From an uncultured Cryomorphaceae bacterium (GTDB taxonomy: Bacteria; Bacteroidota; Bacteroidia; Flavobacteriales; Schleiferiaceae): 64,000 nt of DNA. Below are positions 1 through 64,000 of this stretch, piece after piece (position 1 is the stretch's first letter; every line of letters starts with the position of its first letter). The notes under the pieces are model-generated. The model had not been told where the DNA came from, ran no database searches, and saw nothing but the letters and a program-made list of their open reading frames with translations. The stretch is taken from contig CAKZJV010000007.1 in the NCBI GenBank assembly GCA_937120475.1, positions 1,504,068 through 1,568,067 of the forward strand, written 5' to 3'. The position numbers and the translations under genes were made by a program.

Positions 1-1
1 C

Positions 2-829
2 CAGGAAAAAATGTTCTCCACGGCTTTTGCCGACCATCCCTACGGGCATACTCCTATTGGCAGTATGGAGGATTTAAATGCGGCAGAGATTGGTGACTTT
101 GCTGATTTTTACGAAACATTTTACGTTCCCAATAACGCTACGCTTTCCATAGCCGGTGATATTGATCCCGATGAGGCCAAGGAGATGATTGAAAAATACT
201 TCGGCCCCATTCCTAAGGGAACCAAGGAAATACCCCGTCCCGACCCGGCTTTTGAAAACCTGCAGACCGAGGTGGTAGATACCGTATATGACAACATTCA
301 ACTGCCCGGCCTTTTTATTGGATACCGCATTCCGGCCCAGGGCACCAAAGATTCCTATGCGCTGGAAATGCTGACCACCCTTTTATCAGACGGGCAAAGC
401 TCCCGCATGTATAAAAAGCTGGTGGATGGTGAGCAACTGGCCGTGGCCGTTCAGGCTTTTCCCTTTGCCATGGAAAACGGGGGGCTTTTCATTACCCTGG
501 GTATTACCAACATGGGTGTAGCCCTGGAAGACCTCAAGCAAGGCGTGGATGCCGAAATAGACCGGGTTCGTGATGAACTGGTAACGGAAAAAGAATACCA
601 GAAGGTATTGAATCAACTGGAGAACGACTTTGTTTCCAGCAACTCCACCATGGCGGGTATTGCCGAAAGCCTGGCCAATTACCACGTTTATTTTGGTGAT
701 GCAGACCTCATCAATACCGAAATAGAGAAGTACCGCAACATTACCCGCGAAGACATTAAGGCCGTAGCCAATAAGTACCTGTTGGACTCGAACCGCGTGG
801 TGCTTTATTATTTGCCTAAACAACAATAA
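2..829 (+). CDS. M16 (insulinase-family) peptidase, C-terminal part
   Basis: The frame is open from the left edge, so this is the C-terminal part (about 275 residues) of a larger gene; the Met at base 11 is probably internal. It carries the M16 motif HPYGHTPIG and the second half of a pitrilysin-type domain ending in a KYL..NRVVLYY strand. The zinc motif HxxEH would lie upstream of the window. The next gene follows after 24 bases and is an M16 protein that lacks the zinc motif. In M16B peptidases a zinc-bearing and a non-catalytic subunit commonly form a heterodimer, so the two probably work together in the periplasm or at the outer membrane. Confidence 0.85.
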   Translation, partial: QEKMFSTAFADHPYGHTPIGSMEDLNAAEIGDFADFYETFYVPNNATLSIAGDIDPDEAKEMIEKYFGPIPKGTKEIPRPDPAFENLQTEVVDTVYDNIQLPGLFIGYRIPAQGTKDSYALEMLTTLLSDGQSSRMYKKLVDGEQLAVAVQAFPFAMENGGLFITLGITNMGVALEDLKQGVDAEIDRVRDELVTEKEYQKVLNQLENDFVSSNSTMAGIAESLANYHVYFGDADLINTEIEKYRNITREDIKAVANKYLLDSNRVVLYYLPKQQ

Positions 830-853
830 TCCAACCTCAAGATTTACAACGAG

Positions 854-2926
854 ATGAAAAAGATATTGACTTTCATTTTTGCCCTGGCCCTTACCAATAT
901 GGCCCTGGCACAACTGGATCGAAGTGTACAACCGGAGGCTGGACCGGCCCCTGAACTGGACTTCGGGAAATACAAATTATATGAATTGAAGAATGGCCTC
1001 AAAATTATCGTGGTGGAAGACCATAAGCTTCCCCGGCTTACCATGAATATGGTGGTAGATCGTGACCCGATATTTGAAGGTAAAAAAGCTGGCTACGTGC
1101 AAATTGCCGGTGATATGCTTCGCCAGGGAACTACCAACCGCCCCAAAGCGCAGTTGGACGAGGAGATCGACTTTATGGGTGCCAGTGTTTTCACTTCATC
1201 CTCTAACGTTTATGCCAGCGGCCTGAGTAAATACAAGGATAAGCTGGTGGAAATTATGGCCGATATTGTGTTGAACCCGGCTTTCCCACAGGAGGAATTC
1301 GAAAAGCTCAAGAAACAGACTATTTCGGGCATTGAATCGGCCAAGGATGATCCCCAACAAGTAGGTAGTATTGTATTCAATTCACGCCTGTACGGTAAAG
1401 ATCACCCCTATGGTGAAAGTCCCACCGTGGCTACGGTTGAATCTATTGAACTGGAAGACTGCCGCACTTATTACAACAATTACTGGGTGCCTAATTCTAC
1501 TTACCTCGCCATTGTAGGTGATATTAAGGCCAAGGATGCCAAAAAACTGGTAGAAAAGTATTTCGGAAAATGGGCCAGTGGCAACCGTCCGGCCAACGTT
1601 TTTGAAGCTCCGGCCAAACCCGAGGGTCTGGCGGTTTCATTGACGAATAAAGAGTCGGCCGTACAGTCCGTGTTGAATATGGGTAATACCATTCAGTTGA
1701 AGCCCGGTGACCCCGATGAAGTAAAAATGAAACTCACCAACCAGATTTTGGGTGTCGGTTCTTTGGGCCGTTTATTCCTGAATATCCGTGAGGATAAAGG
1801 TTACACTTACGGGGCTTACTCCAGTTATGATGATGACCGCCTGATCGGTGAGTTTGCCGCCAACGCCAGTGTGCGTAACGAGGTTACCGATAGTGCCGTG
1901 GTAGAGTTCATGAACGAGTTCAACCGTATTCGTACCGAACCGGTGAGCGATCAGGAATTAGAAGGTTCTAAAAATGCGATTATCGGTAGTTTTGGTCGCG
2001 CATTGGAGCGTCCGCAAACCATCGCCAATTTTGCATTGAATATCCAGCGCTTTAACCTGGATGACGATTATTACGAAACTTACCTGACCCGCTTACAGGA
2101 ACTCACTAAGGAAGATGTAATGGCTACCGCCAAAAAATACATCCAACCCGACAATATGCACCTGGTAGTAGTGGGTAAAGCCAGTGAAGTGGCTGATAAG
2201 CTGGAGAAGTTTGGCAAGGTTCAGTATTTCGATGAACAAGGTAATCCTACTACCAAACCTTCCATGCCGATACCGGATGGTATGACCGCCCAAATGGTAA
2301 TCGACAATTACATCAAAGCCAAAGGTGGTGCGGAAAACATGAAAAAGGTGAAGGATATACAGATCAGCAGAACGGCTGTTGTGCCTGGTGCTCCCGCTCC
2401 CTTAAAGCAAGTGGATATGCAAAAAAGGCCGAACCTCTTCAAATCTACCATGACCATGCCAGGCATGGGTACCGTGCAGGAAATGCGTTTTGACGGCACC
2501 AATGGCCACATGGGCGGTATGCAGGGCAGTAAAGACCTGGAAGGTGAAGAGCTGGAATCATTGAAGCTGGATGCAATTATGGACCAGGAACTACAGTACA
2601 GCGAGTTGGGCTACCAAATGAACCTGGTTAGCATGGCTATGGTGGATGGTGAAAAAGCGTATGTGCTTGAACTGACTGATCCCTTTGGTGAAACCGTTAC
2701 CCACTACTATTCCGCAGAAACCAACCTTCTGATTAAGCAGGAAGAAAAGCAGGAAACGCCCCAGGGCCCGATCGTTAGTTCTACACTGTACAAGGATTAT
2801 CGCGATGTAGAAGGCGTAAAATATCCCTATACCATGCTGATCACCACCGGTGGACAAAAAATAGATCTTACTGTAGATGATATTAAGGTAAATCAGGGTT
2901 TAAAGGACGAGGCTTTCAAAAAGTAG
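854..2926 (+). CDS. M16 peptidase homologue without zinc site, with C-terminal LolA-like extension
   Basis: 690 residues. A signal peptide (about 1-19, ending ALAQ) is followed by two M16 half-domains (about 30-460). The place where HxxEH should stand reads QIAGDMLRQG, so this subunit should not bind catalytic zinc. The substrate-side R-x-x-x-GYTYGAYS motif is present, as in the partner subunit of M16B heterodimers. Residues about 475-690 are an added beta-rich domain (starting near MVIDNYIKAKGG) resembling outer-membrane lipoprotein-sorting (LolA/DUF4292-like) folds; this fold call is inference. It is co-transcribed with the upstream M16 gene and ends at a strong hairpin. Confidence 0.85.
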   Translation: MKKILTFIFALALTNMALAQLDRSVQPEAGPAPELDFGKYKLYELKNGLKIIVVEDHKLPRLTMNMVVDRDPIFEGKKAGYVQIAGDMLRQGTTNRPKAQLDEEIDFMGASVFTSSSNVYASGLSKYKDKLVEIMADIVLNPAFPQEEFEKLKKQTISGIESAKDDPQQVGSIVFNSRLYGKDHPYGESPTVATVESIELEDCRTYYNNYWVPNSTYLAIVGDIKAKDAKKLVEKYFGKWASGNRPANVFEAPAKPEGLAVSLTNKESAVQSVLNMGNTIQLKPGDPDEVKMKLTNQILGVGSLGRLFLNIREDKGYTYGAYSSYDDDRLIGEFAANASVRNEVTDSAVVEFMNEFNRIRTEPVSDQELEGSKNAIIGSFGRALERPQTIANFALNIQRFNLDDDYYETYLTRLQELTKEDVMATAKKYIQPDNMHLVVVGKASEVADKLEKFGKVQYFDEQGNPTTKPSMPIPDGMTAQMVIDNYIKAKGGAENMKKVKDIQISRTAVVPGAPAPLKQVDMQKRPNLFKSTMTMPGMGTVQEMRFDGTNGHMGGMQGSKDLEGEELESLKLDAIMDQELQYSELGYQMNLVSMAMVDGEKAYVLELTDPFGETVTHYYSAETNLLIKQEEKQETPQGPIVSSTLYKDYRDVEGVKYPYTMLITTGGQKIDLTVDDIKVNQGLKDEAFKK

Positions 2927-2947
2927 AATGAAAAACTCCACAGTAAA

Positions 2948-2977
2948 AAAAAAGCGGCCCGTGGGCCGCTTTTTTTA
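2948..2977. terminator. Bidirectional terminator
   Basis: The stem GCGGCCC/GGGCCGC (2954-2960 and 2963-2969) has a GT loop, an A-run on its left and a T-run on its right, so it can end both the M16 operon and the convergent EamA gene. The EamA stop codon lies at its right edge. Confidence 0.85.
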
Positions 2978-3892
2978 TGCCTTCCCGGCAAACTTCTTAC
3001 GGATGCGATCAGCCGGACTACCTCTGCGGTTTACCAGGTAAACCCCACCCAGTATGGCTAACATTCCTAGAAAATGAAGCCAACCTACATCTTCACCATC
3101 CACCACGCCCCAGAACAGGGCTATTACCGGTATAAAATAAGTAACGGAAGCCGCGAATAAAGACCCGCTTCTCTTGATCAGGTAATTGAATAGGATTACC
3201 GCCAAACTGGTCCCAAAAATTCCCAACAGGGCTATGTAGCCCAAATTTTTCCAGGCAACCGGATCATTTTGCATTATCTCCACAAAATCGGTGGTAAATA
3301 CATACACGGTTGCCGGTAAACCTACAAACATCAGGCTCAGTAAGGTGATGGGGAAAGAACCCAAATCCTTCAACCGGCTGTTTATAGTATTAATGGACAG
3401 GGCATAGCAAACCGTGGCGATAATGGGGTAAATACCGTAAACGAGGTTACCCGGATTTCCGCTGATATCGGGGATCAATAAACCAGCTGCTCCCAGCAGG
3501 CCCAATATAATGCCCACTATGCTCATCCACCGTATGCGAATGCCGAACCAGATTACACCACTAAGTAAGGTAAACAAGGGAACCAGTGAATTGAGAATAC
3601 CCACCAGGGAACTATCCAGGTGTTTAATAGCCAATGGAAAGAGGGTGTAAGGAATGCCGTTGCCCAAAAGGCCTACCATAGCCAGAGGAAAGGCATTTTT
3701 GCGATTCAGTTTTTTAAAGTGCCGCAGGCCGATAATGGCGGTAAACCAAAAGGCCAGTGCAATCCGGATCATACCTATTTGCGATCCTGAAAAAGATTGC
3801 AGGCCCATTTTCATAAGGATGAAAGAACTGCCCCAGGTGAAGGCTAGTCCTATAAAGATAATCCAAGCTACTAAGGCTGATTTTGAGGTCAC
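2975..3892 (-). CDS. EamA/DMT-superfamily transporter
   Basis: 305 residues with about ten hydrophobic segments arranged as two EamA repeats (about 10-145 and 155-290). The first repeat starts with the usual GLAFTWGSSFILMK signature and the second ends VALFWGVVDGE. Members of this inner-membrane family export metabolites such as amino acids or drugs. The substrate cannot be read from the sequence. It is a single gene with its own promoter, convergent to the M16 operon. The ATG start is 18 bases downstream of a TATCTTTG -7 element. Confidence 0.85.
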   Translation of the reverse strand: MTSKSALVAWIIFIGLAFTWGSSFILMKMGLQSFSGSQIGMIRIALAFWFTAIIGLRHFKKLNRKNAFPLAMVGLLGNGIPYTLFPLAIKHLDSSLVGILNSLVPLFTLLSGVIWFGIRIRWMSIVGIILGLLGAAGLLIPDISGNPGNLVYGIYPIIATVCYALSINTINSRLKDLGSFPITLLSLMFVGLPATVYVFTTDFVEIMQNDPVAWKNLGYIALLGIFGTSLAVILFNYLIKRSGSLFAASVTYFIPVIALFWGVVDGEDVGWLHFLGMLAILGGVYLVNRRGSPADRIRKKFAGKA

Positions 3893-3910
3893 CGTTTTTT
3901 AATGAAGGGG

Positions 3911-3918
3911 CAAAGATA
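3911..3918 (-). promoter_or_regulatory. -7 promoter element for the EamA gene
   Basis: Read on the minus strand this is TATCTTTG, a perfect match to the Bacteroidota -7 consensus TAnnTTTG, with a short leader before the ATG at 3892. No clear TTG-type -33 element was seen at the usual distance. Confidence 0.6.
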
Positions 3919-4026
3919 ATTTTTAGCCTCAGCCTTTTTGACCATGACTTTCCTTTATAAAAAACAGATAGGTATAGCCTATCTTTATTTAGCACCATTC
4001 TAAGTGTGCCTTTTACTGCCCTGCCT

Positions 4027-4034
4027 TAATTTTG
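4027..4034 (+). promoter_or_regulatory. -7 promoter element for ctaA, very close to the start codon
   Basis: TAATTTTG matches TAnnTTTG, and the ATG of ctaA begins only four bases later. If the element is used, the transcript would start at or within a few bases of the start codon, giving a leaderless or nearly leaderless mRNA. Confidence 0.5.
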
Positions 4035-4038
4035 CCCT

Positions 4039-5079
4039 ATGCAGTGGATACGCACTTTAACCCGCCTCGAATTAGTACTAATTTACCTGGTTATATTGGC
4101 CGGTAGCGTAGTACGTATGACGGGTTCAGGTATGGGTTGCCCGGACTGGCCCAAGTGCTTCGGTTACCTCATCCCCCCAACGGAGCGCAGCCAACTGGAG
4201 TGGCAACCTGCCCGGGAGTTTAAAGCCGGGCAAATAATTATTGTGGAGGAAAGTTTAAGGGTAGCCCAAAGCGACTTTACCACCGGCCGTATTTATGAAG
4301 AAGAGAACTGGGCACCCTACACCCGCCACGACTACGCCCTTTTTAACCCGGCCCATACCTGGACCGAATATATCAACCGGCTTATCGGTGCTCTGGCCGG
4401 CATTCCCATGCTGATTTTGGTGGTAGTATCCTTTTACCACTTTCGTAAAAACTGGCGTTGGCCTTTGTTATCGCTACTGGGGCTTTTTCTTTTGGGCTTT
4501 GAGGCGTGGCTGGGCAAACTGGTGGTGGATGGCAACCTTATTCCGGGAAGTATTACCATTCATATGCTGGGTGCCTTGGCTATAATAGCCGTATTATGCT
4601 TGTTACTGGTAAGTGCCCGTTCACCCAGGGCCTTAAGGGTTTCGCCTAATTTTAAGTGGGCGCTGGCTGCCGCCCTTATATTCACCCTTATACAAATTGT
4701 TTTGGGTACCCAGGTAAGGGAGCAGATTGATGTAGCCAAGGAATCCGGTTTATCACGCGGCCTCTGGATTTCACAACTGGATTGGAGTTTTTACGTACAC
4801 CGCTCCTTCTCCATTGCCATACTGATTTTAAACCTGTGGTTATGGCGGCAACTGCGAAAAATGAATTACGGCCTGGCTGAAATGAATGGAGTAATGGTAC
4901 TGATTGGCCTGGAAATTATCCTGGGAATAGTTCTCTCGTACCTGGCCCTGCCCAAGTTTGCCCAGCCCCTTCACCTGCTTTTAGGCGCAGGCTTATTTGG
5001 CCTTCAGTTTTACCTGTGGATAAAGCTTATGGCTGGTGCCCGGGTCAAAGAAAAAAAGCAAACTCTTACTACCGCATAA
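4039..5079 (+). CDS. ctaA: Heme A synthase (COX15/CtaA family)
   Basis: 346 residues with about eight transmembrane helices. The N-terminal hallmark GSVVRMTGSGMGCPDWPKC is complete, and the conserved histidines lie in helix contexts such as IHMLGALA, YVHRSFS and QPLHLLLG. The enzyme oxidises heme O to heme A for cytochrome c oxidase in the inner membrane. A hydrophilic insert (about 45-100) after helix 1 is characteristic of the COX15-type branch and places the following AHTWTEYINRLIGAL histidine. It is a single gene, with the promoter almost touching the ATG and a strong terminator after the stop. Confidence 0.93.
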   Translation: MQWIRTLTRLELVLIYLVILAGSVVRMTGSGMGCPDWPKCFGYLIPPTERSQLEWQPAREFKAGQIIIVEESLRVAQSDFTTGRIYEEENWAPYTRHDYALFNPAHTWTEYINRLIGALAGIPMLILVVVSFYHFRKNWRWPLLSLLGLFLLGFEAWLGKLVVDGNLIPGSITIHMLGALAIIAVLCLLLVSARSPRALRVSPNFKWALAAALIFTLIQIVLGTQVREQIDVAKESGLSRGLWISQLDWSFYVHRSFSIAILILNLWLWRQLRKMNYGLAEMNGVMVLIGLEIILGIVLSYLALPKFAQPLHLLLGAGLFGLQFYLWIKLMAGARVKEKKQTLTTA

Positions 5080-5084
5080 TGATA

Positions 5085-5110
5085 AAAAGGGGCTGTTTGC
5101 AGCCCCTTTT
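5085..5110. terminator. Rho-independent terminator after ctaA
   Basis: The perfect 11-bp stem AAAAGGGGCTG/CAGCCCCTTTT has a TTTG loop. It lies between convergent genes and can serve both. Confidence 0.85.
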
Positions 5111-5134
5111 CACGTTAACCATTGCTGGCTTCCC

Positions 5135-5968
5135 TTACTTCTTCAAAAAATCCAGCAGGATCTTATTGAGTTCATCTCGATGAGTTACGTTTAAACCATG
5201 TGGTGCAGCGGGAATTACGTGGTACTCATTATCAGCAATTCCTTCCCTGGCCTGCTCGGCCGAGGTAGCAATAGGTACAATATTGTCGGCATCACCGTGA
5301 ACGATGAGCGTAGGAACATTCACATTCTTCAATTCCGGCCTGAAATCGGTTTCAGCCCAGGATAAGGCGCATTGGATGGTGGCCCGTGGAGAGGCATGTG
5401 AAGCTATGGACCAATCGTAATGAAGCTGTTCCTCGCTGATGCGATCACCTTTTAAATCGTCATAATTGTAAAACCCGGGGTGAAACCCTTTTAAGAAGTT
5501 TACGCGATCTTTTTGCAAGGCATCGATAATTCCGCGAAGGTCTTCCTGTGGCACCCCCTTGGGGTTATCATCTTTTTTAGCCACCAGTGGAATAATGGAA
5601 CTGATTAAAGCTGCTTTAGCCACGCGGTCGGAACCGTATTCGGTAAAGTAGCGCACCACTTCACCTCCACCCATAGAAAAACCACAAATAATGCAATCTT
5701 TTAGGTCGAGTTGCAGGATCAACTCCCGTAAATCACTGGTAAGTGCCGAATAGTCATAAGAATCCCAGGGAGCCGAGGAAGCGCCAAAGCCCCTTCTGTC
5801 ATAGGCAATACAACGGTAGCCCGCTTCTACAATGGCCCATCGTTGTCCTTCCCAGGCTTTGTGACTCAAAGGCCAGCCATGAATCAGGATAACGGGTTGA
5901 CCACTTCCATAGTCTTCGTAAAAAATGTCGGTTGCTTGCTTACTGTTTTTGTTGGTGATATATGGCAT
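5135..5968 (-). CDS. Alpha/beta hydrolase of the non-heme chloroperoxidase/arylesterase type
   Basis: 277 residues with a full alpha/beta-hydrolase fold. The oxyanion region is HGWPLS (30-35), the nucleophile elbow is GFSMGGGE with Ser98, the acid is Asp228 in HGDADNIVP and the base is His257 in PHGLNVTH. The GGGE after the serine and the length are typical of cofactor-free haloperoxidase/esterase-like hydrolases, whose real substrates are usually esters or lactones. It is divergent from a marR gene, and a palindrome between them (6041-6054) suggests that the MarR protein controls it. Confidence 0.88.
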   Translation of the reverse strand: MPYITNKNSKQATDIFYEDYGSGQPVILIHGWPLSHKAWEGQRWAIVEAGYRCIAYDRRGFGASSAPWDSYDYSALTSDLRELILQLDLKDCIICGFSMGGGEVVRYFTEYGSDRVAKAALISSIIPLVAKKDDNPKGVPQEDLRGIIDALQKDRVNFLKGFHPGFYNYDDLKGDRISEEQLHYDWSIASHASPRATIQCALSWAETDFRPELKNVNVPTLIVHGDADNIVPIATSAEQAREGIADNEYHVIPAAPHGLNVTHRDELNKILLDFLKK

Positions 5969-6040
5969 AAATTAGAATTTTAAAAACTAACGCGGAGAAA
6001 TCTCATAGGTTTAATTTTTTTAAAAAATGACTCATCAATT

Positions 6041-6054
6041 ATTGATATATCAAT
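6041..6054. promoter_or_regulatory. Palindromic operator 1 (probable MarR site)
   Basis: The perfect 14-bp palindrome ATTGATATATCAAT lies in the divergent hydrolase/marR intergenic region, just upstream of the marR -7 element, so a bound repressor would cover the -33 region. The identical palindrome recurs at 6542-6555 in front of the next gene. MarR proteins are known to bind short AT-rich palindromes near their own gene. Confidence 0.75.
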
Positions 6055-6062
6055 TTAAATAT

Positions 6063-6070
6063 TACCTTTA
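6063..6070 (+). promoter_or_regulatory. -7 promoter element of the marR gene
   Basis: TACCTTTA matches TAnnTTTG at seven of eight positions and sits 17 bases before the ATG and 8 bases after operator 1. Confidence 0.5.
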
Positions 6071-6087
6071 CCCCAGATTTAAAGTAT

Positions 6088-6522
6088 ATGAGCCCTCGCG
6101 ATATTGAAAATGTTATCCTGTTTCAACTGGATAAGACCAACAAGATTGCCAAGCAACACTCTCAGGTAGAGATGGACCGGCATGGTATGGGCATCACCGT
6201 GGAGCAATGGGTTTTACTAAAAATAATTGAAGAATCCGATCAGCTTTCGCAAAAGGATCTGGCTATACAATCGCTGCGCGATCCAGCCTCCATTACCCGT
6301 ACCCTTGATATTTTGTCCAAAAAGAAACTCATTCGCAGGGAAGCCCTGCCGGAAAACCGCAGGCAATACCATATCCTACTTACCCAGGAAGGAAAAAACT
6401 TTGTAAAAAAACACATGAGACTGGTACATCAACTGCGGGCACAAAGCATTGCAGGCTTCAGTACTCAGGAGCTTGAACAGCTGTCCTCTTACCTGAAGCG
6501 TATGCAGGAAAATATGTCCTGA
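6088..6522 (+). CDS. MarR-family transcriptional regulator
   Basis: 144 residues with a winged helix-turn-helix: the recognition helix region is SITRTLDILSKKKLI and the wing is REALPENRRQYHILLT, flanked by dimerisation helices at both ends. There is no cysteine, so it is not an OhrR-type thiol sensor; a ligand-binding mechanism is more likely. Two identical 14-bp palindromes flank the gene, one in the divergent promoter shared with the hydrolase and one before the NTF2-like gene, which implies autoregulation and control of both neighbours (inference). The ATG start agrees with the -7 element upstream. Confidence 0.9.
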   Translation: MSPRDIENVILFQLDKTNKIAKQHSQVEMDRHGMGITVEQWVLLKIIEESDQLSQKDLAIQSLRDPASITRTLDILSKKKLIRREALPENRRQYHILLTQEGKNFVKKHMRLVHQLRAQSIAGFSTQELEQLSSYLKRMQENMS

Positions 6523-6541
6523 AAAAAATTTTACCCTATTA

Positions 6542-6555
6542 ATTGATATATCAAT
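6542..6555. promoter_or_regulatory. Palindromic operator 2 (probable MarR site)
   Basis: This is an exact second copy of ATTGATATATCAAT, between marR and the NTF2-like gene. It is followed at once by TTTG (6557-6560), a possible -33 element, so binding would block that promoter. Confidence 0.7.
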
Positions 6556-6610
6556 ATTTGATAAAGCACTTTTAAGTACAGAATAATTAATCCCCATAAA
6601 ATCCAACATC

Positions 6611-7036
6611 ATGTTTAAAATCGTTTCATCCATTGCAATCCTTTTTATTTCATTAACCATGACCCACGCTCAAAAAGAAGATGTACAAGCAGTAAAGGCC
6701 ACCGTTAAAAACTATGCTGCTTCAGGTGACCAGGGCGATGCCCAAAAACTGGCCAATTATCTGGATCCCAATTTCCGTATTGTTATGAATCGCCTTTTCG
6801 GTTCCAAGGACGTCAGCACCCTGCCCCGGGAAGTATATCTGGAAAAAATACGCTCCGGAGAGTTTGGAGGTGCCCCACGAACCCTCACTTTTTACGAGGT
6901 GGTGATTAACAACACTACGGCTGCGGTAAAAGTGAAAATGGTGAGTGCTAAGCTTACGTTTCATTCTCTGATGATTTTGCTGAAAGATGCGGACGGAAAC
7001 TGGAAGCTGGTAAGTGACCTGCCTACACTGGAGTAA
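6611..7036 (+). CDS. Secreted NTF2-like (lumazine-binding-like) protein
   Basis: 141 residues: a signal peptide of about 20 residues (ending THAQ) and one NTF2/SnoaL-like domain (about 25-138) ending in the usual strand-loop pattern DGNWKLVSDLP. The domain resembles the putative lumazine-binding group of the NTF2 superfamily. Such domains form a small-molecule pocket; the ligand is unknown here. The palindromic operator upstream suggests co-regulation with the alpha/beta hydrolase by the MarR protein, so the three genes may respond to one compound. Confidence 0.75.
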   Translation: MFKIVSSIAILFISLTMTHAQKEDVQAVKATVKNYAASGDQGDAQKLANYLDPNFRIVMNRLFGSKDVSTLPREVYLEKIRSGEFGGAPRTLTFYEVVINNTTAAVKVKMVSAKLTFHSLMILLKDADGNWKLVSDLPTLE

Positions 7037-7046
7037 GCCGGGATCA

Positions 7047-7081
7047 CGGAAAAGGGCATGACCAGGTCATGCCCTTTTCCG
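7047..7081. terminator. Strong hairpin terminator
   Basis: A perfect 16-bp stem (7047-7062 with 7066-7081) has a CAG loop. A run of four T lies within the right arm, but no long T-tract follows. Confidence 0.7.
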
Positions 7082-7114
7082 TTATAGATTAAATCCACAC
7101 CTTACTGAACCGCC

Positions 7115-7143
7115 TTGGTTACCAGCAGGAAAGTGTACCTTTG
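7115..7143 (+). promoter_or_regulatory. Promoter of the SulP gene
   Basis: A TTG -33 element (7115-7117) stands 18 bases before a perfect -7 element TACCTTTG (7136-7143), 20 bases upstream of the ATG. This fits the Bacteroidota TTG-N17-23-TAnnTTTG consensus. Confidence 0.7.
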
Positions 7144-7163
7144 CGCCCTTTTTCCAAGAGCCC

Positions 7164-8777
7164 ATGAAACGCATTTTCCAGAACTTCACCTTCAATCCTA
7201 AAAACGATATTCTCTCAGGACTTACCGTGGCCCTCGCCTTGGTACCCGAGGCCGTGGCCTTTGCTTTTGTAGCTGGTATTGACCCTATGGTAGGCCTTTA
7301 CGGAGCTTTTATGATGGGTTTGGTAACAGCCCTTTTTGGTGGGCGCCCCGGTATGATATCCGGAGCCACCGGGGCAATGGCCGTGGTAATGGTACACCTC
7401 ATTCAAAAAGGGAACGAGGTGGGAGCCGGACTATCCACACCCGTAGAAAACCTGGGGTTGCAATGGCTATTTATTACTCTTCTTTTGGTGGGTGCTATGC
7501 AAATACTGGCCGGAGCGTTGAGGCTGGGTAAGTTTGTACGCCTGATCCCCTACCCGGTAATGATGGGCTTTGTAAACGGCCTGGCCATTGTTATTTTCCT
7601 CTCTCAACTGGAACTTTTTAAACGCAGGGTAAACGGTGAGGTGCAATGGCTACAGGGCTATGATCTTTGGATTATGCTCGGCCTGGTAGCCCTTACCATG
7701 GGTATAATGTACGGCCTTCCTAAACTCACGAAAAAAATACCCGCTGCCCTTACTGGTATTGTTGTAGTGGCTGCTATCACTATCCTGGGCGGCTTGGAGG
7801 TAAGCACCGTAGGTTCCTTTATCCGTGAAGGAGGAGGGAGTGGCCTCGAAGGCAGTTTGCCCACTTTTCAGGCTCAGATTTTTGGGTTGATTCCTTCATT
7901 GGAAGGGCACTGGGGGTTGATCGTTTCCACTGCCTTTCTTTTAGCTGCCGTGGGTCTTATTGAATCTTTAATGACCTTAAACCTCATTGATGAAATGACC
8001 GAAACCCGGGGTAGCGGGAACCGGGAATGTGTAGCTCAGGGTGGTGCCAATATGCTCAACGGCCTTTTTGGGGGTATGGGGGGTTGTGCAATGATTGGTC
8101 AATCCATCATTAACGTAAGCTCCGGAGGCCGGGGACGGCTTTCCGGTATTGTGGCCGCTTTGGCCCTGCTGGCCTTTGTGCTTTTTGCCGCTCCCCTTAT
8201 TGAGCAAATACCCATTGCGGCCCTGGTAGGTGTGATGTTTATGGTGGTGATCGGCACCTTTGCCTGGAGCAGCTTCCGCATTCTCAATAAAATACCTTTA
8301 GCCGATGCCATTGTGCTGATTGCGGTTTCGGTAATTACCGTTTGGCAGGATCTTGCCGTAGCGGTTTTGGCAGGTGTGGTAATGTCGGCCCTCGTTTTTG
8401 CCTGGAAAAATGCTACCATGATACGTGCCCGCAAACACCTGAAGGAGGATGGCACCAAAGTTTATGAAATATGGGGACCCTTATTTTTTGGGTCATCCCA
8501 AACCTTTAACTCCAAATTTGATCCCCGTGAAGATCCGCAAAAAGTGGAAATCGACTTTATGGAATCCCGTGTAAGTGACCATTCGGGAATTGAGGCCTTG
8601 CGGAACATAGCCAATAAGTACCTGGACCTGGGTAAGGAAATCACCTTAACTCACCTAAGCCCTGAATGCAAGCAACTGCTTCTTAAAAATAACCCTGAGT
8701 TCGAAACCATTATCCGCTCCTCGGTGGAAGACCCCCGTTATTACGTAGCCACCGACCTTATGGACAAGGAGGTGTAA
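7164..8777 (+). CDS. SulP-family anion transporter with STAS domain
   Basis: 537 residues. About 1-420 form the multi-helix SulP membrane domain, with the signature start SGLTVALALVPEAVAFAF and GGMGGCAMIGQSIINVSSGG in the middle. Residues about 430-530 form a cytoplasmic STAS domain. SulP proteins carry sulfate, bicarbonate or other anions. A beta-carbonic anhydrase follows after about 90 bases with its own promoter. In cyanobacteria and other bacteria SulP proteins such as BicA transport bicarbonate, and SulP-carbonic anhydrase fusions are known, so bicarbonate is the favoured substrate here; that is inference from context. Confidence 0.9.
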   Translation: MKRIFQNFTFNPKNDILSGLTVALALVPEAVAFAFVAGIDPMVGLYGAFMMGLVTALFGGRPGMISGATGAMAVVMVHLIQKGNEVGAGLSTPVENLGLQWLFITLLLVGAMQILAGALRLGKFVRLIPYPVMMGFVNGLAIVIFLSQLELFKRRVNGEVQWLQGYDLWIMLGLVALTMGIMYGLPKLTKKIPAALTGIVVVAAITILGGLEVSTVGSFIREGGGSGLEGSLPTFQAQIFGLIPSLEGHWGLIVSTAFLLAAVGLIESLMTLNLIDEMTETRGSGNRECVAQGGANMLNGLFGGMGGCAMIGQSIINVSSGGRGRLSGIVAALALLAFVLFAAPLIEQIPIAALVGVMFMVVIGTFAWSSFRILNKIPLADAIVLIAVSVITVWQDLAVAVLAGVVMSALVFAWKNATMIRARKHLKEDGTKVYEIWGPLFFGSSQTFNSKFDPREDPQKVEIDFMESRVSDHSGIEALRNIANKYLDLGKEITLTHLSPECKQLLLKNNPEFETIIRSSVEDPRYYVATDLMDKEV

Positions 8778-8788
8778 AGCTCCATTTA

Positions 8789-8820
8789 TTTGAAATTTCC
8801 GATTTCCTAAGCTACCTTGA
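8789..8820 (+). promoter_or_regulatory. Promoter of the carbonic anhydrase gene
   Basis: TTTG (8789-8792) is followed after 20 bases by TACCTTGA (8813-8820), a near match to TAnnTTTG. It overlaps the in-frame TTG codon at 8817, so translation should start at the downstream ATG (8871). Confidence 0.55.
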
Positions 8821-8870
8821 ACCCTTTATTTAAACCGAAGGTTAAAACAAGCCAATTCAATAAACAGAGG

Positions 8871-9515
8871 ATGGAAATCAAAGAAATTTTTGAGAATAAT
8901 AGCCAGTGGGTACAGGAAAAACTAGGGCACGATCCGAAGTATTTCGAAAAACTGGCCAAAGGCCAGGAACCCGATTTTTTATACATCGGGTGCTCCGATA
9001 GCCGGGTAACCGCAGAGTCGATGATGGGTGCCGGGCCCGGTAACGTTTTTGTACACCGCAACATTGCCAACGTAGTATCCAACCTCGATGTAAATGCTTT
9101 GGGTGTAATGAATTACGCGGTGCAGCACTTAAGGGTAAAGCACGTAATAGTTTGTGGCCATTATGAGTGTGGTGGTGTAAAAGCCGCAATGGGTGATGCC
9201 GACTTGGGTATCATCAACCCCTGGTTGCGCAATATCCGTGATGTATATCGTACCCACCAGGCCGAACTGGACGGCATTAGTGACGAAGGCGATCGCTACA
9301 GGCGCCTGGTTGAACTGAATGTGCAGGAGCAATGCCTCAACGTATTGAACAATCCTGATGTACAATCCGCTCAAAAGGAGCGTGGCCTGCAGGTACATGG
9401 CTGGGTATTTGATATTGCCCACGGAACTATTATAGACCTGGTTGAAAGCGGAAAGATCGACTTCCAATCAGTACACGGTAAAATTGCCGGTATTTATAAA
9501 GTGGATAAAAAATAA
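8871..9515 (+). CDS. Beta-class carbonic anhydrase
   Basis: 214 residues from the ATG at 8871. An upstream in-frame TTG at 8817 is rejected because a promoter element covers it and the family normally begins near here. The zinc ligands of the beta class are present: Cys41 in GCSDSRV (with the Asp43/Arg45 dyad), His97 and Cys100 in GHYECGG. It interconverts CO2 and bicarbonate in the cytoplasm. The neighbouring SulP transporter suggests a bicarbonate-supply pair. A hairpin terminator follows the stop. Confidence 0.95.
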   Translation: MEIKEIFENNSQWVQEKLGHDPKYFEKLAKGQEPDFLYIGCSDSRVTAESMMGAGPGNVFVHRNIANVVSNLDVNALGVMNYAVQHLRVKHVIVCGHYECGGVKAAMGDADLGIINPWLRNIRDVYRTHQAELDGISDEGDRYRRLVELNVQEQCLNVLNNPDVQSAQKERGLQVHGWVFDIAHGTIIDLVESGKIDFQSVHGKIAGIYKVDKK

Positions 9516-9536
9516 AGCATTAAACCATTTAATTTT

Positions 9537-9566
9537 AAAAGCCTCCTGATCGCTCAGGGGGCTTTT
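9537..9566 (+). terminator. Rho-independent terminator after carbonic anhydrase
   Basis: The stem AAAAGCCTCCTGA/TCAGGGGGCTTTT has a TCGC-type loop and one G-T wobble, ending in T residues. Confidence 0.8.
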
Positions 9567-9580
9567 CTTATTTTAGAGAA

Positions 9581-9967
9581 ATGAAAAATTCTTTGACCCA
9601 CTTTGCACTGTATGCTGATGACGTAGAACGGGCCCAGTCGTTTTATGAAAAAATATTCGATTGGTCTTTTCAAAGCTATGGCCCGGCTGCAGATTTCAAG
9701 CAGATTAAAACCCATGACCAGCCTGATATGCCACCGATCGGAGCCTTACAACACCGCAAATATTCCCCGCTAAAGGAAAAGGTAATAGGTATGGAAGGTA
9801 CCATTAACGTAGCCGATGTGGATGAGGTGACGCGGGCCGTTAAGGAAGGGGGCGGCACGGTGCTTATGCCTAAAACCGCTATTCCACAGGTGGGCTGGTT
9901 GATTAAATTCCTGGATACTGAGGGCAACCTTATTTGCGCCATGCAGCACAACCCTTCGGCTCGCTAA
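9581..9967 (+). CDS. VOC-family (glyoxalase-like) protein
   Basis: 128 residues forming one pair of beta-alpha-beta-beta-beta modules, beginning LTHFALYADDVERAQSFYEK and ending FLDTEGNLICAMQ, the standard VOC pattern. Of the usual metal ligands, His5 near the N-terminus and a Gln/Glu near the end can be seen, but the reaction cannot be assigned. It is the first gene of a tightly packed group with DUF1801 and DinB-like genes, a grouping often seen for small cytoplasmic proteins of unknown role. Confidence 0.8.
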   Translation: MKNSLTHFALYADDVERAQSFYEKIFDWSFQSYGPAADFKQIKTHDQPDMPPIGALQHRKYSPLKEKVIGMEGTINVADVDEVTRAVKEGGGTVLMPKTAIPQVGWLIKFLDTEGNLICAMQHNPSAR

Positions 9968-9968
9968 A

Positions 9969-10406
9969 ATGGATATGCAGCGTCCCGTACATCCTCATTT
10001 TGAACAACTTCTCAGGCACAAGGAACAAGCACTGATTGAGTTGTACCACGACCTTCGCAACTTTATCCTGGAGCAAAATACGCAGTGCCACGAATTGCTG
10101 TACCATACGCATGCCCTCACCAGTGTGTACAGTGTATCCCCGAAGCTGGGAGATGCTTTCTGCATGATTCCCATTTATACCGGCCACCTCAACCTGGGTT
10201 TTAACAAAGGAACTCTACTAGATGATCCACAAGCTTTGTTGCAGGGAACGGGTAAGCTGATCCGGCATATCCCGGTAAACCAACCGGCAGATTACCGCAA
10301 TGCAGCGGTAACACAACTATTGGAAAAAGCGCATGAACTCGCCTTGGAAGATGCCGGTACGTTGAAAGCCCATCAAGAGTTAACCCATTCTAAAATCAAA
10401 CAGTAA
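9969..10406 (+). CDS. DUF1801-type (YdhG-like) protein
   Basis: 145 residues. The core HLNLGFNKGTLLDDP..LLQGTGKLIRHI matches the DUF1801 pattern (glycine-rich turn, then GTGK followed by RH). It is a cytoplasmic alpha/beta protein of the YdhG/YdeI fold with no known enzymatic role. It starts one base after the VOC gene and its stop overlaps the next start (TAATG), so translation is probably coupled in a small operon. Confidence 0.75.
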   Translation: MDMQRPVHPHFEQLLRHKEQALIELYHDLRNFILEQNTQCHELLYHTHALTSVYSVSPKLGDAFCMIPIYTGHLNLGFNKGTLLDDPQALLQGTGKLIRHIPVNQPADYRNAAVTQLLEKAHELALEDAGTLKAHQELTHSKIKQ

Positions 10407-10939
10407 TGCGTGGAACGCTGGCACAACAGCTTGAAAAGCTGAACGCTGAGTTGGATGAATTGCACCGACACTTACAAACGTATTCAAACGAACAACTAAA
10501 CCGCCAACCCGATAATGGCGGATGGTCGGCCTTACAGGCCCTATACCACATTTACCTGGTGGAAGGCTATGCCGTGAAATACTGCCGTAAAAAGCTCAGC
10601 TTTAACCCTGAAATACGAAAGGCTGGTTTGTGGTCCCGTTTCAATAGAACCCTGGTGATAGCTTACCTTTCCAGCCCTTTTAAATTTAAGGCTCCAAAAG
10701 CGGTAAATACCGGAGCTTTCCCCGAAACAATAGAGATGGAACCTTTTATGGCCCAATGGAAAGACCAAAGGGCTACGCTCAAGGACTTTCTGCTTGAGGT
10801 ACCGGATAAATACCTGGACACAGCCTTGTATAAACATCCCTTTGGCGGCCGGCTTTCCTTGCAAGGTATGCTTGCCTTTTTAAGCACTCATTGGAAGCGA
10901 CATCGAAAACAAGCCTTACGCGCCCTGTCTGTTTTGTAA
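10406..10939 (+). CDS. DinB-like (DUF664/DUF1569-type) four-helix protein
   Basis: 177 residues. The N-terminal helix ends in SNEQLNRQPDNGGWSALQALYHI, the usual DinB pattern (leucine/proline, then GxWS..QxLxHI), and the C-terminal helix contains HWKRHRKQ. DinB proteins form a four-helix bundle that often binds a metal through three histidines. Candidates here are the His in ALYHIYLV and the two in THWKRH. The function is unknown. It overlaps the DUF1801 stop by one base. Confidence 0.65.
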   Translation: MRGTLAQQLEKLNAELDELHRHLQTYSNEQLNRQPDNGGWSALQALYHIYLVEGYAVKYCRKKLSFNPEIRKAGLWSRFNRTLVIAYLSSPFKFKAPKAVNTGAFPETIEMEPFMAQWKDQRATLKDFLLEVPDKYLDTALYKHPFGGRLSLQGMLAFLSTHWKRHRKQALRALSVL

Positions 10940-10963
10940 TTTAACGACTCAAACCCATATTGA

Positions 10964-11527
10964 ATGCCCTCACAATTCAAGCACTCCTCACAATCGCAGG
11001 TTACCATTTCCGAGCTTATGCTTCCCTCCCATTCCAACTTCGGAGGTAAAATACACGGTGGGTACATATTATCGTTAATGGACCAGATTGCTTTTGCATG
11101 TGCTTCCAAACATTCTGAAAATTATTGTGTGACCGCCTCCGTAGGTTCAGTCGATTTTTTAAACCCCATCGAGATCGGGGAACTCGTTACCCTTAAAGCT
11201 TCCATCAATTATACAGGCCGCACCTCTATGGTAGTGGGCATCCGTGTGGATTCCGAAAACATACAAACAGGTGAGCAAAAGCATTGCAACTCCTCCTACT
11301 TTACAATGGTGGCCAAAGATCGCCAGGCGCAGTCAACGGTAGAAGTGCCGGGGCTTGTATTGCGCACCCCTACCGATGTGCGAAGATTCCTGGAGTGCAT
11401 CAGGCGCAAACAGCAAAAAGAAAATGTGCACCATAATTTGCGGGAAAAGAACTTTGAAATGGATACGGAATACCTCGAAGAACTCAAAGGGCATAATATG
11501 CAGGTACAGTTGAACACCAATGCATAA
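10964..11527 (+). CDS. Acyl-CoA thioesterase (hotdog fold)
   Basis: 187 residues. The hotdog domain occupies about 12-130, with the YciA/BACH-type signature HSNFGGKIHGGYILSLMDQIAFACASKH and a following SVDFLNPIEIGELVTLKA strand pair. It hydrolyses acyl-CoA to free acid and CoA in the cytoplasm. A basic, helical tail (about 140-187) follows the hotdog core. Its 3' end overlaps the DUF1853 gene by 8 bases. Confidence 0.88.
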   Translation: MPSQFKHSSQSQVTISELMLPSHSNFGGKIHGGYILSLMDQIAFACASKHSENYCVTASVGSVDFLNPIEIGELVTLKASINYTGRTSMVVGIRVDSENIQTGEQKHCNSSYFTMVAKDRQAQSTVEVPGLVLRTPTDVRRFLECIRRKQQKENVHHNLREKNFEMDTEYLEELKGHNMQVQLNTNA

Positions 11528-12314
11528 TACCGGCTCCCTTTACCAGCAGTTCCGGGCTTTCCTGGCCGCTCCTTCCCTGCTTAAAAAAACGGATTTCGAG
11601 CTCTTTGAACTGCAAAAAACACCTGAGAACCTGCCATTAAATAGTGAAGCACCGCGCGGGGTTTTTGGCAAACGCATGGAATTCTTTTTCAGCCGCTACA
11701 TTCAGTCTAGCTCCCGCTACCACCTTTTGGGCGAAAACGTGCAAATAATAAAAAATGGAATTACCCTGGGCGAGCTTGACTTTTTGATTGAAGACCGCCA
11801 GAACGGTAGAAAACTGCACGTGGAAATGGCCTGTAAATTTTACCTTTTTGAGCCACAACAAGGTAAAAGCCTATGGATTGGTCCTAATTATAAAGACCGG
11901 TTACATTTGAAACTAAAGAAGTTGCGCGAGCGACAATTTCCGCTGCTGTTCGCAAAGGAAACCAGGGATTTCCTACCATTTCCTGCTCACCAATTTGAAC
12001 AGCAACTGCACTTAAGCGGGCTGCTTTTCACCCCCTGGAACCAATCCCCGCCTTCCTCCGAATTAATAAATCCCGGGGCCATAGCCGGGCAATGGCTAAG
12101 GGCCGAACAGTTCAAAGCAAAGCTGAAAGATCACCGTTTTACCATCCCCCAAAAGGAAAACTGGCTACAACCACCGGACTCTGCCACCCATTGGGAAGAC
12201 TTTAAAACAACATGGGCAAAAGTTGAAGGTCTTTTGGAACGGCAGTATTCATCCCTCTTATGGGCACAGGACGCAAGCGGGAACTACCAAAGGTTTTTCA
12301 TCGTGTGGTGGTAA
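11520..12314 (+). CDS. DUF1853 family protein, PD-(D/E)XK-like fold
   Basis: 264 residues. The central part shows LGELDFLIED followed by HVEMACKFYLF, which fits the spacing of the acidic and E-x-K elements of a PD-(D/E)XK nuclease fold, and then WIGPNYKDRLHLKLKKL, which is characteristic of DUF1853. The family has no proven function; a nuclease-like fold is inference from the motif. It is translationally coupled to the upstream thioesterase gene by overlap. Confidence 0.75.
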   Translation: MHNTGSLYQQFRAFLAAPSLLKKTDFELFELQKTPENLPLNSEAPRGVFGKRMEFFFSRYIQSSSRYHLLGENVQIIKNGITLGELDFLIEDRQNGRKLHVEMACKFYLFEPQQGKSLWIGPNYKDRLHLKLKKLRERQFPLLFAKETRDFLPFPAHQFEQQLHLSGLLFTPWNQSPPSSELINPGAIAGQWLRAEQFKAKLKDHRFTIPQKENWLQPPDSATHWEDFKTTWAKVEGLLERQYSSLLWAQDASGNYQRFFIVWW

Positions 12315-12356
12315 AAATCCGTAATGCTAACTTAGCGGAACTGATTACCTTTTTTT

Positions 12357-13139
12357 ATGACGGTTAAATACGATGTACTGGGCGAAGGCTATAACATTAC
12401 TCGCCAGGCGGATGATTACCTGGCCGAACGCATGTACGCACTGTTGCAGGCTGAAGCTGGTAAGAAATACCTGGACGTGGGTTGTGGCACCGGCAACTAT
12501 ACCATAGCCCTGAATCAAAGGGGCATTCAATTTACCGGTATAGACCCTTCCGAAAAAATGTTGAGCGAGGCACGGGCCAAAAACTCATCCATTAAATGGC
12601 TAAAGGGCCGGGTGGAGGAATTGCCTTTTAATAATGAAACTTTTGACGGAGTGCTGGCGAGCCTTACCCTCCACCATTGGCAAGATATAGATCGAGGGTT
12701 TTCTGAAATAAAGAGGGTGCTGAAACCCGGTGCGCTCTTCGTGATATTTACCTCCTCACCCGCCCAAATGAGTAGCTACTGGTTGAATCACTACTTCCCG
12801 GAGTTAATGAAGAAATCATCCGCTCAAATGCCTTCGGAAGCCTTTGTAACCAAGGCGCTCGTAAAGAATGGATTTAGCGTGCAGAACACCGAGAAATACA
12901 GTGTGGATCATCAATTGCGCGATTTGTTCCTGCAATCCGGTAAGTATCGCCCACAGTTGTATCTCGACCCGCAGGTACGCAGTGGCATATCTACCTTTGC
13001 TGACCTGGCTAATGCGGAGGAAGTAGAAAAAGGCCTCGAAATGCTGAAGCAAGACATTGCCTCCGGCAAAATTGAATCGATTATTGAACAATACGAAAGT
13101 GATACGGGCGATTATCTTTTTATAGTCTCCCGTAGTTAA
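12357..13139 (+). CDS. Class I SAM-dependent methyltransferase
   Basis: 260 residues. The SAM-binding motif LDVGCGTGNYTIAL (about 39-52) is followed by the acidic residue in FTGIDPSEKML and by post-motif strand GVLASLTLHHW. This is the Methyltransf_11 type and the substrate is unknown. A TACCTTTT -7-like element lies only four bases before the ATG, another possible leaderless start. The next gene follows after 15 bases. Confidence 0.85.
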   Translation: MTVKYDVLGEGYNITRQADDYLAERMYALLQAEAGKKYLDVGCGTGNYTIALNQRGIQFTGIDPSEKMLSEARAKNSSIKWLKGRVEELPFNNETFDGVLASLTLHHWQDIDRGFSEIKRVLKPGALFVIFTSSPAQMSSYWLNHYFPELMKKSSAQMPSEAFVTKALVKNGFSVQNTEKYSVDHQLRDLFLQSGKYRPQLYLDPQVRSGISTFADLANAEEVEKGLEMLKQDIASGKIESIIEQYESDTGDYLFIVSRS

Positions 13140-13154
13140 GCCTATCTTCAGAGC

Positions 13155-13757
13155 GTGGAAATACTGTACTACCTGGACATTATCGGAACCTTTGTATTCG
13201 CCATAAGCGGGGTATTAACCGCGGCATCTAAAAAATTCGATGTTTTCGGAGCCCTCATCATTGCCTTTGTAACGGCCGTTGGCGGGGGTACTTTGCGCGA
13301 TATATTGCTCGGTGAATTTCCCGTGGTGTGGATTCGTGAAACTAATTACCTCTATATCATCTTAATCGCTTTTGTGGCGAGCCTTTTATTTCGTAAGTAC
13401 ATTATGAAACTCCGTAAAACCCTATTCCTTTTCGATACCATTGGTATTGGGGTGTTCACCATTTTGGGACTTCAAAAAGCACTGGAAGTAGGCGTACCTG
13501 CACCAATAGCGGTGGCAATGGGTACTATTTCAGCCGTTTTTGGTGGAGTCATTCGTGACATACTTTGTAATACCACCCCTCTTATTTTCCGGAAAGAAAT
13601 TTACGCTACCCCTTGTATAGCCGGAGGATTAAGCTACCTGTTGCTGCTTGAATTTATCGGACCGATGCAATGGATGGTACCGGCTACGGCACTCATTGTT
13701 ATCGGAATTCGCCTGATGGCCGTGCGCAGGGGCTGGGCCCTGCCTAAATTGAAATAA
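13155..13757 (+). CDS. TRIC/UPF0126-type membrane channel or transporter
   Basis: 200 residues with about seven transmembrane helices. Two repeats each carry the glycine-rich signature FVTAVGGGTLRDILLG and ISAVFGGVIRDILC, diagnostic of the UPF0126/YadS family, prokaryotic relatives of trimeric intracellular cation channels; some members have been linked to glycine uptake. The start is a GTG, because no in-frame ATG precedes helix 1. A TATCTTCA element five bases before it could be a weak -7 element, which would again leave almost no leader. Confidence 0.85.
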   Translation: MEILYYLDIIGTFVFAISGVLTAASKKFDVFGALIIAFVTAVGGGTLRDILLGEFPVVWIRETNYLYIILIAFVASLLFRKYIMKLRKTLFLFDTIGIGVFTILGLQKALEVGVPAPIAVAMGTISAVFGGVIRDILCNTTPLIFRKEIYATPCIAGGLSYLLLLEFIGPMQWMVPATALIVIGIRLMAVRRGWALPKLK

Positions 13758-14055
13758 TTTCGATTGGTTGCAAATCCGGATAGTCAGCTTCTAAAGTTTT
13801 ATCTCTAAACCAAGCGCATTCTAAGATATTCCATAAAATATTTTTTTGTTCAATTTATGTCTATATATTTTTAAATCAAATATATAGCCATTTTTTCATT
13901 GATAATGTTTTGGTGAAATTCAAATTCAAATGAAATTAAAATACTCTTTTTCAGTTATTTAAATTATAGAGATCATGATATTTAATGTAGAATATTTAAA
14001 TTTTTATGCTCTGTAAATTATGCCTATATTGAGTGGAAACAAATAATAACAAATT
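13758..14055. other. AT-rich intergenic region before the M57-type protease gene
   Basis: 298 bases, markedly more AT-rich than the flanking genes. A weak -7-like TATATTGA lies at 14025-14032, shortly before the protease start. I see no convincing ORF, repeat or structured RNA. Confidence 0.5.
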
Positions 14056-14844
14056 ATGATTAGAGGCATTAAAAATTTTACTCTGTTAACGTTAATTTTT
14101 ACCATCGGTTTAAGTTGCAGTAAGGAAAAGGAGCAGGTTCAAACCGAAAAGGCACCCCCTACTTTCCAAAAAGCTGATGACATCCGCGAATTCCTGGTGG
14201 ATGAGCTACGACTGAATCCCGATCAATTGGAAGAAAGAGAAACATCTTTTATTTACCAGAATGATATCGAGTTTGCCAAGAGCAACTTTTGGGAACAGTA
14301 CGGTCCCAAGGAACACAAGGATAAGCACCGCAAGTCCAGTTACCAGGTTAGTCCAACCGGAACTGCCTACGTGTATTTTCATGCGGGTGTTCCAAGTAGC
14401 TGGAAAACGCAAATGTTAAGTGCCATGCAAGAGTGGAACGACCTGGGTGGGCCGATTTATTTTTACGAATATGTTTACCCTTACACCAGTACCGGTATCG
14501 GTGTGATCAACGTAAGATACGAAGACTTCGGGTCGGCTGACGATAATGTATTTGCAAGAGCCGGATTTCCCTCCAGCGGTGGTAGTATTCACAATGAAAT
14601 TAAAATTAACTCCGGCTATACCGGAACCACCCTTTATAACAGTCACAAAAAGAAGGTGAGTGCGCACGAGCTAGGCCATTGCATTGGTTTTTGCCACACC
14701 AATACTTATGATGGCTCCGCTCTTTATACCGGTAATTACGGGTGTGACACTTATGACGATTCACAATCCATTATGCGCCAGGGGCGAATTAGCTGGGCTG
14801 GTTTTTCACCATGTGATGAAATCGCCTATGACGCGCTTTATTAA
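14056..14844 (+). CDS. Lipoprotein zinc metalloprotease (M57/HEIGH type)
   Basis: 262 residues. The N-terminus is a lipoprotein signal with Cys21 as the likely lipidation site (GLSCSKE). The zinc motif HELGHCIGFCH (His204, Glu205, His208, His214) is a complete HExxHxxGxxH metzincin signature, followed by SIMRQG, a probable Met-turn. Peptidase family M57, the dual-action HEIGH group, is the best fit; matrixin-like is the alternative. It is expected at the outer membrane or cell surface. It is a single gene with an AT-rich leader region and a strong terminator. Confidence 0.85.
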   Translation: MIRGIKNFTLLTLIFTIGLSCSKEKEQVQTEKAPPTFQKADDIREFLVDELRLNPDQLEERETSFIYQNDIEFAKSNFWEQYGPKEHKDKHRKSSYQVSPTGTAYVYFHAGVPSSWKTQMLSAMQEWNDLGGPIYFYEYVYPYTSTGIGVINVRYEDFGSADDNVFARAGFPSSGGSIHNEIKINSGYTGTTLYNSHKKKVSAHELGHCIGFCHTNTYDGSALYTGNYGCDTYDDSQSIMRQGRISWAGFSPCDEIAYDALY

Positions 14845-14865
14845 GAAGCACTATTACTCAAATTG

Positions 14866-14893
14866 AAAAGGCGGGCTAAGCCCGCCTTTTTTT
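14866..14893 (+). terminator. Rho-independent terminator
   Basis: AAAAGGCGGGC/GCCCGCCTTTT with a TAA loop and a T-run, directly after the metalloprotease gene. Confidence 0.85.
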
Positions 14894-14926
14894 AGCTTAA
14901 CCCGGTGGCAGCAGCGGCTTTATAAC

Positions 14927-14934
14927 TACATTCG
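14927..14934 (+). promoter_or_regulatory. -7 promoter element of the porin gene
   Basis: TACATTCG matches TAnnTTTG at seven of eight positions and lies 20 bases before the TTG start chosen for the porin gene. Confidence 0.45.
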
Positions 14935-14954
14935 CCCCGAACACCACTTGTCAA

Positions 14955-16112
14955 TTGTTTTTTCAAAGCCAAAGCATACGCTACAGGAACATTTACCAGT
15001 CGGTAACCCTTTGTTGTGCTATCATTTTCAGCACCGGCCAACTTACGGCACAAGACAGTGCATGGAGCTACGACTTTTCAGGCCAGTATTGGGGTGATAT
15101 AAGTTTTTACACCACCCCCTCCGGGAATAGTGATCTGGCCTATATGGGCTGGTTGCTGGGCTCCGGTTCGGTAACCTATAAAAGTCGCCACCAGCTTTTC
15201 CTCAGCCTGATGTTTACCCACGGTGGACAACCCTCAGCAAAAGACGTGGGGGATGTACAAACCTATTCCAACATTGAAGCGGGATTACTGTATGGCTTTT
15301 ACGAAACGTATTATCAATACCTGGGTGAAAAGCTACGCATTAAACTAGGCTTGCAAGACATTAACACCGACTTCCTGGTTTCGGAAACCGCGCTTCTTTT
15401 CGCACATAGCTCCGCAGGCCTTGACCCTATGGCTGCCATCAATATCCCGGGACCCACCTATCCCTTTTATTCTGCTGCTGCTACCGCAATCATAGATTGG
15501 TCCACCAGCACCAAAACCCGCCTGGGAATTTTTGACGGCCGCTATGCCGAGCCCCGGAATAATTTTTTGCCTTTCGACTGGAAGATGAATGCCAGTGAAG
15601 GTTTTCTGTTGATTCTTGAACAGGAATTACAGTTCAACAAGGGGAAGATCCTCTTAAAACCTGGCGTGTTTTACCATACCGGAAACTTCGTATCCCGTGA
15701 AAACGGGCAAACGGAAAGAGGTTTATGGACCATTTACCAGGTTTCAGACTTCACCCTTTTTAAGGGCGAAACACAAAGCCTGAGTTTATATACCCAATCC
15801 AGTTTTTCAAAACCTGCAGTGAGTAACATCAAATACTACCTGGGTGGTGGGCTGCGTTGGTCGCAACCTTTCCAATGGAAGCAGGACCATCAACTGGGGT
15901 TTTGTGTGGCTCATGCCAACCTGCCTTCAGTTACTGAAATTACCGAAGCTCCCTTTCTTCTGGATAGTGAAACTGCCCTGGAACTTACCTTCAATGTACA
16001 GGCCTGGCCCTGGCTACGTGTACAGCCTTATGTGCAATGGATTATGCAGGACAAAGCAGTGCCTGCAGCCGAAATATTTACCGCTACCCTTCGTGCAGTA
16101 GCCGAATTTTGA
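14955..16112 (+). CDS. OprB-like carbohydrate-selective porin
   Basis: 385 residues. A signal sequence (about 1-33, ending LTAQ) is followed by alternating amphipathic beta strands and a C-terminal Phe, as in outer-membrane barrels. The segment GQPSAKDVGDVQTYSNIEAG, then LRIKLGLQDINTDFLVSETALLF and PGPTYPFYS, follows the OprB porin pattern closely. OprB proteins let sugars or other small solutes across the outer membrane. No in-frame ATG precedes the signal peptide, so a TTG start at 14955 is chosen, supported by the -7 element upstream. Confidence 0.75.
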   Translation: MFFQSQSIRYRNIYQSVTLCCAIIFSTGQLTAQDSAWSYDFSGQYWGDISFYTTPSGNSDLAYMGWLLGSGSVTYKSRHQLFLSLMFTHGGQPSAKDVGDVQTYSNIEAGLLYGFYETYYQYLGEKLRIKLGLQDINTDFLVSETALLFAHSSAGLDPMAAINIPGPTYPFYSAAATAIIDWSTSTKTRLGIFDGRYAEPRNNFLPFDWKMNASEGFLLILEQELQFNKGKILLKPGVFYHTGNFVSRENGQTERGLWTIYQVSDFTLFKGETQSLSLYTQSSFSKPAVSNIKYYLGGGLRWSQPFQWKQDHQLGFCVAHANLPSVTEITEAPFLLDSETALELTFNVQAWPWLRVQPYVQWIMQDKAVPAAEIFTATLRAVAEF

Positions 16113-16218
16113 TCTTCTCTTTGTTTTTTGGGCCAATTCACTACTTTTAGAAATCTAACCGTGGCCCGGATCTGCTCACTATCCCGCTATTAAGAGGGGT
16201 ATCAAAAACACATATCCT

Positions 16219-18663
16219 ATGAAAAAAACGTTTATCATCCTTTTCGCCTTTTTATGCCCTTTCTTTTCAGCACCAGTGCAGGCGCAGGAAAAACTGGACT
16301 ACCAAAAACCGCCTAAGGAAATCCTTGAACTGGTGGAAGCCCCTTTGGCTCCTTCCGTACAAATCGACCGGGAAGGAGATATGATGGTTCTCTTGTACCG
16401 CGATGCTTATAAGTCCATTGCAGAGCTTTCTGAAAATGAAATGCGCCTGGCCGGTTTGCGTATCAACCCGGTGTTGAACATCGGCAGCCGCACCAACTAC
16501 TACAATAATATAGAGGTTAAAAAGGCCTCGGCTCCAAAGTCGGAAGCGGTAAACGGGCTACCGTCCAATCCCAGGCTGGCCAATTTCATATGGTCGCCCG
16601 ATCAAGATAAGATGGCCTTTACCCATACCACCGCTCAAGGGGTAGAGGTTTGGGTGTTGGACATAGACAACCGCAAAGCCAAAAAACTGACCGAAGCCAA
16701 AGTAAACGCCAATATGGGCGATCCGGTAACCTGGTTTAAAGATGGTAAATCACTGTTGGTGAAAATGCTTCCGGCCAACCGTAAATCCCTTATCAATACC
16801 GATGAAGCGGTTCCACAAGGACCTATAATTTCGGTAAGCAGCGGTGAAAAAGCACAAAACCGCACTTACCAGGATCTTTTAAAGAATCCTAATGACGAAC
16901 ATAATTTTGAAGCCCTGGCGGAATCAGAAATTTACAAGGTGGACCTTAAAGGAAACCCAAGTAAATGGCTGCCCACGGCTATGTACGGCAACCTGAGTTT
17001 TTCACCAGATGGTAGTTACGTTATGGTAAGCCAGGTAAAGCGACCCTTTTCCTACCTGGTTCCATATTACCGCTTCCCTTCTTCTACCAGTATTTACGAT
17101 CCTCAGGGCAAAGTGGTACAAAACGTACTGGAAGCCCCTTTAACAGAGGTATTACCCAAAGGATTTATGGCCGTTCGCGAAGGTAGGCGAGGTATGGTGT
17201 GGCGTGCCGACAAGCCCCATACCCTGGTTTGGGAACAGGCCCTGGACGGTGGCGACCCTGAAAATGAAGCCGAATACCGTGACGAGGTTTTTGAACTGGA
17301 TGCACCTTTTAACGGCACTCCGCGCTCACTTTTTAAGTCTAAAAATCGCATGAGTTACATTCTATGGGGTGATGATAATATCGCTATTGCCTATGATTAC
17401 TGGTGGAACAACCGCAATACCAAAACCTACCTCTTCAACCCCTCCGATGCTTCTCAAGAGCCTAAAATACTATACGACCGCAACTATCAGGACGTTTACA
17501 GTGACCCCGGAAGTTTTGCCACCGAGCGCAATAAATACGGCCTAAACATCCTTACCCTCGAAGGCAATACCGCTTACCTTATCGGGGATGGATACTCCGA
17601 TGAAGGCCGCTTTCCTTTTGTAGATGAAGTAAACCTGGAGAACGGGGAAACCAAGCGTTTGTATCAATCTCCTTATACCGATAAAACAGAAAACCTCTAT
17701 TTCCCCACCGATATGCCGGAAGGTAAAATACTGGTGCGACTGGAGTCGCCCAGCGAATACCCCAATTACTATATCCGCAATATTTACAAGGATGAGCTTA
17801 CTCCGCTAACGGCCTTTGAAAATCCTTTTAAAAGCATCCAAAATGTACATAAAGAGGTAATAACCTATAAAAGGGATGATGGTCTGGACCTGGATGCCAC
17901 CCTTTACCTGCCGGTGGGTTATGATAAGGCCAAAAAAGAAAAAATGCCCATGATCGTTTGGGCCTACCCCACCGAGTACAAGGATAAAAACAGTGCTTCG
18001 CAAAACACTTCCAATCCCAATGAATTTACCTACCCCTGGTATGGGTCGCCTATTTACTGGGTTACCCAGGGTTATGTGGTGCTGGATGATGCTGCTTTCC
18101 CCATTGTGGGTGAGGGAGACGAAGAGCCGAATGAAACCTTCCGCAAGCAATTGGTGGCCAATGCCAGGGCAGCTATTGATGCCGTGGATGAAATGGGCTA
18201 CATCGACCGTAACCGGGTAGCCGTAGGCGGACATTCCTACGGGGCTTTTATGGTAGCCAATCTGCTTTCACATTCTGATCTTTTTGCGGCCGGTATTGCG
18301 CGAAGTGGTGCTTACAACCGCACCCTTACCCCTTTTGGATTTCAGAGTGAGGAGCGCAGCTACTGGGAAACCCCGGAAACGTATAATAAAATGTCGCCCT
18401 TTATGCACGCGGATAAAATGAAAACACCACTGTTACTTGTTCACGGTGAGGCCGATAACAACTCCGGAACTTATCCTTTACAGAGTGAACGTTACTTTAA
18501 TGCCCTTAAAGGTTTAGGAGCTCCGGCCCGTTTGGTAATGCTGCCCAAAGAAAGTCACGGCTACCGTGCCCGCGAAAGTGTGTTACACCTGCTTTGGGAG
18601 CAGGACCGTTGGTTGGACACCTATGTAAAGAACCGCGAAATGGACGAAGAAGCTATGAAATAA
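16219..18663 (+). CDS. S9 family serine peptidase (glutamyl-endopeptidase-like, S9D)
   Basis: 814 residues with a signal peptide (about 1-22, ending VQAQ), a beta-propeller region (about 90-520) and a C-terminal prolyl-oligopeptidase catalytic domain. The triad is Ser673 in GGHSYGAFM, Asp746 in HGEADNNSGT and His780 in ESHGYRARES. The absence of a dipeptidyl-aminopeptidase-type ending and the similarity of the GGHSYGAFM and GTYPLQSERYF segments favour the S9D group related to chloroplast glutamyl endopeptidase. It should degrade peptides in the periplasm. A TACTTTTA -7-like element lies at 16142-16149. Confidence 0.88.
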   Translation: MKKTFIILFAFLCPFFSAPVQAQEKLDYQKPPKEILELVEAPLAPSVQIDREGDMMVLLYRDAYKSIAELSENEMRLAGLRINPVLNIGSRTNYYNNIEVKKASAPKSEAVNGLPSNPRLANFIWSPDQDKMAFTHTTAQGVEVWVLDIDNRKAKKLTEAKVNANMGDPVTWFKDGKSLLVKMLPANRKSLINTDEAVPQGPIISVSSGEKAQNRTYQDLLKNPNDEHNFEALAESEIYKVDLKGNPSKWLPTAMYGNLSFSPDGSYVMVSQVKRPFSYLVPYYRFPSSTSIYDPQGKVVQNVLEAPLTEVLPKGFMAVREGRRGMVWRADKPHTLVWEQALDGGDPENEAEYRDEVFELDAPFNGTPRSLFKSKNRMSYILWGDDNIAIAYDYWWNNRNTKTYLFNPSDASQEPKILYDRNYQDVYSDPGSFATERNKYGLNILTLEGNTAYLIGDGYSDEGRFPFVDEVNLENGETKRLYQSPYTDKTENLYFPTDMPEGKILVRLESPSEYPNYYIRNIYKDELTPLTAFENPFKSIQNVHKEVITYKRDDGLDLDATLYLPVGYDKAKKEKMPMIVWAYPTEYKDKNSASQNTSNPNEFTYPWYGSPIYWVTQGYVVLDDAAFPIVGEGDEEPNETFRKQLVANARAAIDAVDEMGYIDRNRVAVGGHSYGAFMVANLLSHSDLFAAGIARSGAYNRTLTPFGFQSEERSYWETPETYNKMSPFMHADKMKTPLLLVHGEADNNSGTYPLQSERYFNALKGLGAPARLVMLPKESHGYRARESVLHLLWEQDRWLDTYVKNREMDEEAMK

Positions 18664-18680
18664 CTCCATTCGGTTGTAAG

Positions 18681-18778
18681 CTTGCCTGCTGCAAGCAGGG
18701 CTGTAAGCTTGCTTTGAGCGGGGTTTTAAGGTTGTAAGGACTTAAAGTTTTAAGGAAAACCTGCTTGCAGCAGGCAAG
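18681..18778. repeat. Inverted pair of a 19-base palindromic element
   Basis: CTTGCCTGCTGCAAGCAGG (18681-18699) and its exact reverse complement (18760-18778) face each other 60 bases apart. Each copy contains two overlapping stems (CCTGC/GCAGG and CTTGC/GCAAG). The same nested design occurs at 19315-19333 and, in variant form, at 52210-52229 and 52339-52358. Confidence 0.75.
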
Positions 18779-18785
18779 TTTAATG

Positions 18786-18826
18786 TTGAAGGTTCAAGGT
18801 TTTGTAAGCGAATTTTGAACCTTCAA
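18786..18826. repeat. 12-base inverted repeat
   Basis: TTGAAGGTTCAA (18786-18797) and TTGAACCTTCAA (18815-18826) are exact reverse complements separated by 17 bases. They form a stable stem, with no clear T-run after it, immediately after the inverted palindrome pair. Confidence 0.65.
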
Positions 18827-19314
18827 TCTTTCCATAGCCTCACAAAGAGAGTGGTAAGTTCCCCGGTTTCTCCATCTTTTAAGAGGTAGATTATGAATAA
18901 AAAGAAAAGCATAATCTGCCACCACTTAAATCGAATTTCAACACGCTCTATTTTTTTGATTTTAATTATTCGTCCTATTAAATTTAGTTGACCTACGTTA
19001 AATGGAGTAGTGTAGCTTCCCTAGATAAAACAAGGCTAACCTAAAGGCATTTCCAACGGAAAAAAAGAACAACCTAGATTACTGAAAAACAAAAACTTAA
19101 AAAGAAGAGCACCTCTAGAGACTCTATTATTTGGTATTCAATTGTAATACATTTACATTAATTTTTCTCAAACCCAGCCCCAGTAGGGGCTTCAGGCCTG
19201 GAACCATATGTTGAACCTATGGATACAGGATAAAAATCCTGCCCATTTCTTCTGATAGTAAATACAAGTCCTGAACTTTAAACTTTAAACCTTGAACCTT
19301 TAAAAAATTGCAGC

Positions 19315-19333
19315 CCTGCTTGCAGAAGGCAAG
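19315..19333 (+). repeat. Third copy of the palindromic element, one base changed
   Basis: CCTGCTTGCAGAAGGCAAG differs from the copy at 18760-18778 by a single base. It lies just before the end of the DUF2007 gene on the opposite strand, so it may act as its transcription end. Confidence 0.6.
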
Positions 19334-19341
19334 CTCGCAAT

Positions 19342-19545
19342 TTACTCGTAGAGTATATCCATCGCCCGGAAGGAGTCATGCAGGTTCACCTGTACTTTGA
19401 CCCCCGTAAAGGTAAAGGCGGAAAGCAAGGTGTTGATGTTTTCATTTTGAAGAAAGGTGCGGATTCCCTCGGCCTCTAAACGGGATTTGAGGACGTAGGC
19501 ATCGTTGACGTTGTCAAATTCAGCTATGGTGACGAGTTCTGCCAT
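19342..19545 (-). CDS. DUF2007 family small protein
   Basis: 67 residues. The pattern VTIAEFDNVNDAYVLKSRLEAEGI followed by a V-x-V strand fits the DUF2007 (putative signal-transducing protein) family, a single ferredoxin-like domain with no established function. It is the last gene of the mutY-ssb-gldE-gldD group and overlaps the end of gldD by 22 bases, so it is probably translated with it. Confidence 0.75.
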   Translation of the reverse strand: MAELVTIAEFDNVNDAYVLKSRLEAEGIRTFLQNENINTLLSAFTFTGVKVQVNLHDSFRAMDILYE

Positions 19546-20108
19546 TCCAAACTTTCAATAAGCCGCACCGTTTCGTCATACATATAGTTATTGACGGGCC
19601 GTAGCGAATCGGCATTGGGAGCCGCATAAAAATACAAAACCCCCCGCAGGAAGTGATGGGTGCTGTCCGTTACAAAAAACTGGCTGCTGGTAGCGGCATC
19701 TCCTTCAATTTTATAGAGTATGCCATAAACGGATTGCTCCTGATTGGTATAAATACGTTCACGCATTCCATCGGCCTTTACCTGGTGTTTGAGGGCCAGG
19801 TCCTGACCATCCTGCAAGAGGGTTTCCAGGTTTTTTTCGGTAACCGGCTTATAGGTAAGCTGCAAACGTGCTTTAATAGAAGGGTAGTAAATATCGCCCC
19901 AGCAATTGTTTTTATCGATCCAACGGGCCGTAGTGTTTTTTTCAAAGCTATAGGGGCAATCACCCGGTGAAAACCGTTGGTAATCTGCTTCCGGAACTTC
20001 GAGGCGAAAATAGCCTCTGGGTTTAGGACTGTATTCATTCTGACAGGAAAGAAGGCCCGCCAGTATCCACAAAAAACTAATTTTCTTCAATTTGCTCAAC
20101 TTCATCAT
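19524..20108 (-). CDS. gldD: Gliding-motility lipoprotein GldD
   Basis: 194 residues. A lipoprotein signal ends LLSCQNEYSPKPRGYFRLEVP, where the PKPRGYFRL stretch after the lipidated Cys is typical of GldD. GldD is needed for gliding in Flavobacterium and is found next to gldE across the phylum. It is anchored in the cell envelope with its globular part in the periplasm. The first codons overlap the end of gldE by about 30 bases, indicating translational coupling. The second Met (20105) could be the true start. Confidence 0.9.
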   Translation of the reverse strand: MMKLSKLKKISFLWILAGLLSCQNEYSPKPRGYFRLEVPEADYQRFSPGDCPYSFEKNTTARWIDKNNCWGDIYYPSIKARLQLTYKPVTEKNLETLLQDGQDLALKHQVKADGMRERIYTNQEQSVYGILYKIEGDAATSSQFFVTDSTHHFLRGVLYFYAAPNADSLRPVNNYMYDETVRLIESLEWQNSSP

Positions 20109-21417
20109 CTGCCAGGGTGACCTTAATGCGTTTAATTCTTCGCCCTTCCAGGCTTTCTACCTTAAACACATAACCATCAAACCGGGTTTCTTCGTTCTTT
20201 TCCGGGAATTTGCCCGCCAGCTCCAACAGGAAACCGGCCAGGGTATCCGCTTCACCTCTTTTTTCGGCAAAAGCTTCCCCATCAATGTGCATTACTTTAA
20301 AAAAGTCGTTCAGGTGAATCTTCCCTTCAAAAACATAATTGCGATCATCCAGCTTGGAGTACACCAGTTCCTCATCGTCAAACTCATCGCTGATCTCCCC
20401 AACTATTTCTTCAATTACATCTTCAAGGGTAATGATACCGGAGGTGCCGCCAAATTCATCCACCACAATGGCCAAGTGTACTTTTTTGTATTGAAACTCC
20501 TTCAACAGGTCATCAATCTTCTTATTTTCCGGAACGTAAAACGGTTCGCGCACCAAAGCCAACCAATCAAAATTCCCCTCCTCTTCAATGTGTGGAATAA
20601 GGTCTTTGATGTAGAGCACCCCCCTTACTTCATCAAAATTTCCTTCGTAAACGGGGATACGGGAGTAACCTGAATCCAGGATAACCTCCATCACCTTATT
20701 GTAGTCCCAGGTATTATCTACCGCCACCACATCCATACGTGGCTTCATAATTTGTTTTACCGTGGTGCTGCCAAACTTCACTATACCCTCTAAAATCTTC
20801 TGTTCCTCATCGGTAGTATCCTCGTTGGTCAATTCCAAAGCCTGACTGAGATCATCCACTGAGAGGTTTTCCGAACTGGTTTGCAATCTTTTTTCTATAA
20901 AGGAGGTGGAGCGCACCAACATCAGGCTGAACGGGCGAAAAAACCAACGCATGATGAACATGGGCCTGCTCATAAAAGTAGAAAAACTGGCTGCCCTACG
21001 GTTGGCGTAAACCTTGGGAAGCACCTCTCCGAAAAGCAGTATGAGGAACGTAATGACTACCAACTGGAACACGAGCCCGATGGTTTCATTGTCTGAAAAG
21101 TCGAACATTACCGAAGTAAGGTAGGAAGACAGGATAACGATTCCCACGTTAACGAAATTATTGGAAATCAATATGGTGGCCAGCAAAGTTTTAGGATGAT
21201 CCAGCAAATCACTAATACTTTCGTAGGCAGTTTTATTGGAGTGACGGATTTCTTCCAGGTCCTGCGATTTAAGCGAGAAAAAAGCTACCTCGGAACCACT
21301 CACTATAGCTGAGCAGATTAGTAAAACAAAAAGCACGATTAGGGGAATGATCAGCGCAGCATCAAAGGGCTTGATTATATCGGCCAGAAAAAGGTAACTC
21401 GAAGGATCGGGATCCAA
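20077..21417 (-). CDS. gldE: GldE, CorC/HlyC-type membrane protein
   Basis: 446 residues: an N-terminal CNNM/DUF21 membrane domain with the SGSEVAFFSL signature (about 18-190), a CBS-domain pair (about 205-330, with VKQIMKPRMDVV and HLAIVVDEFGGTSGIITLEDVIEEIVGE), and a C-terminal CorC_HlyC domain. The family is linked to magnesium/cobalt handling, and in Bacteroidota gldE assists gliding together with gldD. The start is a TTG at 21417: a stop codon lies six codons upstream and no ATG is available. Confidence 0.9.
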   Translation of the reverse strand: MDPDPSSYLFLADIIKPFDAALIIPLIVLFVLLICSAIVSGSEVAFFSLKSQDLEEIRHSNKTAYESISDLLDHPKTLLATILISNNFVNVGIVILSSYLTSVMFDFSDNETIGLVFQLVVITFLILLFGEVLPKVYANRRAASFSTFMSRPMFIMRWFFRPFSLMLVRSTSFIEKRLQTSSENLSVDDLSQALELTNEDTTDEEQKILEGIVKFGSTTVKQIMKPRMDVVAVDNTWDYNKVMEVILDSGYSRIPVYEGNFDEVRGVLYIKDLIPHIEEEGNFDWLALVREPFYVPENKKIDDLLKEFQYKKVHLAIVVDEFGGTSGIITLEDVIEEIVGEISDEFDDEELVYSKLDDRNYVFEGKIHLNDFFKVMHIDGEAFAEKRGEADTLAGFLLELAGKFPEKNEETRFDGYVFKVESLEGRRIKRIKVTLADDEVEQIEEN

Positions 21418-21438
21418 ATTGGTAGAACTTAGTTAAAC

Positions 21439-21870
21439 TTAAAAAGGCAGATCATCATCGTCATCCGAATCTTTGCTCAAATCAACCGGTTCGGCCGGGC
21501 CGCTCATGGAGCTACCGGAATCATCATCCTTACGGGTTCCGCCCAGCATGGTCATATTATCCGCATGAACCTCGGTGGCATACTGGCGCTCACCTCTTTC
21601 ATTTTCCCAGCTACGGGTTTTGATTTTCCCCTCTATGAACACCTTATCTCCTTTATGCAGGTATTTTTCAGCTACTTCGGCCAAACCTCTTCTTAAAACC
21701 ACCGTATGCCATTCCGTTTGGGTTACCCTTTCGTTGGTTTGACGATTGGTATAGGTTTCGGAGGTGGCCAGGGGAAAACGGGCCAATGAATTACCACCTT
21801 CGAAAGTTTTGATTTCGGGATCTTTTCCCAAGTTACCTATGAGCATAACTTTATTAAGAGATCCTGCCAT
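21439..21870 (-). CDS. ssb: Single-stranded DNA-binding protein
   Basis: 143 residues. The OB fold (about 1-108) begins with NKVMLIGNLGKDPEI and contains TEWHTVVL and KVFIEGKIKTRSW; the acidic tail ends DDDDDLPF, the standard tip that recruits repair and replication proteins. It has its own -7 element (21893-21900) in the 41-base gap after mutY, so it can be made independently of that gene. Confidence 0.95.
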   Translation of the reverse strand: MAGSLNKVMLIGNLGKDPEIKTFEGGNSLARFPLATSETYTNRQTNERVTQTEWHTVVLRRGLAEVAEKYLHKGDKVFIEGKIKTRSWENERGERQYATEVHADNMTMLGGTRKDDDSGSSMSGPAEPVDLSKDSDDDDDLPF

Positions 21871-21892
21871 AAATAGAGAATTCAGTTTCTAA

Positions 21893-21900
21893 CAAATTTA
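21893..21900 (-). promoter_or_regulatory. -7 promoter element of ssb
   Basis: Minus-strand TAAATTTG is a perfect TAnnTTTG match, 22 bases before the ssb ATG, in the mutY-ssb gap. Confidence 0.6.
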
Positions 21901-21911
21901 AAAAATAAGGC

Positions 21912-22979
21912 CTACGTGCCAAATGGCAAAGTTAACTGAATTTGATCGAGATACTGCCGTAAAGGCCGGGGAAAAGCCAATTGCGCTAATTCACTTACTC
22001 GCACCCATTGCTGCCCCTCTTCCGCTTTAACCGCATGGCGGCCGGAGATGTTTACTTCCAGGATACGTATATGCAAGGTTTGATGGCTCAGCTTATGTGG
22101 CGGTAACGCAGTCTCTTTTTGTACACTTACTTTAAGGTTCGCGAATAATTCGTTCAAAAGCTGTTGGGGAGTTAAGCTTTCCGCAGCCTCCACTAACGGG
22201 AATTGAAACAGGCCTTGCCAAATACCCGGGCCGCTCCTTTTTTCCACCAATACTTCCTGGCCTTGTTTAATGAGGAAGTAATGAAGGTATCGCTCTCGAT
22301 TGTATTTTTTGCGGTTTTTATGCGGTAATGAATCTACCTGCCCATTGGCATAAGCCACGCATTGGGTATTCAGTACACAATTCGCACAACCCGGGTTACG
22401 GGGTACGCATTGCAAAGCCCCGAATTCCATGATGGCTTGATTATAGGTTGCAGGCTGCTCTAAGTCCAGCATATACTGTGCGGCCTCTGCCAGTTCCTTT
22501 TTACCTGCCGTGGTGTTTACGGCCGTTTCTATACCTAAAAAACGGGCTAAAACCCTTTGCACGTTACCATCCACCACAGCATGCGCCTTATCAAATGCAA
22601 AAGAAGCAATTGCTGCAGCGGTATATTCCCCAACCCCTTTTAGCTTTTTAATATCCTCGTAATCGGTCGGGAAAGCCCCGTTCAATTCGCCATGCACAAA
22701 GCGCGCTGTTGCCAGCATATTACGGGCACGGCTGTAATATCCCAAACCTTCCCATAGCTTCATTACTTCATCATCATCCGCCTGAGCCAGGGCTTTTACA
22801 TCTCTAAATTTATCCACAAACCGGTGATAGTATGGCAAGCCCTGCGCCACGCGCGTTTGCTGTAACATTATTTCAGAAAGCCATATACGATAGGGGTCAC
22901 TGGTTTTTCGCCAGGGCAAATCCCTTTTGTGATGATGGTACCACTTTTTTAACGCATCTTGGAAAAAACTTTTCGGCAA
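21912..22979 (-). CDS. mutY: A/G-specific adenine glycosylase MutY
   Basis: 355 residues. The HhH-GPD domain contains RDLPWRKTSDPYRIWLSEIM, the helix-hairpin-helix LKGVGEYTAAAIAS and the catalytic-Asp segment VVDGNVQRVLAR. The iron-sulfur loop C-x6-C-x2-C-x5-C is complete (CVPRNPGCANCVLNTQC). The C-terminal NUDIX-like domain (about 225-350) recognises 8-oxoguanine. It removes adenine paired with 8-oxoG. No in-frame ATG precedes the conserved region, so a TTG at 22979 is the likely start. Confidence 0.95.
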   Translation of the reverse strand: MPKSFFQDALKKWYHHHKRDLPWRKTSDPYRIWLSEIMLQQTRVAQGLPYYHRFVDKFRDVKALAQADDDEVMKLWEGLGYYSRARNMLATARFVHGELNGAFPTDYEDIKKLKGVGEYTAAAIASFAFDKAHAVVDGNVQRVLARFLGIETAVNTTAGKKELAEAAQYMLDLEQPATYNQAIMEFGALQCVPRNPGCANCVLNTQCVAYANGQVDSLPHKNRKKYNRERYLHYFLIKQGQEVLVEKRSGPGIWQGLFQFPLVEAAESLTPQQLLNELFANLKVSVQKETALPPHKLSHQTLHIRILEVNISGRHAVKAEEGQQWVRVSELAQLAFPRPLRQYLDQIQLTLPFGT

Positions 22980-23051
22980 AATATTTGTATTTGAAGCATT
23001 TAGCGATAAAAAAATTGAAAGAATCTCTTTCGCTGTAAATTATTTTCACCT

Positions 23052-23059
23052 TATATTTG
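23052..23059 (+). promoter_or_regulatory. -7 promoter element of the HU gene
   Basis: TATATTTG is a perfect TAnnTTTG match, with a TTTCG about 19 bases upstream as a possible -33 element. The leader to the ATG is about 40 bases. Confidence 0.6.
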
Positions 23060-23102
23060 CAGCCCTCAAAATTAGACAGTTTAACTTTTAATTAATATAC
23101 AA

Positions 23103-23396
23103 ATGACTAAAGCTGACATCGTAACCAGGATCTCCGACAAGACTGGTATGGAAAAGGCTGATGTACAGGCGACTGTAGAAGCTTTTATGAAAGAAGTGCG
23201 CAATTCTCTTGAATCTGGCGACAACGTATATCTTCGGGGATTTGGAAGCTTTATTATTAAGAAGAGAGCGGAAAAGACCGGGCGTAATATTTCCAAGAAC
23301 ACCACCATCATCATCCCGGCACACAATATTCCTTCCTTCAAGCCTGCCAAGACTTTTGTTGACGCAGTGAAGAAAAAGGTAAAAGTTAAGTCCTAA
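23103..23396 (+). CDS. HU/IHF-family DNA-binding protein
   Basis: 97 residues. The HU fold is complete: N-terminal helices MTKADIVTRISDKTGM, then VYLRGFGSFIIKKRAEKTGRN, and the DNA-intercalating arm IIIPAHNIPSFKPAKTF, with Pro at the tip region. HU proteins bend and compact DNA as dimers. It is divergent from mutY. The last base of its stop is the first base of the TPR gene (TAATG). Confidence 0.93.
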   Translation: MTKADIVTRISDKTGMEKADVQATVEAFMKEVRNSLESGDNVYLRGFGSFIIKKRAEKTGRNISKNTTIIIPAHNIPSFKPAKTFVDAVKKKVKVKS

Positions 23397-23908
23397 TGAA
23401 AATGAAAAAAGGTCCGGCAATATTAGTCTTAGTTGGCCTGGCCTTACTGTCGTTCTTGTATTTTTTACCGGTAACCCCTCCTGAAAACAGTGGGCTAAAA
23501 CCCGAGGCCAATACCGAAGCCACTTCTGATGATGACGCTTTGAGTCCTGACGAAAAAGTGGAAGTGGCCTTGCAAAAGTTGCAGTCGGGCGAATTACCAC
23601 CCATGCAGGCCATTCTCCAGATTAGGGCTGTAGCCGATGAGCATCCCGAAAATGTAAAGGCCAATTTTACACTGGGAGTTATGTCCATACAAACCGGGCA
23701 GTACGATAAAGCCATAGGACGCTTTGAGAAAGTACTGGAACAGGAGCCTGAAAACTCAGAAGCACACCGGCTTATGGCCACAGCAGCGCTTCAATTGGGA
23801 GATACTACCCATGCGGTAGAGCATTTGGAAAAAGCCGGTGAAACGGTTACTCCTGAAATGCAGGCAGGAATTGAACAGCAATTAAAAGAACTAAGAGTTA
23901 ACAAGTAA
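23396..23908 (+). CDS. TPR protein with N-terminal membrane anchor
   Basis: 170 residues. One N-terminal transmembrane segment (about 6-24) is followed by a charged linker and two to three tetratricopeptide repeats (about 80-165; for example NFTLGVMSIQTGQYDKAIGRFEKVL). TPRs make protein-protein contacts, and the partner is unknown. The gene is translationally coupled to HU and precedes the mS38-like mini-gene and rng, a conserved order in Bacteroidota. Confidence 0.8.
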   Translation: MKMKKGPAILVLVGLALLSFLYFLPVTPPENSGLKPEANTEATSDDDALSPDEKVEVALQKLQSGELPPMQAILQIRAVADEHPENVKANFTLGVMSIQTGQYDKAIGRFEKVLEQEPENSEAHRLMATAALQLGDTTHAVEHLEKAGETVTPEMQAGIEQQLKELRVNK

Positions 23909-23920
23909 AACGTTTAGGTT

Positions 23921-24010
23921 ATGCCAAGCGGAAAAAAGAGAAAAAGACATAAGATGGCTACTCACAAGCGCAAGAAGCGCCTGAGAAAGAATCGCCACAA
24001 GAAGAAGTAA
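23921..24010 (+). CDS. 29-residue AURKAIP1/COX24 (mS38-like) basic mini-protein, probably ribosomal
   Basis: The reading frame MPSGKKRKRHKMATHKR... ends RHKKK and has only 29 residues, most of them Lys, Arg or His. It matches the C-terminal COX24/AURKAIP1 domain found in mitochondrial ribosomal protein mS38 and in short bacterial proteins annotated next to rng in Bacteroidota. A small-subunit ribosomal role is inferred from the family. It starts 12 bases after the TPR gene and precedes a hairpin and rng. It is easily missed because of its size. Confidence 0.8.
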   Translation: MPSGKKRKRHKMATHKRKKRLRKNRHKKK

Positions 24011-24038
24011 TTGTCTTCAACATTTTAGATATCAGCTA

Positions 24039-24064
24039 AAGAGCACCCACAGCGCGGTGCTTTT
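24039..24064 (+). terminator. Hairpin after the mini-ribosomal gene
   Basis: AAGAGCACC pairs with GGTGCTTTT around an 8-base loop (one G-T pair), ending in a short T-run. It may be a terminator or attenuator between the HU group and rng. Confidence 0.6.
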
Positions 24065-24121
24065 GCTGTTTTATTAATCGCATACCGTATATCATTACCG
24101 GTATGCCTCAAAATATTAAAG

Positions 24122-25669
24122 GTGAGTACAGAATTAATAATCAATTCTCGTACTGCCAACGAAGTAGCCATAGCGCTACTCAGGGACGGTAAACTCACTG
24201 AACTTCATTACGACAATTCGGATGAATTTGCAGTGGGCGACATTTACCTGGGTAAAATAAAAAAAGTAGTACCGGGCTTAAATGCCGCATTTGTAGATGT
24301 AGGGTACGAAAAAGATGCTTTTTTGCATTATCACGACCTGGGTCCACAAATCAGGTCGCTGAATAAGTTTACCAAAAAAACCCTGACCGGCAAACAAAGG
24401 TGGTCACTCACAGACTTTACCCCCGAGCCGGATATCGATAAAAATGGCAGTATTGACAAAGTACTAAAGGCCGGACAGACCTTATTAGTACAAATCGCTA
24501 AAGAGCCCATTTCCACTAAAGGGCCGCGTATAACCTCCGAACTATCGCTAGCCGGGCGTTATATCGTTTTAGTACCCTTCAGCAACCGCATTAGCGTAAG
24601 TTCCAAAATGCGGGATCGCGAAGAAAAAGAACGCCTCCGCAGGCTTATAAAAAGCATTTGCCCTAAAGGTTTCGGAATTATAGTGCGCACAGCCGCCCAG
24701 GATTGCTCGGTAGCCGAACTGGATGCCGACCTGCAGGACCTGGTCCAAAAATGGAAAAACCTGCACCGCCAGATGCAACGCCTTAAGGCACCTTCACGAG
24801 CCTTACGCGAGCTCAACCGGGTTTCAGCTTTGTTGAGGGACATCCTCAATGATTCCTTTAACAGCATTACTACGGACGATAAAGACCTGGCCGGTGAGCT
24901 GAGGGGTTACCTGAAGTCTATAGAACCCGGCAAAGAGGAAATGGTTAAAGATTTCCAGGGCCGTGTTCCCATTTTTGATGCAATGGGCGTAGAACGCCAG
25001 ATTAAAAGTTCGTTTGGCCGCTCCGTTTCCATGGGCAAAGGTGCCTACCTCATTATTGAGCATACCGAAGCCATGCACGTAATTGACGTAAACAGCGGTA
25101 ACCGCACCAACAGCAACGAAAACCAGGAGGCCAATGCCCTTTCGGTAAATCTTGCGGCAGCGGAAGAGATTGCCCGCCAGTTACGCCTGCGTGATATGGG
25201 TGGTATTATAGTGGTGGACTTTATCGACCTACACCGTTCAGAGAACCGTAAAAAGCTCTTTGAAAAACTCAAGGAAGTGATGCGCTCAGACCGTGCCAAG
25301 CATAAAATACTCCCACCCAGCCGTTTCGGTTTGGTAGAGATTACCCGCCAAAGGGTACGGCCCGAAATGAACATTCAAACCCGTGAGGAAAACCCCGATG
25401 GCAACGGTGATGTAGAAGCCCCTATTCTCATTATCGATGAGATAGAAAACCGCCTGGAGCTGATTGCCACTCAGGAGAAGGACAAAAACATTTTCCTGCA
25501 TACCCACCCCTTTATTGCAGCCTACCTTACTAAGGGTATTTTTAACAGCCTGCGCAGAAAATGGTCCCGTAAATACAAGAGGAACCTGAAGATCATACCG
25601 CGTGACTCCTTCAAATTCCTGGAGTACCATTACTATAACAGTAAAGACGAAATGTTTGAGTTTAAATAA
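24122..25669 (+). CDS. rng: Ribonuclease G/E family
   Basis: 515 residues from a GTG start. The S1-like domain contains VGDIYLGKIKKVVPGLNAAFVDVGYEKDAFLH. The catalytic DNase-I-like part contains the metal-binding aspartates in VIDVNSGNRT and GIIVVDFIDL. The size fits RNase G rather than full-length RNase E, since there is no long scaffold tail. It processes rRNA 5' ends and degrades mRNA in the cytoplasm. It lies downstream of the HU/TPR/mS38-like group, consistent with a translation and RNA theme, and is followed by a strong terminator. Confidence 0.93.
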   Translation: MSTELIINSRTANEVAIALLRDGKLTELHYDNSDEFAVGDIYLGKIKKVVPGLNAAFVDVGYEKDAFLHYHDLGPQIRSLNKFTKKTLTGKQRWSLTDFTPEPDIDKNGSIDKVLKAGQTLLVQIAKEPISTKGPRITSELSLAGRYIVLVPFSNRISVSSKMRDREEKERLRRLIKSICPKGFGIIVRTAAQDCSVAELDADLQDLVQKWKNLHRQMQRLKAPSRALRELNRVSALLRDILNDSFNSITTDDKDLAGELRGYLKSIEPGKEEMVKDFQGRVPIFDAMGVERQIKSSFGRSVSMGKGAYLIIEHTEAMHVIDVNSGNRTNSNENQEANALSVNLAAAEEIARQLRLRDMGGIIVVDFIDLHRSENRKKLFEKLKEVMRSDRAKHKILPPSRFGLVEITRQRVRPEMNIQTREENPDGNGDVEAPILIIDEIENRLELIATQEKDKNIFLHTHPFIAAYLTKGIFNSLRRKWSRKYKRNLKIIPRDSFKFLEYHYYNSKDEMFEFK

Positions 25670-25693
25670 ACTCTCACTTTTAAAAACTCTTTG

Positions 25694-25725
25694 AAAGCCT
25701 CCCGATTTACAGGGGGGCTTTTTTT
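25694..25725 (+). terminator. Rho-independent terminator after rng
   Basis: AAAGCCTCCC pairs with GGGGGGCTTT around an 8-base loop (one wobble), followed by a T-run. Confidence 0.85.
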
Positions 25726-25899
25726 ATTTCGCTTGTTTTATTTTTTATGAAAAAAGTTAAACAAAAAGTGTCAAATGTGAAGCTACGCTCATTTTTAATG
25801 ACTACATTCGAAAAGCGAATAACGAACCGTTTCATGTGCACGAACAGCTTTGAAAGACAAAGCTTTACAGCGTTACTCACCGCTCAGGAAGAATGATTT

Positions 25900-27129
25900 A
25901 TGATAGACCGAAAAAATATATTGACCGAGGAGAGAATGAAGGAAGCGCGGACCTCGTTCATTAAAGCACCCCAGGAAGAAGAACGCCTTAAGAAGTTATA
26001 CAGTTACGAAATACTGGATACCCCTGCGGAAGATAGCTTCGATAAAATTGCCCTCTTGGCAGCCCAGATTTTTGAAACACCATCGGCCTACATCACTTTT
26101 GTGGATAAAGACCGGGTTTTCCTGAAATCGAACCTGAGTAATATCAGTGACAATTCGATGGCCCGCAAAGACAGTCTCTGCTCACTGGCCATACTCACCG
26201 ATGAAGTTACCGTTTTCAGCGATACATTAGCCGTGCCCAGCCTGAGTTCCAACCCTTACTTAAAGGAAAACGATGACATCCGTTTTTATGCCGCTGCCCC
26301 GCTTAAAACTGCGGAAGGATATCAATTGGGTACCGTTTGCGTTACGGATACCCGGGTTCGCAAAGTATCCGAAAAACAGCTGAAAATGTTGGAAACCCTG
26401 GCCTCTTTAGTGATTGATGAACTGGAAAGCCGTTTAGCGTCACGCAGGGCCATACGGGTACAAAACGACTTACTGAACTTTACCATCCACGACCTTAAAA
26501 ACCCCACCAGCACTATTTTACTGGCGGCAAGTATGATGGCTAAGGAAACCCCCGCCTCAAACGCCCTGTCTGAAATGGTACGTACCGTGCAGGATTCCGC
26601 GCAGCGCATACTCGATGAGATTAATGAACTCATGAACCTTTCGCGCATTGAAAACGGTGAATTCACCCTGAACAAGGAAAGTGTTTACCTGGGCGAAATA
26701 CTACAATCCGTACAGTCCAATTTCAAACTGCTGGCCCAACAAAAAAACCAGGACATTACCCTCAACATCCACTCGGAGGAAGAGGTTACGGTGGATCGCC
26801 ACCGCATACAGGAAGTTTTTGAAAACCTCATCAGCAATGCCCTCAAATACTCCCACCCCGGTACTACGGTGCACCTGGGCCTGGCTCGCCAGGGTAATTC
26901 AATGGTAGTTTCGGTGCGCGACCATGGGCAAGGGCTGGATGATACGGATATGGAAAAGCTCTTCACCAAATTTGCACGGCTCAGCTCCACGCCCACCGGC
27001 AAAGAGCGCTCTAACGGTTTGGGCTTGTCTATCGTTAAAAGCCTGGTAGAACTTCACAAAGGCTCCGTTTGGGCACAAAGTGAAGGCAAAGATCAGGGCA
27101 CCACCTTCTACGTTTCCCTGCCCATTTAA
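25900..27129 (+). CDS. GAF-domain sensor histidine kinase
   Basis: 409 residues with no transmembrane segment, so cytoplasmic. A GAF domain (about 40-180) starts with the DTPAEDSFDKIALLAAQIF pattern common in such kinases. The HisKA helix has His197 in FTIHDLKNPTS, and the HATPase domain has the N box NLISNALKYS, G1 DHGQGLDD and G2 SNGLGLSIV. No response regulator lies nearby. A 7-bp hairpin (AGCTTTG/CAAAGCT, 25846-25864) sits shortly before the start, within a 230-base leader region. The signal sensed by the GAF domain is unknown. Confidence 0.9.
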   Translation: MIDRKNILTEERMKEARTSFIKAPQEEERLKKLYSYEILDTPAEDSFDKIALLAAQIFETPSAYITFVDKDRVFLKSNLSNISDNSMARKDSLCSLAILTDEVTVFSDTLAVPSLSSNPYLKENDDIRFYAAAPLKTAEGYQLGTVCVTDTRVRKVSEKQLKMLETLASLVIDELESRLASRRAIRVQNDLLNFTIHDLKNPTSTILLAASMMAKETPASNALSEMVRTVQDSAQRILDEINELMNLSRIENGEFTLNKESVYLGEILQSVQSNFKLLAQQKNQDITLNIHSEEEVTVDRHRIQEVFENLISNALKYSHPGTTVHLGLARQGNSMVVSVRDHGQGLDDTDMEKLFTKFARLSSTPTGKERSNGLGLSIVKSLVELHKGSVWAQSEGKDQGTTFYVSLPI

Positions 27130-27223
27130 TATTCGCAGCACAATTCTTTCCTGCTCAGGAGCCATCGATCTTCACGCGAATCGATTAAATGGCTATTTTC
27201 GAAATCCAAATGAAAAATCGAGC

Positions 27224-29278
27224 ATGAAAAAATCAGCGATCCTTCTTTTTGTATTCTCCGCATTTTGGGCTTTCGGCCAGCAAGGGGTAATGACCCCTCA
27301 ACTCTTATGGGAGCTCGGACGGGTGAGCCTTGAAACGGTTTCCCCCGATGGTAAAAACATGATTTACGGGGTAACCCATTACAACATCGATGAAAACCGT
27401 GGTAACCGGAACCTGTACCAAATGAGCCTGGACGGCCTCAACCGCAAACAGATAACAGATTTGCCCGGAAGTGAATACGGGGCCTTTTACCTCAGTGGAG
27501 GGTCGAAGATCGGTTTTTCGCACGGGGGCCAGTTTCACATTATGGATAAAGACGGCTCTAACCGGCAACAGCTTACCAACATTGAGGGAATCAGTAATAT
27601 TAAAGCGTATGACCTGCCGGACGGGCGCATTGCACTACTGTTTTCAAAAAGTGTAAAGCTGGAGGAAACTACAGCCGACCTCTACCCCAACCTCCCAAAA
27701 GCCGAGGCCTACATAATTGACGATTTGATGTACCGCCACTGGGATGGCTGGAGCGATGACAGCTACAACCACGTTTGCATTGCTTATGTGGGTAAGGATA
27801 TGGCCCAGGTTTCTACCTACCGCGACCTTATGAAGGGCGAAAAATTCGATTCGCCCCTCAATCCTTTCGGAGGCAGCGAATCTTTTACCCTCAGCCCCGA
27901 TGGAAAAACCGTGGTGTACGAAGCCAAAAAACTCAGTGGAAAGGAATGGGCCGTGAGCACCAACTCCGAGCTGTACAGTGTAAATCTTGAAAGTGGAGAA
28001 ACCACTAATCTCACCGAAGGCATGCAGGGTTACGATAAAGAACCCAAATTTTCGCCCGATGGTAGCAAACTGGCGTGGATGAGCATGGCCACCCCCGGTT
28101 TTGAAAGTGATGTGAACGACCTGGTTATCCACGACCTCAAGACCAACCAGCGGCTGCACGTGCTAAAAGCCGCCAACCTATACGATGCCATTACCTTCCA
28201 ATCCTTTACCTGGGCGGGCGAAACTACCCTTTACGCAGGGGTTCCTACCGATGGTACTAACCAGATTTTTAAAATAGAACTGCCCAAAAAGATTGAGGCC
28301 AACGGAAAAGTAAAAATCGCGGCCGTTAGCGAAGGAGACTTTAACTACAACCACTTTGAGGTAGCTGGAAATGCCATAATTGCGGATCGCCAGGATATTA
28401 ACCATGCTACCGAAATTTACAAACTCAACCCCAAAACCAAAGAGGCGCTACAACTCACCCGCGTAAACGATGATATTTATAAAGGCATAGCCCTGAGCAA
28501 GGTGGAACGCAGGCAGGTGAACACCAGCGATAACAAGGAAATGCTGGCCTGGGTGATTTACCCACCCGATTTCGACCCCAATAGAAAATATCCAACCCTG
28601 CTTTACTGCCAGGGAGGTCCGCAGGCCCAGGTATCGCAGTTTTACAGTTTCCGCTGGAACTTCCAGTTGATGGCCGCACAGGGTTACATTGTAATAGCGC
28701 CTAACCGCAGGGGGTTACCGGGTTTTGGCCGCGAATGGAACGAGCAAATTTCAGGAGATTGGGGGGGACAAGCCATGCGCGATTACCTGGCCGCCATCGA
28801 TGATGTAAAAGAAGAGCCTTACGTAGATGAAAAACGCCTGGGATGTGTAGGCGCCAGCTACGGTGGCTACTCGGTATATTACCTGGCCGGTATTCACGAA
28901 AACCGCTTTAAGGCCTTTATTTCCCATTGCGGGTTGTTTGACCTGGAAAGCTGGTACCTCTCCACCGAAGAGTTGTTTTTTGCCAATCAGGATTTAGGCG
29001 GCCCTTTCTGGATGCCTGAAAACAAGGAAACCTACAGTAAATTCGACCCTAAGGATTACGTTCAAAATTGGGATACTCCTATACTGGTCATTCACGGAGG
29101 AAAAGATTTCCGCGTACCCGAAAACCAGGGTATGGAAGCCTTCCAGGCCGCCAAATTACGAGGTGTACCCGCTAAATTCCTGTACTTTCCCAATGAAGGG
29201 CACTGGATTTTAAGCCCGCAAAACGGTTTGATCTGGCATGACCAGTTCTTCGGTTGGCTGGATAAATGGTTGAAATGA
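27224..29278 (+). CDS. S9 family serine peptidase (DPP IV/acylaminoacyl-peptidase-like)
   Basis: 684 residues from the ATG at 27224. The frame is open upstream into the kinase gene, but the signal peptide (about 1-18, ending AFGQ) fixes the start. A WD/propeller-type domain (about 30-400) precedes the hydrolase domain with Ser545 in GASYGGYS, Asp628 in HGGKDFRVP and His660 in NEGHWI, the usual triad of the S9C/S9B groups. It should cleave peptides in the periplasm. It is the second S9 peptidase of the window and is not a close copy of the first. Confidence 0.88.
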   Translation: MKKSAILLFVFSAFWAFGQQGVMTPQLLWELGRVSLETVSPDGKNMIYGVTHYNIDENRGNRNLYQMSLDGLNRKQITDLPGSEYGAFYLSGGSKIGFSHGGQFHIMDKDGSNRQQLTNIEGISNIKAYDLPDGRIALLFSKSVKLEETTADLYPNLPKAEAYIIDDLMYRHWDGWSDDSYNHVCIAYVGKDMAQVSTYRDLMKGEKFDSPLNPFGGSESFTLSPDGKTVVYEAKKLSGKEWAVSTNSELYSVNLESGETTNLTEGMQGYDKEPKFSPDGSKLAWMSMATPGFESDVNDLVIHDLKTNQRLHVLKAANLYDAITFQSFTWAGETTLYAGVPTDGTNQIFKIELPKKIEANGKVKIAAVSEGDFNYNHFEVAGNAIIADRQDINHATEIYKLNPKTKEALQLTRVNDDIYKGIALSKVERRQVNTSDNKEMLAWVIYPPDFDPNRKYPTLLYCQGGPQAQVSQFYSFRWNFQLMAAQGYIVIAPNRRGLPGFGREWNEQISGDWGGQAMRDYLAAIDDVKEEPYVDEKRLGCVGASYGGYSVYYLAGIHENRFKAFISHCGLFDLESWYLSTEELFFANQDLGGPFWMPENKETYSKFDPKDYVQNWDTPILVIHGGKDFRVPENQGMEAFQAAKLRGVPAKFLYFPNEGHWILSPQNGLIWHDQFFGWLDKWLK

Positions 29279-29295
29279 TTTGAATATATTCCAGT

Positions 29296-29303
29296 TACAT
29301 TTG
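29296..29303 (+). promoter_or_regulatory. -7 promoter element of the methyltransferase gene
   Basis: TACATTTG is a perfect TAnnTTTG match, with TTG (29270-29272) 23 bases upstream inside the preceding gene and a 28-base leader to the ATG. Confidence 0.55.
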
Positions 29304-29331
29304 CCACTGAAATTTCAACCTGCTCAATTTT

Positions 29332-30072
29332 ATGAAAACAGGGAGCCCCGCCTCACGCCTTAAGTTGAATATCAAGCCGAACGACCGGGTATTGGACATC
29401 GGCAGCGGTGATTTTCCACACCCCCGTGCCAACGTTTGTGTGGATAAGTATGTAAACGATAATACCCATCGCTCTTCCGATCTTAAGGTGCTGCAAAACC
29501 AGGAATTTATTCAGGCAGACGGGGAGAATCTTCCTTTTGAAGACAATGCATTCGATTACGTAATCTGCGAGCAGGTTTTGGAACACGTAGAACACCCCGA
29601 ACTTTTTATCAAGGAAATGAACCGTGTAGCCAAAAGGGGCTACCTGGAAACGCCCTCCCTCATCGGGGAGTACCTCATTCCCAAAAAATCGCACAAATGG
29701 GTGTTGCTGGATATTGACGGTATAGTGGTGATGTACGAAAAAGAAAAACTGGGCCTGAACGATGCTATCGATTTTGGTGAGCTTTTTCTCAACTATTTCC
29801 CCCGCCAGTCCATCGGCTGGAAGATTGTACAGCGCACCCATCACCAGGCACTCACCATGAGCTATGAATGGGAAAATGAAATAAAGTACCTCGTTAATCC
29901 CGATGATGAACGCCTGCTGAACTATTTCAGAAAACCCTGGACCCTCGACATGGTGAACCAGGTAATGCCCCAGCGCAGCCTGCAAAAAGAGGCTTCCATG
30001 GCCATCAATGCTTTTGTGGATATTACCCAAAGCATTTTTAAATCAAAAGTGTTAAAGCGCAACAAAAGCTAA
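29332..30072 (+). CDS. SAM-dependent methyltransferase
   Basis: 246 residues. The SAM motif VLDIGSGDFPHPRAN (about 20-34) is followed by QADGENLPFEDNAFDYVICEQVLEHV, a classic Methyltransf_11 region. The N-terminus has LKLNIKPNDRVLD. Such proteins often occur among polysaccharide or lipid genes, but the substrate is not evident. It is the first gene of a compact run with an M16 peptidase and an O-methyltransferase. Confidence 0.82.
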   Translation: MKTGSPASRLKLNIKPNDRVLDIGSGDFPHPRANVCVDKYVNDNTHRSSDLKVLQNQEFIQADGENLPFEDNAFDYVICEQVLEHVEHPELFIKEMNRVAKRGYLETPSLIGEYLIPKKSHKWVLLDIDGIVVMYEKEKLGLNDAIDFGELFLNYFPRQSIGWKIVQRTHHQALTMSYEWENEIKYLVNPDDERLLNYFRKPWTLDMVNQVMPQRSLQKEASMAINAFVDITQSIFKSKVLKRNKS

Positions 30073-30092
30073 ACACCCGCTTTTATCCCTTT

Positions 30093-31325
30093 ATGGAAAA
30101 GGAGTTTGAAATTTTTGAATTGCCGAACGGCATCCGTTTGGTGCACCGCAAGGTGAACCGGCCGGTTGGACATTGTGGCCTGATGATACAGGCCGGTAGC
30201 CGTGATGAAACACCGCAAACCGAAGGTCTGGCCCATTTTATCGAGCACGTGCTTTTTAAAGGCACACGAAAGCGTAAAGCCTTCCACATACTCAGCCGCA
30301 TGGAAGACGTGGGTGGTGAGCTCAATGCCTATACCACCAAGGAAGATACCGTGATCTATGCCTCTTTCCTGGCCAATGATTTCCAAAGGGCTATGGAACT
30401 CATCCTCGATATCGGTTTTAACTCCACCTTTCCCGATAAGGAATTGCTGAAGGAAAAAGACGTGATCATCGATGAGATCAATAGCTATAAGGACAGCCCC
30501 TCGGAACTTATTTTCGATGATTTTGAAGCCCTGCTTTTCCCCGATCATCCCCTGGGGATGAACATACTGGGCACCCCTGAAACGGTGCGCAGTTTTAAAC
30601 GGGCCGATGTACTCAACTTTTTGGATAATGCCTACGGTACCGACCGGATGGTTTTTAGTTACGTGGGTAACATTGAGGCCGAAAAAATCAGGGACTACCT
30701 GCAAAAGCTATTGGCAGAAATTCCATTGAAAGCGGGAAGCTTACAACGCCAGGCCCCACTACCCTACCGCAGCCTGCGGCAGGAAGATGAGCGGCCGGTT
30801 TTTCAAAGTCACGTAATTGCCGGTAACCGTGCCTATGCGGCCGATGACCCTAAAGCGCGCACCTTGCACCTGCTCAATAACCTCTTGGGTGGCCCGGGTA
30901 TGAACTCCCGCCTCAACCTCAATATTCGCGAGAAATACGGTTTTACCTACAACATCGAGTCCTTTTATACGCCCTATGCCGATACCGGGGTATTTGGCAT
31001 TTATGCCGGTACCGATCCGCTTACCATGGAGCGTACCCTGAAGCTTATAGAAAAGGAACTGAAGCGTTTGCGGGAGAATAAACTGGGCGTGATCCAACTC
31101 AGTAAAGCCAAGCGGCAAATACTGGGGCAAATTGCCATGGCGCAGGAAAATAATGTGGCCCTGATGCTGGCTTTGGGGAAATCACTGCTTACCTTTAACC
31201 GTATCGACACTTTTGAAGAAATACGCGATAAGATTGAAAGTATTACGGCCAGTGATTTGATGGAAGTGGCCAATGAAATACTGGCCCCCGATCAACTGAG
31301 TACCCTCATTTACAAACCCGCATAA
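30093..31325 (+). CDS. M16 zinc peptidase (processing-peptidase-like)
   Basis: 410 residues with a complete catalytic half: the inverted zinc motif His48-Phe-Ile-Glu51-His52, with Glu128 in IIDEINSYKDSPSE as the third ligand. The second half-domain carries the LLGGPGMNSRLNLNIREKYGFTY signature. No signal peptide is seen, so it is probably cytoplasmic, like the PqqL/mitochondrial-processing-peptidase-beta group. Unlike the gene at 854-2926 it is expected to be active. It lies 2 bases before the O-methyltransferase gene. Confidence 0.92.
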   Translation: MEKEFEIFELPNGIRLVHRKVNRPVGHCGLMIQAGSRDETPQTEGLAHFIEHVLFKGTRKRKAFHILSRMEDVGGELNAYTTKEDTVIYASFLANDFQRAMELILDIGFNSTFPDKELLKEKDVIIDEINSYKDSPSELIFDDFEALLFPDHPLGMNILGTPETVRSFKRADVLNFLDNAYGTDRMVFSYVGNIEAEKIRDYLQKLLAEIPLKAGSLQRQAPLPYRSLRQEDERPVFQSHVIAGNRAYAADDPKARTLHLLNNLLGGPGMNSRLNLNIREKYGFTYNIESFYTPYADTGVFGIYAGTDPLTMERTLKLIEKELKRLRENKLGVIQLSKAKRQILGQIAMAQENNVALMLALGKSLLTFNRIDTFEEIRDKIESITASDLMEVANEILAPDQLSTLIYKPA

Positions 31326-31327
31326 GC

Positions 31328-31969
31328 ATGGAATTTTTACCCGAAAAACTCGAACAATACGTTGAAGACCACACCTCTCCTGAATCCGAAGTATTAGAGG
31401 CACTCAACCGTGAAACGCAAGCCAAGGTATTGATGCCGCGCATGCTGAGCGGGCACCTGCAGGGCCGGGTACTCTCCACGTTCAGTAAAATGATACAACC
31501 GAAACGTATTTTGGAGATCGGTACTTATACCGGGTACTCTGCCCTGTGCCTGGCCGAAGGCCTACAGGAAGGTGGAAAGCTGCACACCATCGACATCAAC
31601 GAAGAGCTGGAGGATATGGTGCTGCGCTACATCCAAAAAGCGGGTTACTCCGAAAAAATTCAAATGCACGTGGGCGATGCCACCCAAATTATCCCGGCCC
31701 TCAACGAAAGCTGGGACATCGTTTTTATTGATGCGGATAAGGAAAACTACTCCAATTACTTCGACCTAACCATTGATCACCTGCGCCCGGGTGGTTACAT
31801 CATTGCCGATAACGTCTTATGGAGCGGCAAGGTGCTGGAAAAAATTGACCCCAAAGACGAAGAAACCCAGGCTTTGAAAGACTTTAACGAAAAAGTACTG
31901 GCTGATGAACGCGTGGAAAACGTATTGTTCCCGGTACGGGATGGTTTGATGGTGTGTAGGAAGAGGTAG
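31328..31969 (+). CDS. O-methyltransferase (caffeoyl-CoA OMT-like)
   Basis: 213 residues. The segments ILEIGTYTGYSALCLAEGL (SAM motif I), LHTIDINEEL and DIVFIDADKENYSNYF (metal/SAM contact), then IIADNVLWSG, are the standard signatures of the cation-dependent Methyltransf_3 family. In bacteria the substrates are small catechols or modified nucleosides and cannot be predicted here. It is the last gene of the rightward run and converges on an AT-rich hypothetical gene. Confidence 0.9.
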   Translation: MEFLPEKLEQYVEDHTSPESEVLEALNRETQAKVLMPRMLSGHLQGRVLSTFSKMIQPKRILEIGTYTGYSALCLAEGLQEGGKLHTIDINEELEDMVLRYIQKAGYSEKIQMHVGDATQIIPALNESWDIVFIDADKENYSNYFDLTIDHLRPGGYIIADNVLWSGKVLEKIDPKDEETQALKDFNEKVLADERVENVLFPVRDGLMVCRKR

Positions 31970-31978
31970 AAATATAAT

Positions 31979-32692
31979 TTACTCTTCAATTTTCCTGAGC
32001 AGATTATCGATGAAAGGTTGACGACTAAACTTCCCCTTATCTTTTAAGGAAGCAAGAAAATATAATACACCGAAGAAAAGTAATACTAAAAAAATACCGA
32101 AAAGCGAAGAGTACTCGGGAAATAGTCTGTCAGTTAGAGTTGTAACATATATAATAAAAGCAAACCAGATTAAATATATTATATAGGCATAACTTAAATC
32201 TCTCTTGATATTCCCAATTTTTACTATTCCTTTAATTCTACCCATTAATTTTACTTCATCTGAAGGAGCACCATCATGTAATAAATTCACAACAAACCCT
32301 TCTTTAGCATTCAGAAACTCAAAGTTTAGAACGATTTGGTTGGCTGAAACTCTCTTTAGTTCAATAACCTCGGCCTTATCAGCATAAAACACAGAATAGT
32401 CAAGTACCTCATATTTCTCAGGAATAGAAATTTTCAAAGGATCAACACTAGATAAATGATCTTGGCTGATAACCTCCTGACCCGTGTTTGCTATGATAAT
32501 TTTTGTGTTTGCAAATGAAGATAGCTTCTTGCCCTTGTAACTCACCGTTAAATCAGGAATTTGAACATCATTACTGAATATGGTATTGTTGAACACTTTA
32601 TAAGAAAGTGACTTCCTTCTGCGAGATCTGAGATAGAAGAAAATTGATAATCCTATGCCTACAAACCCAATTAACCAACCGATTATATCCAT
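31979..32692 (-). CDS. AT-rich hypothetical membrane protein
   Basis: 237 residues. An N-terminal transmembrane helix (about 4-20) is followed by a basic stop (RSRRRK), a beta-rich soluble domain (about 25-165; NTKIIIANTGQEVI) and two more helices (about 170-190 and 195-215). I do not recognise a named family, though the layout with a SYKV-type opening and a middle NTG motif resembles widespread orphan membrane proteins. Base composition is clearly more AT-rich than both neighbours, suggesting recent acquisition. It is a single gene, and no partner is visible. Confidence 0.7.
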   Translation of the reverse strand: MDIIGWLIGFVGIGLSIFFYLRSRRRKSLSYKVFNNTIFSNDVQIPDLTVSYKGKKLSSFANTKIIIANTGQEVISQDHLSSVDPLKISIPEKYEVLDYSVFYADKAEVIELKRVSANQIVLNFEFLNAKEGFVVNLLHDGAPSDEVKLMGRIKGIVKIGNIKRDLSYAYIIYLIWFAFIIYVTTLTDRLFPEYSSLFGIFLVLLFFGVLYFLASLKDKGKFSRQPFIDNLLRKIEE

Positions 32693-32849
32693 ATTACTTA
32701 CTTGAAACTTATCAAGTAAATATATGATCTTGAATTTTATTTAAGGGAGGGGGATCATCTCCTCAGCCAACTCATGATGATACTTAGAGTATAATTGATT
32801 CACATCAAATAAGCTTGAGACCCTGTTTTAGAGCAGGCTTACCAACAAG

Positions 32850-33566
32850 CTACTCCCTTACAAAAAGATCCGCACTGATACCCACCATCGGGGCCGGTAT
32901 CAGGTAGGCGATATCATCGCGCAGGTTTTGTTGGTACACTAAGGGTAATTCTACGTTCAAGTTAAGCCAGGCATTGAATTCATAATTCAGGCCGGCCTGC
33001 AGGGCTATGGCATAGCCGTTGTCCATGCCGGGGTCATCCCAGGAGCGGAAGCCATAGATGGGCGTAAGTCCGAAGTACGGTTTTACGCCCAGGTTTTCCT
33101 TGTTTAAATAGGCCACCAGGGCCAGGGCCATCGCATGCCCGTTCACCTGGGTACCGGCATCCGGAGCACTGGAAGCGTACAGGCCAAAACCGTATTTGGG
33201 CATGAGGCCATAGGTAAAAAGGCCATCCTCCTTCCCGAAAGTGTAGAGCATACTAAAGGCATAACCTCCCCTCTCCCAAAATAAATCAGGACTAAGGTCG
33301 GTCCAACCCTCCACCTGTAGCATAATATTGTTAGTAACGCCTACCCGTGCCGTGGCCGCACCGGCCGGTGACAATATTTGGCCGTTTACCGGGTGCGCCT
33401 CAGGCATATAGCCGTGATTTAAAGCTACGTTCACCTCACCCTGCTTTAAAGGTTTGGTGGGCAGGTTAAGGGCCGGGTTATAGATCTGCCGGCTGCAGGA
33501 AGTGAGTCCCAGGCCAAGGCCCAAAAAGGCCAGAACCCATCCTTTAACGTTCGGAGTACATTTCAT
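32850..33566 (-). CDS. Small envelope (lipo)protein of unknown function
   Basis: 238 residues from the ATG at 33566; an upstream in-frame Met is rejected because the signal sequence GWVLAFLGLGLGLTSCSRQ begins here. LTSC is a good lipobox. The mature part is rich in alternating beta-strand segments (GLMPKYGFGLYAS, GYAIALQAGLNYEFNAWLNLNVEL), suggesting a small outer-membrane barrel or barrel-like lipoprotein. It overlaps the end of rfbB by 23 bases and so is the last gene of the nucleotide-sugar operon, pointing to a surface-glycan link (inference). Confidence 0.65.
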   Translation of the reverse strand: MKCTPNVKGWVLAFLGLGLGLTSCSRQIYNPALNLPTKPLKQGEVNVALNHGYMPEAHPVNGQILSPAGAATARVGVTNNIMLQVEGWTDLSPDLFWERGGYAFSMLYTFGKEDGLFTYGLMPKYGFGLYASSAPDAGTQVNGHAMALALVAYLNKENLGVKPYFGLTPIYGFRSWDDPGMDNGYAIALQAGLNYEFNAWLNLNVELPLVYQQNLRDDIAYLIPAPMVGISADLFVRE

Positions 33567-34605
33567 CGTAATACTTTTGATAGTCTCCCGAAGTAACGCT
33601 CTGCAGCCACTCTTCATTTTGCAAGTACCAATCGATGGTTTCGGAAAGACCTTCTTCAAAGGTTACCGAAGGTTCCCAGCCCAGTTCATTTTTGATCTTA
33701 TTGGCATCAATGGCGTACCTGCGGTCGTGACCCGGGCGGTCTTTCACATAGGTAATCAGCTTTTCAGATTCACCGGCCGGGCGGCCTAGCTTTTCATCCA
33801 TCTGCTTAATCAAAACCTTGATCAGGTCAATGTTTTGCCATTCGTTAAACCCGCCAATGTTGTAGGTTTCCGCGTTTTTACCCTGGTGATACACCATATC
33901 AATCGCGCGGGCATGATCGATTACGTATAACCAGTCACGGGTGTATTTACCGTCCCCATAAACGGGCAGGTTTTTATTGTTTTTGATGTTATGGATGAAT
34001 AAGGGCACCAGCTTTTCCGGGAACTGGTTGGGCCCATAATTATTGGAGCAGTTGGTAACCACGTAGGGTAGTCCGTAGGTTTCACCGTACGCCCGCACAA
34101 AGTGATCGGAACTGGCCTTGGAAGCAGAATACGGTGAATTGGGATCGTAAGCGGTGGTTTCCATAAAAAGGCCGGTTTCACCCAGTGTACCGTACACCTC
34201 ATCGGTACTGATGTGGTAAAAACGTTTGCCTTCAAAATCATCCTTCCAGGTATCGCGGAAAGCGTTTAACAGGTTTACCGTACCGATAACATTGGTGCGC
34301 ACAAAAGCCAGCGGATCGGTAATGGAACGATCTACGTGCGACTCAGCCGCCAGGTGAATGACTCCTTCAAAACGATGCTCCGCAAAAAGGCGGTTCATGG
34401 CCGAAGCGTCCACAATATCCGCCTTAACGAAGTGATAATTATCGGCCTCCTCAATGTCTTTCAGATTCTCCAGGTTACCGGCATACGTCAGCGCATCCAG
34501 GTTATAAATCTGGTAGTTTGGGTACTTATTCACGAACAAGCGAACTACGTGTGAACCGATAAAACCGGCTCCACCGGTAATGAGAATCTTTTTTGAATCA
34601 GACAT
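33544..34605 (-). CDS. rfbB: dTDP-glucose 4,6-dehydratase
   Basis: 353 residues of the extended SDR type: NAD-binding GGAGFIGSHV at the N-terminus, the active-site STDEVYGTLGE and the YxxxK pair in SPYSASKASSDH. The LAAESHVDRSI stretch is diagnostic for RfbB. It converts dTDP-glucose to the 4-keto-6-deoxy sugar for LPS or capsule deoxysugars. The partner thymidylyltransferase and the later rhamnose genes are not in this window. It lies 69 bases after galE in a leftward operon. Confidence 0.94.
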   Translation of the reverse strand: MSDSKKILITGGAGFIGSHVVRLFVNKYPNYQIYNLDALTYAGNLENLKDIEEADNYHFVKADIVDASAMNRLFAEHRFEGVIHLAAESHVDRSITDPLAFVRTNVIGTVNLLNAFRDTWKDDFEGKRFYHISTDEVYGTLGETGLFMETTAYDPNSPYSASKASSDHFVRAYGETYGLPYVVTNCSNNYGPNQFPEKLVPLFIHNIKNNKNLPVYGDGKYTRDWLYVIDHARAIDMVYHQGKNAETYNIGGFNEWQNIDLIKVLIKQMDEKLGRPAGESEKLITYVKDRPGHDRRYAIDANKIKNELGWEPSVTFEEGLSETIDWYLQNEEWLQSVTSGDYQKYYDEMYSER

Positions 34606-34674
34606 TGAAAAATATTTTATACAAAAAAACTAAATCCACGGGCATTACGGCCGGTGTTGAACTACAAGGAAATG

Positions 34675-35694
34675 TTAATCTTTTCCTCTAACCGCCTTCT
34701 CCCAACGCCAGGCATCGCCCATGGCATCTTTCAGACTTTTTCCGGTTTTCCAGCCCAGTACCGTATTGGCTTTAGTGGTATCGGCATACACCGCTTCCAC
34801 ATCACCTTCCCTGCGGGGAGCAATACTGTAAGGTATCTCAATGCCGGTGGCCTCTTTAAAGGCCTCAATCATTTCCAGCACGGAAACACCTACGCCCATG
34901 CCCAGATTAAAAACCTCGAAACTGTCTTCGGTTTTTCCATCCAGCATCCGTTGTACGGCTGAAATATGGGCTTTGGCCACATCTACTACGTGGATGTAAT
35001 CGCGCACGCAACTGCCGTCCGGTGTATTGTAATCATCCCCAAACACCTTCAATTCCTTGCGGATACCAAAAGCGGTTTCGGTGATGTACGGTACCAAATG
35101 GTGAGGTTCTCCATCCTGGAACTCCCCGATCAAAGCACTTTCATGCGCCCCGATAGGGTTAAAATAACGGAGGGAAATCACCTTCAGATCAGTAGCCGCA
35201 GCGGTATCCTTCAAAATGTCTTCACCGATTTTTTTGGTGTTGCCGTAAGGTGAAACAGCCGGTTGAATAGAAGCATTTTCGGTTACCGGCAATTCATCGG
35301 GATTGCCATATACGGTGCAGGATGAAGAGAAAACAATGTTATATACCCGGTGCTCCAGCATCACCCGTAAAAGATTGGTGGTGGATACCAGGTTGTTGTG
35401 GTAATATTTCAGAGGATCGGCTACCGACTCATTCACCAGCAGGAAGGCCGCGAAATGAATGACCCCGGCAATGTTATACTTCTTAAAGAGAGCTTGCAAC
35501 TCTTCAATGTTACACATCTCCACCTGCTCAAAGAGGATCTCCTTCCCCACAATTTGCTCAATGCGGTCTTTCACCTCAATATCCGATTCGGAAAGGTTGT
35601 CGATCACCAAAGGTTCGTAACCGGCCTGGATCAATTCCACTACGGTGTGTGAACCGATGTAACCTAAGCCGCCTGTTACCAGTATTTTAGACAT
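34675..35694 (-). CDS. galE: UDP-glucose 4-epimerase
   Basis: 339 residues: the Rossmann motif GGLGYIGSHTVVELI, active-site SSSCTVYGNP and SPYGNTKKIGED (YxxxK), and the C-terminal NLGMGVGVSVLEMIEAF all fit GalE. It interconverts UDP-glucose and UDP-galactose. It lies 2 bases downstream of the UDP-xylose synthase gene and feeds surface glycan synthesis together with the neighbouring enzymes. Confidence 0.94.
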   Translation of the reverse strand: MSKILVTGGLGYIGSHTVVELIQAGYEPLVIDNLSESDIEVKDRIEQIVGKEILFEQVEMCNIEELQALFKKYNIAGVIHFAAFLLVNESVADPLKYYHNNLVSTTNLLRVMLEHRVYNIVFSSSCTVYGNPDELPVTENASIQPAVSPYGNTKKIGEDILKDTAAATDLKVISLRYFNPIGAHESALIGEFQDGEPHHLVPYITETAFGIRKELKVFGDDYNTPDGSCVRDYIHVVDVAKAHISAVQRMLDGKTEDSFEVFNLGMGVGVSVLEMIEAFKEATGIEIPYSIAPRREGDVEAVYADTTKANTVLGWKTGKSLKDAMGDAWRWEKAVRGKD

Positions 35695-35696
35695 CT

Positions 35697-36692
35697 TTAT
35701 TTTTTAGGCTTGCGGATGTATTGCTCAAAATCCTTGTGTTCCTTTTTATACAGTTCGTCTTCCGGCAGAGAGCGGAAATAATCATAGGTGATTTTTAAAC
35801 CTTCCGCCCGGTTTACCTTGGGTTCCCAACCCAATATTTCACGGGCTTTGGTAATATCCGGCCGCCTTTGGGTAGGATCGTCCTTGGGCAATGGTTTATA
35901 CACCACTTTTTGATCGGTACCGGTAAGCTTGATGATCTCCTCGGCAAAATCACCGATGGTGATTTCATCGGGGTTACCAATATTCACCGGGTGGGGGTAA
36001 TCACTCATCAGCAAGCGGTAAATACCTTCGATAAGATCATCTACATAGCAGAAAGAACGGGTTTGCGAACCATCCCCGAATACGGTAAGGTCTTCACCGC
36101 GCAAAGCCTGCCCTATAAAAGCGGGTAACACCCGGCCATCGTTGAGGCGCATCCGTGGACCATAGGTATTAAAGATCCGCACAATGCGGGTTTCCAAGCC
36201 GTGGTAGGTATGGTAAGCCATGGTCATGGCTTCCTGGAAGCGTTTGGCCTCATCGTACACTCCCCTTGGCCCTACGGGATTCACATTACCCCAATACTCT
36301 TCTGTTTGCGGATGCACGGTAGGATCACCGTACACTTCAGAAGTGGAGGCGACTAATATGCGGGCACCTTTGGCCATAGCCAGGCCCAGGCAATTGTGGG
36401 TGCCCAGTGAACCTACTTTAAGGGTTTGAATGGGTATCTTCAGGTAATCGATAGGGCTGGCCGGTGAGGCAAAATGCAGGATATAATCCAGTTCACCGGG
36501 CACGTGGATAAAGTTGGACACATCGTGATCGTAAAACTCGAATTCCTTGAGTTTAAAAAGGTGTTCGATGTTTTTAAGGTCACCGGTAATGAGGTTATCC
36601 ATACCCACTACCCTAAAGCCTTCTTTAATAAAGCGGTCGCACAAATGTGAACCTAAAAACCCGGCTGCCCCGGTTACCAGTACCCTTTTCAT
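35697..36692 (-). CDS. UDP-glucuronate decarboxylase (UDP-xylose synthase type)
   Basis: 331 residues of the extended SDR type: [35 protein letters not shown] (the UXS hallmark), [15 protein letters not shown], and YxxxK in [11 protein letters not shown]. The family decarboxylates UDP-glucuronate to UDP-xylose, using the product of the UDP-glucose dehydrogenase encoded immediately upstream; the two genes share one base. This gives the chain UDP-glucose, UDP-glucuronate, UDP-xylose within the operon. Confidence 0.92.
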
Positions 36693-38014
36693 CAGTTTCC
36701 GCTTTTTATGCCAATGCAGTGGTACTCAATGCCTAACTCCTGCATCTGTTGGCGATCAAAAATATTGCGCCCGTCAAAAATGAGCGGGGCCTTTAAACGG
36801 CTTTTCAGTTCTTCAAAATCCGGAACCCTGAATTCGGCCCATTCGGTAACTACCAAAAGGGCATCCGCATCGGTAAGGGCTTCAAATTCGTCCCTGGCAT
36901 AATTGATCTTATCGCCTAAAACATGGGTAGCTTCTTCCATAGCCACCGGATCGTAGGCAGTTACCGTAGCCCCGGCTTGTAGCAATTGATTGATGATGAC
37001 TACCGAGGGTGCCTCACGCATATCATCGGTATTGGGCTTAAAGGAAAGGCCCCAAACGGCAAAATGCCGGCCGTTAAGGTCACCAAAGTGTTTAGCCAAC
37101 TTATTATACAATACCGATTTCTGATCTTCATTTACATCTTCCACGGCCTGCAAAATCCGCATTTCATGACCGTTTTCGCGGGCGGTACGGATCAACGCTT
37201 TTACATCTTTAGGAAAGCAGCTACCACCATAACCGATACCGGGATAAATGAATTTATTGCCGATACGGGGGTCGGTACCGATACCCCTGCGCACGAGGTT
37301 CACATCAGCTCCCATAATTTCGCACAGGTTGGCAATATCATTCATGAAGCTGATTTTGGTGGCCAGCATGGAGTTGGCGGCATACTTGGTCATCTCTGCG
37401 GAAGGAACGTCCATAAAAATCACTGGATGGCCGTTGAGGGTAAAGGGATGGTATAACTTATCCAGCACCGCCTTAGCACGTTCGCTTTCCACACCTATCA
37501 CAATACGATCGGGTTTCATAAAATCGTTAACGGCCGCACCTTCTTTCAGGAATTCGGGGTTGGAAGCCACGTCAAAGGGAATATCCTTACTCCTCTTTTC
37601 CAGGGCATTGGTAATTTCCTTCTTCACTTTAGCGGCCGTTCCCACGGGCACGGTGCTCTTGGTAACAATTACCCCGTAATCGTTCATATTCTCCCCAATT
37701 TCACGGGCCACCGACAACACATATTGCAGGTCGGCACTGCCATCTTCACCGGGAGGAGTACCTACCGCAATAAAAGCCACATCCGCCCCCGGGATACTTT
37801 CGGGTAAACTGGTACTGAATTGCAAACGCCCTTTGGCGTAGTTGCGGTGTACCAGCTTTTCCAAACCGGGTTCATATATGGGAAGTATTCCGTTTTTAAG
37901 ATTTTCGATTTTTCGGGCATCTACGTCCACACAAATTACATCGATACCAACGTCAGCGAGACAGGTACCGGTAACCAGGCCAACATAACCGGTTCCAACA
38001 ACTACAATCTTCAT
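36692..38014 (-). CDS. ugd: UDP-glucose 6-dehydrogenase
   Basis: 440 residues: the NAD-binding motif [24 protein letters not shown], and catalytic Cys266 in [17 protein letters not shown]. The C-terminal substrate-binding domain starts around [20 protein letters not shown]. It oxidises UDP-glucose to UDP-glucuronate in two steps. It lies 6 bases after the aminotransferase gene. A WbpA-type UDP-GlcNAc dehydrogenase is a less likely alternative; the adjacent UXS gene favours UDP-glucose as the substrate. Confidence 0.93.
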
Positions 38015-38020
38015 GAGTTT

Positions 38021-39154
38021 TTAGTTATGGTTTAAGTATTCTAAGACGTGAGAAATAATATAGTTCAGTTGTTCCTCATCCAACTCACTGTGCATGGGCA
38101 GTGAAAAAACGCTATCCACCAGGCGTTCCGTTACCGGAAAGTGTCCTTTGCCGTAGCGATCGTCTTTATAAGCTTCCTGCATGTGCAAAGCCACCGGGTA
38201 ATAGATCATAGCGGGTATGCCTTTACCATTCAGGTATTCGAGCAGCCCCTCACGTTCAACGTCAATAAGCTGCAAGGTATATTGGTGAAAAACATGGGTA
38301 CGGGAATTCCCGATAACCGGGGTTTTCAATTTCGGATGATCTTTAAAAGCCTTGGTGTAATGGGCCGCGGCTTTAGCCCTGTTGGCGTTATAGGTATCCA
38401 GGTGAGGAAGCTTTATCCTGAGTATGGCTGCCTGCAAGCTATCCAGGCGTGAGTTTACGCCCACCTCATCGTGGTAATAACGTTTGGACTGGCCGTGGTT
38501 CACCACTTTGCGCAATTGGGCGGCCAAATCATCATCATTGGTAAAAATAGCTCCACCGTCTCCGTAACATCCCAGGTTCTTGCTGGGGAAAAAAGAAGTA
38601 GTACCAATATGACCGATGGTTCCTGCTTTATGGGTCTCCCCGTTTTTAAAGGTATAATCGGCACCGATGGCCTGGGCCGTATCTTCAATTACATACAAAT
38701 TGTGTTCGCTGGCAATGTCCATTATCGCATCCATATTGGCACACTGCCCAAAAAGGTGAACGGGAACTATTGCTTTGGTTTTAGGCGTAATAGCCGCTTT
38801 CACCTGTTCAGGGTCCAGGGCAAAAGTATCCTCATCTACATCTACCAAAACGGGAGTGAGCTTCAACAGGGCGATCACCTCTGCGGTAGCTACGTAGGTG
38901 AAAGTAGCGGTAATCACTTCATCGCCCGGCTCCAGGTTGAGGGCCATCATGGCTACCTGTAAGGCATCGGTGCCATTGGCGCAGGGAATTACGTGTTTTA
39001 CATTGAGATATTGCTCTAATTCGGATTGAAATTGCTTAACCTCGGGGCCGTTAATGTATTGAGAAGATCGAATGACATCCAGAACAGCCGTATCAATTTC
39101 TTCCTGAATCTTTTTATACTGGCCGATCAGGTCCACCATTTGCAAGTTCTCCAT
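38021..39154 (-). CDS. DegT/DnrJ aminotransferase, WbpE-like
   Basis: 377 residues, PLP fold type I; the Schiff-base Lys is Lys192 in TSFFPSKNLGCYGDGG. The stretches YINGPEV, CANGTDALQ and GVNSRLDSLQAAIL closely follow WbpE, which makes UDP-GlcNAc(3NH2)A in O-antigen synthesis. The partner enzymes WbpB and WbpD are not visible, so a related sugar aminotransferase role is possible. It is the first gene of the leftward nucleotide-sugar operon, with a promoter directly upstream. Confidence 0.85.
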   Translation of the reverse strand: MENLQMVDLIGQYKKIQEEIDTAVLDVIRSSQYINGPEVKQFQSELEQYLNVKHVIPCANGTDALQVAMMALNLEPGDEVITATFTYVATAEVIALLKLTPVLVDVDEDTFALDPEQVKAAITPKTKAIVPVHLFGQCANMDAIMDIASEHNLYVIEDTAQAIGADYTFKNGETHKAGTIGHIGTTSFFPSKNLGCYGDGGAIFTNDDDLAAQLRKVVNHGQSKRYYHDEVGVNSRLDSLQAAILRIKLPHLDTYNANRAKAAAHYTKAFKDHPKLKTPVIGNSRTHVFHQYTLQLIDVEREGLLEYLNGKGIPAMIYYPVALHMQEAYKDDRYGKGHFPVTERLVDSVFSLPMHSELDEEQLNYIISHVLEYLNHN

Positions 39155-39176
39155 ACTACTTTTCGTTATTAGTGAG

Positions 39177-39184
39177 CAAATATA
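39177..39184 (-). promoter_or_regulatory. -7 promoter element of the nucleotide-sugar operon
   Basis: Minus-strand TATATTTG is a perfect TAnnTTTG match, 22 bases upstream of the aminotransferase ATG. It sits back to back with the rightward promoter at 39209-39216. Confidence 0.65.
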
Positions 39185-39208
39185 GGCATAGGTATATTAT
39201 TGAAAATT

Positions 39209-39216
39209 TAAATTTG
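39209..39216 (+). promoter_or_regulatory. -7 promoter element of the outer-membrane protein/waaA operon
   Basis: TAAATTTG is a perfect TAnnTTTG match, 7 bases before the ATG. It faces away from the nucleotide-sugar promoter 24 bases to its left, so the two operons may be co-regulated. Confidence 0.6.
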
Positions 39217-39223
39217 CCAAACC

Positions 39224-40000
39224 ATGAAGCCACATTTATTTAGAATTTTTCTGATTTTTCTGAGCCTGAGTATAGCTCTGCCGGTTTATACCCAGCCTGA
39301 TCAAAACCCAAAGCCCAAACCGGATAAAACCGTTTTAATAAGCCCCAGTTTTGCCATTCAGTTTCCGGGCGGTGACCTGGCCGAAAGGTTTGGCACCAAT
39401 TACACCGTTGGTGTAGGAGCCGGTTTAAAAACCCGCACCAACTGGATTGTGGACGGACATTTTCATTTTATGTTCGGTGGTGATGTGAAAAACACCCCGG
39501 AACTGCTGAGTCCTATTCTCAATGATCGTGGTAGCCTTTTCAACCAAACCGGTAACTATGGGCAACTCAACGTAAACCAACGTGGTTTGTATGGTTTGGC
39601 GCAGCTTTCCTATGTTTTTAATGAGTGGGGCGGCCTTAACGCTAACTCCGGACCGGTATTGAGCCTGGGGCTTGGGTATATGTATCACTGGATATCGTAT
39701 GATAATGTGGGTAATGATTCTCCCCAAATATTGGAAGAATACGCCAAAGGTTATGATCATTTAAGAGCGGGTATCCTTTTAAAGCAGTCGGTGGGTTACT
39801 TGTTTTTATCCAGCCGCAGGCGTATGAACTTCCAACTTTCCTTTGAGGTAATGCAGGCTTTTACACAAAACCTGCGGGGCTACAATTACGCTACCGGGCA
39901 AAATGACCAATCCACCAACCTCGACTTGATTTACGGCATCCGGTTCAACTGGTACCTCCCTATTTATCAAAAGGGCCCGGACCAATTTTACTACGATTAA
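39224..40000 (+). CDS. Outer-membrane beta-barrel protein of unknown function
   Basis: 258 residues. A signal peptide (about 1-24, ending PVYTQ) is followed by amphipathic strands such as FAIQFPGGDLAERFG, VGVGAGLKTRTNWIVDG, YGLAQLSYVF and YGIRFNWYLP. A barrel of 8-10 strands is likely. It overlaps waaA by one base, so it is made together with the Kdo transferase and may have a role in LPS-related outer-membrane assembly (inference from context). I do not recognise a named family. Confidence 0.7.
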   Translation: MKPHLFRIFLIFLSLSIALPVYTQPDQNPKPKPDKTVLISPSFAIQFPGGDLAERFGTNYTVGVGAGLKTRTNWIVDGHFHFMFGGDVKNTPELLSPILNDRGSLFNQTGNYGQLNVNQRGLYGLAQLSYVFNEWGGLNANSGPVLSLGLGYMYHWISYDNVGNDSPQILEEYAKGYDHLRAGILLKQSVGYLFLSSRRRMNFQLSFEVMQAFTQNLRGYNYATGQNDQSTNLDLIYGIRFNWYLPIYQKGPDQFYYD

Positions 40001-41238
40001 TGGCCTGGTTGTATAACCTTTTAATCAAGGGTTACGGCACCGCCATTAAAGCGGCTTCTCTCCGCAATGTCAAAGCTCAAAAGTGGGTGGAAGGTCGCCA
40101 AAACTGGCCGCCTAAGCTGAAGGCATTGCTCCCCTCCCACCCCAAACGCATCTGGTTTCATGCCGCCTCACTGGGGGAAGCGGAGCAGGGTTTACCGGTT
40201 ATCCAAAAGTTAAAAAAGGCCTATCCCGATCATTTTATTTTACTCACTTTTTTTTCACCGAGCGGCTACGAGCATTTTCCTCCTCACCCTGCGGTGGATG
40301 CTACCTTTTATCTACCGCTGGATACCCCTGAAAATGCCCGGCAATGGGTGACCCTTCTTCAGCCGGAAGTGGTGGTTTTTATTAAATATGAAATTTGGCT
40401 GAATTATTTCAAGGCACTGACAGAGGCCGATATTCCAACACTTATAGCTCCGGCCCTTTTCCGGCCGGGTCAGTTTTATTTTAAAGCACCTTTCCGGGCG
40501 GTTTTTTTACCCGTGCTTAAAAAGCTGTACCGCATAATGGTGCAAACGGAACAATCGGCCCACTTTTTACAGCAGCAGGAGTTTAACAATGTTGTGGTTT
40601 GTGGTGATACCCGGGTGGACCGGGTACTGGAAATTGTAAATACGCCTTATGAAGATCCTTTAGCCGAAGCATTTAGCAGCGGGCATACGGTTTTGGTAGT
40701 GGGTAGCTCCTGGCCGCAGGAAGAAAAATTACTGGCGGAGGCTTTACCCCATTTCCCGGATTTAAAGGTGATTCTTGCACCGCACGATGTGGGAGAAGCT
40801 CACATCGGGGAGATTCTGCAACGTTATGGCCCCGAAAATTGCGAACGTTACTCTTCCGGCAAACTACAGGGTAACCGGCAACTATTGATCATTGATACCA
40901 TCGGCAAATTATCACGCCTTTACCGTTATGGGGATATGGCCTGGATAGGTGGTGGAATGGGCAAGGGAGTGCACAGTACCCTGGAAGCAGCCGCCTACGG
41001 TATGCCGGTTTTTTTCGGACCGAAACATCAAAGCTTTGTAGAGCCGGGATTGATGTTAAAACAAGGTGTAGCTTTTGAAATACGCGACCTCAAGCAATTG
41101 ATAGCCAGTATTTGCAACCTTATTTCTGATCAAAATTTGTTAGCGGATTTATCGGCCAAAATAAGGGCCTTCACCCGCTCACGAGCCGGTGCTACTGAAC
41201 AGATTTTTGAAGTAGTTTCTAAAACCCTGAAAGCTTAA
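40000..41238 (+). CDS. waaA: 3-deoxy-D-manno-octulosonic acid transferase
   Basis: 412 residues. An N-terminal membrane-associated helix and the GT-B fold show the WaaA patterns WFHAASLGEAEQGLPVI (with the catalytic Glu), LPLDTPENARQWV, VFIKYEIWLNY and GGGMGKGVHSTLEAAAYG. It adds Kdo to lipid A at the cytoplasmic face of the inner membrane. It is translationally coupled to the preceding outer-membrane protein gene, and adjacent nucleotide-sugar genes support an LPS role. Confidence 0.94.
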   Translation: MAWLYNLLIKGYGTAIKAASLRNVKAQKWVEGRQNWPPKLKALLPSHPKRIWFHAASLGEAEQGLPVIQKLKKAYPDHFILLTFFSPSGYEHFPPHPAVDATFYLPLDTPENARQWVTLLQPEVVVFIKYEIWLNYFKALTEADIPTLIAPALFRPGQFYFKAPFRAVFLPVLKKLYRIMVQTEQSAHFLQQQEFNNVVVCGDTRVDRVLEIVNTPYEDPLAEAFSSGHTVLVVGSSWPQEEKLLAEALPHFPDLKVILAPHDVGEAHIGEILQRYGPENCERYSSGKLQGNRQLLIIDTIGKLSRLYRYGDMAWIGGGMGKGVHSTLEAAAYGMPVFFGPKHQSFVEPGLMLKQGVAFEIRDLKQLIASICNLISDQNLLADLSAKIRAFTRSRAGATEQIFEVVSKTLKA

Positions 41239-41248
41239 CGGTAGACCG

Positions 41249-41635
41249 TTACTTTTTCAGTGCCTTAACTTCCCTTTTCAGGCTTTCAATATGATCTTCC
41301 AACTCTTTGATGCGCTTATCTTTCTCTTGAATAACCGTATCGTAAATCCGGCCCACCTTTTCAATGTCGGTGGAACGGCCACGATGGCGGGTTCGATAAG
41401 TTTCTGCGCTTTCGCTCACATCTACCGGTGACGATTTCCAATCCCAATCTTCAAAGAAGTGGTTTGGATGTACCTGCAAGAGTTTGCAGAACTTCAAAAG
41501 CAAATGAACCTGAATTGAATCTTTGTTCAGGATCTTGTGGAGATTCTGCTCAGTAGTATCGAGGTAAAAGGCAAAATCCTTTTTGCTCAAACTCCTACTC
41601 TCAATGAGAAATCTCAGTTTGTTTCCAATGTGCAT
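41249..41635 (-). CDS. XRE-type helix-turn-helix regulator with C-terminal coiled coil
   Basis: 128 residues. The N-terminal HTH domain (about 1-62) has the pattern LSKKDFAFYLDTTEQNLHKIL. A short acidic/aromatic linker (FFEDWDW) is followed by a heptad-rich tail (about 98-128; RIKELEDHIESLKREVKAL) that should form a coiled coil for dimerisation. It is convergent to waaA and divergent from the small coiled-coil gene at 41838. Its own tail and the neighbour's coiled coil raise the possibility that they interact. Confidence 0.75.
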   Translation of the reverse strand: MHIGNKLRFLIESRSLSKKDFAFYLDTTEQNLHKILNKDSIQVHLLLKFCKLLQVHPNHFFEDWDWKSSPVDVSESAETYRTRHRGRSTDIEKVGRIYDTVIQEKDKRIKELEDHIESLKREVKALKK

Positions 41636-41837
41636 AATGACGGACCAGGCATTAAAAATAAAAGACTAAACTTTTTGGATATTTTATCTATTTAGTTTAG
41701 CTTTGCTGTTAAAAGTTAACAAAATATAGTTATTGCATATTCTTGTTTAAGACGACCGGCTTTTTATGCCGGATGTAATTACTGTGATTGTATTTTTTAT
41801 TTGAAAACAAGGCATTTACTACTCAATACAATGTTTC

Positions 41838-41987
41838 ATGAATCTTTCACCGCGTGATCTTACACATATCGATGAGGCTATAAATAACCTGAAGCAACGC
41901 AACGCGGAACTGGCACAGGAGAATTTAGAAATACAAGTGGCCAACAAGGAGATTTTATCTAAAACGAGTACGGACCAGGTATCTTAA
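41838..41987 (+). CDS. 49-residue coiled-coil protein
   Basis: Frame MNLSPRDLTHIDEAINNL... ends STDQVS. The middle (about 10-42) is a continuous amphipathic helix rich in Leu, Ile, Asn, Gln and Glu with heptad spacing. I do not recognise a family. The coding case rests on the clean frame, the codon use and the position divergent from an HTH regulator that ends in a similar coiled coil. A short ATG seven bases upstream (41831) is out of frame. It could be a small partner or antagonist of the HTH protein; this is inference. Confidence 0.55.
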   Translation: MNLSPRDLTHIDEAINNLKQRNAELAQENLEIQVANKEILSKTSTDQVS

Positions 41988-42111
41988 TTTAGAAATCTCT
42001 TTTAGGGAGGGTGGCCACTTTCTAATTCTCCTGAATATTTCAGTAATTTCAAATTTAGCCATTTCTGGCGACAGGGCTAATTAATCCTGGTGAACGATAT
42101 TGGTTTAGGTA

Positions 42112-44031
42112 CTAGTTTTTACTAATAGGGAACCCATAGTCTCTATCTCCCTGTTTAACATTGAGCAGATAAGTTCCTGATTCCAAGAACTGCAAGTTTA
42201 CGCTGTTTAAGGGGTCACCAATGTGCTTTTCCCGATATAGGCATCTTCCTTCCAGCGAATAAAGGCTGATCTCCAGCGACTCACCCGAATAGGGTGTTTC
42301 AATCCATAGTATGTCGTTAACCGGATTGGGATATACGGATACTTCAGGCACAGAAAGTTGCTCTTCTAAACTGATGGTGGTTACCGCTATACAGGAGGAG
42401 GTATCCTGGCAACCGTTTTCATCAATAATTACCACTTTGTACACTCCATTGGTATCAGGAGTAAATACTGGCAGGGTATCGGCATAGATGAGACCACCAC
42501 CATTGCAATCAAACCATAGAAACGTGGTTCCTGTGGCGTTGGAAGTAAGAGTGGCTCCATCGGCACTGACCGTTACAGAAGTATCTACGTTTAGCTGGTT
42601 GGCCTGCAGATATACCGTGGAATCACAGCCGGCTGCAGCCTGGAAAGTCAAAGTATCCACACCGGCTTCATCAATGTAATAGCCTTTATAATATACGCTG
42701 GTGCCTGCGCAAAACTGTACGGTATCATAGCCGGTATAATTGTACAGGGGAGCTTCGTAAGCTCCCATGTCTACAATACCGTTAACCATGCGGGCATTGC
42801 CTTCATAATCGTAAGGCAGGGGTTCCAGTGTGTCACCGTCACCATCAATGTCCCAGCTATCGGCCGGTATAAAGTTGCTGTTTCCGGCATCAATGCCGGG
42901 GGAGCATTTGGCTAGGTTAAAGTTTCCGTTGAGGCTATCTACAAATAAAGGTTTAGCATCTATGTTTCCGCCTTTGTCGGTACCCCAGGAGGTTCGCCAG
43001 GTGTTGTTGCCGGTACGGCTGCCTACTAGCAATGAATTCCTAAATTCTACGGTACTATTTAGTCTTCCTACCAACCCTGTAAAAAGGCTATTATAAATTT
43101 TAATGTTGCCCGCTCCAATAAATCGAAAACCTTGGTTAGGCCCACTAAAGCTGCCTCCTGCAATACTGGCCACCTCCGTAACCTGATGCATGCTAACAGT
43201 CCCACCTGAGTTATACATAGCACCACCTAGAGAAGCGGAATTATTATGAAAAACAGAATTCATTATGTTGACAGTTCCCCAGTAGTTTTGGATTGCACCG
43301 CCAAAAGATCTACAGCTATTCCCGCTCCAAAGAACTTTGGAGCAATACAGTTTAGAATTTTGATCCACGTCTATTGCGCCACCATCTTCCCTAGCATAAT
43401 TGTTCTTGAAACTAGAGTTATGAATCCCGATTATTGAATTTGCAAGGGAAATCCCAGCTCCATAAATGGTATAATTATCATAAATGGTACAATTCTGCAA
43501 AAAAACACTATCAGAATTTTCAACTCGAATACCACATGCATCATACATTGGGTTTGGGCCAGTGAAGGCACTAAAGGTTCCTGTTATGTACAACCCATCC
43601 ACACTTACCAAAGTGTTACTCAGATTAATGGCTGAAATGACATTATAAACATTATCCGAATCTTTAGGCAAACCTATTTCACCTGATAAAATGGTAGAAT
43701 CCACCGACCAGTTTCGTTGGCTTAAAAGAGTTTCATTACCCGCAAAGCTTCCATAAAGAGATACGTCTTTTTTCAAGGCAAAAGTAGCTTCTCTTGGGTC
43801 AGCAGGCACCTGGTATTGAGCATCAAGGTAAGGCGTATAGGTTCCTTTAGCTACCCATATTTCATCACCGGCCTGGGCCTGCATCAGTGCTTCATGTAAA
43901 CTATCCAAAGCCGTAGCCCATGAATTACCGTTACCCCCGGGTGTGGCATTTTGGTTTACATAGATGGTTTGCTGGGCTTGGGATAACAAGGCCATAAACA
44001 TAGTGATGGAGATCAGGCAGAGTTTTTTCAT
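42112..44031 (-). CDS. T9SS-secreted beta-helix surface protein, copy B
   Basis: 639 residues. Signal peptide 1-20 (ending SQAQ), then a right-handed beta-helix region (about 25-425) with many short Asn/Ser repeats and the closing VDMGAYEAP motif of choice-of-anchor Q domains. Next comes an Ig/PKD-like domain (about 430-555) and a type IX secretion sorting domain (about 562-639, starting VSVYPNPVNDILWI). It should be exported by the T9SS and attached to or released from the cell surface. It is a tandem paralogue of the next gene, three bases away. Confidence 0.85.
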   Translation of the reverse strand: MKKLCLISITMFMALLSQAQQTIYVNQNATPGGNGNSWATALDSLHEALMQAQAGDEIWVAKGTYTPYLDAQYQVPADPREATFALKKDVSLYGSFAGNETLLSQRNWSVDSTILSGEIGLPKDSDNVYNVISAINLSNTLVSVDGLYITGTFSAFTGPNPMYDACGIRVENSDSVFLQNCTIYDNYTIYGAGISLANSIIGIHNSSFKNNYAREDGGAIDVDQNSKLYCSKVLWSGNSCRSFGGAIQNYWGTVNIMNSVFHNNSASLGGAMYNSGGTVSMHQVTEVASIAGGSFSGPNQGFRFIGAGNIKIYNSLFTGLVGRLNSTVEFRNSLLVGSRTGNNTWRTSWGTDKGGNIDAKPLFVDSLNGNFNLAKCSPGIDAGNSNFIPADSWDIDGDGDTLEPLPYDYEGNARMVNGIVDMGAYEAPLYNYTGYDTVQFCAGTSVYYKGYYIDEAGVDTLTFQAAAGCDSTVYLQANQLNVDTSVTVSADGATLTSNATGTTFLWFDCNGGGLIYADTLPVFTPDTNGVYKVVIIDENGCQDTSSCIAVTTISLEEQLSVPEVSVYPNPVNDILWIETPYSGESLEISLYSLEGRCLYREKHIGDPLNSVNLQFLESGTYLLNVKQGDRDYGFPISKN

Positions 44032-44034
44032 GGG

Positions 44035-45963
44035 TTAATTTTTGATGATGGAAATGGCTTCATGGTATTCTCCTTCCTGCTTTATGCTGAGGATATAAAC
44101 GCCTTTTTCCAAGAACTCCACCTTCAGGCGAAAAATACCACCACTGCGGTCAACTTCATTTAATAATAGCCGACCATCCAGGGCATGCAGGTCTACGGTG
44201 GTGGCTTTTCCTGGCTGAGGTGTTTTAATCCAGACTTCCTTCATAACCGGATTGGGATATACCGATACAGAAGGTTTTGAAAACAGTTCTCCCAAACCAA
44301 TTGTGGTAACGGCTATACAGGAGGAGGTATCCTGGCAACCGTTTTGATCAATAATTACCACTTTGTACACTCCATTAGTATCAGGAATAAATACTGGCAG
44401 GGTATCGGCAAAAACCAAACGGCCGGTATTGCATTCAAACCACAGGAAAGAGGTTCCTGTGGCGTTGGAAGTAAGAGTGGCTCCATCGGCACTGACCGTA
44501 ACAGAAGTATCTACGTTTAGCCGGTTGACCTGCAGATATACCGTGGAGTCGCATCCGGCTGCTGCCTGAAAAACTAAAGTGTCTATACCAGCTTCATCAA
44601 TATAGTAACCCTTGTAGAATACACTGGAGCCCGCACAAAACTGTACGGTATCATAGCCGGTATAATTGTAAAGAGGTGCTTCGTAAGCTCCCATGTCTAC
44701 AGTACTATTGATAATTCCAGCGTTTCCAGTGTAATCATGAGGTAATGTTTCCAATGTGTCTCCATCTCCATCTTCATCCCACCTGTCAATAGGGATGAAG
44801 TTGTTTTTTCCGGCATCGATACCTGGGGAGCATTTAGCCAGAGTAAAGTTCCCGTTGAGGCTATCTACAAATAAAGGTTTAGCATCTATGTTTCCGCCTT
44901 TGTCAGTCCCCCAGGAGGTGCGCCAAGTGTTGTTAGCCGTTCGGCTGCCTACCAATAGGCTGTTGTAAAATTTCACTGTAGTAGTATAACTAATATGTGT
45001 ATTTACAGTACCGCTAAACAAACTATTGTAAATACTAACATCTCCCGGCCCTATTATTCGTAAAGCTTGATTCGCACCATTGCCTATTTTACTGGCTACT
45101 TCACTTACTTGCATCAATTCCAAAAAACCACCATTATTATAAATGGCTCCTCCTAAAGAGCCGGCTATGTTATTGAAGAATATAGCATGTGTAATTTGCA
45201 TATTCCCTAGGTTGTAGATGGCTCCTCCAAACAAATCAGTGAAATTATTTGCCCACAAAGTATTGTAGCTATTGACATTGGAGTTCCCATCGATATGCGC
45301 AGCACCCCCATAACGTTCAGCGCTATTATTTTTAAAAACGGAGTTTAGTATAGTTAAAGAGGAGTTTATTGCCTCAAATCCAGATCCTTGGAAAGTTCGG
45401 TTTCCAAAAAACACACATTTATCCATTGTCAGAGTATCGCAATCCTCTAAAAGTAAAGTACCTCCATAGGGAAGATTAGAACCTCCGGATGCATCGTAAA
45501 AGTTAAAAGCGCGTGTTATGTATAGGCCATCAATCTTGGTAGTGCTACTATCTAGATTTTTACCATACAACAACTGACGAACATTGTCCGAATCTTTAGG
45601 TAAGCCAATCTCTCCTGAAATAATGGTAGAGTCTAAAGACCAATTTCTCTGGCTTGTGGAGGTTTCGTTACCTGAAAAACCCCCATATAATGTTACTCCA
45701 TTCTTAAGCCGAAAAATGGCTAGAGCCGGTTCAGTTGGCACCTGATATTGAGCATCAAGGTATGGTGTATAGGTACCTTTGGCTACCCATATTTCATCAC
45801 CAGCCTGGGCCTGCACCAGTGCTTCATGTAAACTATCCAAAGCCGTATTCCAGGAATTACCGTTACCCCCTGGTGTGGCATTTTGGTTTACGTATATGGT
45901 TTGCTGGGCTTGGGAGAAGAAGGCCATAAACAGAGTTATGGAGATCAGGCAGAGTTTTTTCAT
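44035..45963 (-). CDS. T9SS-secreted beta-helix surface protein, copy A
   Basis: 642 residues with the same order of parts as the adjacent copy: signal peptide (ending SQAQ), beta-helix, VDMGAYEAP closure, Ig-like domain and a sorting domain starting VSVYPNPVMKEVWI. The first 75 residues and the stretch from about NSLLVGSRTANNTWRT to SSCIAVTTIGL are almost identical to copy B, while the middle helix and the sorting domain have diverged. It lies first in the leftward pair. The function of the helix (adhesin or polysaccharide-binding) is unknown. Confidence 0.85.
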   Translation of the reverse strand: MKKLCLISITLFMAFFSQAQQTIYVNQNATPGGNGNSWNTALDSLHEALVQAQAGDEIWVAKGTYTPYLDAQYQVPTEPALAIFRLKNGVTLYGGFSGNETSTSQRNWSLDSTIISGEIGLPKDSDNVRQLLYGKNLDSSTTKIDGLYITRAFNFYDASGGSNLPYGGTLLLEDCDTLTMDKCVFFGNRTFQGSGFEAINSSLTILNSVFKNNSAERYGGAAHIDGNSNVNSYNTLWANNFTDLFGGAIYNLGNMQITHAIFFNNIAGSLGGAIYNNGGFLELMQVSEVASKIGNGANQALRIIGPGDVSIYNSLFSGTVNTHISYTTTVKFYNSLLVGSRTANNTWRTSWGTDKGGNIDAKPLFVDSLNGNFTLAKCSPGIDAGKNNFIPIDRWDEDGDGDTLETLPHDYTGNAGIINSTVDMGAYEAPLYNYTGYDTVQFCAGSSVFYKGYYIDEAGIDTLVFQAAAGCDSTVYLQVNRLNVDTSVTVSADGATLTSNATGTSFLWFECNTGRLVFADTLPVFIPDTNGVYKVVIIDQNGCQDTSSCIAVTTIGLGELFSKPSVSVYPNPVMKEVWIKTPQPGKATTVDLHALDGRLLLNEVDRSGGIFRLKVEFLEKGVYILSIKQEGEYHEAISIIKN

Positions 45964-46325
45964 GGGTTAAGTTTAAAGTCTTAAAGATAAATAATCACAA
46001 TATTTATCAATCCTTTCTTACAAAATGCTGCATTTAAGGAAACATTTAAGTTCTGAGTAAAGCCAAATCTTACTGAAAAAAATTCCATAATCCAGTCCCT
46101 GGGGTAATGTTCCAAATGTCACCTTTTGTGTAAACTAGTGACATATTCTTTGAAAATCAATGATTTATTTGGCACTGGGTTTGGGTATGATGTGTCAATT
46201 TTTTTGGTTGACCCTTCTGAAAGCCTTTTAAATCGAATCTGAGAAATTGTCGTGTTCCAATAGTCACCTTAAATTTCAGCGACCTCTTGTGTGGAAAGAG
46301 CGGTAGGGCTTTTTTTGTTAGAAAA
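45964..46325. other. AT-rich 362-base gap with IS1-type end-like repeats
   Basis: There is no credible ORF. Two direct repeats of TGTTCCAAnnGTCACCTT occur at 46108-46125 and 46253-46270 (16 of 18 bases equal). The first is preceded by GGTAA, giving an IS1-like end sequence. The second lies about 55 bases before the transposase start, the usual place for a left end. The first may be the relic of a second insertion or a subterminal repeat. Confidence 0.5.
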
Positions 46326-46979
46326 ATGAAGTGTCGTTACTGCGGAGGAAGGTGTCACAAGAAAGGAAGGAGAAACGGTCGGCAAACATATCGCTGTATA
46401 GGTTGCTTGAGATATCAAAGATTCAAGTATAGCTAAAGAACTTATCGGGATTTCGATCCTTCGATTTTATGTCGACTCAGTAATGAAGGTATAGGCATTA
46501 GTTCTATTTTAAGAGTACTGAATATTCCGAAGAGTTCCGTTCTACGGATGATGTTAAAACACACTGGTAGCATAAAAAGCACTTCTATAAAAGAAACCGG
46601 ACAGGAATGCGAAATTGACGAGCTGAGAACTTATATTGGTTCCAAGACGAACGAATGCTGGATCTGCTATGCCATTAACCGGAAAACTAAACAAGTAGTT
46701 GATTTCACTGTAGGGCGAAGAACTAAAGAGAATATCGCTAAAGTAGTCAGGGGAGTTTTGTCTCTATCTCCCGCCAAAATTTATACGGATCGTCTCAACA
46801 TCTATCCTGGCCTTATCCCAAAGAATCTACACTCTACAAAATTCAGGCAAACCAATTACATTGAAAGGATGAACCTCACTCTGAGGACCCATATCAAACG
46901 ATTATCCTGTAAAACCATTTGCTATTCCAAAAGCATCGCCATGCTCACTGCTTGTTTGAAGATTTACTTTTGGGGATAA
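46326..46979 (+). pseudogene. IS1-family transposase with in-frame stop
   Basis: One continuous frame runs from a zinc-finger start (MKCRYCGGRCHKKGRRNG, then YRCIGC) to the IS1 DDE core: CEIDELRTYIGSK, KIYTDRLNIYPGLIP and QTNYIERMNLTLRTH, ending IYFWG. The single break is a TAA at 46434-46436 (codon 37); after it the same frame continues with RTYRDFDPSIL to the intact core. Such transposases normally span this whole length, so this copy is probably inactive, unless the stop is read through or a sequencing error. The left end probably lies near 46250. No right inverted repeat or target duplication could be identified. Confidence 0.8.
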
Positions 46980-47053
46980 TCCTTAACCCACAGTGATTCG
47001 GTGCACTTAGCAAGATCAAACAGCAACCAACTCCCTTCTATTTGTTGAGCACC

Positions 47054-48118
47054 TTAATCAAGTATTACCTCTTGTCCCGTTTGATTCCTTACGCTCACCT
47101 TACCGTGCTGAATGAGTACTATCTCTGCGTGGGTGCCGTATTTCATTCCCGCATCTACCAAGAGCAACTTTCCATTGTAGCGTTTTTGCACGTGTGGGAA
47201 GGTAGTATGCCCATAAAATAAGGCACTTACGTTATACTGCTTTAAAATTTCCATTACTACTTTTTCATAGTTTTCATCCTGTATAAAACCCCGGTACCAT
47301 AATAAGCCAAAGGGTCCCAGTAGAAAGTCGCCCAACTCCGGAATCTCCCCGGCCAGCGCTTTACGGTAGTTTTGATTGACCTCCTCAACGGTCCACCCTT
47401 TGTTTAATATGGCTTCGGATATTCCCGCGTGTACCAGGAGGTAATCATTGATCTTAAGCATGGCGGGACATTGCCTTATCCATTGACCAAAGAAGGTGTT
47501 TTCAGCGAATAAATCGCTATAGGCCATTCCCAGTGCCTCTGCCGTTTTAAAATATTTTGGATTCACGAAAGCCAGGTCGTCATTCAGTACCATGTATTCA
47601 TGGTTTCCCAGCACATAATGTACCCTGCCTCCACTCTTCTCGGCTTGTTGCTGTAAACTATAAATCAGCCAAAGGCATTCGGTAACCGCATGGCCCCGGT
47701 CAAACACATCCCCCAAAATAACCAGGTGCCCTTTTCCGAAAATCCAGTTTTCCTGCTCATCAATAATGGCGTTGGACTGAAGCAACTGAAGCAGTAGTTC
47801 GTATTGGCCGTGGATATCACTTACCACCGCCAAATGTTCCACCCCGTTAAAAACCGCTACCTCCGAAAAACCGGGTAGTTCCATATCTACTTCAGATCTA
47901 CGGGCCTCTCCACGCACCACTTCTAAACTCAGCCACTTATCGCCTTCTTTAACGATGTAGGGGCCATCGTCATATTTTGAGGTAAGGCTCACTTTTTGTC
48001 GAAAAAATTCAAGCTCGGCCAGACCGTAATTGTTAAAACGGAATTTTATACAGCCGCTTAAAAAACCGATGATTATGGCCGAAGTAAGGATTATACCGAT
48101 GCCTAAGCGTTTTTTCAT
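47054..48118 (-). CDS. PPP-type metallophosphatase, predicted lipoprotein
   Basis: 354 residues. The lipoprotein signal ends FLSGC (Cys23). All metal-binding motifs of calcineurin-like PPP phosphatases are intact: SDIHG (Asp101, His103), GDVFDRG (Asp137, Arg141), GNHE (Asn172, His173), HAGIS and YGHTTFP. Dephosphorylation of proteins or small phosphoesters outside the cytoplasm is predicted. It is the last gene of a tight leftward five-gene operon that also encodes a CotH-type kinase homologue, which makes an opposed kinase-phosphatase pair conceivable (inference). Confidence 0.85.
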   Translation of the reverse strand: MKKRLGIGIILTSAIIIGFLSGCIKFRFNNYGLAELEFFRQKVSLTSKYDDGPYIVKEGDKWLSLEVVRGEARRSEVDMELPGFSEVAVFNGVEHLAVVSDIHGQYELLLQLLQSNAIIDEQENWIFGKGHLVILGDVFDRGHAVTECLWLIYSLQQQAEKSGGRVHYVLGNHEYMVLNDDLAFVNPKYFKTAEALGMAYSDLFAENTFFGQWIRQCPAMLKINDYLLVHAGISEAILNKGWTVEEVNQNYRKALAGEIPELGDFLLGPFGLLWYRGFIQDENYEKVVMEILKQYNVSALFYGHTTFPHVQKRYNGKLLLVDAGMKYGTHAEIVLIQHGKVSVRNQTGQEVILD

Positions 48119-48123
48119 CAGCT

Positions 48124-48762
48124 CTATAAATCAAATGACAGTTCCACACCTACCACATTCTGCCTTTCGGGGTTTTTTACATTTACCTCCTGATCCCTGC
48201 GTACGTAGGTTTTCAGATCGGTCCTCTTGTTAATCCGCCAATCTATTCCCATGGTATAACGATGCGTTCTTACTTCGTTTTTGGAGTTAAGCCGGTAAAA
48301 GTTCTCATATTCCATGTAAGGATCTGCCGGCTTTGATAAATTGTACAAAAGCTCCAACTGGTTGCGCAGTATGGTTATGTTTTGACCGGTATAGCTGACC
48401 TGGGTGCTTTGGAAGCGGAAGCGGTATTTAGGTTTTAAGCGCCAGTCTTTAAAATTGTGGCTTACATTACAATCCAAAGACATTCTCACTTCATTTCGAT
48501 CCTGATTGCGCAGGGTGTACCTTAGCTGGGGCTTAAGATTCAGATAGTCGGTGATCTTATAACGCAACCCCAGTTCTGCAAACGCGCTTCGCAGGTCCTG
48601 CAAACCGGAAGTTGTGCGCGCCTGCTGTTCCAATTCAAGCCGATATTTTTGGTTGATTTTATATTTAAGGGTGTACCCGCTCCATAATTCGGGACTTTCG
48701 GTTTGCGCCAACAAAGGCAGCCCTACCACCAAATACCAAAACAAGAATATATAACCCCGCAC
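48124..48762 (-). CDS. DUF2490 outer-membrane beta-barrel protein
   Basis: 212 residues: a signal peptide (about 1-19, ending LLAQ), then the DUF2490 opening SPELWSGYTLKYKINQKYRLELEQQART and a series of amphipathic strands ending in FDL. Members are predicted 10-12 strand outer-membrane barrels of unknown role. It is spaced 4-5 bases from its neighbours on both sides, so it belongs to the same operon as the kinase and phosphatase homologues. Confidence 0.75.
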   Translation of the reverse strand: MRGYIFLFWYLVVGLPLLAQTESPELWSGYTLKYKINQKYRLELEQQARTTSGLQDLRSAFAELGLRYKITDYLNLKPQLRYTLRNQDRNEVRMSLDCNVSHNFKDWRLKPKYRFRFQSTQVSYTGQNITILRNQLELLYNLSKPADPYMEYENFYRLNSKNEVRTHRYTMGIDWRINKRTDLKTYVRRDQEVNVKNPERQNVVGVELSFDL

Positions 48763-48766
48763 CGGA

Positions 48767-50032
48767 CTAGCCTAAAATTCGCGCGATTAGAAAAATAGTA
48801 AAGGAGGCAATGATACCAGCCATAAATATCTGCAGTGATAAGCGGATGAATTTATACTTACGGTGCAGCGTTTTACCTAAAAAATAAAGGTCCTTGATCA
48901 TTGAACTGTACAGAAAATTACTATCGTTCAGTTTTTGGAGCATCCCCCACTCGTAGTCTTTAAAACTCATATTGTGAAAGTTCCCGTAATACAAGAGGTT
49001 CCCATTTTTATTACGGATGTCTTCCAGGGTAAAAAAGCCCTGTGTACGGTTGGGCGTAATGGCCACAATGGCCAGGATGATAGAAACAAAACTAGCCAGG
49101 GCCATGATTAAGGTAGAGACATATACAATGGGGGAGCCCGCTCTCTCAAAAAGCCCCAATGAACCACCGATGACCACCGATAAAATAACTGAGTTTACCG
49201 TAATCATGATATTGGCCTTCCGGTCCACCATCTCATTAAGAGTATAGTGATTATGGGAGGTAGTGCGGAACAGGGTTTGAATACCGCGCGCATCCCTGCC
49301 TTTAAGGGAGCTTAGGTTTTTACGCAAAACCTTCAGTTCTTCTTCATCTACGCCCAGTTCTTTTTTCAGAAAAAGCTCTTTCTTTTTCTTGAGTTTTTTT
49401 CGCTCCTTGCTCAGGGAGAGAATAAGTTGATCCACCCCGGGCTTAATTCGCTCCATTGAAAATGGAGTGCTTGGTTTGTAAACAACGAGAAAGTCGATCA
49501 TACGCTGGTAAAAATCACTCAGGCTTAAACCGGCATTATTCAGTACCGCTTCCTGATAGAACATGGCCACCCGCTCCTTACCCTGCTTACCTATCAAGTC
49601 CATGATTAATGCGTCTCTCAATATATCACGAAGCTTGAAGGAGGGGGTTTGGTCAGGGTCATGCATACCTATGACGGCTCTGGTTATTACTTCTATTTCT
49701 TCCTCCCGGTAACCCACCTTCTGAAGTTGAATTTTCCCGTATTTTTCCACGAACCACAGTTGTTGTTCAAGCACCGCCTCCTTGCTGGTATCGGAAGCAT
49801 CCATTTTTCCAAAAGCCATTGTATATAGCCAGAGGGCAGCTTCAAGCTGGCACATTTCACTATCCGTCAACTCTTCCCGTTCGCCTATAACCCTCAGGTT
49901 CTGTAAAATGCGCCTGGCAAATGCAATAGTGTGGTAAACCAACTGATCGTGGTTATCCACCATCTGTTCAATAGCCATTATTTTAAACTTCCTGGAAGGC
50001 CTATCTATAGTTTTTGCTGTAAGTTCATCCAT
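48767..50032 (-). CDS. Membrane protein with degenerate HD domain and Pycsar-effector-like (PycTM/DUF5706) domain
   Basis: 421 residues. The N-terminal part (about 20-170) follows the HD-phosphohydrolase helix pattern, but the catalytic His-Asp site reads LWLYTMAFG (68-75) and the later ligand region reads LRDALIMDLIG, so the metal site appears lost. A basic coiled-coil linker (210-245) leads to HNHYTLNEMVDRKANIMITVN, the start of the PycTM domain, with three transmembrane helices (about 276-296, 303-326, 397-419). No pyrimidine cyclase gene lies nearby. A role in envelope signalling rather than phage defence is possible. Confidence 0.8.
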   Translation of the reverse strand: MDELTAKTIDRPSRKFKIMAIEQMVDNHDQLVYHTIAFARRILQNLRVIGEREELTDSEMCQLEAALWLYTMAFGKMDASDTSKEAVLEQQLWFVEKYGKIQLQKVGYREEEIEVITRAVIGMHDPDQTPSFKLRDILRDALIMDLIGKQGKERVAMFYQEAVLNNAGLSLSDFYQRMIDFLVVYKPSTPFSMERIKPGVDQLILSLSKERKKLKKKKELFLKKELGVDEEELKVLRKNLSSLKGRDARGIQTLFRTTSHNHYTLNEMVDRKANIMITVNSVILSVVIGGSLGLFERAGSPIVYVSTLIMALASFVSIILAIVAITPNRTQGFFTLEDIRNKNGNLLYYGNFHNMSFKDYEWGMLQKLNDSNFLYSSMIKDLYFLGKTLHRKYKFIRLSLQIFMAGIIASFTIFLIARILG

Positions 50033-50043
50033 AAAAACCGGTC

Positions 50044-51258
50044 TTAATCAATATTGTACTTCTTCCGCATATAGTAGTCTCTCCGCTCAAAATTCCTCTT
50101 TAAATCTTCCAGATTCAAGTACCACTCTAATGAACTTGAGGGTTGCCCGTACTTAGAAATATTATATAAAATGTCATTTTCTATCGATGCGCTGGCTTCT
50201 CCAAGTAAAGAGTTGAAAAGGCGGGGAGAAAACCGTCTGTACAATTCTTCCTGTCGTTTTTTTAGGCGATTGGCAATACTGCTATCCTGAATCAGTAGTT
50301 GGTATATCTTCGACACATCATCATCCCGGAATTCCATTTCCGGTAATAAGGCGTTTTTGGTACGGAATGCGGCAAAATCCAAATCAAAAACAAAAAACCG
50401 TAAAGCAGACCCATTAATGGTGTAAGCACTTACATTATTATCGGGCCAGTCATTATTTCCAATATAATCTTCAAAGATGATATAATCCAAAAAATTATCC
50501 ACATCTATAAGAGCAGTAATCGCCTCTGTATTTTTTTCCCGCAGGGCTTGCCTAAGCTTATCGCCCCATATCGGGTTACCTTCCTCGGTTTCGAGGTTGC
50601 CATTATCTACATCCAATTTTAAGGTAGATATGGCCAGGGTATCTGCCTGAAGCAAATGGCTCAAAGCCAAACGATTATTCTCAGTGCGTAAATTGAGTAA
50701 ACCGTAATACCGCCCGTTAACAAAAGCTTGCACGGGAGTACCATACCTCACCTCCAGATCGAGCCCCACAGCCATCATAAATTGGGTGTACACCAAATCC
50801 TTTAGCATGGTAAGCTTAAAGTCGTTTCCCGAATTTCGCAATCTAAGGTTGGCCAGAGAACTCAGATCGTCTCCATTTAAAATAATCGGAGGATCTATTA
50901 TTTCATAGTGTTCATTATCCACCGGGCTTTCAAACTCAATACCCAGTGATTTCAGTTCATAAACGGCTGAAGTACGCCCACGTAAATTTATCACACAAGC
51001 AAGTGTGGATAAGAGAGGGGCTGCACCCGCCTTCGGGTAGTAAGTGAAAAATGCCTTATACCGGATATCGGTCAGGTAATTCTCGTACATCCGGTTAAAG
51101 GAATCCTGCGGTAAATCGATGTTTACCACCGGCAGGTCAGTATTGATGTTAAGCGGTGATAAACTCCTGGTATCAGGCAGTTGCTCACTAACCTGCACTT
51201 TAGTACAACCGAAGCAAGCGAACACACTAAAGCTATATAGTATGATTTTCAACCTCAT
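50044..51258 (-). CDS. CotH-type kinase-family lipoprotein
   Basis: 404 residues. A lipoprotein signal ends CFGC (Cys18). The CotH fold is recognisable: RLRNSGNDFKLTMLKDLV, then VQAFVNGRYYGLLNLRTE (nucleotide-binding strand pair), NFLDYIIFEDYIGNNDWPDNN with Asp270 and Asn274, and the metal-binding FVFDLDFAAF (Asp292, Asp294). The Bacillus CotH protein is a spore-coat protein kinase of this family. Here it is predicted on the periplasmic or outer face of the envelope. The first codons overlap the upstream barrel gene by 4 bases. Confidence 0.85.
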   Translation of the reverse strand: MRLKIILYSFSVFACFGCTKVQVSEQLPDTRSLSPLNINTDLPVVNIDLPQDSFNRMYENYLTDIRYKAFFTYYPKAGAAPLLSTLACVINLRGRTSAVYELKSLGIEFESPVDNEHYEIIDPPIILNGDDLSSLANLRLRNSGNDFKLTMLKDLVYTQFMMAVGLDLEVRYGTPVQAFVNGRYYGLLNLRTENNRLALSHLLQADTLAISTLKLDVDNGNLETEEGNPIWGDKLRQALREKNTEAITALIDVDNFLDYIIFEDYIGNNDWPDNNVSAYTINGSALRFFVFDLDFAAFRTKNALLPEMEFRDDDVSKIYQLLIQDSSIANRLKKRQEELYRRFSPRLFNSLLGEASASIENDILYNISKYGQPSSSLEWYLNLEDLKRNFERRDYYMRKKYNID

Positions 51259-51836
51259 AAAAGTCTGTAATTAAGGCCTAGCAATACTTGATGCTGCGGG
51301 TTGTATAAAAAGTACTGGTTAAAACGGGGGTACACGGCCGACCGGTAAGAGGTTAGTATCTTAAAATCTTTGCTGACCCGGTATAAAACACATCCAGACC
51401 ATGCATATCTCAGAAGATCATTAGTACTGGTCCGCCACTCTTCAAAGTCGAGATTATTTTCAATGTGAAATAATGTACCTACACCCCAATCTTTTAAAGG
51501 CCAATAGCGGCAACCTAAGTCCAAACTTACCCTATGGCTTATTCCGCTATACCACCAATTTTCGGCTCTTCCTTCAACATGTAGAAACTTATAACCCACC
51601 AAAATGACCGGTTGAATTTTTGAGGGATTCAAAAAATAAGAATATCCTAACCGGGCATACATCCCTAAAGACACGTCTGTTTCTACCTGTTTTTCCCATA
51701 TTTCAAGCGGTTGCCTATTTCCTGCCCCCAAAATTCCGGCCTCTACCTCAAAGTTCGCCTGTCCGCTTAAATCTGTGAAAAATGCAGTAATACAAGAAAT
51801 GAATAAAACGAGGGGCACTATTGCTTTTCTGAACAT
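51255..51836 (-). CDS. Small outer-membrane beta-barrel protein
   Basis: 193 residues from the ATG at 51836. The longer frame from 51869 is rejected because a -7 promoter element lies inside it and the signal peptide (about 1-25, ending LSGQ) starts at 51836. The mature part has amphipathic strands such as VSLGMYARLGYSYFL, VSLDLGCRYWP and HQVLLGLNYRLL, so it is a small outer-membrane barrel without a recognised family. It is the first gene of the five-gene envelope operon. Confidence 0.65.
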   Translation of the reverse strand: MFRKAIVPLVLFISCITAFFTDLSGQANFEVEAGILGAGNRQPLEIWEKQVETDVSLGMYARLGYSYFLNPSKIQPVILVGYKFLHVEGRAENWWYSGISHRVSLDLGCRYWPLKDWGVGTLFHIENNLDFEEWRTSTNDLLRYAWSGCVLYRVSKDFKILTSYRSAVYPRFNQYFLYNPQHQVLLGLNYRLL

Positions 51837-51844
51837 AGCAACTA

Positions 51845-51852
51845 CAAATATA
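51845..51852 (-). promoter_or_regulatory. -7 promoter element of the CotH-phosphatase operon
   Basis: Minus-strand TATATTTG is a perfect TAnnTTTG match, 8 bases before the ATG at 51836. The leader would be very short. No convincing -33 element was seen at the usual distance. Confidence 0.5.
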
Positions 51853-51992
51853 AGCCTCACCTTTGGCAAACCCTTACTTTTAAGAGATAACCAGCCCTTA
51901 CTTCCAACTGTAAAGGGTTACCAGGCTGCGGTTTTAGCGTATTTTTCCCGAACCCGGGCTTGCTCCGCTGCAAAAAGCATTATAACCAAAAC

Positions 51993-52023
51993 AAAAAGGA
52001 GGATTCCTCTCGGATCCTCCTTT
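51993..52023 (-). terminator. Terminator of the tRNA-Leu transcript
   Basis: On the minus strand AAAGGAGGAT and its complement form a 9-10 bp stem with a 9-base loop, followed by TTTTTGTTTT. It lies just downstream of tRNA-Leu. Confidence 0.75.
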
Positions 52024-52026
52024 ATT

Positions 52027-52115
52027 TGGTGCCCCAGGCGGGACTTGAACCCGCACGAACATTGCTGTTCACGGGATTTTAAGTCCCGCGTGTCTACCAA
52101 TTCCACCACCAGGGC
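52027..52115 (-). tRNA. tRNA-Leu (anticodon TAA)
   Basis: The minus strand gives acceptor GCCCTGG pairing with CTGGGGC, a D-arm containing GGTAGACAC, an anticodon loop CTTAAAA (anticodon TAA), a long variable arm (GTGAACAGCAATGTTCG) and a T-arm GGGTTCAAGTCCC, with CCA encoded. The length of about 89 bases and the variable arm are typical of tRNA-Leu. Fragments of its 5' half are repeated to its right. Confidence 0.9.
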
Positions 52116-52185
52116 TGGTGATTTAAATTTATTTTACTTCCTTCACCCTTTACATCACTGCCTGCGGGATTTCCCGCGTGCCATG

Positions 52186-52229
52186 CCTACCGCAAGGTAG
52201 GTCTACCAACCTGTCTGCCGACAGGCAGG
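52186..52229. repeat. Palindromic insertions within tRNA-Leu-derived unit 1
   Basis: A 16-base hairpin with a GCAA tetraloop (52186-52201) and a 20-base nested palindrome (52210-52229) are inserted either side of TCTACCAA, where the intact tRNA has none. The second has the same nested design as the elements at 18681, 18760 and 19315. Confidence 0.75.
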
Positions 52230-52314
52230 TTCCACCACCAGGGCTGGTGATTTAAATTTATTTTACTTCCTTCACCCTTTACATCACTGCCTGCGGGACT
52301 TCCCGCGTGCCATG

Positions 52315-52358
52315 CCTACCGCAAGGTAGGTCTACCAACCTGTCTGCCGACAGGCAGG
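52315..52358. repeat. Palindromic insertions within tRNA-Leu-derived unit 2
   Basis: An exact repetition, 129 bases downstream, of the two palindromes of unit 1, showing that the insertions preceded the duplication. Confidence 0.75.
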
Positions 52359-52465
52359 TTCCACCACCAGGGTAGCTCCGCAATGCGGATTGTTTAAGGT
52401 GGTAAAGTTATAAGGTTTAAGGTTTTCTGCTAAATAGTCGTAAAACAAACCTCAAATCTTAAACT

Positions 52466-52487
52466 AAAAATCCCGCGGAGCGGGATT
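52466..52487 (-). terminator. Terminator of the tRNA-Gly transcript
   Basis: On the minus strand AATCCCGC/GCGGGATT with a 3-base loop is followed by TTTTTAG, just downstream of tRNA-Gly. Confidence 0.7.
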
Positions 52488-52494
52488 CAAGCTG

Positions 52495-52567
<73 letters not shown>

Positions 52568-52615
52568 GAAAAGGGACGGCAAATGTAACAAAATCTGTAT
52601 TTATACAACAAATAT

Positions 52616-55207
52616 TTAGTCGCCAATTTTTCGTTTTACCTCATTGAGTTTCATCAAGGCTTCAACCGGTGTTAAGGTGTTAATATCCAGGTTTTTAATA
52701 TCCTCTCGTATCGATTCCAGAATGGGATCGTCCAGTTTAAAAAAACTCAGTTGCATCTCTTTACCTCCTTTGGTTTTAGCGTTGCCCCGCCCGGCACGGC
52801 TCTTTTCCAGTTCCTTAAGCATTTGATTGGCCCGGTTAATCACCAGGTTAGGCATCCCGGCCATTTGTGCTACATGAATACCAAAACTGTGTTCGCTACC
52901 ACCCGGCCTTAACTTCCGCATAAATATGATGGAATCCTCTACCTCCTTTACACTAACATTAAAGTTGTGCACCCTCTCAAAGAGATTTTCCATTTCATTT
53001 AATTCATGGTAATGGGTAGCAAAAAGGGTTTTAGCACGGCCGGGGTGTTCATGTAAAAATTCAGCAATGGACCAGGCAATGGAAATACCATCGTAGGTGC
53101 TGGTTCCCCTTCCGATTTCGTCCAACAGAACCAGGCTCCGGTCCGAAAGGTTATTCAGTATGCTGGCGGTTTCGTTCATTTCCACCATAAAGGTAGATTC
53201 GCCCTGGCTGATATTATCCGAAGCCCCCACCCTTACAAATATCTTGTCAATAAGGCCAATATGAGCTTCGCGAGCGGGAACGTAACAACCCATTTGCGCC
53301 AATATGCAAATGAGGGCAGTTTGCCTTAGTAATGCTGATTTTCCAGACATATTGGGCCCGGTAATCATCAATATTTGCTGTTCTTCCTTATCCAGAAGCA
53401 GGCTGTTGCTAATGTATTCCTCACCATGCGGTAATCGTTGCTCAATCACCGGGTGGCGGCCCTCCTTAATATCAATGGTAAAAGAGTCATCCAATTCGGG
53501 GAGGCAATAGTTATTCTGCTTAGCCAGGGAGGCAAAAGAATGCAGGCCATCGAGGGTGGCCAATACCTGTGCATTTTGTTGAATATGGTTAATGTAATCC
53601 ACGGCATACTCCACCAGGTCATGGTACAATTGAGATTCCAACGCCAGTATCTTATCCTCCGCACCTAAAATTTTCTGCTCGTACTCCTTTAATTCTTCGG
53701 TTATATAGCGTTCCGCATTAACCAGGGTTTGCTTTCGTATCCAGCTTTGAGGTACTTTATCCTTATGAGTATTGCGTACCTCCAGGTAATATCCGAAAAC
53801 ATTGTTGAAGGCTATTTTAAGGCTGGGAATACCCGTTTTCTCACCCTCTCTTTTCTGGATGGCCAACAGCTGATCCTTACCCGAGGTAAGTAACTCCCGT
53901 AGCTCATCCAGGTCCGGGGAAACACCCTCACGGATTACCCGCCCCTTGCCTATTTGCACCGAAGGTTCTTCGCATAAACTTTCGCCAATTCGCCCGGTAA
54001 GTTTTTCGCAGGGATTGAGCTTATCGGCTACCGAAGAAAGGGCCGGATATTCATCCTTAAAGCAATACTCGCGAATCTCATTGGCATAGTTCAACGCCCG
54101 AAAAAGGTGCTGCAATTCTTTGGGATTGATTTTCCGGGTGCTCAACTTGGCCACCAGTCGCTCCAGGTCGTAAATATTCTCCAGGCGGTCTCTAACCTCA
54201 GATGCCAGTTCGGGGTGCCGCAAGAATTCTTCAGCACCTTGTTGCCGCTGCCTGATCCGGGATACCGACTTTAACGGCATCACCAACCACCGTTTCAGCA
54301 ACCTTCCGCCCATAGGAGAACAGGTATGGTCTATCACTTCAAAAAGCGAAGTTCCATCCGGAGAAGAGCTATTGAAAAGCTCGAGGTTACGCACGGTAAA
54401 CTTATCCATCCAAACGTATTCATCACGATCCAGACGGCTGATATGGGTTATATGTCCCAGTCGGTTATTCTGGGTTTCCTTAAGGTAATGGAATACGGAA
54501 CCGGCCGCTATAATCCCCAAATCCATTTCCTGCACTCCAAAACCTTTCAAGTTTTGGGTTTTGAAGTGTTCCTTTAAGAGCTCCTCGGCAAATTCTTTCT
54601 GATAAACCCAGTCATCCAGGGGAAAAGTGTAATACTGATGGCCAAAAAGCTTTTGGAAATCTTTATTCCTGGATTTGGAGAATAGTATTTCGCTGGGCTT
54701 TAAGCTTTGCAATAATTTATCGATGTAATCGGCCTCACCTTCCGCCAAGAGGAATTCACCGGTGGAAATATCACAAAAACTGATACCGTGACGATCTTTA
54801 CCCAAACAAACCGAACAAAGGAAGTTATTGGATTTAGCTTGTAACACCTGGTCATTAATAGTAACACCCGGAGTTACCAATTCCGTAACCCCCCTCTTCA
54901 CAATTTTTTTAGTGGTTTTGGGATCTTCCAACTGATCGCAGATCGCTACCCTTTGCCCGGCTCTGACCAATTTAGGCAAATAGGTTTCGAGAGAATGATG
55001 GGGAAAACCGGCTAATTCGATATGCGAAGCTGCACCGTTGGCTCTTTTAGTCAGCACAATCCCCAGAATTTTACTGGCTTTTATAGCATCTTCACCAAAG
55101 GTTTCGTAAAAATCTCCTACTCTAAACAACAGCAGCGCGTCCGGATACCGGGACTTGATCTGGTTGTACTGCTTCATTAAAGGGGTTTCGGAGCTTTTTT
55201 TGGCCAA
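52616..55207 (-). CDS. mutS: DNA mismatch repair protein MutS
   Basis: 863 residues. The mismatch-recognition motif [14 protein letters not shown] is near the N-terminus; the connector, lever and clamp regions follow; the ABC ATPase domain has Walker [16 protein letters not shown] and Walker [17 protein letters not shown], then FATHYHEL. The C-terminal segment [17 protein letters not shown] is the usual dimerisation tail. It recognises base mismatches and recruits MutL. It is divergent from the SpoU-type methyltransferase gene, 45 bases away. Confidence 0.97.
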
Positions 55208-55252
55208 AATTCATTCTATTTTTGGATAGCCAGCTAAGATAAAAAAGAGCTT

Positions 55253-55795
55253 ATGAGAAAGTTGCAGATGCATGAATTAAATCGGCTCTCGGTAGAGGAG
55301 TTCAAAAAATCGGAGAAATATCCGGTTAACGTGGTTTTAGATAATGTACGTAGTGTTTTGAACGTGGGCTCGGTTTTCCGCACCTGCGATGCCTTTAAGA
55401 TTAGTCACCTTTGGCTATGCGGACTTACCCCAACCCCTGAAATGCGTGAAATGCGTAAAACGGCACTGGGAAGTACCGAGTCTGTGGATTGGAGCCACCG
55501 CGAAAGCACGCTGGAAACTGTTAGAGAATTAAAGCGAAAAGGCTTTACGGTGTTGGGGGTAGAGCAAACCACCGGATCAGTAAGCCTACATGAGTTCAAA
55601 ACAACTGACAGACCACTGGCAGTGGTATTTGGTAATGAGGTAAAAGGTATTGATCAAACCGTAATTGACCTTTGCGATCACATAATTGAGATTCCGCAAT
55701 TCGGCACCAAGCATTCGCTCAATATTTCAGTAAGTGCCGGCATCGTTCTCTGGAAGCTGATAGAAACCTCTATAAAAGAAGATGCCTCCCGGTAA
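55253..55795 (+). CDS. SpoU/TrmH-type RNA 2'-O-methyltransferase
   Basis: 180 residues of the SPOUT fold: motif 1 NVVLDNVRSVLNVGSVFRTCDAF, motif 2 LAVVFGNEVKGI and motif 3 IEIPQFGTKHSLNISVSAGIVLW (knotted SAM site). The absence of an N-terminal RNA-binding extension points to a TrmH/TrmL-like tRNA enzyme or a short RlmB-like one; the target base is not predictable. The final codons (Asp-Ala-Ser-Arg) form the left arm of its own terminator, with the stop codon as the loop. Confidence 0.88.
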   Translation: MRKLQMHELNRLSVEEFKKSEKYPVNVVLDNVRSVLNVGSVFRTCDAFKISHLWLCGLTPTPEMREMRKTALGSTESVDWSHRESTLETVRELKRKGFTVLGVEQTTGSVSLHEFKTTDRPLAVVFGNEVKGIDQTVIDLCDHIIEIPQFGTKHSLNISVSAGIVLWKLIETSIKEDASR

Positions 55796-55809
55796 CCGGG
55801 AGGCATCTA
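55781..55809. terminator. Terminator with stop codon as loop
   Basis: GATGCCTCCCGG pairs perfectly with CCGGGAGGCATC around the TAA stop codon of the methyltransferase gene (55793-55795). It also lies at the 3' end of the convergent ompA-like gene and may serve both. Confidence 0.75.
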
Positions 55810-55832
55810 AGTATGTAGTTACCTAACTTTTA

Positions 55833-57254
55833 TTATTGTACTACAAAATCAACCCTGCGGTTAACGTCATAGCGACTGTTAGCCAATGGGTCTCCTTCTC
55901 CGGCAGATTCAGTAGTGAACCTTCCGGCATCAATTCCATAAACCTGAACCAATTGCTTAACAACAGCCTCGGCACGTCTCTTAGCCAGGTTCTTGTTATA
56001 TTCTTCAGAACCCCTGTTATCAGCATGACCTACTACTCTAACTTTCACGTTAGGGTTGTTTTTCATAGCTATAGCCGTGGTAGCTAAACGATCGTGGTTA
56101 GCTGCAGTAACCGTAGCACTGTTGAAGGCAAAGTAAACAGGAGGCAGGAATGCACCGCTGATACCGCCACCAGTAGGAATAGTTTTTCCCTGGAAGTTTA
56201 CCAATGCTCCTTTAGCTGTGTTAGGTTCTTTATCCATGTAGTCAGCTACACCGTCACCATCAGAATCAACCGCGCGACCTTTGGCGTCAACTTTGGCTCC
56301 TTTAGCTGTAAATGGATCTTCATCCATATAATCAGGAATACCATCCTGGTCAACATCGGTGGCTTTACCGCTACCGTCCACTACTACACCTTCGGGAGTG
56401 TTATTTTCTTTATCAAAGAAGTTGTTTACGCCATCTTTATCATCATCGGTAGTAAGTTGATCGAAGTTGTTTTTCACTTCTTCAATTTCAGCAAACATTT
56501 TATCCAATGGATTGGAGTAAACTACAGAAGTTTTATCCTTATCACCGAAGTTATAAGAAACACCTACACCAATAAATCCAAAAGCATCAGTAGTGTTACC
56601 CACAACAAGAGCATCTGGAAAATCCTCAGTCATGAAGGTATGCTTATAAAGTACGTCTAAATCCAAACCATTCGTTAAACGATATTTATAATTTAATTGG
56701 ATAGGAATGGTTGCTTGCAGAGCACGAGGAGTTTCTTGGTCATCTTTTCTACGACCTGAAAAGTCAACGAGACCTGCTTGGGCAATGGTATCGCCACCAA
56801 TAGCGTATGAAGTTGCTGAAATACTGGAAATACCAGCACCTACAGAAAATAAGAGAGCACTTCTACGATCATGCACCTTTCCTTGCAAAACCCAGTTGCT
56901 AAGGTTGAAAACAATTGAAAGGTCAGCGTCAATATAATCTCCTTCAAAATAAACCACATTACGAGTACCGGAAGTAGCATGATAACCGGCTGAACCGGAA
57001 ACACCAATAGTAGGGTTGAAAAATTTGGTAAGATGTCCTCTTACACCAATTTCGAAACCACCCACATCGCTAGGAATTCCGTCAGCCTTATCTCCACTAA
57101 AGCTGATAGCATCTCCTAAACTTAAGGTTGGTCCTACGGTAGCACCAATAGACCAGCTGCGGAAGTTATCCACGTGAGCTTCGGTCTTGGTCTCCTGTGC
57201 ATTAGCGACTATTACGCCAATAGCCATTAAAAACAGTAAACTGTACTTTTTCAT
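55833..57254 (-). CDS. OmpA-family outer-membrane protein with calcium-binding repeats
   Basis: 473 residues: a signal peptide (ending ANAQ), an N-terminal eight-strand barrel (about 30-245), thrombospondin type-3-like Asp-rich repeats (about 265-345; DDDKDGVNNFFD, DVDQDGIPDYMDEDP, DSDGDGVADYMD) and a C-terminal OmpA/MotB peptidoglycan-binding domain (about 365-473; VRVVGHADNRGSEEYNKNLAKRRAEAV). It links the outer membrane to peptidoglycan and is usually abundant. A -7 element lies at 57327-57334, giving a leader of about 65 bases. Confidence 0.93.
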   Translation of the reverse strand: MKKYSLLFLMAIGVIVANAQETKTEAHVDNFRSWSIGATVGPTLSLGDAISFSGDKADGIPSDVGGFEIGVRGHLTKFFNPTIGVSGSAGYHATSGTRNVVYFEGDYIDADLSIVFNLSNWVLQGKVHDRRSALLFSVGAGISSISATSYAIGGDTIAQAGLVDFSGRRKDDQETPRALQATIPIQLNYKYRLTNGLDLDVLYKHTFMTEDFPDALVVGNTTDAFGFIGVGVSYNFGDKDKTSVVYSNPLDKMFAEIEEVKNNFDQLTTDDDKDGVNNFFDKENNTPEGVVVDGSGKATDVDQDGIPDYMDEDPFTAKGAKVDAKGRAVDSDGDGVADYMDKEPNTAKGALVNFQGKTIPTGGGISGAFLPPVYFAFNSATVTAANHDRLATTAIAMKNNPNVKVRVVGHADNRGSEEYNKNLAKRRAEAVVKQLVQVYGIDAGRFTTESAGEGDPLANSRYDVNRRVDFVVQ

Positions 57255-57326
57255 AAAAATTAATTTTTAGGTAACTAATTTGGTCTAATAAATCATTCAG
57301 TAAGAACTTTCTGTAGTTCTAGTGCG

Positions 57327-57334
57327 CAAAAGTA
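57327..57334 (-). promoter_or_regulatory. -7 promoter element of the OmpA gene
   Basis: Minus-strand TACTTTTG is a perfect TAnnTTTG match, 72 bases before the ATG. The long leader is typical of abundant outer-membrane protein mRNAs. Confidence 0.55.
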
Positions 57335-57408
57335 ACAATTCATTCTTTTGACTGCACTATCTACCTTACAAAGTTCATTAAGAAATTGTTTAGTTCGTGG
57401 TACTTTTT

Positions 57409-58017
57409 TTACCGAATGGCCTGAAAAATAAGTTCTTGCACAACCATAAGATCATCTTTAGAGTTCAAGAAGTCCATATCCTCAGCATTGATTATCAGGT
57501 ACTTGGATTTCACCAAACCTTTCAACGCTATTTGGTAAGCCTCATGCACACTTTTGAGGTATTCACTACTGATCTTTTGTTCATAAGTCCTCCCCCGAAG
57601 CTGGATATTACGTTTTGCGGTATTAATTGATCGATTAATGAACACGATAAGGTCCGGTTGTGGCAATTGTCGGTTAATAATTTCAAAAAAATCACGGTAC
57701 AGACGGTATTCTACCGGCCCCAAATTGATACCTGCAAAAACCAGGCTTTTCATGAGTGTGTAGTCCGATACAACCACGGGTTGAAATAGGTCTTGCCGAC
57801 TCACCTTTTCCTTTAACTGGTGGTAGCGATCAGCCAAAAAAGACATTTCAAGGGGAAAAGAATAGCGTTCAGGTTCTTCGTAAAAACGAGCCAAAAACGG
57901 GTTTTCCTCAAACTCTTCCAATATCAGCCGCGCCTTCACTTCTTCAGCCAGCAGGCGCGCTAAAGTAGTTTTGCCGGAACCGATGTTTCCTTCAATACAG
58001 ATGTAGGCCGACTTCAT
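57409..58017 (-). CDS. Deoxynucleoside kinase
   Basis: 202 residues of the thymidine-kinase-2/dNK type: P-loop CIEGNIGSGKTTLARLLA at the N-terminus, then FEENPFLARFYEEPERYSFPLEMSFLADRY, the DRS-like VVSDYTLMKSLVFA and PDLIVFINRSINTAKRNIQLRGR, the lid arginines. It phosphorylates deoxynucleosides in the salvage pathway. It overlaps folK by 4 bases (ATGA-type), a pair common in Bacteroidota. Confidence 0.9.
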   Translation of the reverse strand: MKSAYICIEGNIGSGKTTLARLLAEEVKARLILEEFEENPFLARFYEEPERYSFPLEMSFLADRYHQLKEKVSRQDLFQPVVVSDYTLMKSLVFAGINLGPVEYRLYRDFFEIINRQLPQPDLIVFINRSINTAKRNIQLRGRTYEQKISSEYLKSVHEAYQIALKGLVKSKYLIINAEDMDFLNSKDDLMVVQELIFQAIR

Positions 58018-58538
58018 ACTTTAGTAACGCTTAAGTTATCGTCCAATTCAAGAATAAGGGTGCTTATTGTTTTGCGGAGAACGGGGTGTTCATAATCCGG
58101 GATTAATTCTTCCAAAGGCTGCAGGGCAAAGCGCCTTTGTTGCAGCCGGGGGTGCGGTATAACTAGTTTTTTCGTTTCCAGCACAAGCCGGTCGTAAAAT
58201 AAGATATCCAGGTCAATAGGTCGTGAAGTGTATTGCGGTGAAGTGTTCCGGCTACGGCCCAGTTCCTTCTCTATACCCAGCATTCTTTCCATTAATTCTT
58301 CCGGCTCTAACCCGGTTTCTAAAAGCAGTACCTGGTTATAAAAATCGGGAGCACCTTGCATGCCCCAGGCTTCCGTTCGGTACACCGAGCTGCTCTGCAA
58401 TATTTCCCCCAATGCCCTAAACCTGATTTCAACCTGCTTAAAGGTAGCCATTACATCACCTAAATTACCCCCTAACAGCACGGCAACCTGATGCCTCCCT
58501 TTGCTTTTTCCTACAGTATTCTTTCTTAATATTGCCAT
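58014..58538 (-). CDS. folK: 2-amino-4-hydroxy-6-hydroxymethyldihydropteridine pyrophosphokinase
   Basis: 174 residues. The N-terminal VAVLLGGNLGDVMATFKQ and the signature RPIDLDILFYDRLVLETKKLVIPHPRL are complete, including the metal-binding DLD. It makes the pyrophosphate intermediate of folate synthesis. It is 36 bases from and divergent to sppA. Confidence 0.95.
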   Translation of the reverse strand: MAILRKNTVGKSKGRHQVAVLLGGNLGDVMATFKQVEIRFRALGEILQSSSVYRTEAWGMQGAPDFYNQVLLLETGLEPEELMERMLGIEKELGRSRNTSPQYTSRPIDLDILFYDRLVLETKKLVIPHPRLQQRRFALQPLEELIPDYEHPVLRKTISTLILELDDNLSVTKV

Positions 58539-58574
58539 TACAACAGCGCAAAACTAATCTTTACATAAAGACTC

Positions 58575-60341
58575 ATGAAGACATTCCTGAAAATGCTTTT
58601 GGCCACAATAATCGGAGGCTTCCTTTTATTGTTTATCCTTTTTATAGTGTTGGCCTCCATCGCTTCATTGGCTGAACCTGAAATTGTGGTTAAGGAAAAT
58701 TCCATACTGCGGGTGGATATGAACTCGGTAATTTATGAGCGGGCCGATAACAATCCCTTCGCCTCTTTCGACCCCATCAGCGGGATGGCCGAGAGACCTT
58801 TAGGGCTTAACGAGATACTAGCCAGTATTAAAACCGCCAAGAACGATTCTAAAATTTCGGGAATTTACCTGGACGGGGGCGTACCTCTTACCGGTAACGC
58901 TACCCTTAAAGAAATTCGCGATGCCCTTATCGATTTTCGCGAAAGCGGAAAATTCGTGTACAGTTACAGTGAAATACTTTCACAAAAAGGGTATTACCTG
59001 GCTTCGGCTGCCGATTCGGTAATGGTAAATCCCGAGGGATTTTTTGAATGGAAAGGTTTAAGTGCCAGTGTGACTTACCTTAAAGAGGCTATGGATAAAC
59101 TGGGCGTAAAGCCAGAGGTACTCCGGGCCACGGGCAATAAATTTAAAAGTGCGGTGGAACCTTATTTGCGCCAGGATATGAGTGAGGAAAACCGCCTTCA
59201 ATTGAGTACCCTGCTGGGTTCGGTTTGGGGCAGCTATACGGATGACATTGCAAAGTCAATGAATCTTTCCGTAGCTACGCTGGATCAATTGGCCAACGAA
59301 AATGTAATTATCGCTCCAACCGAGGCTTTAAAAAATGGTCTCATCCATGCCACGGTTTATGAAGACCAGGTAATGGATATATTGATGAGGCGTACCGGAA
59401 CCGATGAGGTGGATGATATTCCCTTTATCAGCGTACACAGCTATGCCGGTTCAGCCAGTTTAAACGGTGATGGCGGCTACAGTTCGGATAAAATTGCCGT
59501 GGTTATTGCTCAGGGCGATATTGTTAGTGGTGAAGGAACAGAGTACAGCATTGGCAGCGACCGTATTGCGGAGGCCTTGCGCAAGGCACGCACCAATGAC
59601 AACATCAAAGCGGTTGTACTGCGGGTAAACAGTCCCGGAGGCAGTGCCCTGGCTTCAGAAGTAATATGGCGTGAAATGGATCTTTTGAGAAAGGTAAAAC
59701 CAGTGGTAGCCTCTATGGGTGACCTGGCTGCCAGTGGTGGTTACTACATTTCCTGTTTTGCCGATACCATTGTGGCCCAACCCAACACCATTACGGGCAG
59801 TATAGGGGCTTTTGGCCTGTTTTTTACCGGGCAGGATTTACTGAACAACAAGCTGGGTGTTAACATAGAAACCGTTCCCACCCACCGCTACTCGGATTTA
59901 GGGACTTTTGACCGGCCTCTAAGTGACGGAGAAAGGCAAATACTGATTGCCTCGGTGGATGATATTTACAACACTTTTAAGGAAAGGGTAGCGGAAGGAC
60001 GCGGCATGAATACGGCCTATGTGGACAGTATTGGCCAGGGCAGGGTTTGGTCAGGCAAAGATGCCCTCCGCCTGGGGCTGGTGGATATGATGGGTGGATT
60101 GGATACCGCCATTTCTATTGCCCGAAACATGGCAGGCATTGAAGGAGAGTATCGCATAGTGGAATATCCTGAGCAGGAAGATCCCTTTACCCGCTTGCTG
60201 AGGGAATTCGGTGGAAACTACGAAGCGCGCCTCCTGCGTGAGCGCCTCGGTGAGTATGCTCATTACCTGGAAATGGCTGAACGGATTCAAAAGTCACAAG
60301 GGATACAAACCCGCCTGGCTTTCGATCTGCAAATCGACTAA
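58575..60341 (+). CDS. sppA: Signal peptide peptidase SppA, long form
   Basis: 588 residues. An N-terminal transmembrane helix (about 8-32) precedes two S49 domains. The catalytic Lys191 lies in NKFKSAVEPYLRQDMSEENR of the first domain and the nucleophile Ser387 in MGDLAASGGYYIS of the second, the dyad of the 67-kDa E. coli type. It cleaves remnant signal peptides in the membrane on the periplasmic side. It is followed, 16 bases after its stop, by the transporter frame. Confidence 0.95.
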   Translation: MKTFLKMLLATIIGGFLLLFILFIVLASIASLAEPEIVVKENSILRVDMNSVIYERADNNPFASFDPISGMAERPLGLNEILASIKTAKNDSKISGIYLDGGVPLTGNATLKEIRDALIDFRESGKFVYSYSEILSQKGYYLASAADSVMVNPEGFFEWKGLSASVTYLKEAMDKLGVKPEVLRATGNKFKSAVEPYLRQDMSEENRLQLSTLLGSVWGSYTDDIAKSMNLSVATLDQLANENVIIAPTEALKNGLIHATVYEDQVMDILMRRTGTDEVDDIPFISVHSYAGSASLNGDGGYSSDKIAVVIAQGDIVSGEGTEYSIGSDRIAEALRKARTNDNIKAVVLRVNSPGGSALASEVIWREMDLLRKVKPVVASMGDLAASGGYYISCFADTIVAQPNTITGSIGAFGLFFTGQDLLNNKLGVNIETVPTHRYSDLGTFDRPLSDGERQILIASVDDIYNTFKERVAEGRGMNTAYVDSIGQGRVWSGKDALRLGLVDMMGGLDTAISIARNMAGIEGEYRIVEYPEQEDPFTRLLREFGGNYEARLLRERLGEYAHYLEMAERIQKSQGIQTRLAFDLQID

Positions 60342-60357
60342 ACAATTTGGATAAACC

Positions 60358-61047
60358 CTGAAGGAAAACGAAACATCCCAAACTCCGAATGGCTATTTTC
60401 TTTACCTGATACTGGGTGGCCTTTTTGTGGCCGCCCTGGTAACGTGTAATCTTATTGCCAATAAGTTTATTGCCGTAAACCTGGGGTTCGCTACCTTTAA
60501 AATATCGGCCGGGGTACTTCCCTATCCGCTCACGTTTCTTATTACCGATATACTCAGTGAAATTTACGGCCGTAAAAAAACCACCCACATTGTATTCAGC
60601 GGTTTTTTCGCATCGGTGTTGGTGTTGCTTATTCTTTATGCCGGCAGCCTGTTTCCGGCCCTGGAGCAAAGCCCGGTAAAGGATGAGCAATACAACGTAG
60701 TATTCCAGAACTCCTGGCGCGTTATCGGTGCCTCCATGCTGGCCTACCTCGTAGCCCAGTTTGTAGATGTGCGCGTATTTCACTTTTGGAAAAAAGTAAC
60801 CCATGGTAAGCACCTTTGGCTGCGTAATAACTTTTCCACCTTTTTTTCGCAATTGCTGGATACCATATTGGTAACCACGGTAATTTTTGCCGGGGTTGAA
60901 TCCTTTGGCTTTATAACCGGGCTAATATGGGATGGGTGGCTCTTTAAAATTTTGTGTGCCGCAGCCGATACGGTTCTGATTTATTTGGCCGTTTTCGGTA
61001 TTCGCAAGTACTTTGGCCTTTCCGAAGGTGAAGAGTTGAAAATATAG
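60358..61047 (+). CDS. Queuosine precursor transporter (YhhQ/QPTR family)
   Basis: About 229 residues with six to seven transmembrane helices. GGLFVAALVTCNLIANKFIAVNLG, the ISAGVLPYPLTFLITDILSEIYGRKK signature, and the C-terminal LWDGWLFKI-type helix identify the family, which imports preQ0/preQ1 for tRNA queuosine synthesis. No ATG, GTG or TTG lies in frame before the first helix: the only GTG (60427) is inside that helix. A CTG at 60358 is the best start after the in-frame stop at 60352-60354; ATT or ATA cannot be excluded. Confidence 0.8.
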   Translation: MKENETSQTPNGYFLYLILGGLFVAALVTCNLIANKFIAVNLGFATFKISAGVLPYPLTFLITDILSEIYGRKKTTHIVFSGFFASVLVLLILYAGSLFPALEQSPVKDEQYNVVFQNSWRVIGASMLAYLVAQFVDVRVFHFWKKVTHGKHLWLRNNFSTFFSQLLDTILVTTVIFAGVESFGFITGLIWDGWLFKILCAAADTVLIYLAVFGIRKYFGLSEGEELKI

Positions 61048-61053
61048 GGACTA

Positions 61054-62040
61054 ATGGCGAAAAAGTGGTTACAAAAAACATTAAGCCTGGCTTTTAAAGC
61101 CGCTTTGCTTACCGTTGCCGTTATCTTCCTCATCAAGCGGATGGACACGGACACCTTTGCCGAAGCCTTCCAAAAACCACTGAATTACCCCTGGCAAATA
61201 TCCATTACCTTTCTCCTGCTTTGGTTTGCCAATCTTTTTATTGATGCTCTTTTTTGGACCCGCGTACATTGTATGCTGGAAGATGTGAGTGTAAGTCGAG
61301 GTTTAAAAATAAACCTCATTTGTTATACCCTCTCTTTTGTAACCCCTGCCAATAGCGGTGAATGGGCCGGGCGTTACGTAATGATGAACGAGCAGCAAAA
61401 CCGTAAAAAGTCCTTCTTTCTGAACCTATGGATGAACCTACCCCGCTTTTTTGCCAAGTTGCTGGTTTCGGGAATATGCTTTGCCGCCCTGATCTTTTTG
61501 ATGGGGTTCATGAATATGTGGCAAGCTTTGGCTTCAGGTACTTTGATCACCTTCTTGGTGCTTACCGTATATCTCCTTTTCAAAAGAATGCAGCGATGGC
61601 TGCACCTCCGCAATATCGGCCCTTTAAAGCTGGAAAATTATATGCTCAAGGGAAGGCCCGGAATGCGTGAAAAACTGAACTTTCTGGTTTTGGCCACGGT
61701 AAAGTTTGTGACTTACAACCTGCAATTCGCACTGATCGTATTACTGTTTTCACCGGAGGGTTTGCCGCTTACGTTCTGGTTTGCCGTGCCGGTGTATTAC
61801 CTCATCAGCTCGCTGTTGCCCTCTATTGCCATTGCCGACTTTGTTTTGAAAAGTGCCATTGCGGTTTGGGTTTTTCAACCGGTTTGGGACAACGAGGCCC
61901 TGCTTATATTGGCCAGCATCACCATTTGGGTTTTTAACGTAGTGATCCCCTCTTTCGCGGGCTTGTACGTAATTATGAAAACCAACCTGTTTCGTTCGTT
62001 TAAAAAGAAATTTTCACGAGGTATCCTGAGTGGCCTCTGA
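61054..62040 (+). CDS. Lysylphosphatidylglycerol synthase-type flippase-domain protein (UPF0104)
   Basis: 328 residues with eight or so transmembrane helices. The segment SFVTPANSGEWAGRYVMM and the later PVYYLISSLLPSIAIADFVLKSAIAVWVF resemble the membrane half (UPF0104/LPG_synthase_TM) of MprF proteins. No soluble synthase domain is present, so it may move a lipid or glycolipid across the inner membrane. It starts 6 bases after the queuosine transporter gene. Its 3' end overlaps the convergent DUF2797 gene by 41 bases. Confidence 0.8.
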   Translation: MAKKWLQKTLSLAFKAALLTVAVIFLIKRMDTDTFAEAFQKPLNYPWQISITFLLLWFANLFIDALFWTRVHCMLEDVSVSRGLKINLICYTLSFVTPANSGEWAGRYVMMNEQQNRKKSFFLNLWMNLPRFFAKLLVSGICFAALIFLMGFMNMWQALASGTLITFLVLTVYLLFKRMQRWLHLRNIGPLKLENYMLKGRPGMREKLNFLVLATVKFVTYNLQFALIVLLFSPEGLPLTFWFAVPVYYLISSLLPSIAIADFVLKSAIAVWVFQPVWDNEALLILASITIWVFNVVIPSFAGLYVIMKTNLFRSFKKKFSRGILSGL

Positions 62041-62797
62041 CATTGAGCACACCCCCACCTTCAAAAATGAGGTACTGCCCGCGTATTCCCTGTAAAAGTG
62101 CCTGTATCTCCGGGTTTTTATCCAGGTTAACTCCCTTCACTTTGGCGGGGTAGTTATTTACAGGATACGTTAATTTATAGAGGGTTTCATCCTTTGAAAC
62201 AAACCTGGCCATGTCTTCATCCAGATGTTGCGCCAACCTTTTCTTTTCGGCTACCAGGTCCACTTCGGAGTCTTCATTTTTCAGCATCTTTTGCCAAACC
62301 GTTTTATCGGCTACCACTTCCTTAAGGGCCACCTCTATAACGCCTGCTTCATATCGATTAGTGGTTTGTGCCAGCACAATAGCCTGAGATGCCCCCTGAT
62401 CGGTCCAGCGGCTGGTTTTCTGAATTTCGCGGGTAACCCCCACTTTCAGACCTCCTGAATTGGCCAGATAAACCACGTGGGGCTGTAACTGGTAACCTTT
62501 CTCAAAAGCTAAATCACGGTCTTCTATGCCCTCGTGAGCTTTGCTTAGCTCCGGGCGGATGATACTTTCACCGGCCTCAGGCTTGGTAAAAAAGCAGTTT
62601 TTACAAAATCCCATACGGTACAAATCCTGGAAACGGTTGCCACAGGAAATACAATACTTCTCATTCTGAAATTCTACCTTAATTTCACGCCCTACAAACT
62701 CGTTCATCTTAAGGAAATCGTGATCGGTGATTAACTGGTACTGCACCGGGTCTTCCACGTATGAACTCATTTTAGCGAGCTTGGAAACAAATTCCAT
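62000..62797 (-). CDS. DUF2797 family protein with zinc-ribbon-like motif
   Basis: 265 residues from the ATG at 62797; a longer in-frame extension to 62974 is rejected because it runs across the start region of the divergent GH3-family gene. Near residue 50 stands CISCGNRFQDLYRMGFCKNCF, two CxxC pairs that should bind zinc. The later KVGVTREIQKTSRWTDQGASQAI is typical of the family, with a GIY-YIG-like appearance (inference). The function is unknown. An alternative start Met lies nine codons downstream (62770). Confidence 0.75.
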   Translation of the reverse strand: MEFVSKLAKMSSYVEDPVQYQLITDHDFLKMNEFVGREIKVEFQNEKYCISCGNRFQDLYRMGFCKNCFFTKPEAGESIIRPELSKAHEGIEDRDLAFEKGYQLQPHVVYLANSGGLKVGVTREIQKTSRWTDQGASQAIVLAQTTNRYEAGVIEVALKEVVADKTVWQKMLKNEDSEVDLVAEKKRLAQHLDEDMARFVSKDETLYKLTYPVNNYPAKVKGVNLDKNPEIQALLQGIRGQYLIFEGGGVLNVRGHSGYLVKISF

Positions 62798-62840
62798 AAA
62801 AAGGGATTTATTAAATTTAAGCAGGGAAATTACTATAAAT

Positions 62841-64000
62841 ATGAAGCTCGACCTAGTAAATTCTTTTATCTCCTGGCGGATGAAAAAGCGATTCCACCAG
62901 ATAGAGCTATTCATGAAATACCCCATGGAGATGCAGCAGGAAGTGCTGCAAGGTTTGCTGAGCCGTGCGGCCAAAACGGAATGGGGCCAACGTTATGGTT
63001 TCAGCGATATTGAGTCTTACGATGACTTTCGCTCCCGCGTTCCACTTCACTTTTATGAAACCATTGAAAAGGACGTAAACCGCCTGCGGGCCGGTGAACA
63101 GAATATTATGTGGCCTAGTGAAATAAAATGGTTCGCCAAATCAAGCGGCACCACTTCCAGTAAAAGCAAGTTTATACCGGTTAGCCAGGAGGCCATTGAA
63201 GAATGCCACTTTAAAGGTGGTAAAGACCTGCTGAGCATTTACTGCAATAACCACCCGGAAACTTCCGTATTCTCCGGTATGAGCCTGCGCCTGGGCGGTA
63301 GTACTTTTATTAATAATAGCGAAAACAACTCCTTTTACGGTGACCTTTCGGCCATTATTATTGAAAACCTTCCCTTTTGGGTGGAGATGCGCAGCACTCC
63401 CAATAATAAAATCAGCCTGATGACGGAATGGGAGGAAAAGATAGAAGCCATTGCCAATACCAGTATTAAGGAGGATGTTAGCAGCCTGGCGGGTGTACCG
63501 AGCTGGATGCTGGTTTTAGCCCACAAGGTTTTGGATAAAACCGGCAAATCGAACCTCCATGAGGTTTGGCCAAACCTGGAACTGTATATGCACGGGGGCG
63601 TAAACTTTTCACCTTACCGTTCGCAGTTTGCGGATATTTTGCCGGGTTCCCATTTCAACTTTTTGGAAACCTACAATGCCTCGGAAGGATTTTTCGGCAT
63701 ACAGGATACTACGGACCGGCATGAGCTTTTACTGATGCTGGATTACGGAATCTTTTACGAGTTTATACCCATGGATCATTTCCAGGGCGAAATGTCGCCT
63801 ACCATTCCGCTTAGCGAAGTAGAGGAAGGTGTGAATTATGCCGTAGTTATCAGTACCAATGCCGGGCTTTGGCGTTACATTGTAGGTGATACCGTGAAAT
63901 TCACCAGCACCTCACCCTACCGCATTCAAATAACCGGGCGTACCAAACATTTTATCAATGCCTTTGGTGAAGAATTGATTATTGAAAATGCGGAAGAAGC
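62841..64000 (+). CDS. GH3-superfamily (auxin-responsive-type) acyl-adenylating enzyme, truncated by the window end
   Basis: 386 residues before the right edge. The N-terminus KYPMEMQQEVLQGLLSRAAKTEWGQRYGF and FAKSSGTTSSKSKFIPVSQEAIEE (phosphate-binding loop of the adenylate-forming fold), then LETYNASEGFFGIQ and LWRYIVGDTVKFTS, match bacterial GH3 proteins. Plant GH3 enzymes conjugate acyl acids to amino acids; the bacterial substrates are unknown. The ATG at 62841 is chosen because the reading frame and family start agree, and the gene diverges from DUF2797. Confidence 0.9.
   Translation, partial: MKLDLVNSFISWRMKKRFHQIELFMKYPMEMQQEVLQGLLSRAAKTEWGQRYGFSDIESYDDFRSRVPLHFYETIEKDVNRLRAGEQNIMWPSEIKWFAKSSGTTSSKSKFIPVSQEAIEECHFKGGKDLLSIYCNNHPETSVFSGMSLRLGGSTFINNSENNSFYGDLSAIIIENLPFWVEMRSTPNNKISLMTEWEEKIEAIANTSIKEDVSSLAGVPSWMLVLAHKVLDKTGKSNLHEVWPNLELYMHGGVNFSPYRSQFADILPGSHFNFLETYNASEGFFGIQDTTDRHELLLMLDYGIFYEFIPMDHFQGEMSPTIPLSEVEEGVNYAVVISTNAGLWRYIVGDTVKFTSTSPYRIQITGRTKHFINAFGEELIIENAEE

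Follow-up and report, generated by a model that had tools for sequence, protein, structure and literature searches.

Hairpin-split tRNA-Leu copies beside an intact tRNA gene in a Cryomorphaceae bacterium, and similar broken tRNA copies with GIY-YIG ORFs in other bacteria

Anatomy of the tRNA-Leu array

The window analysed here is a stretch of 64,000 nucleotides of contig CAKZJV010000007.1 from an uncultured Cryomorphaceae bacterium. Read on its minus strand, tRNA-Gly(GCC), two 129-bp units and tRNA-Leu(UAA) follow one another in this order. The first-pass annotation had described a 129-base tandem repeat of tRNA-Leu at 52101-52372 beside an intact tRNA-Leu, with units made of tRNA-Leu 5' parts that are interrupted by two hairpins at the same sites in both; the repeat and its intact neighbour were confirmed by Tandem Repeats Finder, ARAGORN and alignment, and the composition of the units by alignment. 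By Tandem Repeats Finder, a single array was detected in the whole window (52101-52372, period 129, 2.1 copies, 99% match), and a repeat search recovered the same two copies at 100/99%. The lowest 14-15 bases of the array 52101..52372 are the 5' end of the intact tRNA-Leu(UAA) itself. The features of the locus are the following.

52027..52115, minus strand: intact tRNA-Leu(UAA), a paralogous 'empty' version of the broken copies (ARAGORN; Rfam tRNA 57.2 bits)
52101..52372, minus strand: tandem array of broken tRNA-Leu 5' copies, 2.1 x 129 bp (Tandem Repeats Finder, repeat search)
52116..52163, minus strand: 48-nt spacer from the broken copy to the intact tRNA-Leu, without a GIY-YIG ORF (sequence reading)
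52164..52180, minus strand: nearer unit, tRNA 24-31 plus CCCGC, a mini-hairpin of anticodon-stem and/or T-arm origin (alignment; sequence reading)
52181..52201, minus strand: nearer unit, hairpin insert 2, CCTACCTTGCGGTAGGCATGG, imperfect, between tRNA 23 and 24 at the 3' end of the D-loop (alignment)
52202..52209, minus strand: nearer unit, tRNA 16-23, TTGGTAGA (alignment)
52210..52229, minus strand: nearer unit, hairpin insert 1, CCTGCCTGTCGGCAGACAGG, between tRNA 15 and 16 in the D-loop (alignment)
52230..52244, minus strand: nearer unit, tRNA 1-15, acceptor strand to D-loop (alignment to the intact tRNA)
52293..52309, minus strand: distal unit, mini-hairpin piece, 1 base off the nearer unit (sequence comparison of the units)
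52310..52330, minus strand: distal unit, hairpin insert 2 (sequence comparison of the units)
52331..52338, minus strand: distal unit, tRNA 16-23 (alignment)
52339..52358, minus strand: distal unit, hairpin insert 1 (sequence comparison of the units)
52359..52372, minus strand: distal unit, tRNA 2-15 (alignment)
52494..52567, minus strand: tRNA-Gly(GCC), the upstream neighbour (ARAGORN)

When the nearer unit was aligned to the intact tRNA, positions 1-15 were followed by 20 nt, positions 16-23, 21 nt and positions 24-31. Both joins are clean, with zero tRNA bases lost and no target duplication, in support of the earlier view that palindromes were inserted into tRNA-derived sequence. The unit is laid out as CCCTGGTGGTGGAA, a 20-bp palindrome, TTGGTAGA, a 21-bp imperfect palindrome, CACGCGGGAAGTCCCGC (or ..AAATCCCGC) and the spacer, so the palindrome sizes first given as 16 and 20 bases have to be corrected to 20 and 21. 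One base separates the two units (CACGCGGGAAGTCCCGC versus CACGCGGGAAATCCCGC) and the inserts are identical in both; since the same inserts are present in both units, the insertions preceded the tandem duplication, the order that had been proposed at first reading. The final piece of the unit had been called a shortened anticodon stem. This is one possible reading, but the mini-hairpin may equally consist of the 5' strand of the anticodon stem and the 3' strand of the T-arm, since both arms read GCGGG../..CCCG.

Empty sites are available for comparison both in the adjacent intact tRNA and in the two congeners (n=2 genomes), where tRNA-Gly and tRNA-Leu(UAA) stand side by side with a spacer free of fragments. 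That the repeat is an assembly artefact deserves almost no credence, given that the units differ by one base, that the assembled contig spans 3.04 Mb and that further cases occur in the same genome and in others.

Broken tRNA copies and GIY-YIG ORFs at other tRNA genes

By a flank search with each tRNA of the genome and by reading, broken copies were found at about 9 of some 40 tRNA genes (43 tRNA-model matches, 40 over the cut-off), which are Leu-UAA, Leu-CAA, Leu-TAG, Arg-TCT, Arg-CCG, Asp, Ala-GGC, Gly-TCC and, by eye, Asn. At tRNA-Leu(CAA), the adjoining 5' part has the acceptor sequence of that tRNA, and two palindromes of similar type interrupt it at the two sites used in the tRNA-Leu(UAA) copies. 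The palindromes vary among the copies (CCTGCC..GGCAGG, TCCCGA..TCGGGA, CCCCGAG..CTCGGGG, TCCCG..CGGGA). Fragments upstream of a tRNA are 5' parts and those downstream are 3' parts, and at Ala-GGC a degenerate 5' part may stand before the 3' part. A 22-nt match to tRNA-Met, about 950 nt off its gene and in the opposite direction, was excluded as a broken copy. Two more tandem tRNA-Leu(CAA) 3' ends with a terminator, each preceded by TCCCGAGCGCAGCCGCGGGA, were seen in L002 (1780-1920), and tandem tRNA-Asp 5' parts with the TCCCGA..TCGGGA hairpin in L125 (1806-2344, period 84, five copies and one partly masked) and L117 (1877-2192, period 139, three copies).

Partial tRNA direct repeats beside intact tRNAs are the textbook mark of tRNA-integrating elements, and the 3' parts downstream of several tRNAs of this genome would suit scars of a tyrosine-recombinase ICE or a phage that uses tRNA genes as attachment sites. 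We nevertheless regard such an origin as very improbable, because the window repeats are tRNA 5' parts rather than 3' ends, the spacers measure only 48 bp, and elements of this type would not be expected to leave palindromes at fixed slots.

The first-pass annotation had overlooked a wider arrangement, seen with GIY-YIG ORFs that adjoin tRNAs, of which the broken copy is an example. At tRNA-Asp of the same genome, a small GIY-YIG ORF sits between the broken and the intact copy, with its ATG start in the broken copy and its stop inside the intact tRNA. Like this Asp locus, the congener G001 has a GIY-YIG ORF between broken and intact tRNA-Arg(TCT), and in the congener G002 a GIY-YIG ORF is flanked by two tRNA-Asp 3' fragments. 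The Arg-TCT locus was compared in four genomes, three of which have the ORF; the window's own genome has broken copies without it. The exact palindrome stands between GGATA and GAGC in two Arg-TCT records (L159, L195), and the CAGG found at this slot in the window's genome is read as a probable leftover of the palindrome. Among the approximately 9 tRNAs with broken copies in this genome, an intact ORF adjoins tRNA-Asp only, so broken copies may arise without the ORF. Separately, an apparently decayed GIY-YIG ORF was noticed between tRNA-Val(UAC) and tRNA-Val(GAC) (L114 1366-1834, G000:C7).

The tRNA-Gly(GCC)/tRNA-Leu(UAA) pair of the window recurs in both congeners, and in two other genera of the family (G028 and G017) it recurs with an ORF, the order there being tRNA-Gly(GCC), tRNA-Leu(UAA), GIY-YIG ORF, broken 3' tRNA-Leu. 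The pair is therefore one that such elements enter, there on the 3' side: the ORF of G028 and G017 lies 3' of tRNA-Leu, and the window fragments lie 5' of it. The broken T-arms of these two genomes read GCGGGTTC/CCCGC and GCGGG/AAGTCCCGC, both of which fit a break between C56 and 57, and the window mini-hairpin GCGGGAAGTCCCGC resembles the GCGGG/AAGTCCCGC T-arm. Throughout the window's family, 21 of 30 GIY-YIG loci are within 500 nt of a tRNA (same strand, 21/21; with a broken copy, 20/21), where the 30 loci are those examined among 41 matches, three being the query proteins' own loci and at least 3 of the 30 also belonging to the 80 relatives described below. In the PDB, the nuclease matches best the UPF0213 proteins 1zg2 and 1ywl, followed by the structure-specific nuclease SLX1. 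As to a role in defence, PADLOC gave only partial matches, to PDC-S14 over 26 residues.

By scanning genome contigs with an alignment of three tRNA-adjacent GIY-YIG proteins as the query, 297 relatives were obtained, of which the best 80 were kept; both choices bias the sample toward close relatives of the query proteins. In this best 80 of 297, drawn from many phyla, 60 relatives have a tRNA gene no more than 500 nt away, the nearest tRNA being on the same strand in 60/60, and 20/80 have no tRNA within 500 nt. At a limit of 600 nt, 61 loci were available, and a second, broken tRNA copy exceeded the threshold in 51/61 and was lacking in 10/61; with reversed tRNAs as the null, 1/165 flank pieces reached the threshold. 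Three relatives are in viral contigs, two of them beside a tRNA. Cultured hosts in the set include Pedobacter soli and Pedobacter cryotolerans, with the ORF at tRNA-Arg, and Aquimarina macrocephali and Roseivirga sp. E12, with the ORF at tRNA-Asp. The link between GIY-YIG ORFs and tRNA genes is strong. In one Poribacteria locus (L142), a GIY-YIG ORF was seen near several tandem tRNA-like copies of undetermined anticodon.

The broken copy stands across the ORF from the intact tRNA at 46/61 loci. Counted by aligned copy, with the ORF 3' of the tRNA 22 of these copies retain the 3' end, 3 retain both ends and 1 an inner part; with the ORF 5' of the tRNA 16 retain the 5' end, 4 both ends and 1 an inner part. 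Among the 27 cases with the ORF on the 5' side, the ORF stop falls within the intact tRNA in 12. Another 28 copies are on the side of the tRNA away from the ORF (ORF 3': 14/20 5' end only, 3 3' end only, 3 both; ORF 5': 5/8 3' end only, 2 5' end only, 1 both). Copies upstream are mostly 5' parts and copies downstream 3' parts, with the ORF between or not, so that fragment polarity fits insertion with regeneration and plain partial tandem duplication alike and does not discriminate between the two.

A tree of the nuclease was built from the first 68 residues, cut ahead of any tRNA-coded tail, which leaves few columns. On this tree, tRNA isotype required 21 changes, where 300 shuffles gave 38.4 on average and never fewer than 33, and phylum required 20 against 20.9 (minimum 19), a test with little power given the weakness of many forks and the share of Bacteroidota among the phylum-labelled rows (50/71). 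The division of Bacteroidota versus the rest required 12 changes against 18.4 (minimum 13), showing that the host also marks the tree and is not irrelevant. The nuclease tree thus tracks tRNA isotype more than phylum.

Hairpin inserts and dispersal of the palindrome

The inserts between tRNA pieces of the broken copies fold well: 42 inserts average -0.232 kcal/nt, whereas their shuffled versions average -0.104 and pieces drawn at random from these loci -0.053. Folding was used because a stem score anchored at the ends, which 6/43 pass, is too stringent where hairpins are bulged. From 43 rows, 29 insert sites were kept by merging two inserts at one slot of a locus and by dropping those with less than 50% pairing, those outside 16-140 nt, register artefacts in L125 and ORF sequence in L193. 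Of these sites, 21/29 are in D-, anticodon- or T-loops (p 2e-5 for an expected share of 0.33), and when they were merged by hand by isotype and slot, 14/21 were in loops (p 0.0016). The chain aligner has no way of scoring joins where bases are gained and lost together, so the '0 lost' of its 43 rows follows from the method and gives no rate. Eight of the 10 T-loop inserts are located exactly between C56 and 57 as numbered by a simple ad hoc rule, and come from Gln, Arg, Ser, Phe and Glu copies of several phyla; a search for the strict T-loop insert pattern found it in 0/395 Bacteroidota genomes. Loops of broken tRNA-Glu and tRNA-Arg in L182 and L135 contain longer inserts, about 95-130 nt in size and with ends like CCCGCCCG..CGGGCGGG, which look like larger, MITE-type forms of the short palindromes.

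In tRNA-Asp copies, a hairpin occupies one slot (CTGTCA, hairpin, CGGGTTC or near) at 11 loci with 14 distinct sequences, and about 12 bases are lost there. The end-pair cells of these hairpins pair in 81/98 against 64.9 with partners shuffled (max 76; 16 copies of 21 rows, 5 that are not tRNA-Asp-like being left out), a count that is no independent test because the hairpins were picked for a stem of at least 5 pairs. Three of them begin two bases later, out of register. Selection for a hairpin and repeated insertion at a hot spot both fit this pattern.

The constancy of the Asp slot under changing sequence, the pairing count and the ORF stops inside intact tRNAs would be in keeping with broken copies that function as hairpin-bearing tRNA-like leaders, as RNA or single-stranded DNA, and that are recognised by the nuclease or control a transcript shared by ORF and tRNA. 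We consider this unlikely, in that the stems were preselected and three are out of register, many copies are partial with slots that vary by isotype, the fragments of the window's genome are mostly without an ORF, and different palindromes inserted repeatedly at a hot spot would look the same.

Palindromes confined to this locus would have spoken against the first description, but further sites are present elsewhere in the genome. Allowing up to 2 mismatches, CCTGYCTGYCGGCAGRCAGG had 18 forward sites in this genome (15 places by hand count), 2 in G001 and 1 in G002, and the reversed control had 0. Six of the 15 places in the window's genome have an intact tRNA no more than 300 nt away (p 9e-10 for an expected share of 0.0076), and the remaining places include other repeats. 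The exact palindrome is present in 6/148 genomes of the order, with one site each outside the window's genome, and none of these single sites in the five other genomes has a tRNA near it (0/5, 3-kb loci), nor has the one in the congener G002 (0/1, 2.7-kb locus). A general preference of the exact palindrome for tRNAs is therefore unsupported beyond the window's own genome, which speaks against a general rule. By eye, a clean 20-bp palindrome was seen at about 1501-1520 of L012 (G002:C38:14856-14875) in an IS3-type integrase ORF, whose frame it breaks without a target duplication. In L011 and L094, the palindrome is within a longer imperfect inverted repeat, which we take to resemble an integron attC-like site.

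Y1_Tnp genes were found in all three genomes of the genus, and the palindromes within about 1.5 kb of the six genes seen there include none of the CCTGCC..GGCAGG family. A RAYT as the mover of CCTGCC..GGCAGG is hence unsupported in the genus, the Y1_Tnp genes being flanked by different palindromes. Y1_Tnp (RAYT-like) genes with palindromes of their own nearby were noted in L080, L083, L081, L084 and L085 (GGCACGAGCGTGACGCTCGCGCC, AAGCGTAGCG..CGCTACGCTT, CGCGCGAA..TTCGCGCG, AGGCGTAGTTTGCAACTACGCCT). REP/RAYT repeats have a conserved 5' tetranucleotide tag (GTAG or similar) beside the hairpin. Such a tag is absent at the clean joins, where the palindrome is bare and the flanks differ, and the 18 sites in the genome with 2 and 1 in the congeners fall short of a REP-type high copy number. 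Membership in the REP/RAYT repeats accordingly fails on cognate RAYT, copy number and tag.

These data bear on the alternative that tRNA-Leu underwent a partial tandem duplication into which REP-like palindromes were later moved by a RAYT-type (Y1) or other transposase, with GIY-YIG not being the cause. The palindrome is dispersed and occurs at non-tRNA places too, among them the clean insertion into the integrase ORF of G002; insert sites favour loops, which could follow from hairpin formation in single-stranded DNA; most broken copies of the window's genome are without a GIY-YIG ORF; Y1_Tnp genes are present throughout the genus; and the fragment polarity is what partial duplication gives. 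On the other hand, the palindromes near the six Y1_Tnp genes belong to other families, the exact palindrome has no tRNA preference outside the window's genome, and the proximity of GIY-YIG ORFs to tRNAs, their strand agreement and the isotype-following tree are left unexplained. We regard this alternative as possible, if on the improbable side.

Possible origin of the broken copies and known systems

The explanation that we favour, and to which we would assign an equal chance of being right or wrong, is that a GIY-YIG element targeting tRNA genes left the array as a scar that has lost the ORF and to which hairpins were added before a tandem duplication. In the relatives, the ORF has the orientation of the tRNA, with the intact tRNA on one side and a broken part of it on the other. 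We infer that the nuclease would cut the tRNA gene and that the element would enter it bringing the missing part, by which a working gene would be regenerated. The left-over part carries palindromic hairpins, which are located mostly in the D-, anticodon- or T-loop and which may make it unfit as a nuclease site or a tRNA. The window locus would formerly have had the ORF, and its unit was duplicated once, after the arrival of the hairpins that both copies share. A role of GIY-YIG in making the window scar is likely, and the similar damaged copies beside tRNA genes of distant bacteria look like scars of a little-known tRNA-gene parasite.

This explanation by a GIY-YIG element is supported by the anatomy of the array, the fragment-free congeners, the second case at tRNA-Leu(CAA), the ORFs at tRNA-Asp and tRNA-Arg(TCT) in the genus, the ORF at the same tRNA pair in two genera, the strand agreement, the frequent broken copies at the relatives' loci, the isotype-following tree and the preference of the inserts for tRNA loops. 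Against it count the lack of an ORF in the window, the intact ORF at tRNA-Asp only among the tRNAs with broken copies in this genome, the 3' placement in G028 and G017, the polarity that does not discriminate, the relatives that are not near a tRNA (20/80) or have no broken copy (10/61), the biased sample, the host signal in the tree and the 0/395 outcome for the strict T-loop pattern. The 48-nt spacer 52116..52163, read by eye, contained neither a GIY-YIG ORF nor a recognisable remnant of one, although it is too short for a C-terminal relic to be judged.

In the way it works, the arrangement resembles a homing element whose target gene stays functional, and we call it putatively homing by this analogy. 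In the relatives the nuclease gene is lodged by its target (60/80; 21/30 in the family), an intact tRNA opposite the broken copy is retained in 46/61, for which insertion would be the cause, and the phylogeny follows the target (isotype, 21 vs 38.4); at the window locus, the place of an ORF is taken by the 48-nt spacer only. In a broader and more doubtful version, which we put forward tentatively, these would be minimal tRNA-gene parasites found across phyla, in which an isotype-specific GIY-YIG nuclease enters a tRNA gene, regenerates it and tags the leftover with a hairpin at its own site (T-loop between C56 and 57, D-loop between 21 and 22, or the anticodon loop in Asp), with the dispersed palindromes as its single-stranded DNA substrate. 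The hairpin would there fill the role that the intron has in intron homing.

In work on Neisseria Ssn, small GIY-YIG nucleases of the UPF0213 class reportedly act on single-stranded DNA and on dispersed inverted repeats. The present nucleases belong to the same small GIY-YIG class by their best PDB relatives (1zg2, 1ywl), and nuclease and dispersed inverted repeats of about 20 bp again occur together; we know of no tie of UPF0213/Ssn nucleases to tRNA genes. Rickettsia palindromic elements, of about 100-150 bp, are inside genes and in frame within ORFs. The palindromes described here are likewise inserted within genes, but they are 20-21 bp long and lie in tRNA-derived DNA. tRNA genes are also landing sites for large integrating elements, and partial tRNA copies by an intact gene are shared with those that attach at tRNAs, whereas here both 5' and 3' parts are found, hairpins lie inside them and the spacers are short and without an integrase.

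Free-standing GIY-YIG homing endonuclease genes of the phage T4 Seg/Mob type (PMC2988022) are similar in that a small ORF stands by an important gene that stays functional, and in that the tree follows the target over the host phylum. The present case differs in that the target is a tRNA gene, which is partly duplicated with a leftover split by hairpins, and in that the hosts are bacteria of many phyla, with 3 relatives in viral contigs, homing itself being putative. REP/RAYT palindromes, GTAG/CGTC-tagged repeats (PMC3733652), resemble the present ones as dispersed palindromes of about 20 bp inserted without target duplication; the palindrome here is of low copy and bare, and a cognate RAYT was not seen in the genus. 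Among the titles and abstract starts of open-licence literature, we recognised no description of broken tRNA copies with GIY-YIG ORFs, which is weak evidence of absence.

The first observation is confirmed as real and is broader than first described, and its interpretation is partly supported; the expectation that the locus would expose how this element family moves was disappointed, as palindrome movement is not revealed here. A very small ORF appears to live by tRNA genes in many phyla, where partial tRNA copies with hairpins in their loops are left. If the nuclease cuts there, this would offer a compact system in which to study gene-regenerating homing into an essential gene, and the recurrence in bacterial genomes of tRNA fragments together with GIY-YIG ORFs that end inside tRNAs would be explained. 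The paired broken and intact copies provide before and after sequences for how short palindromes move, a question that is shared with REP-like repeats.
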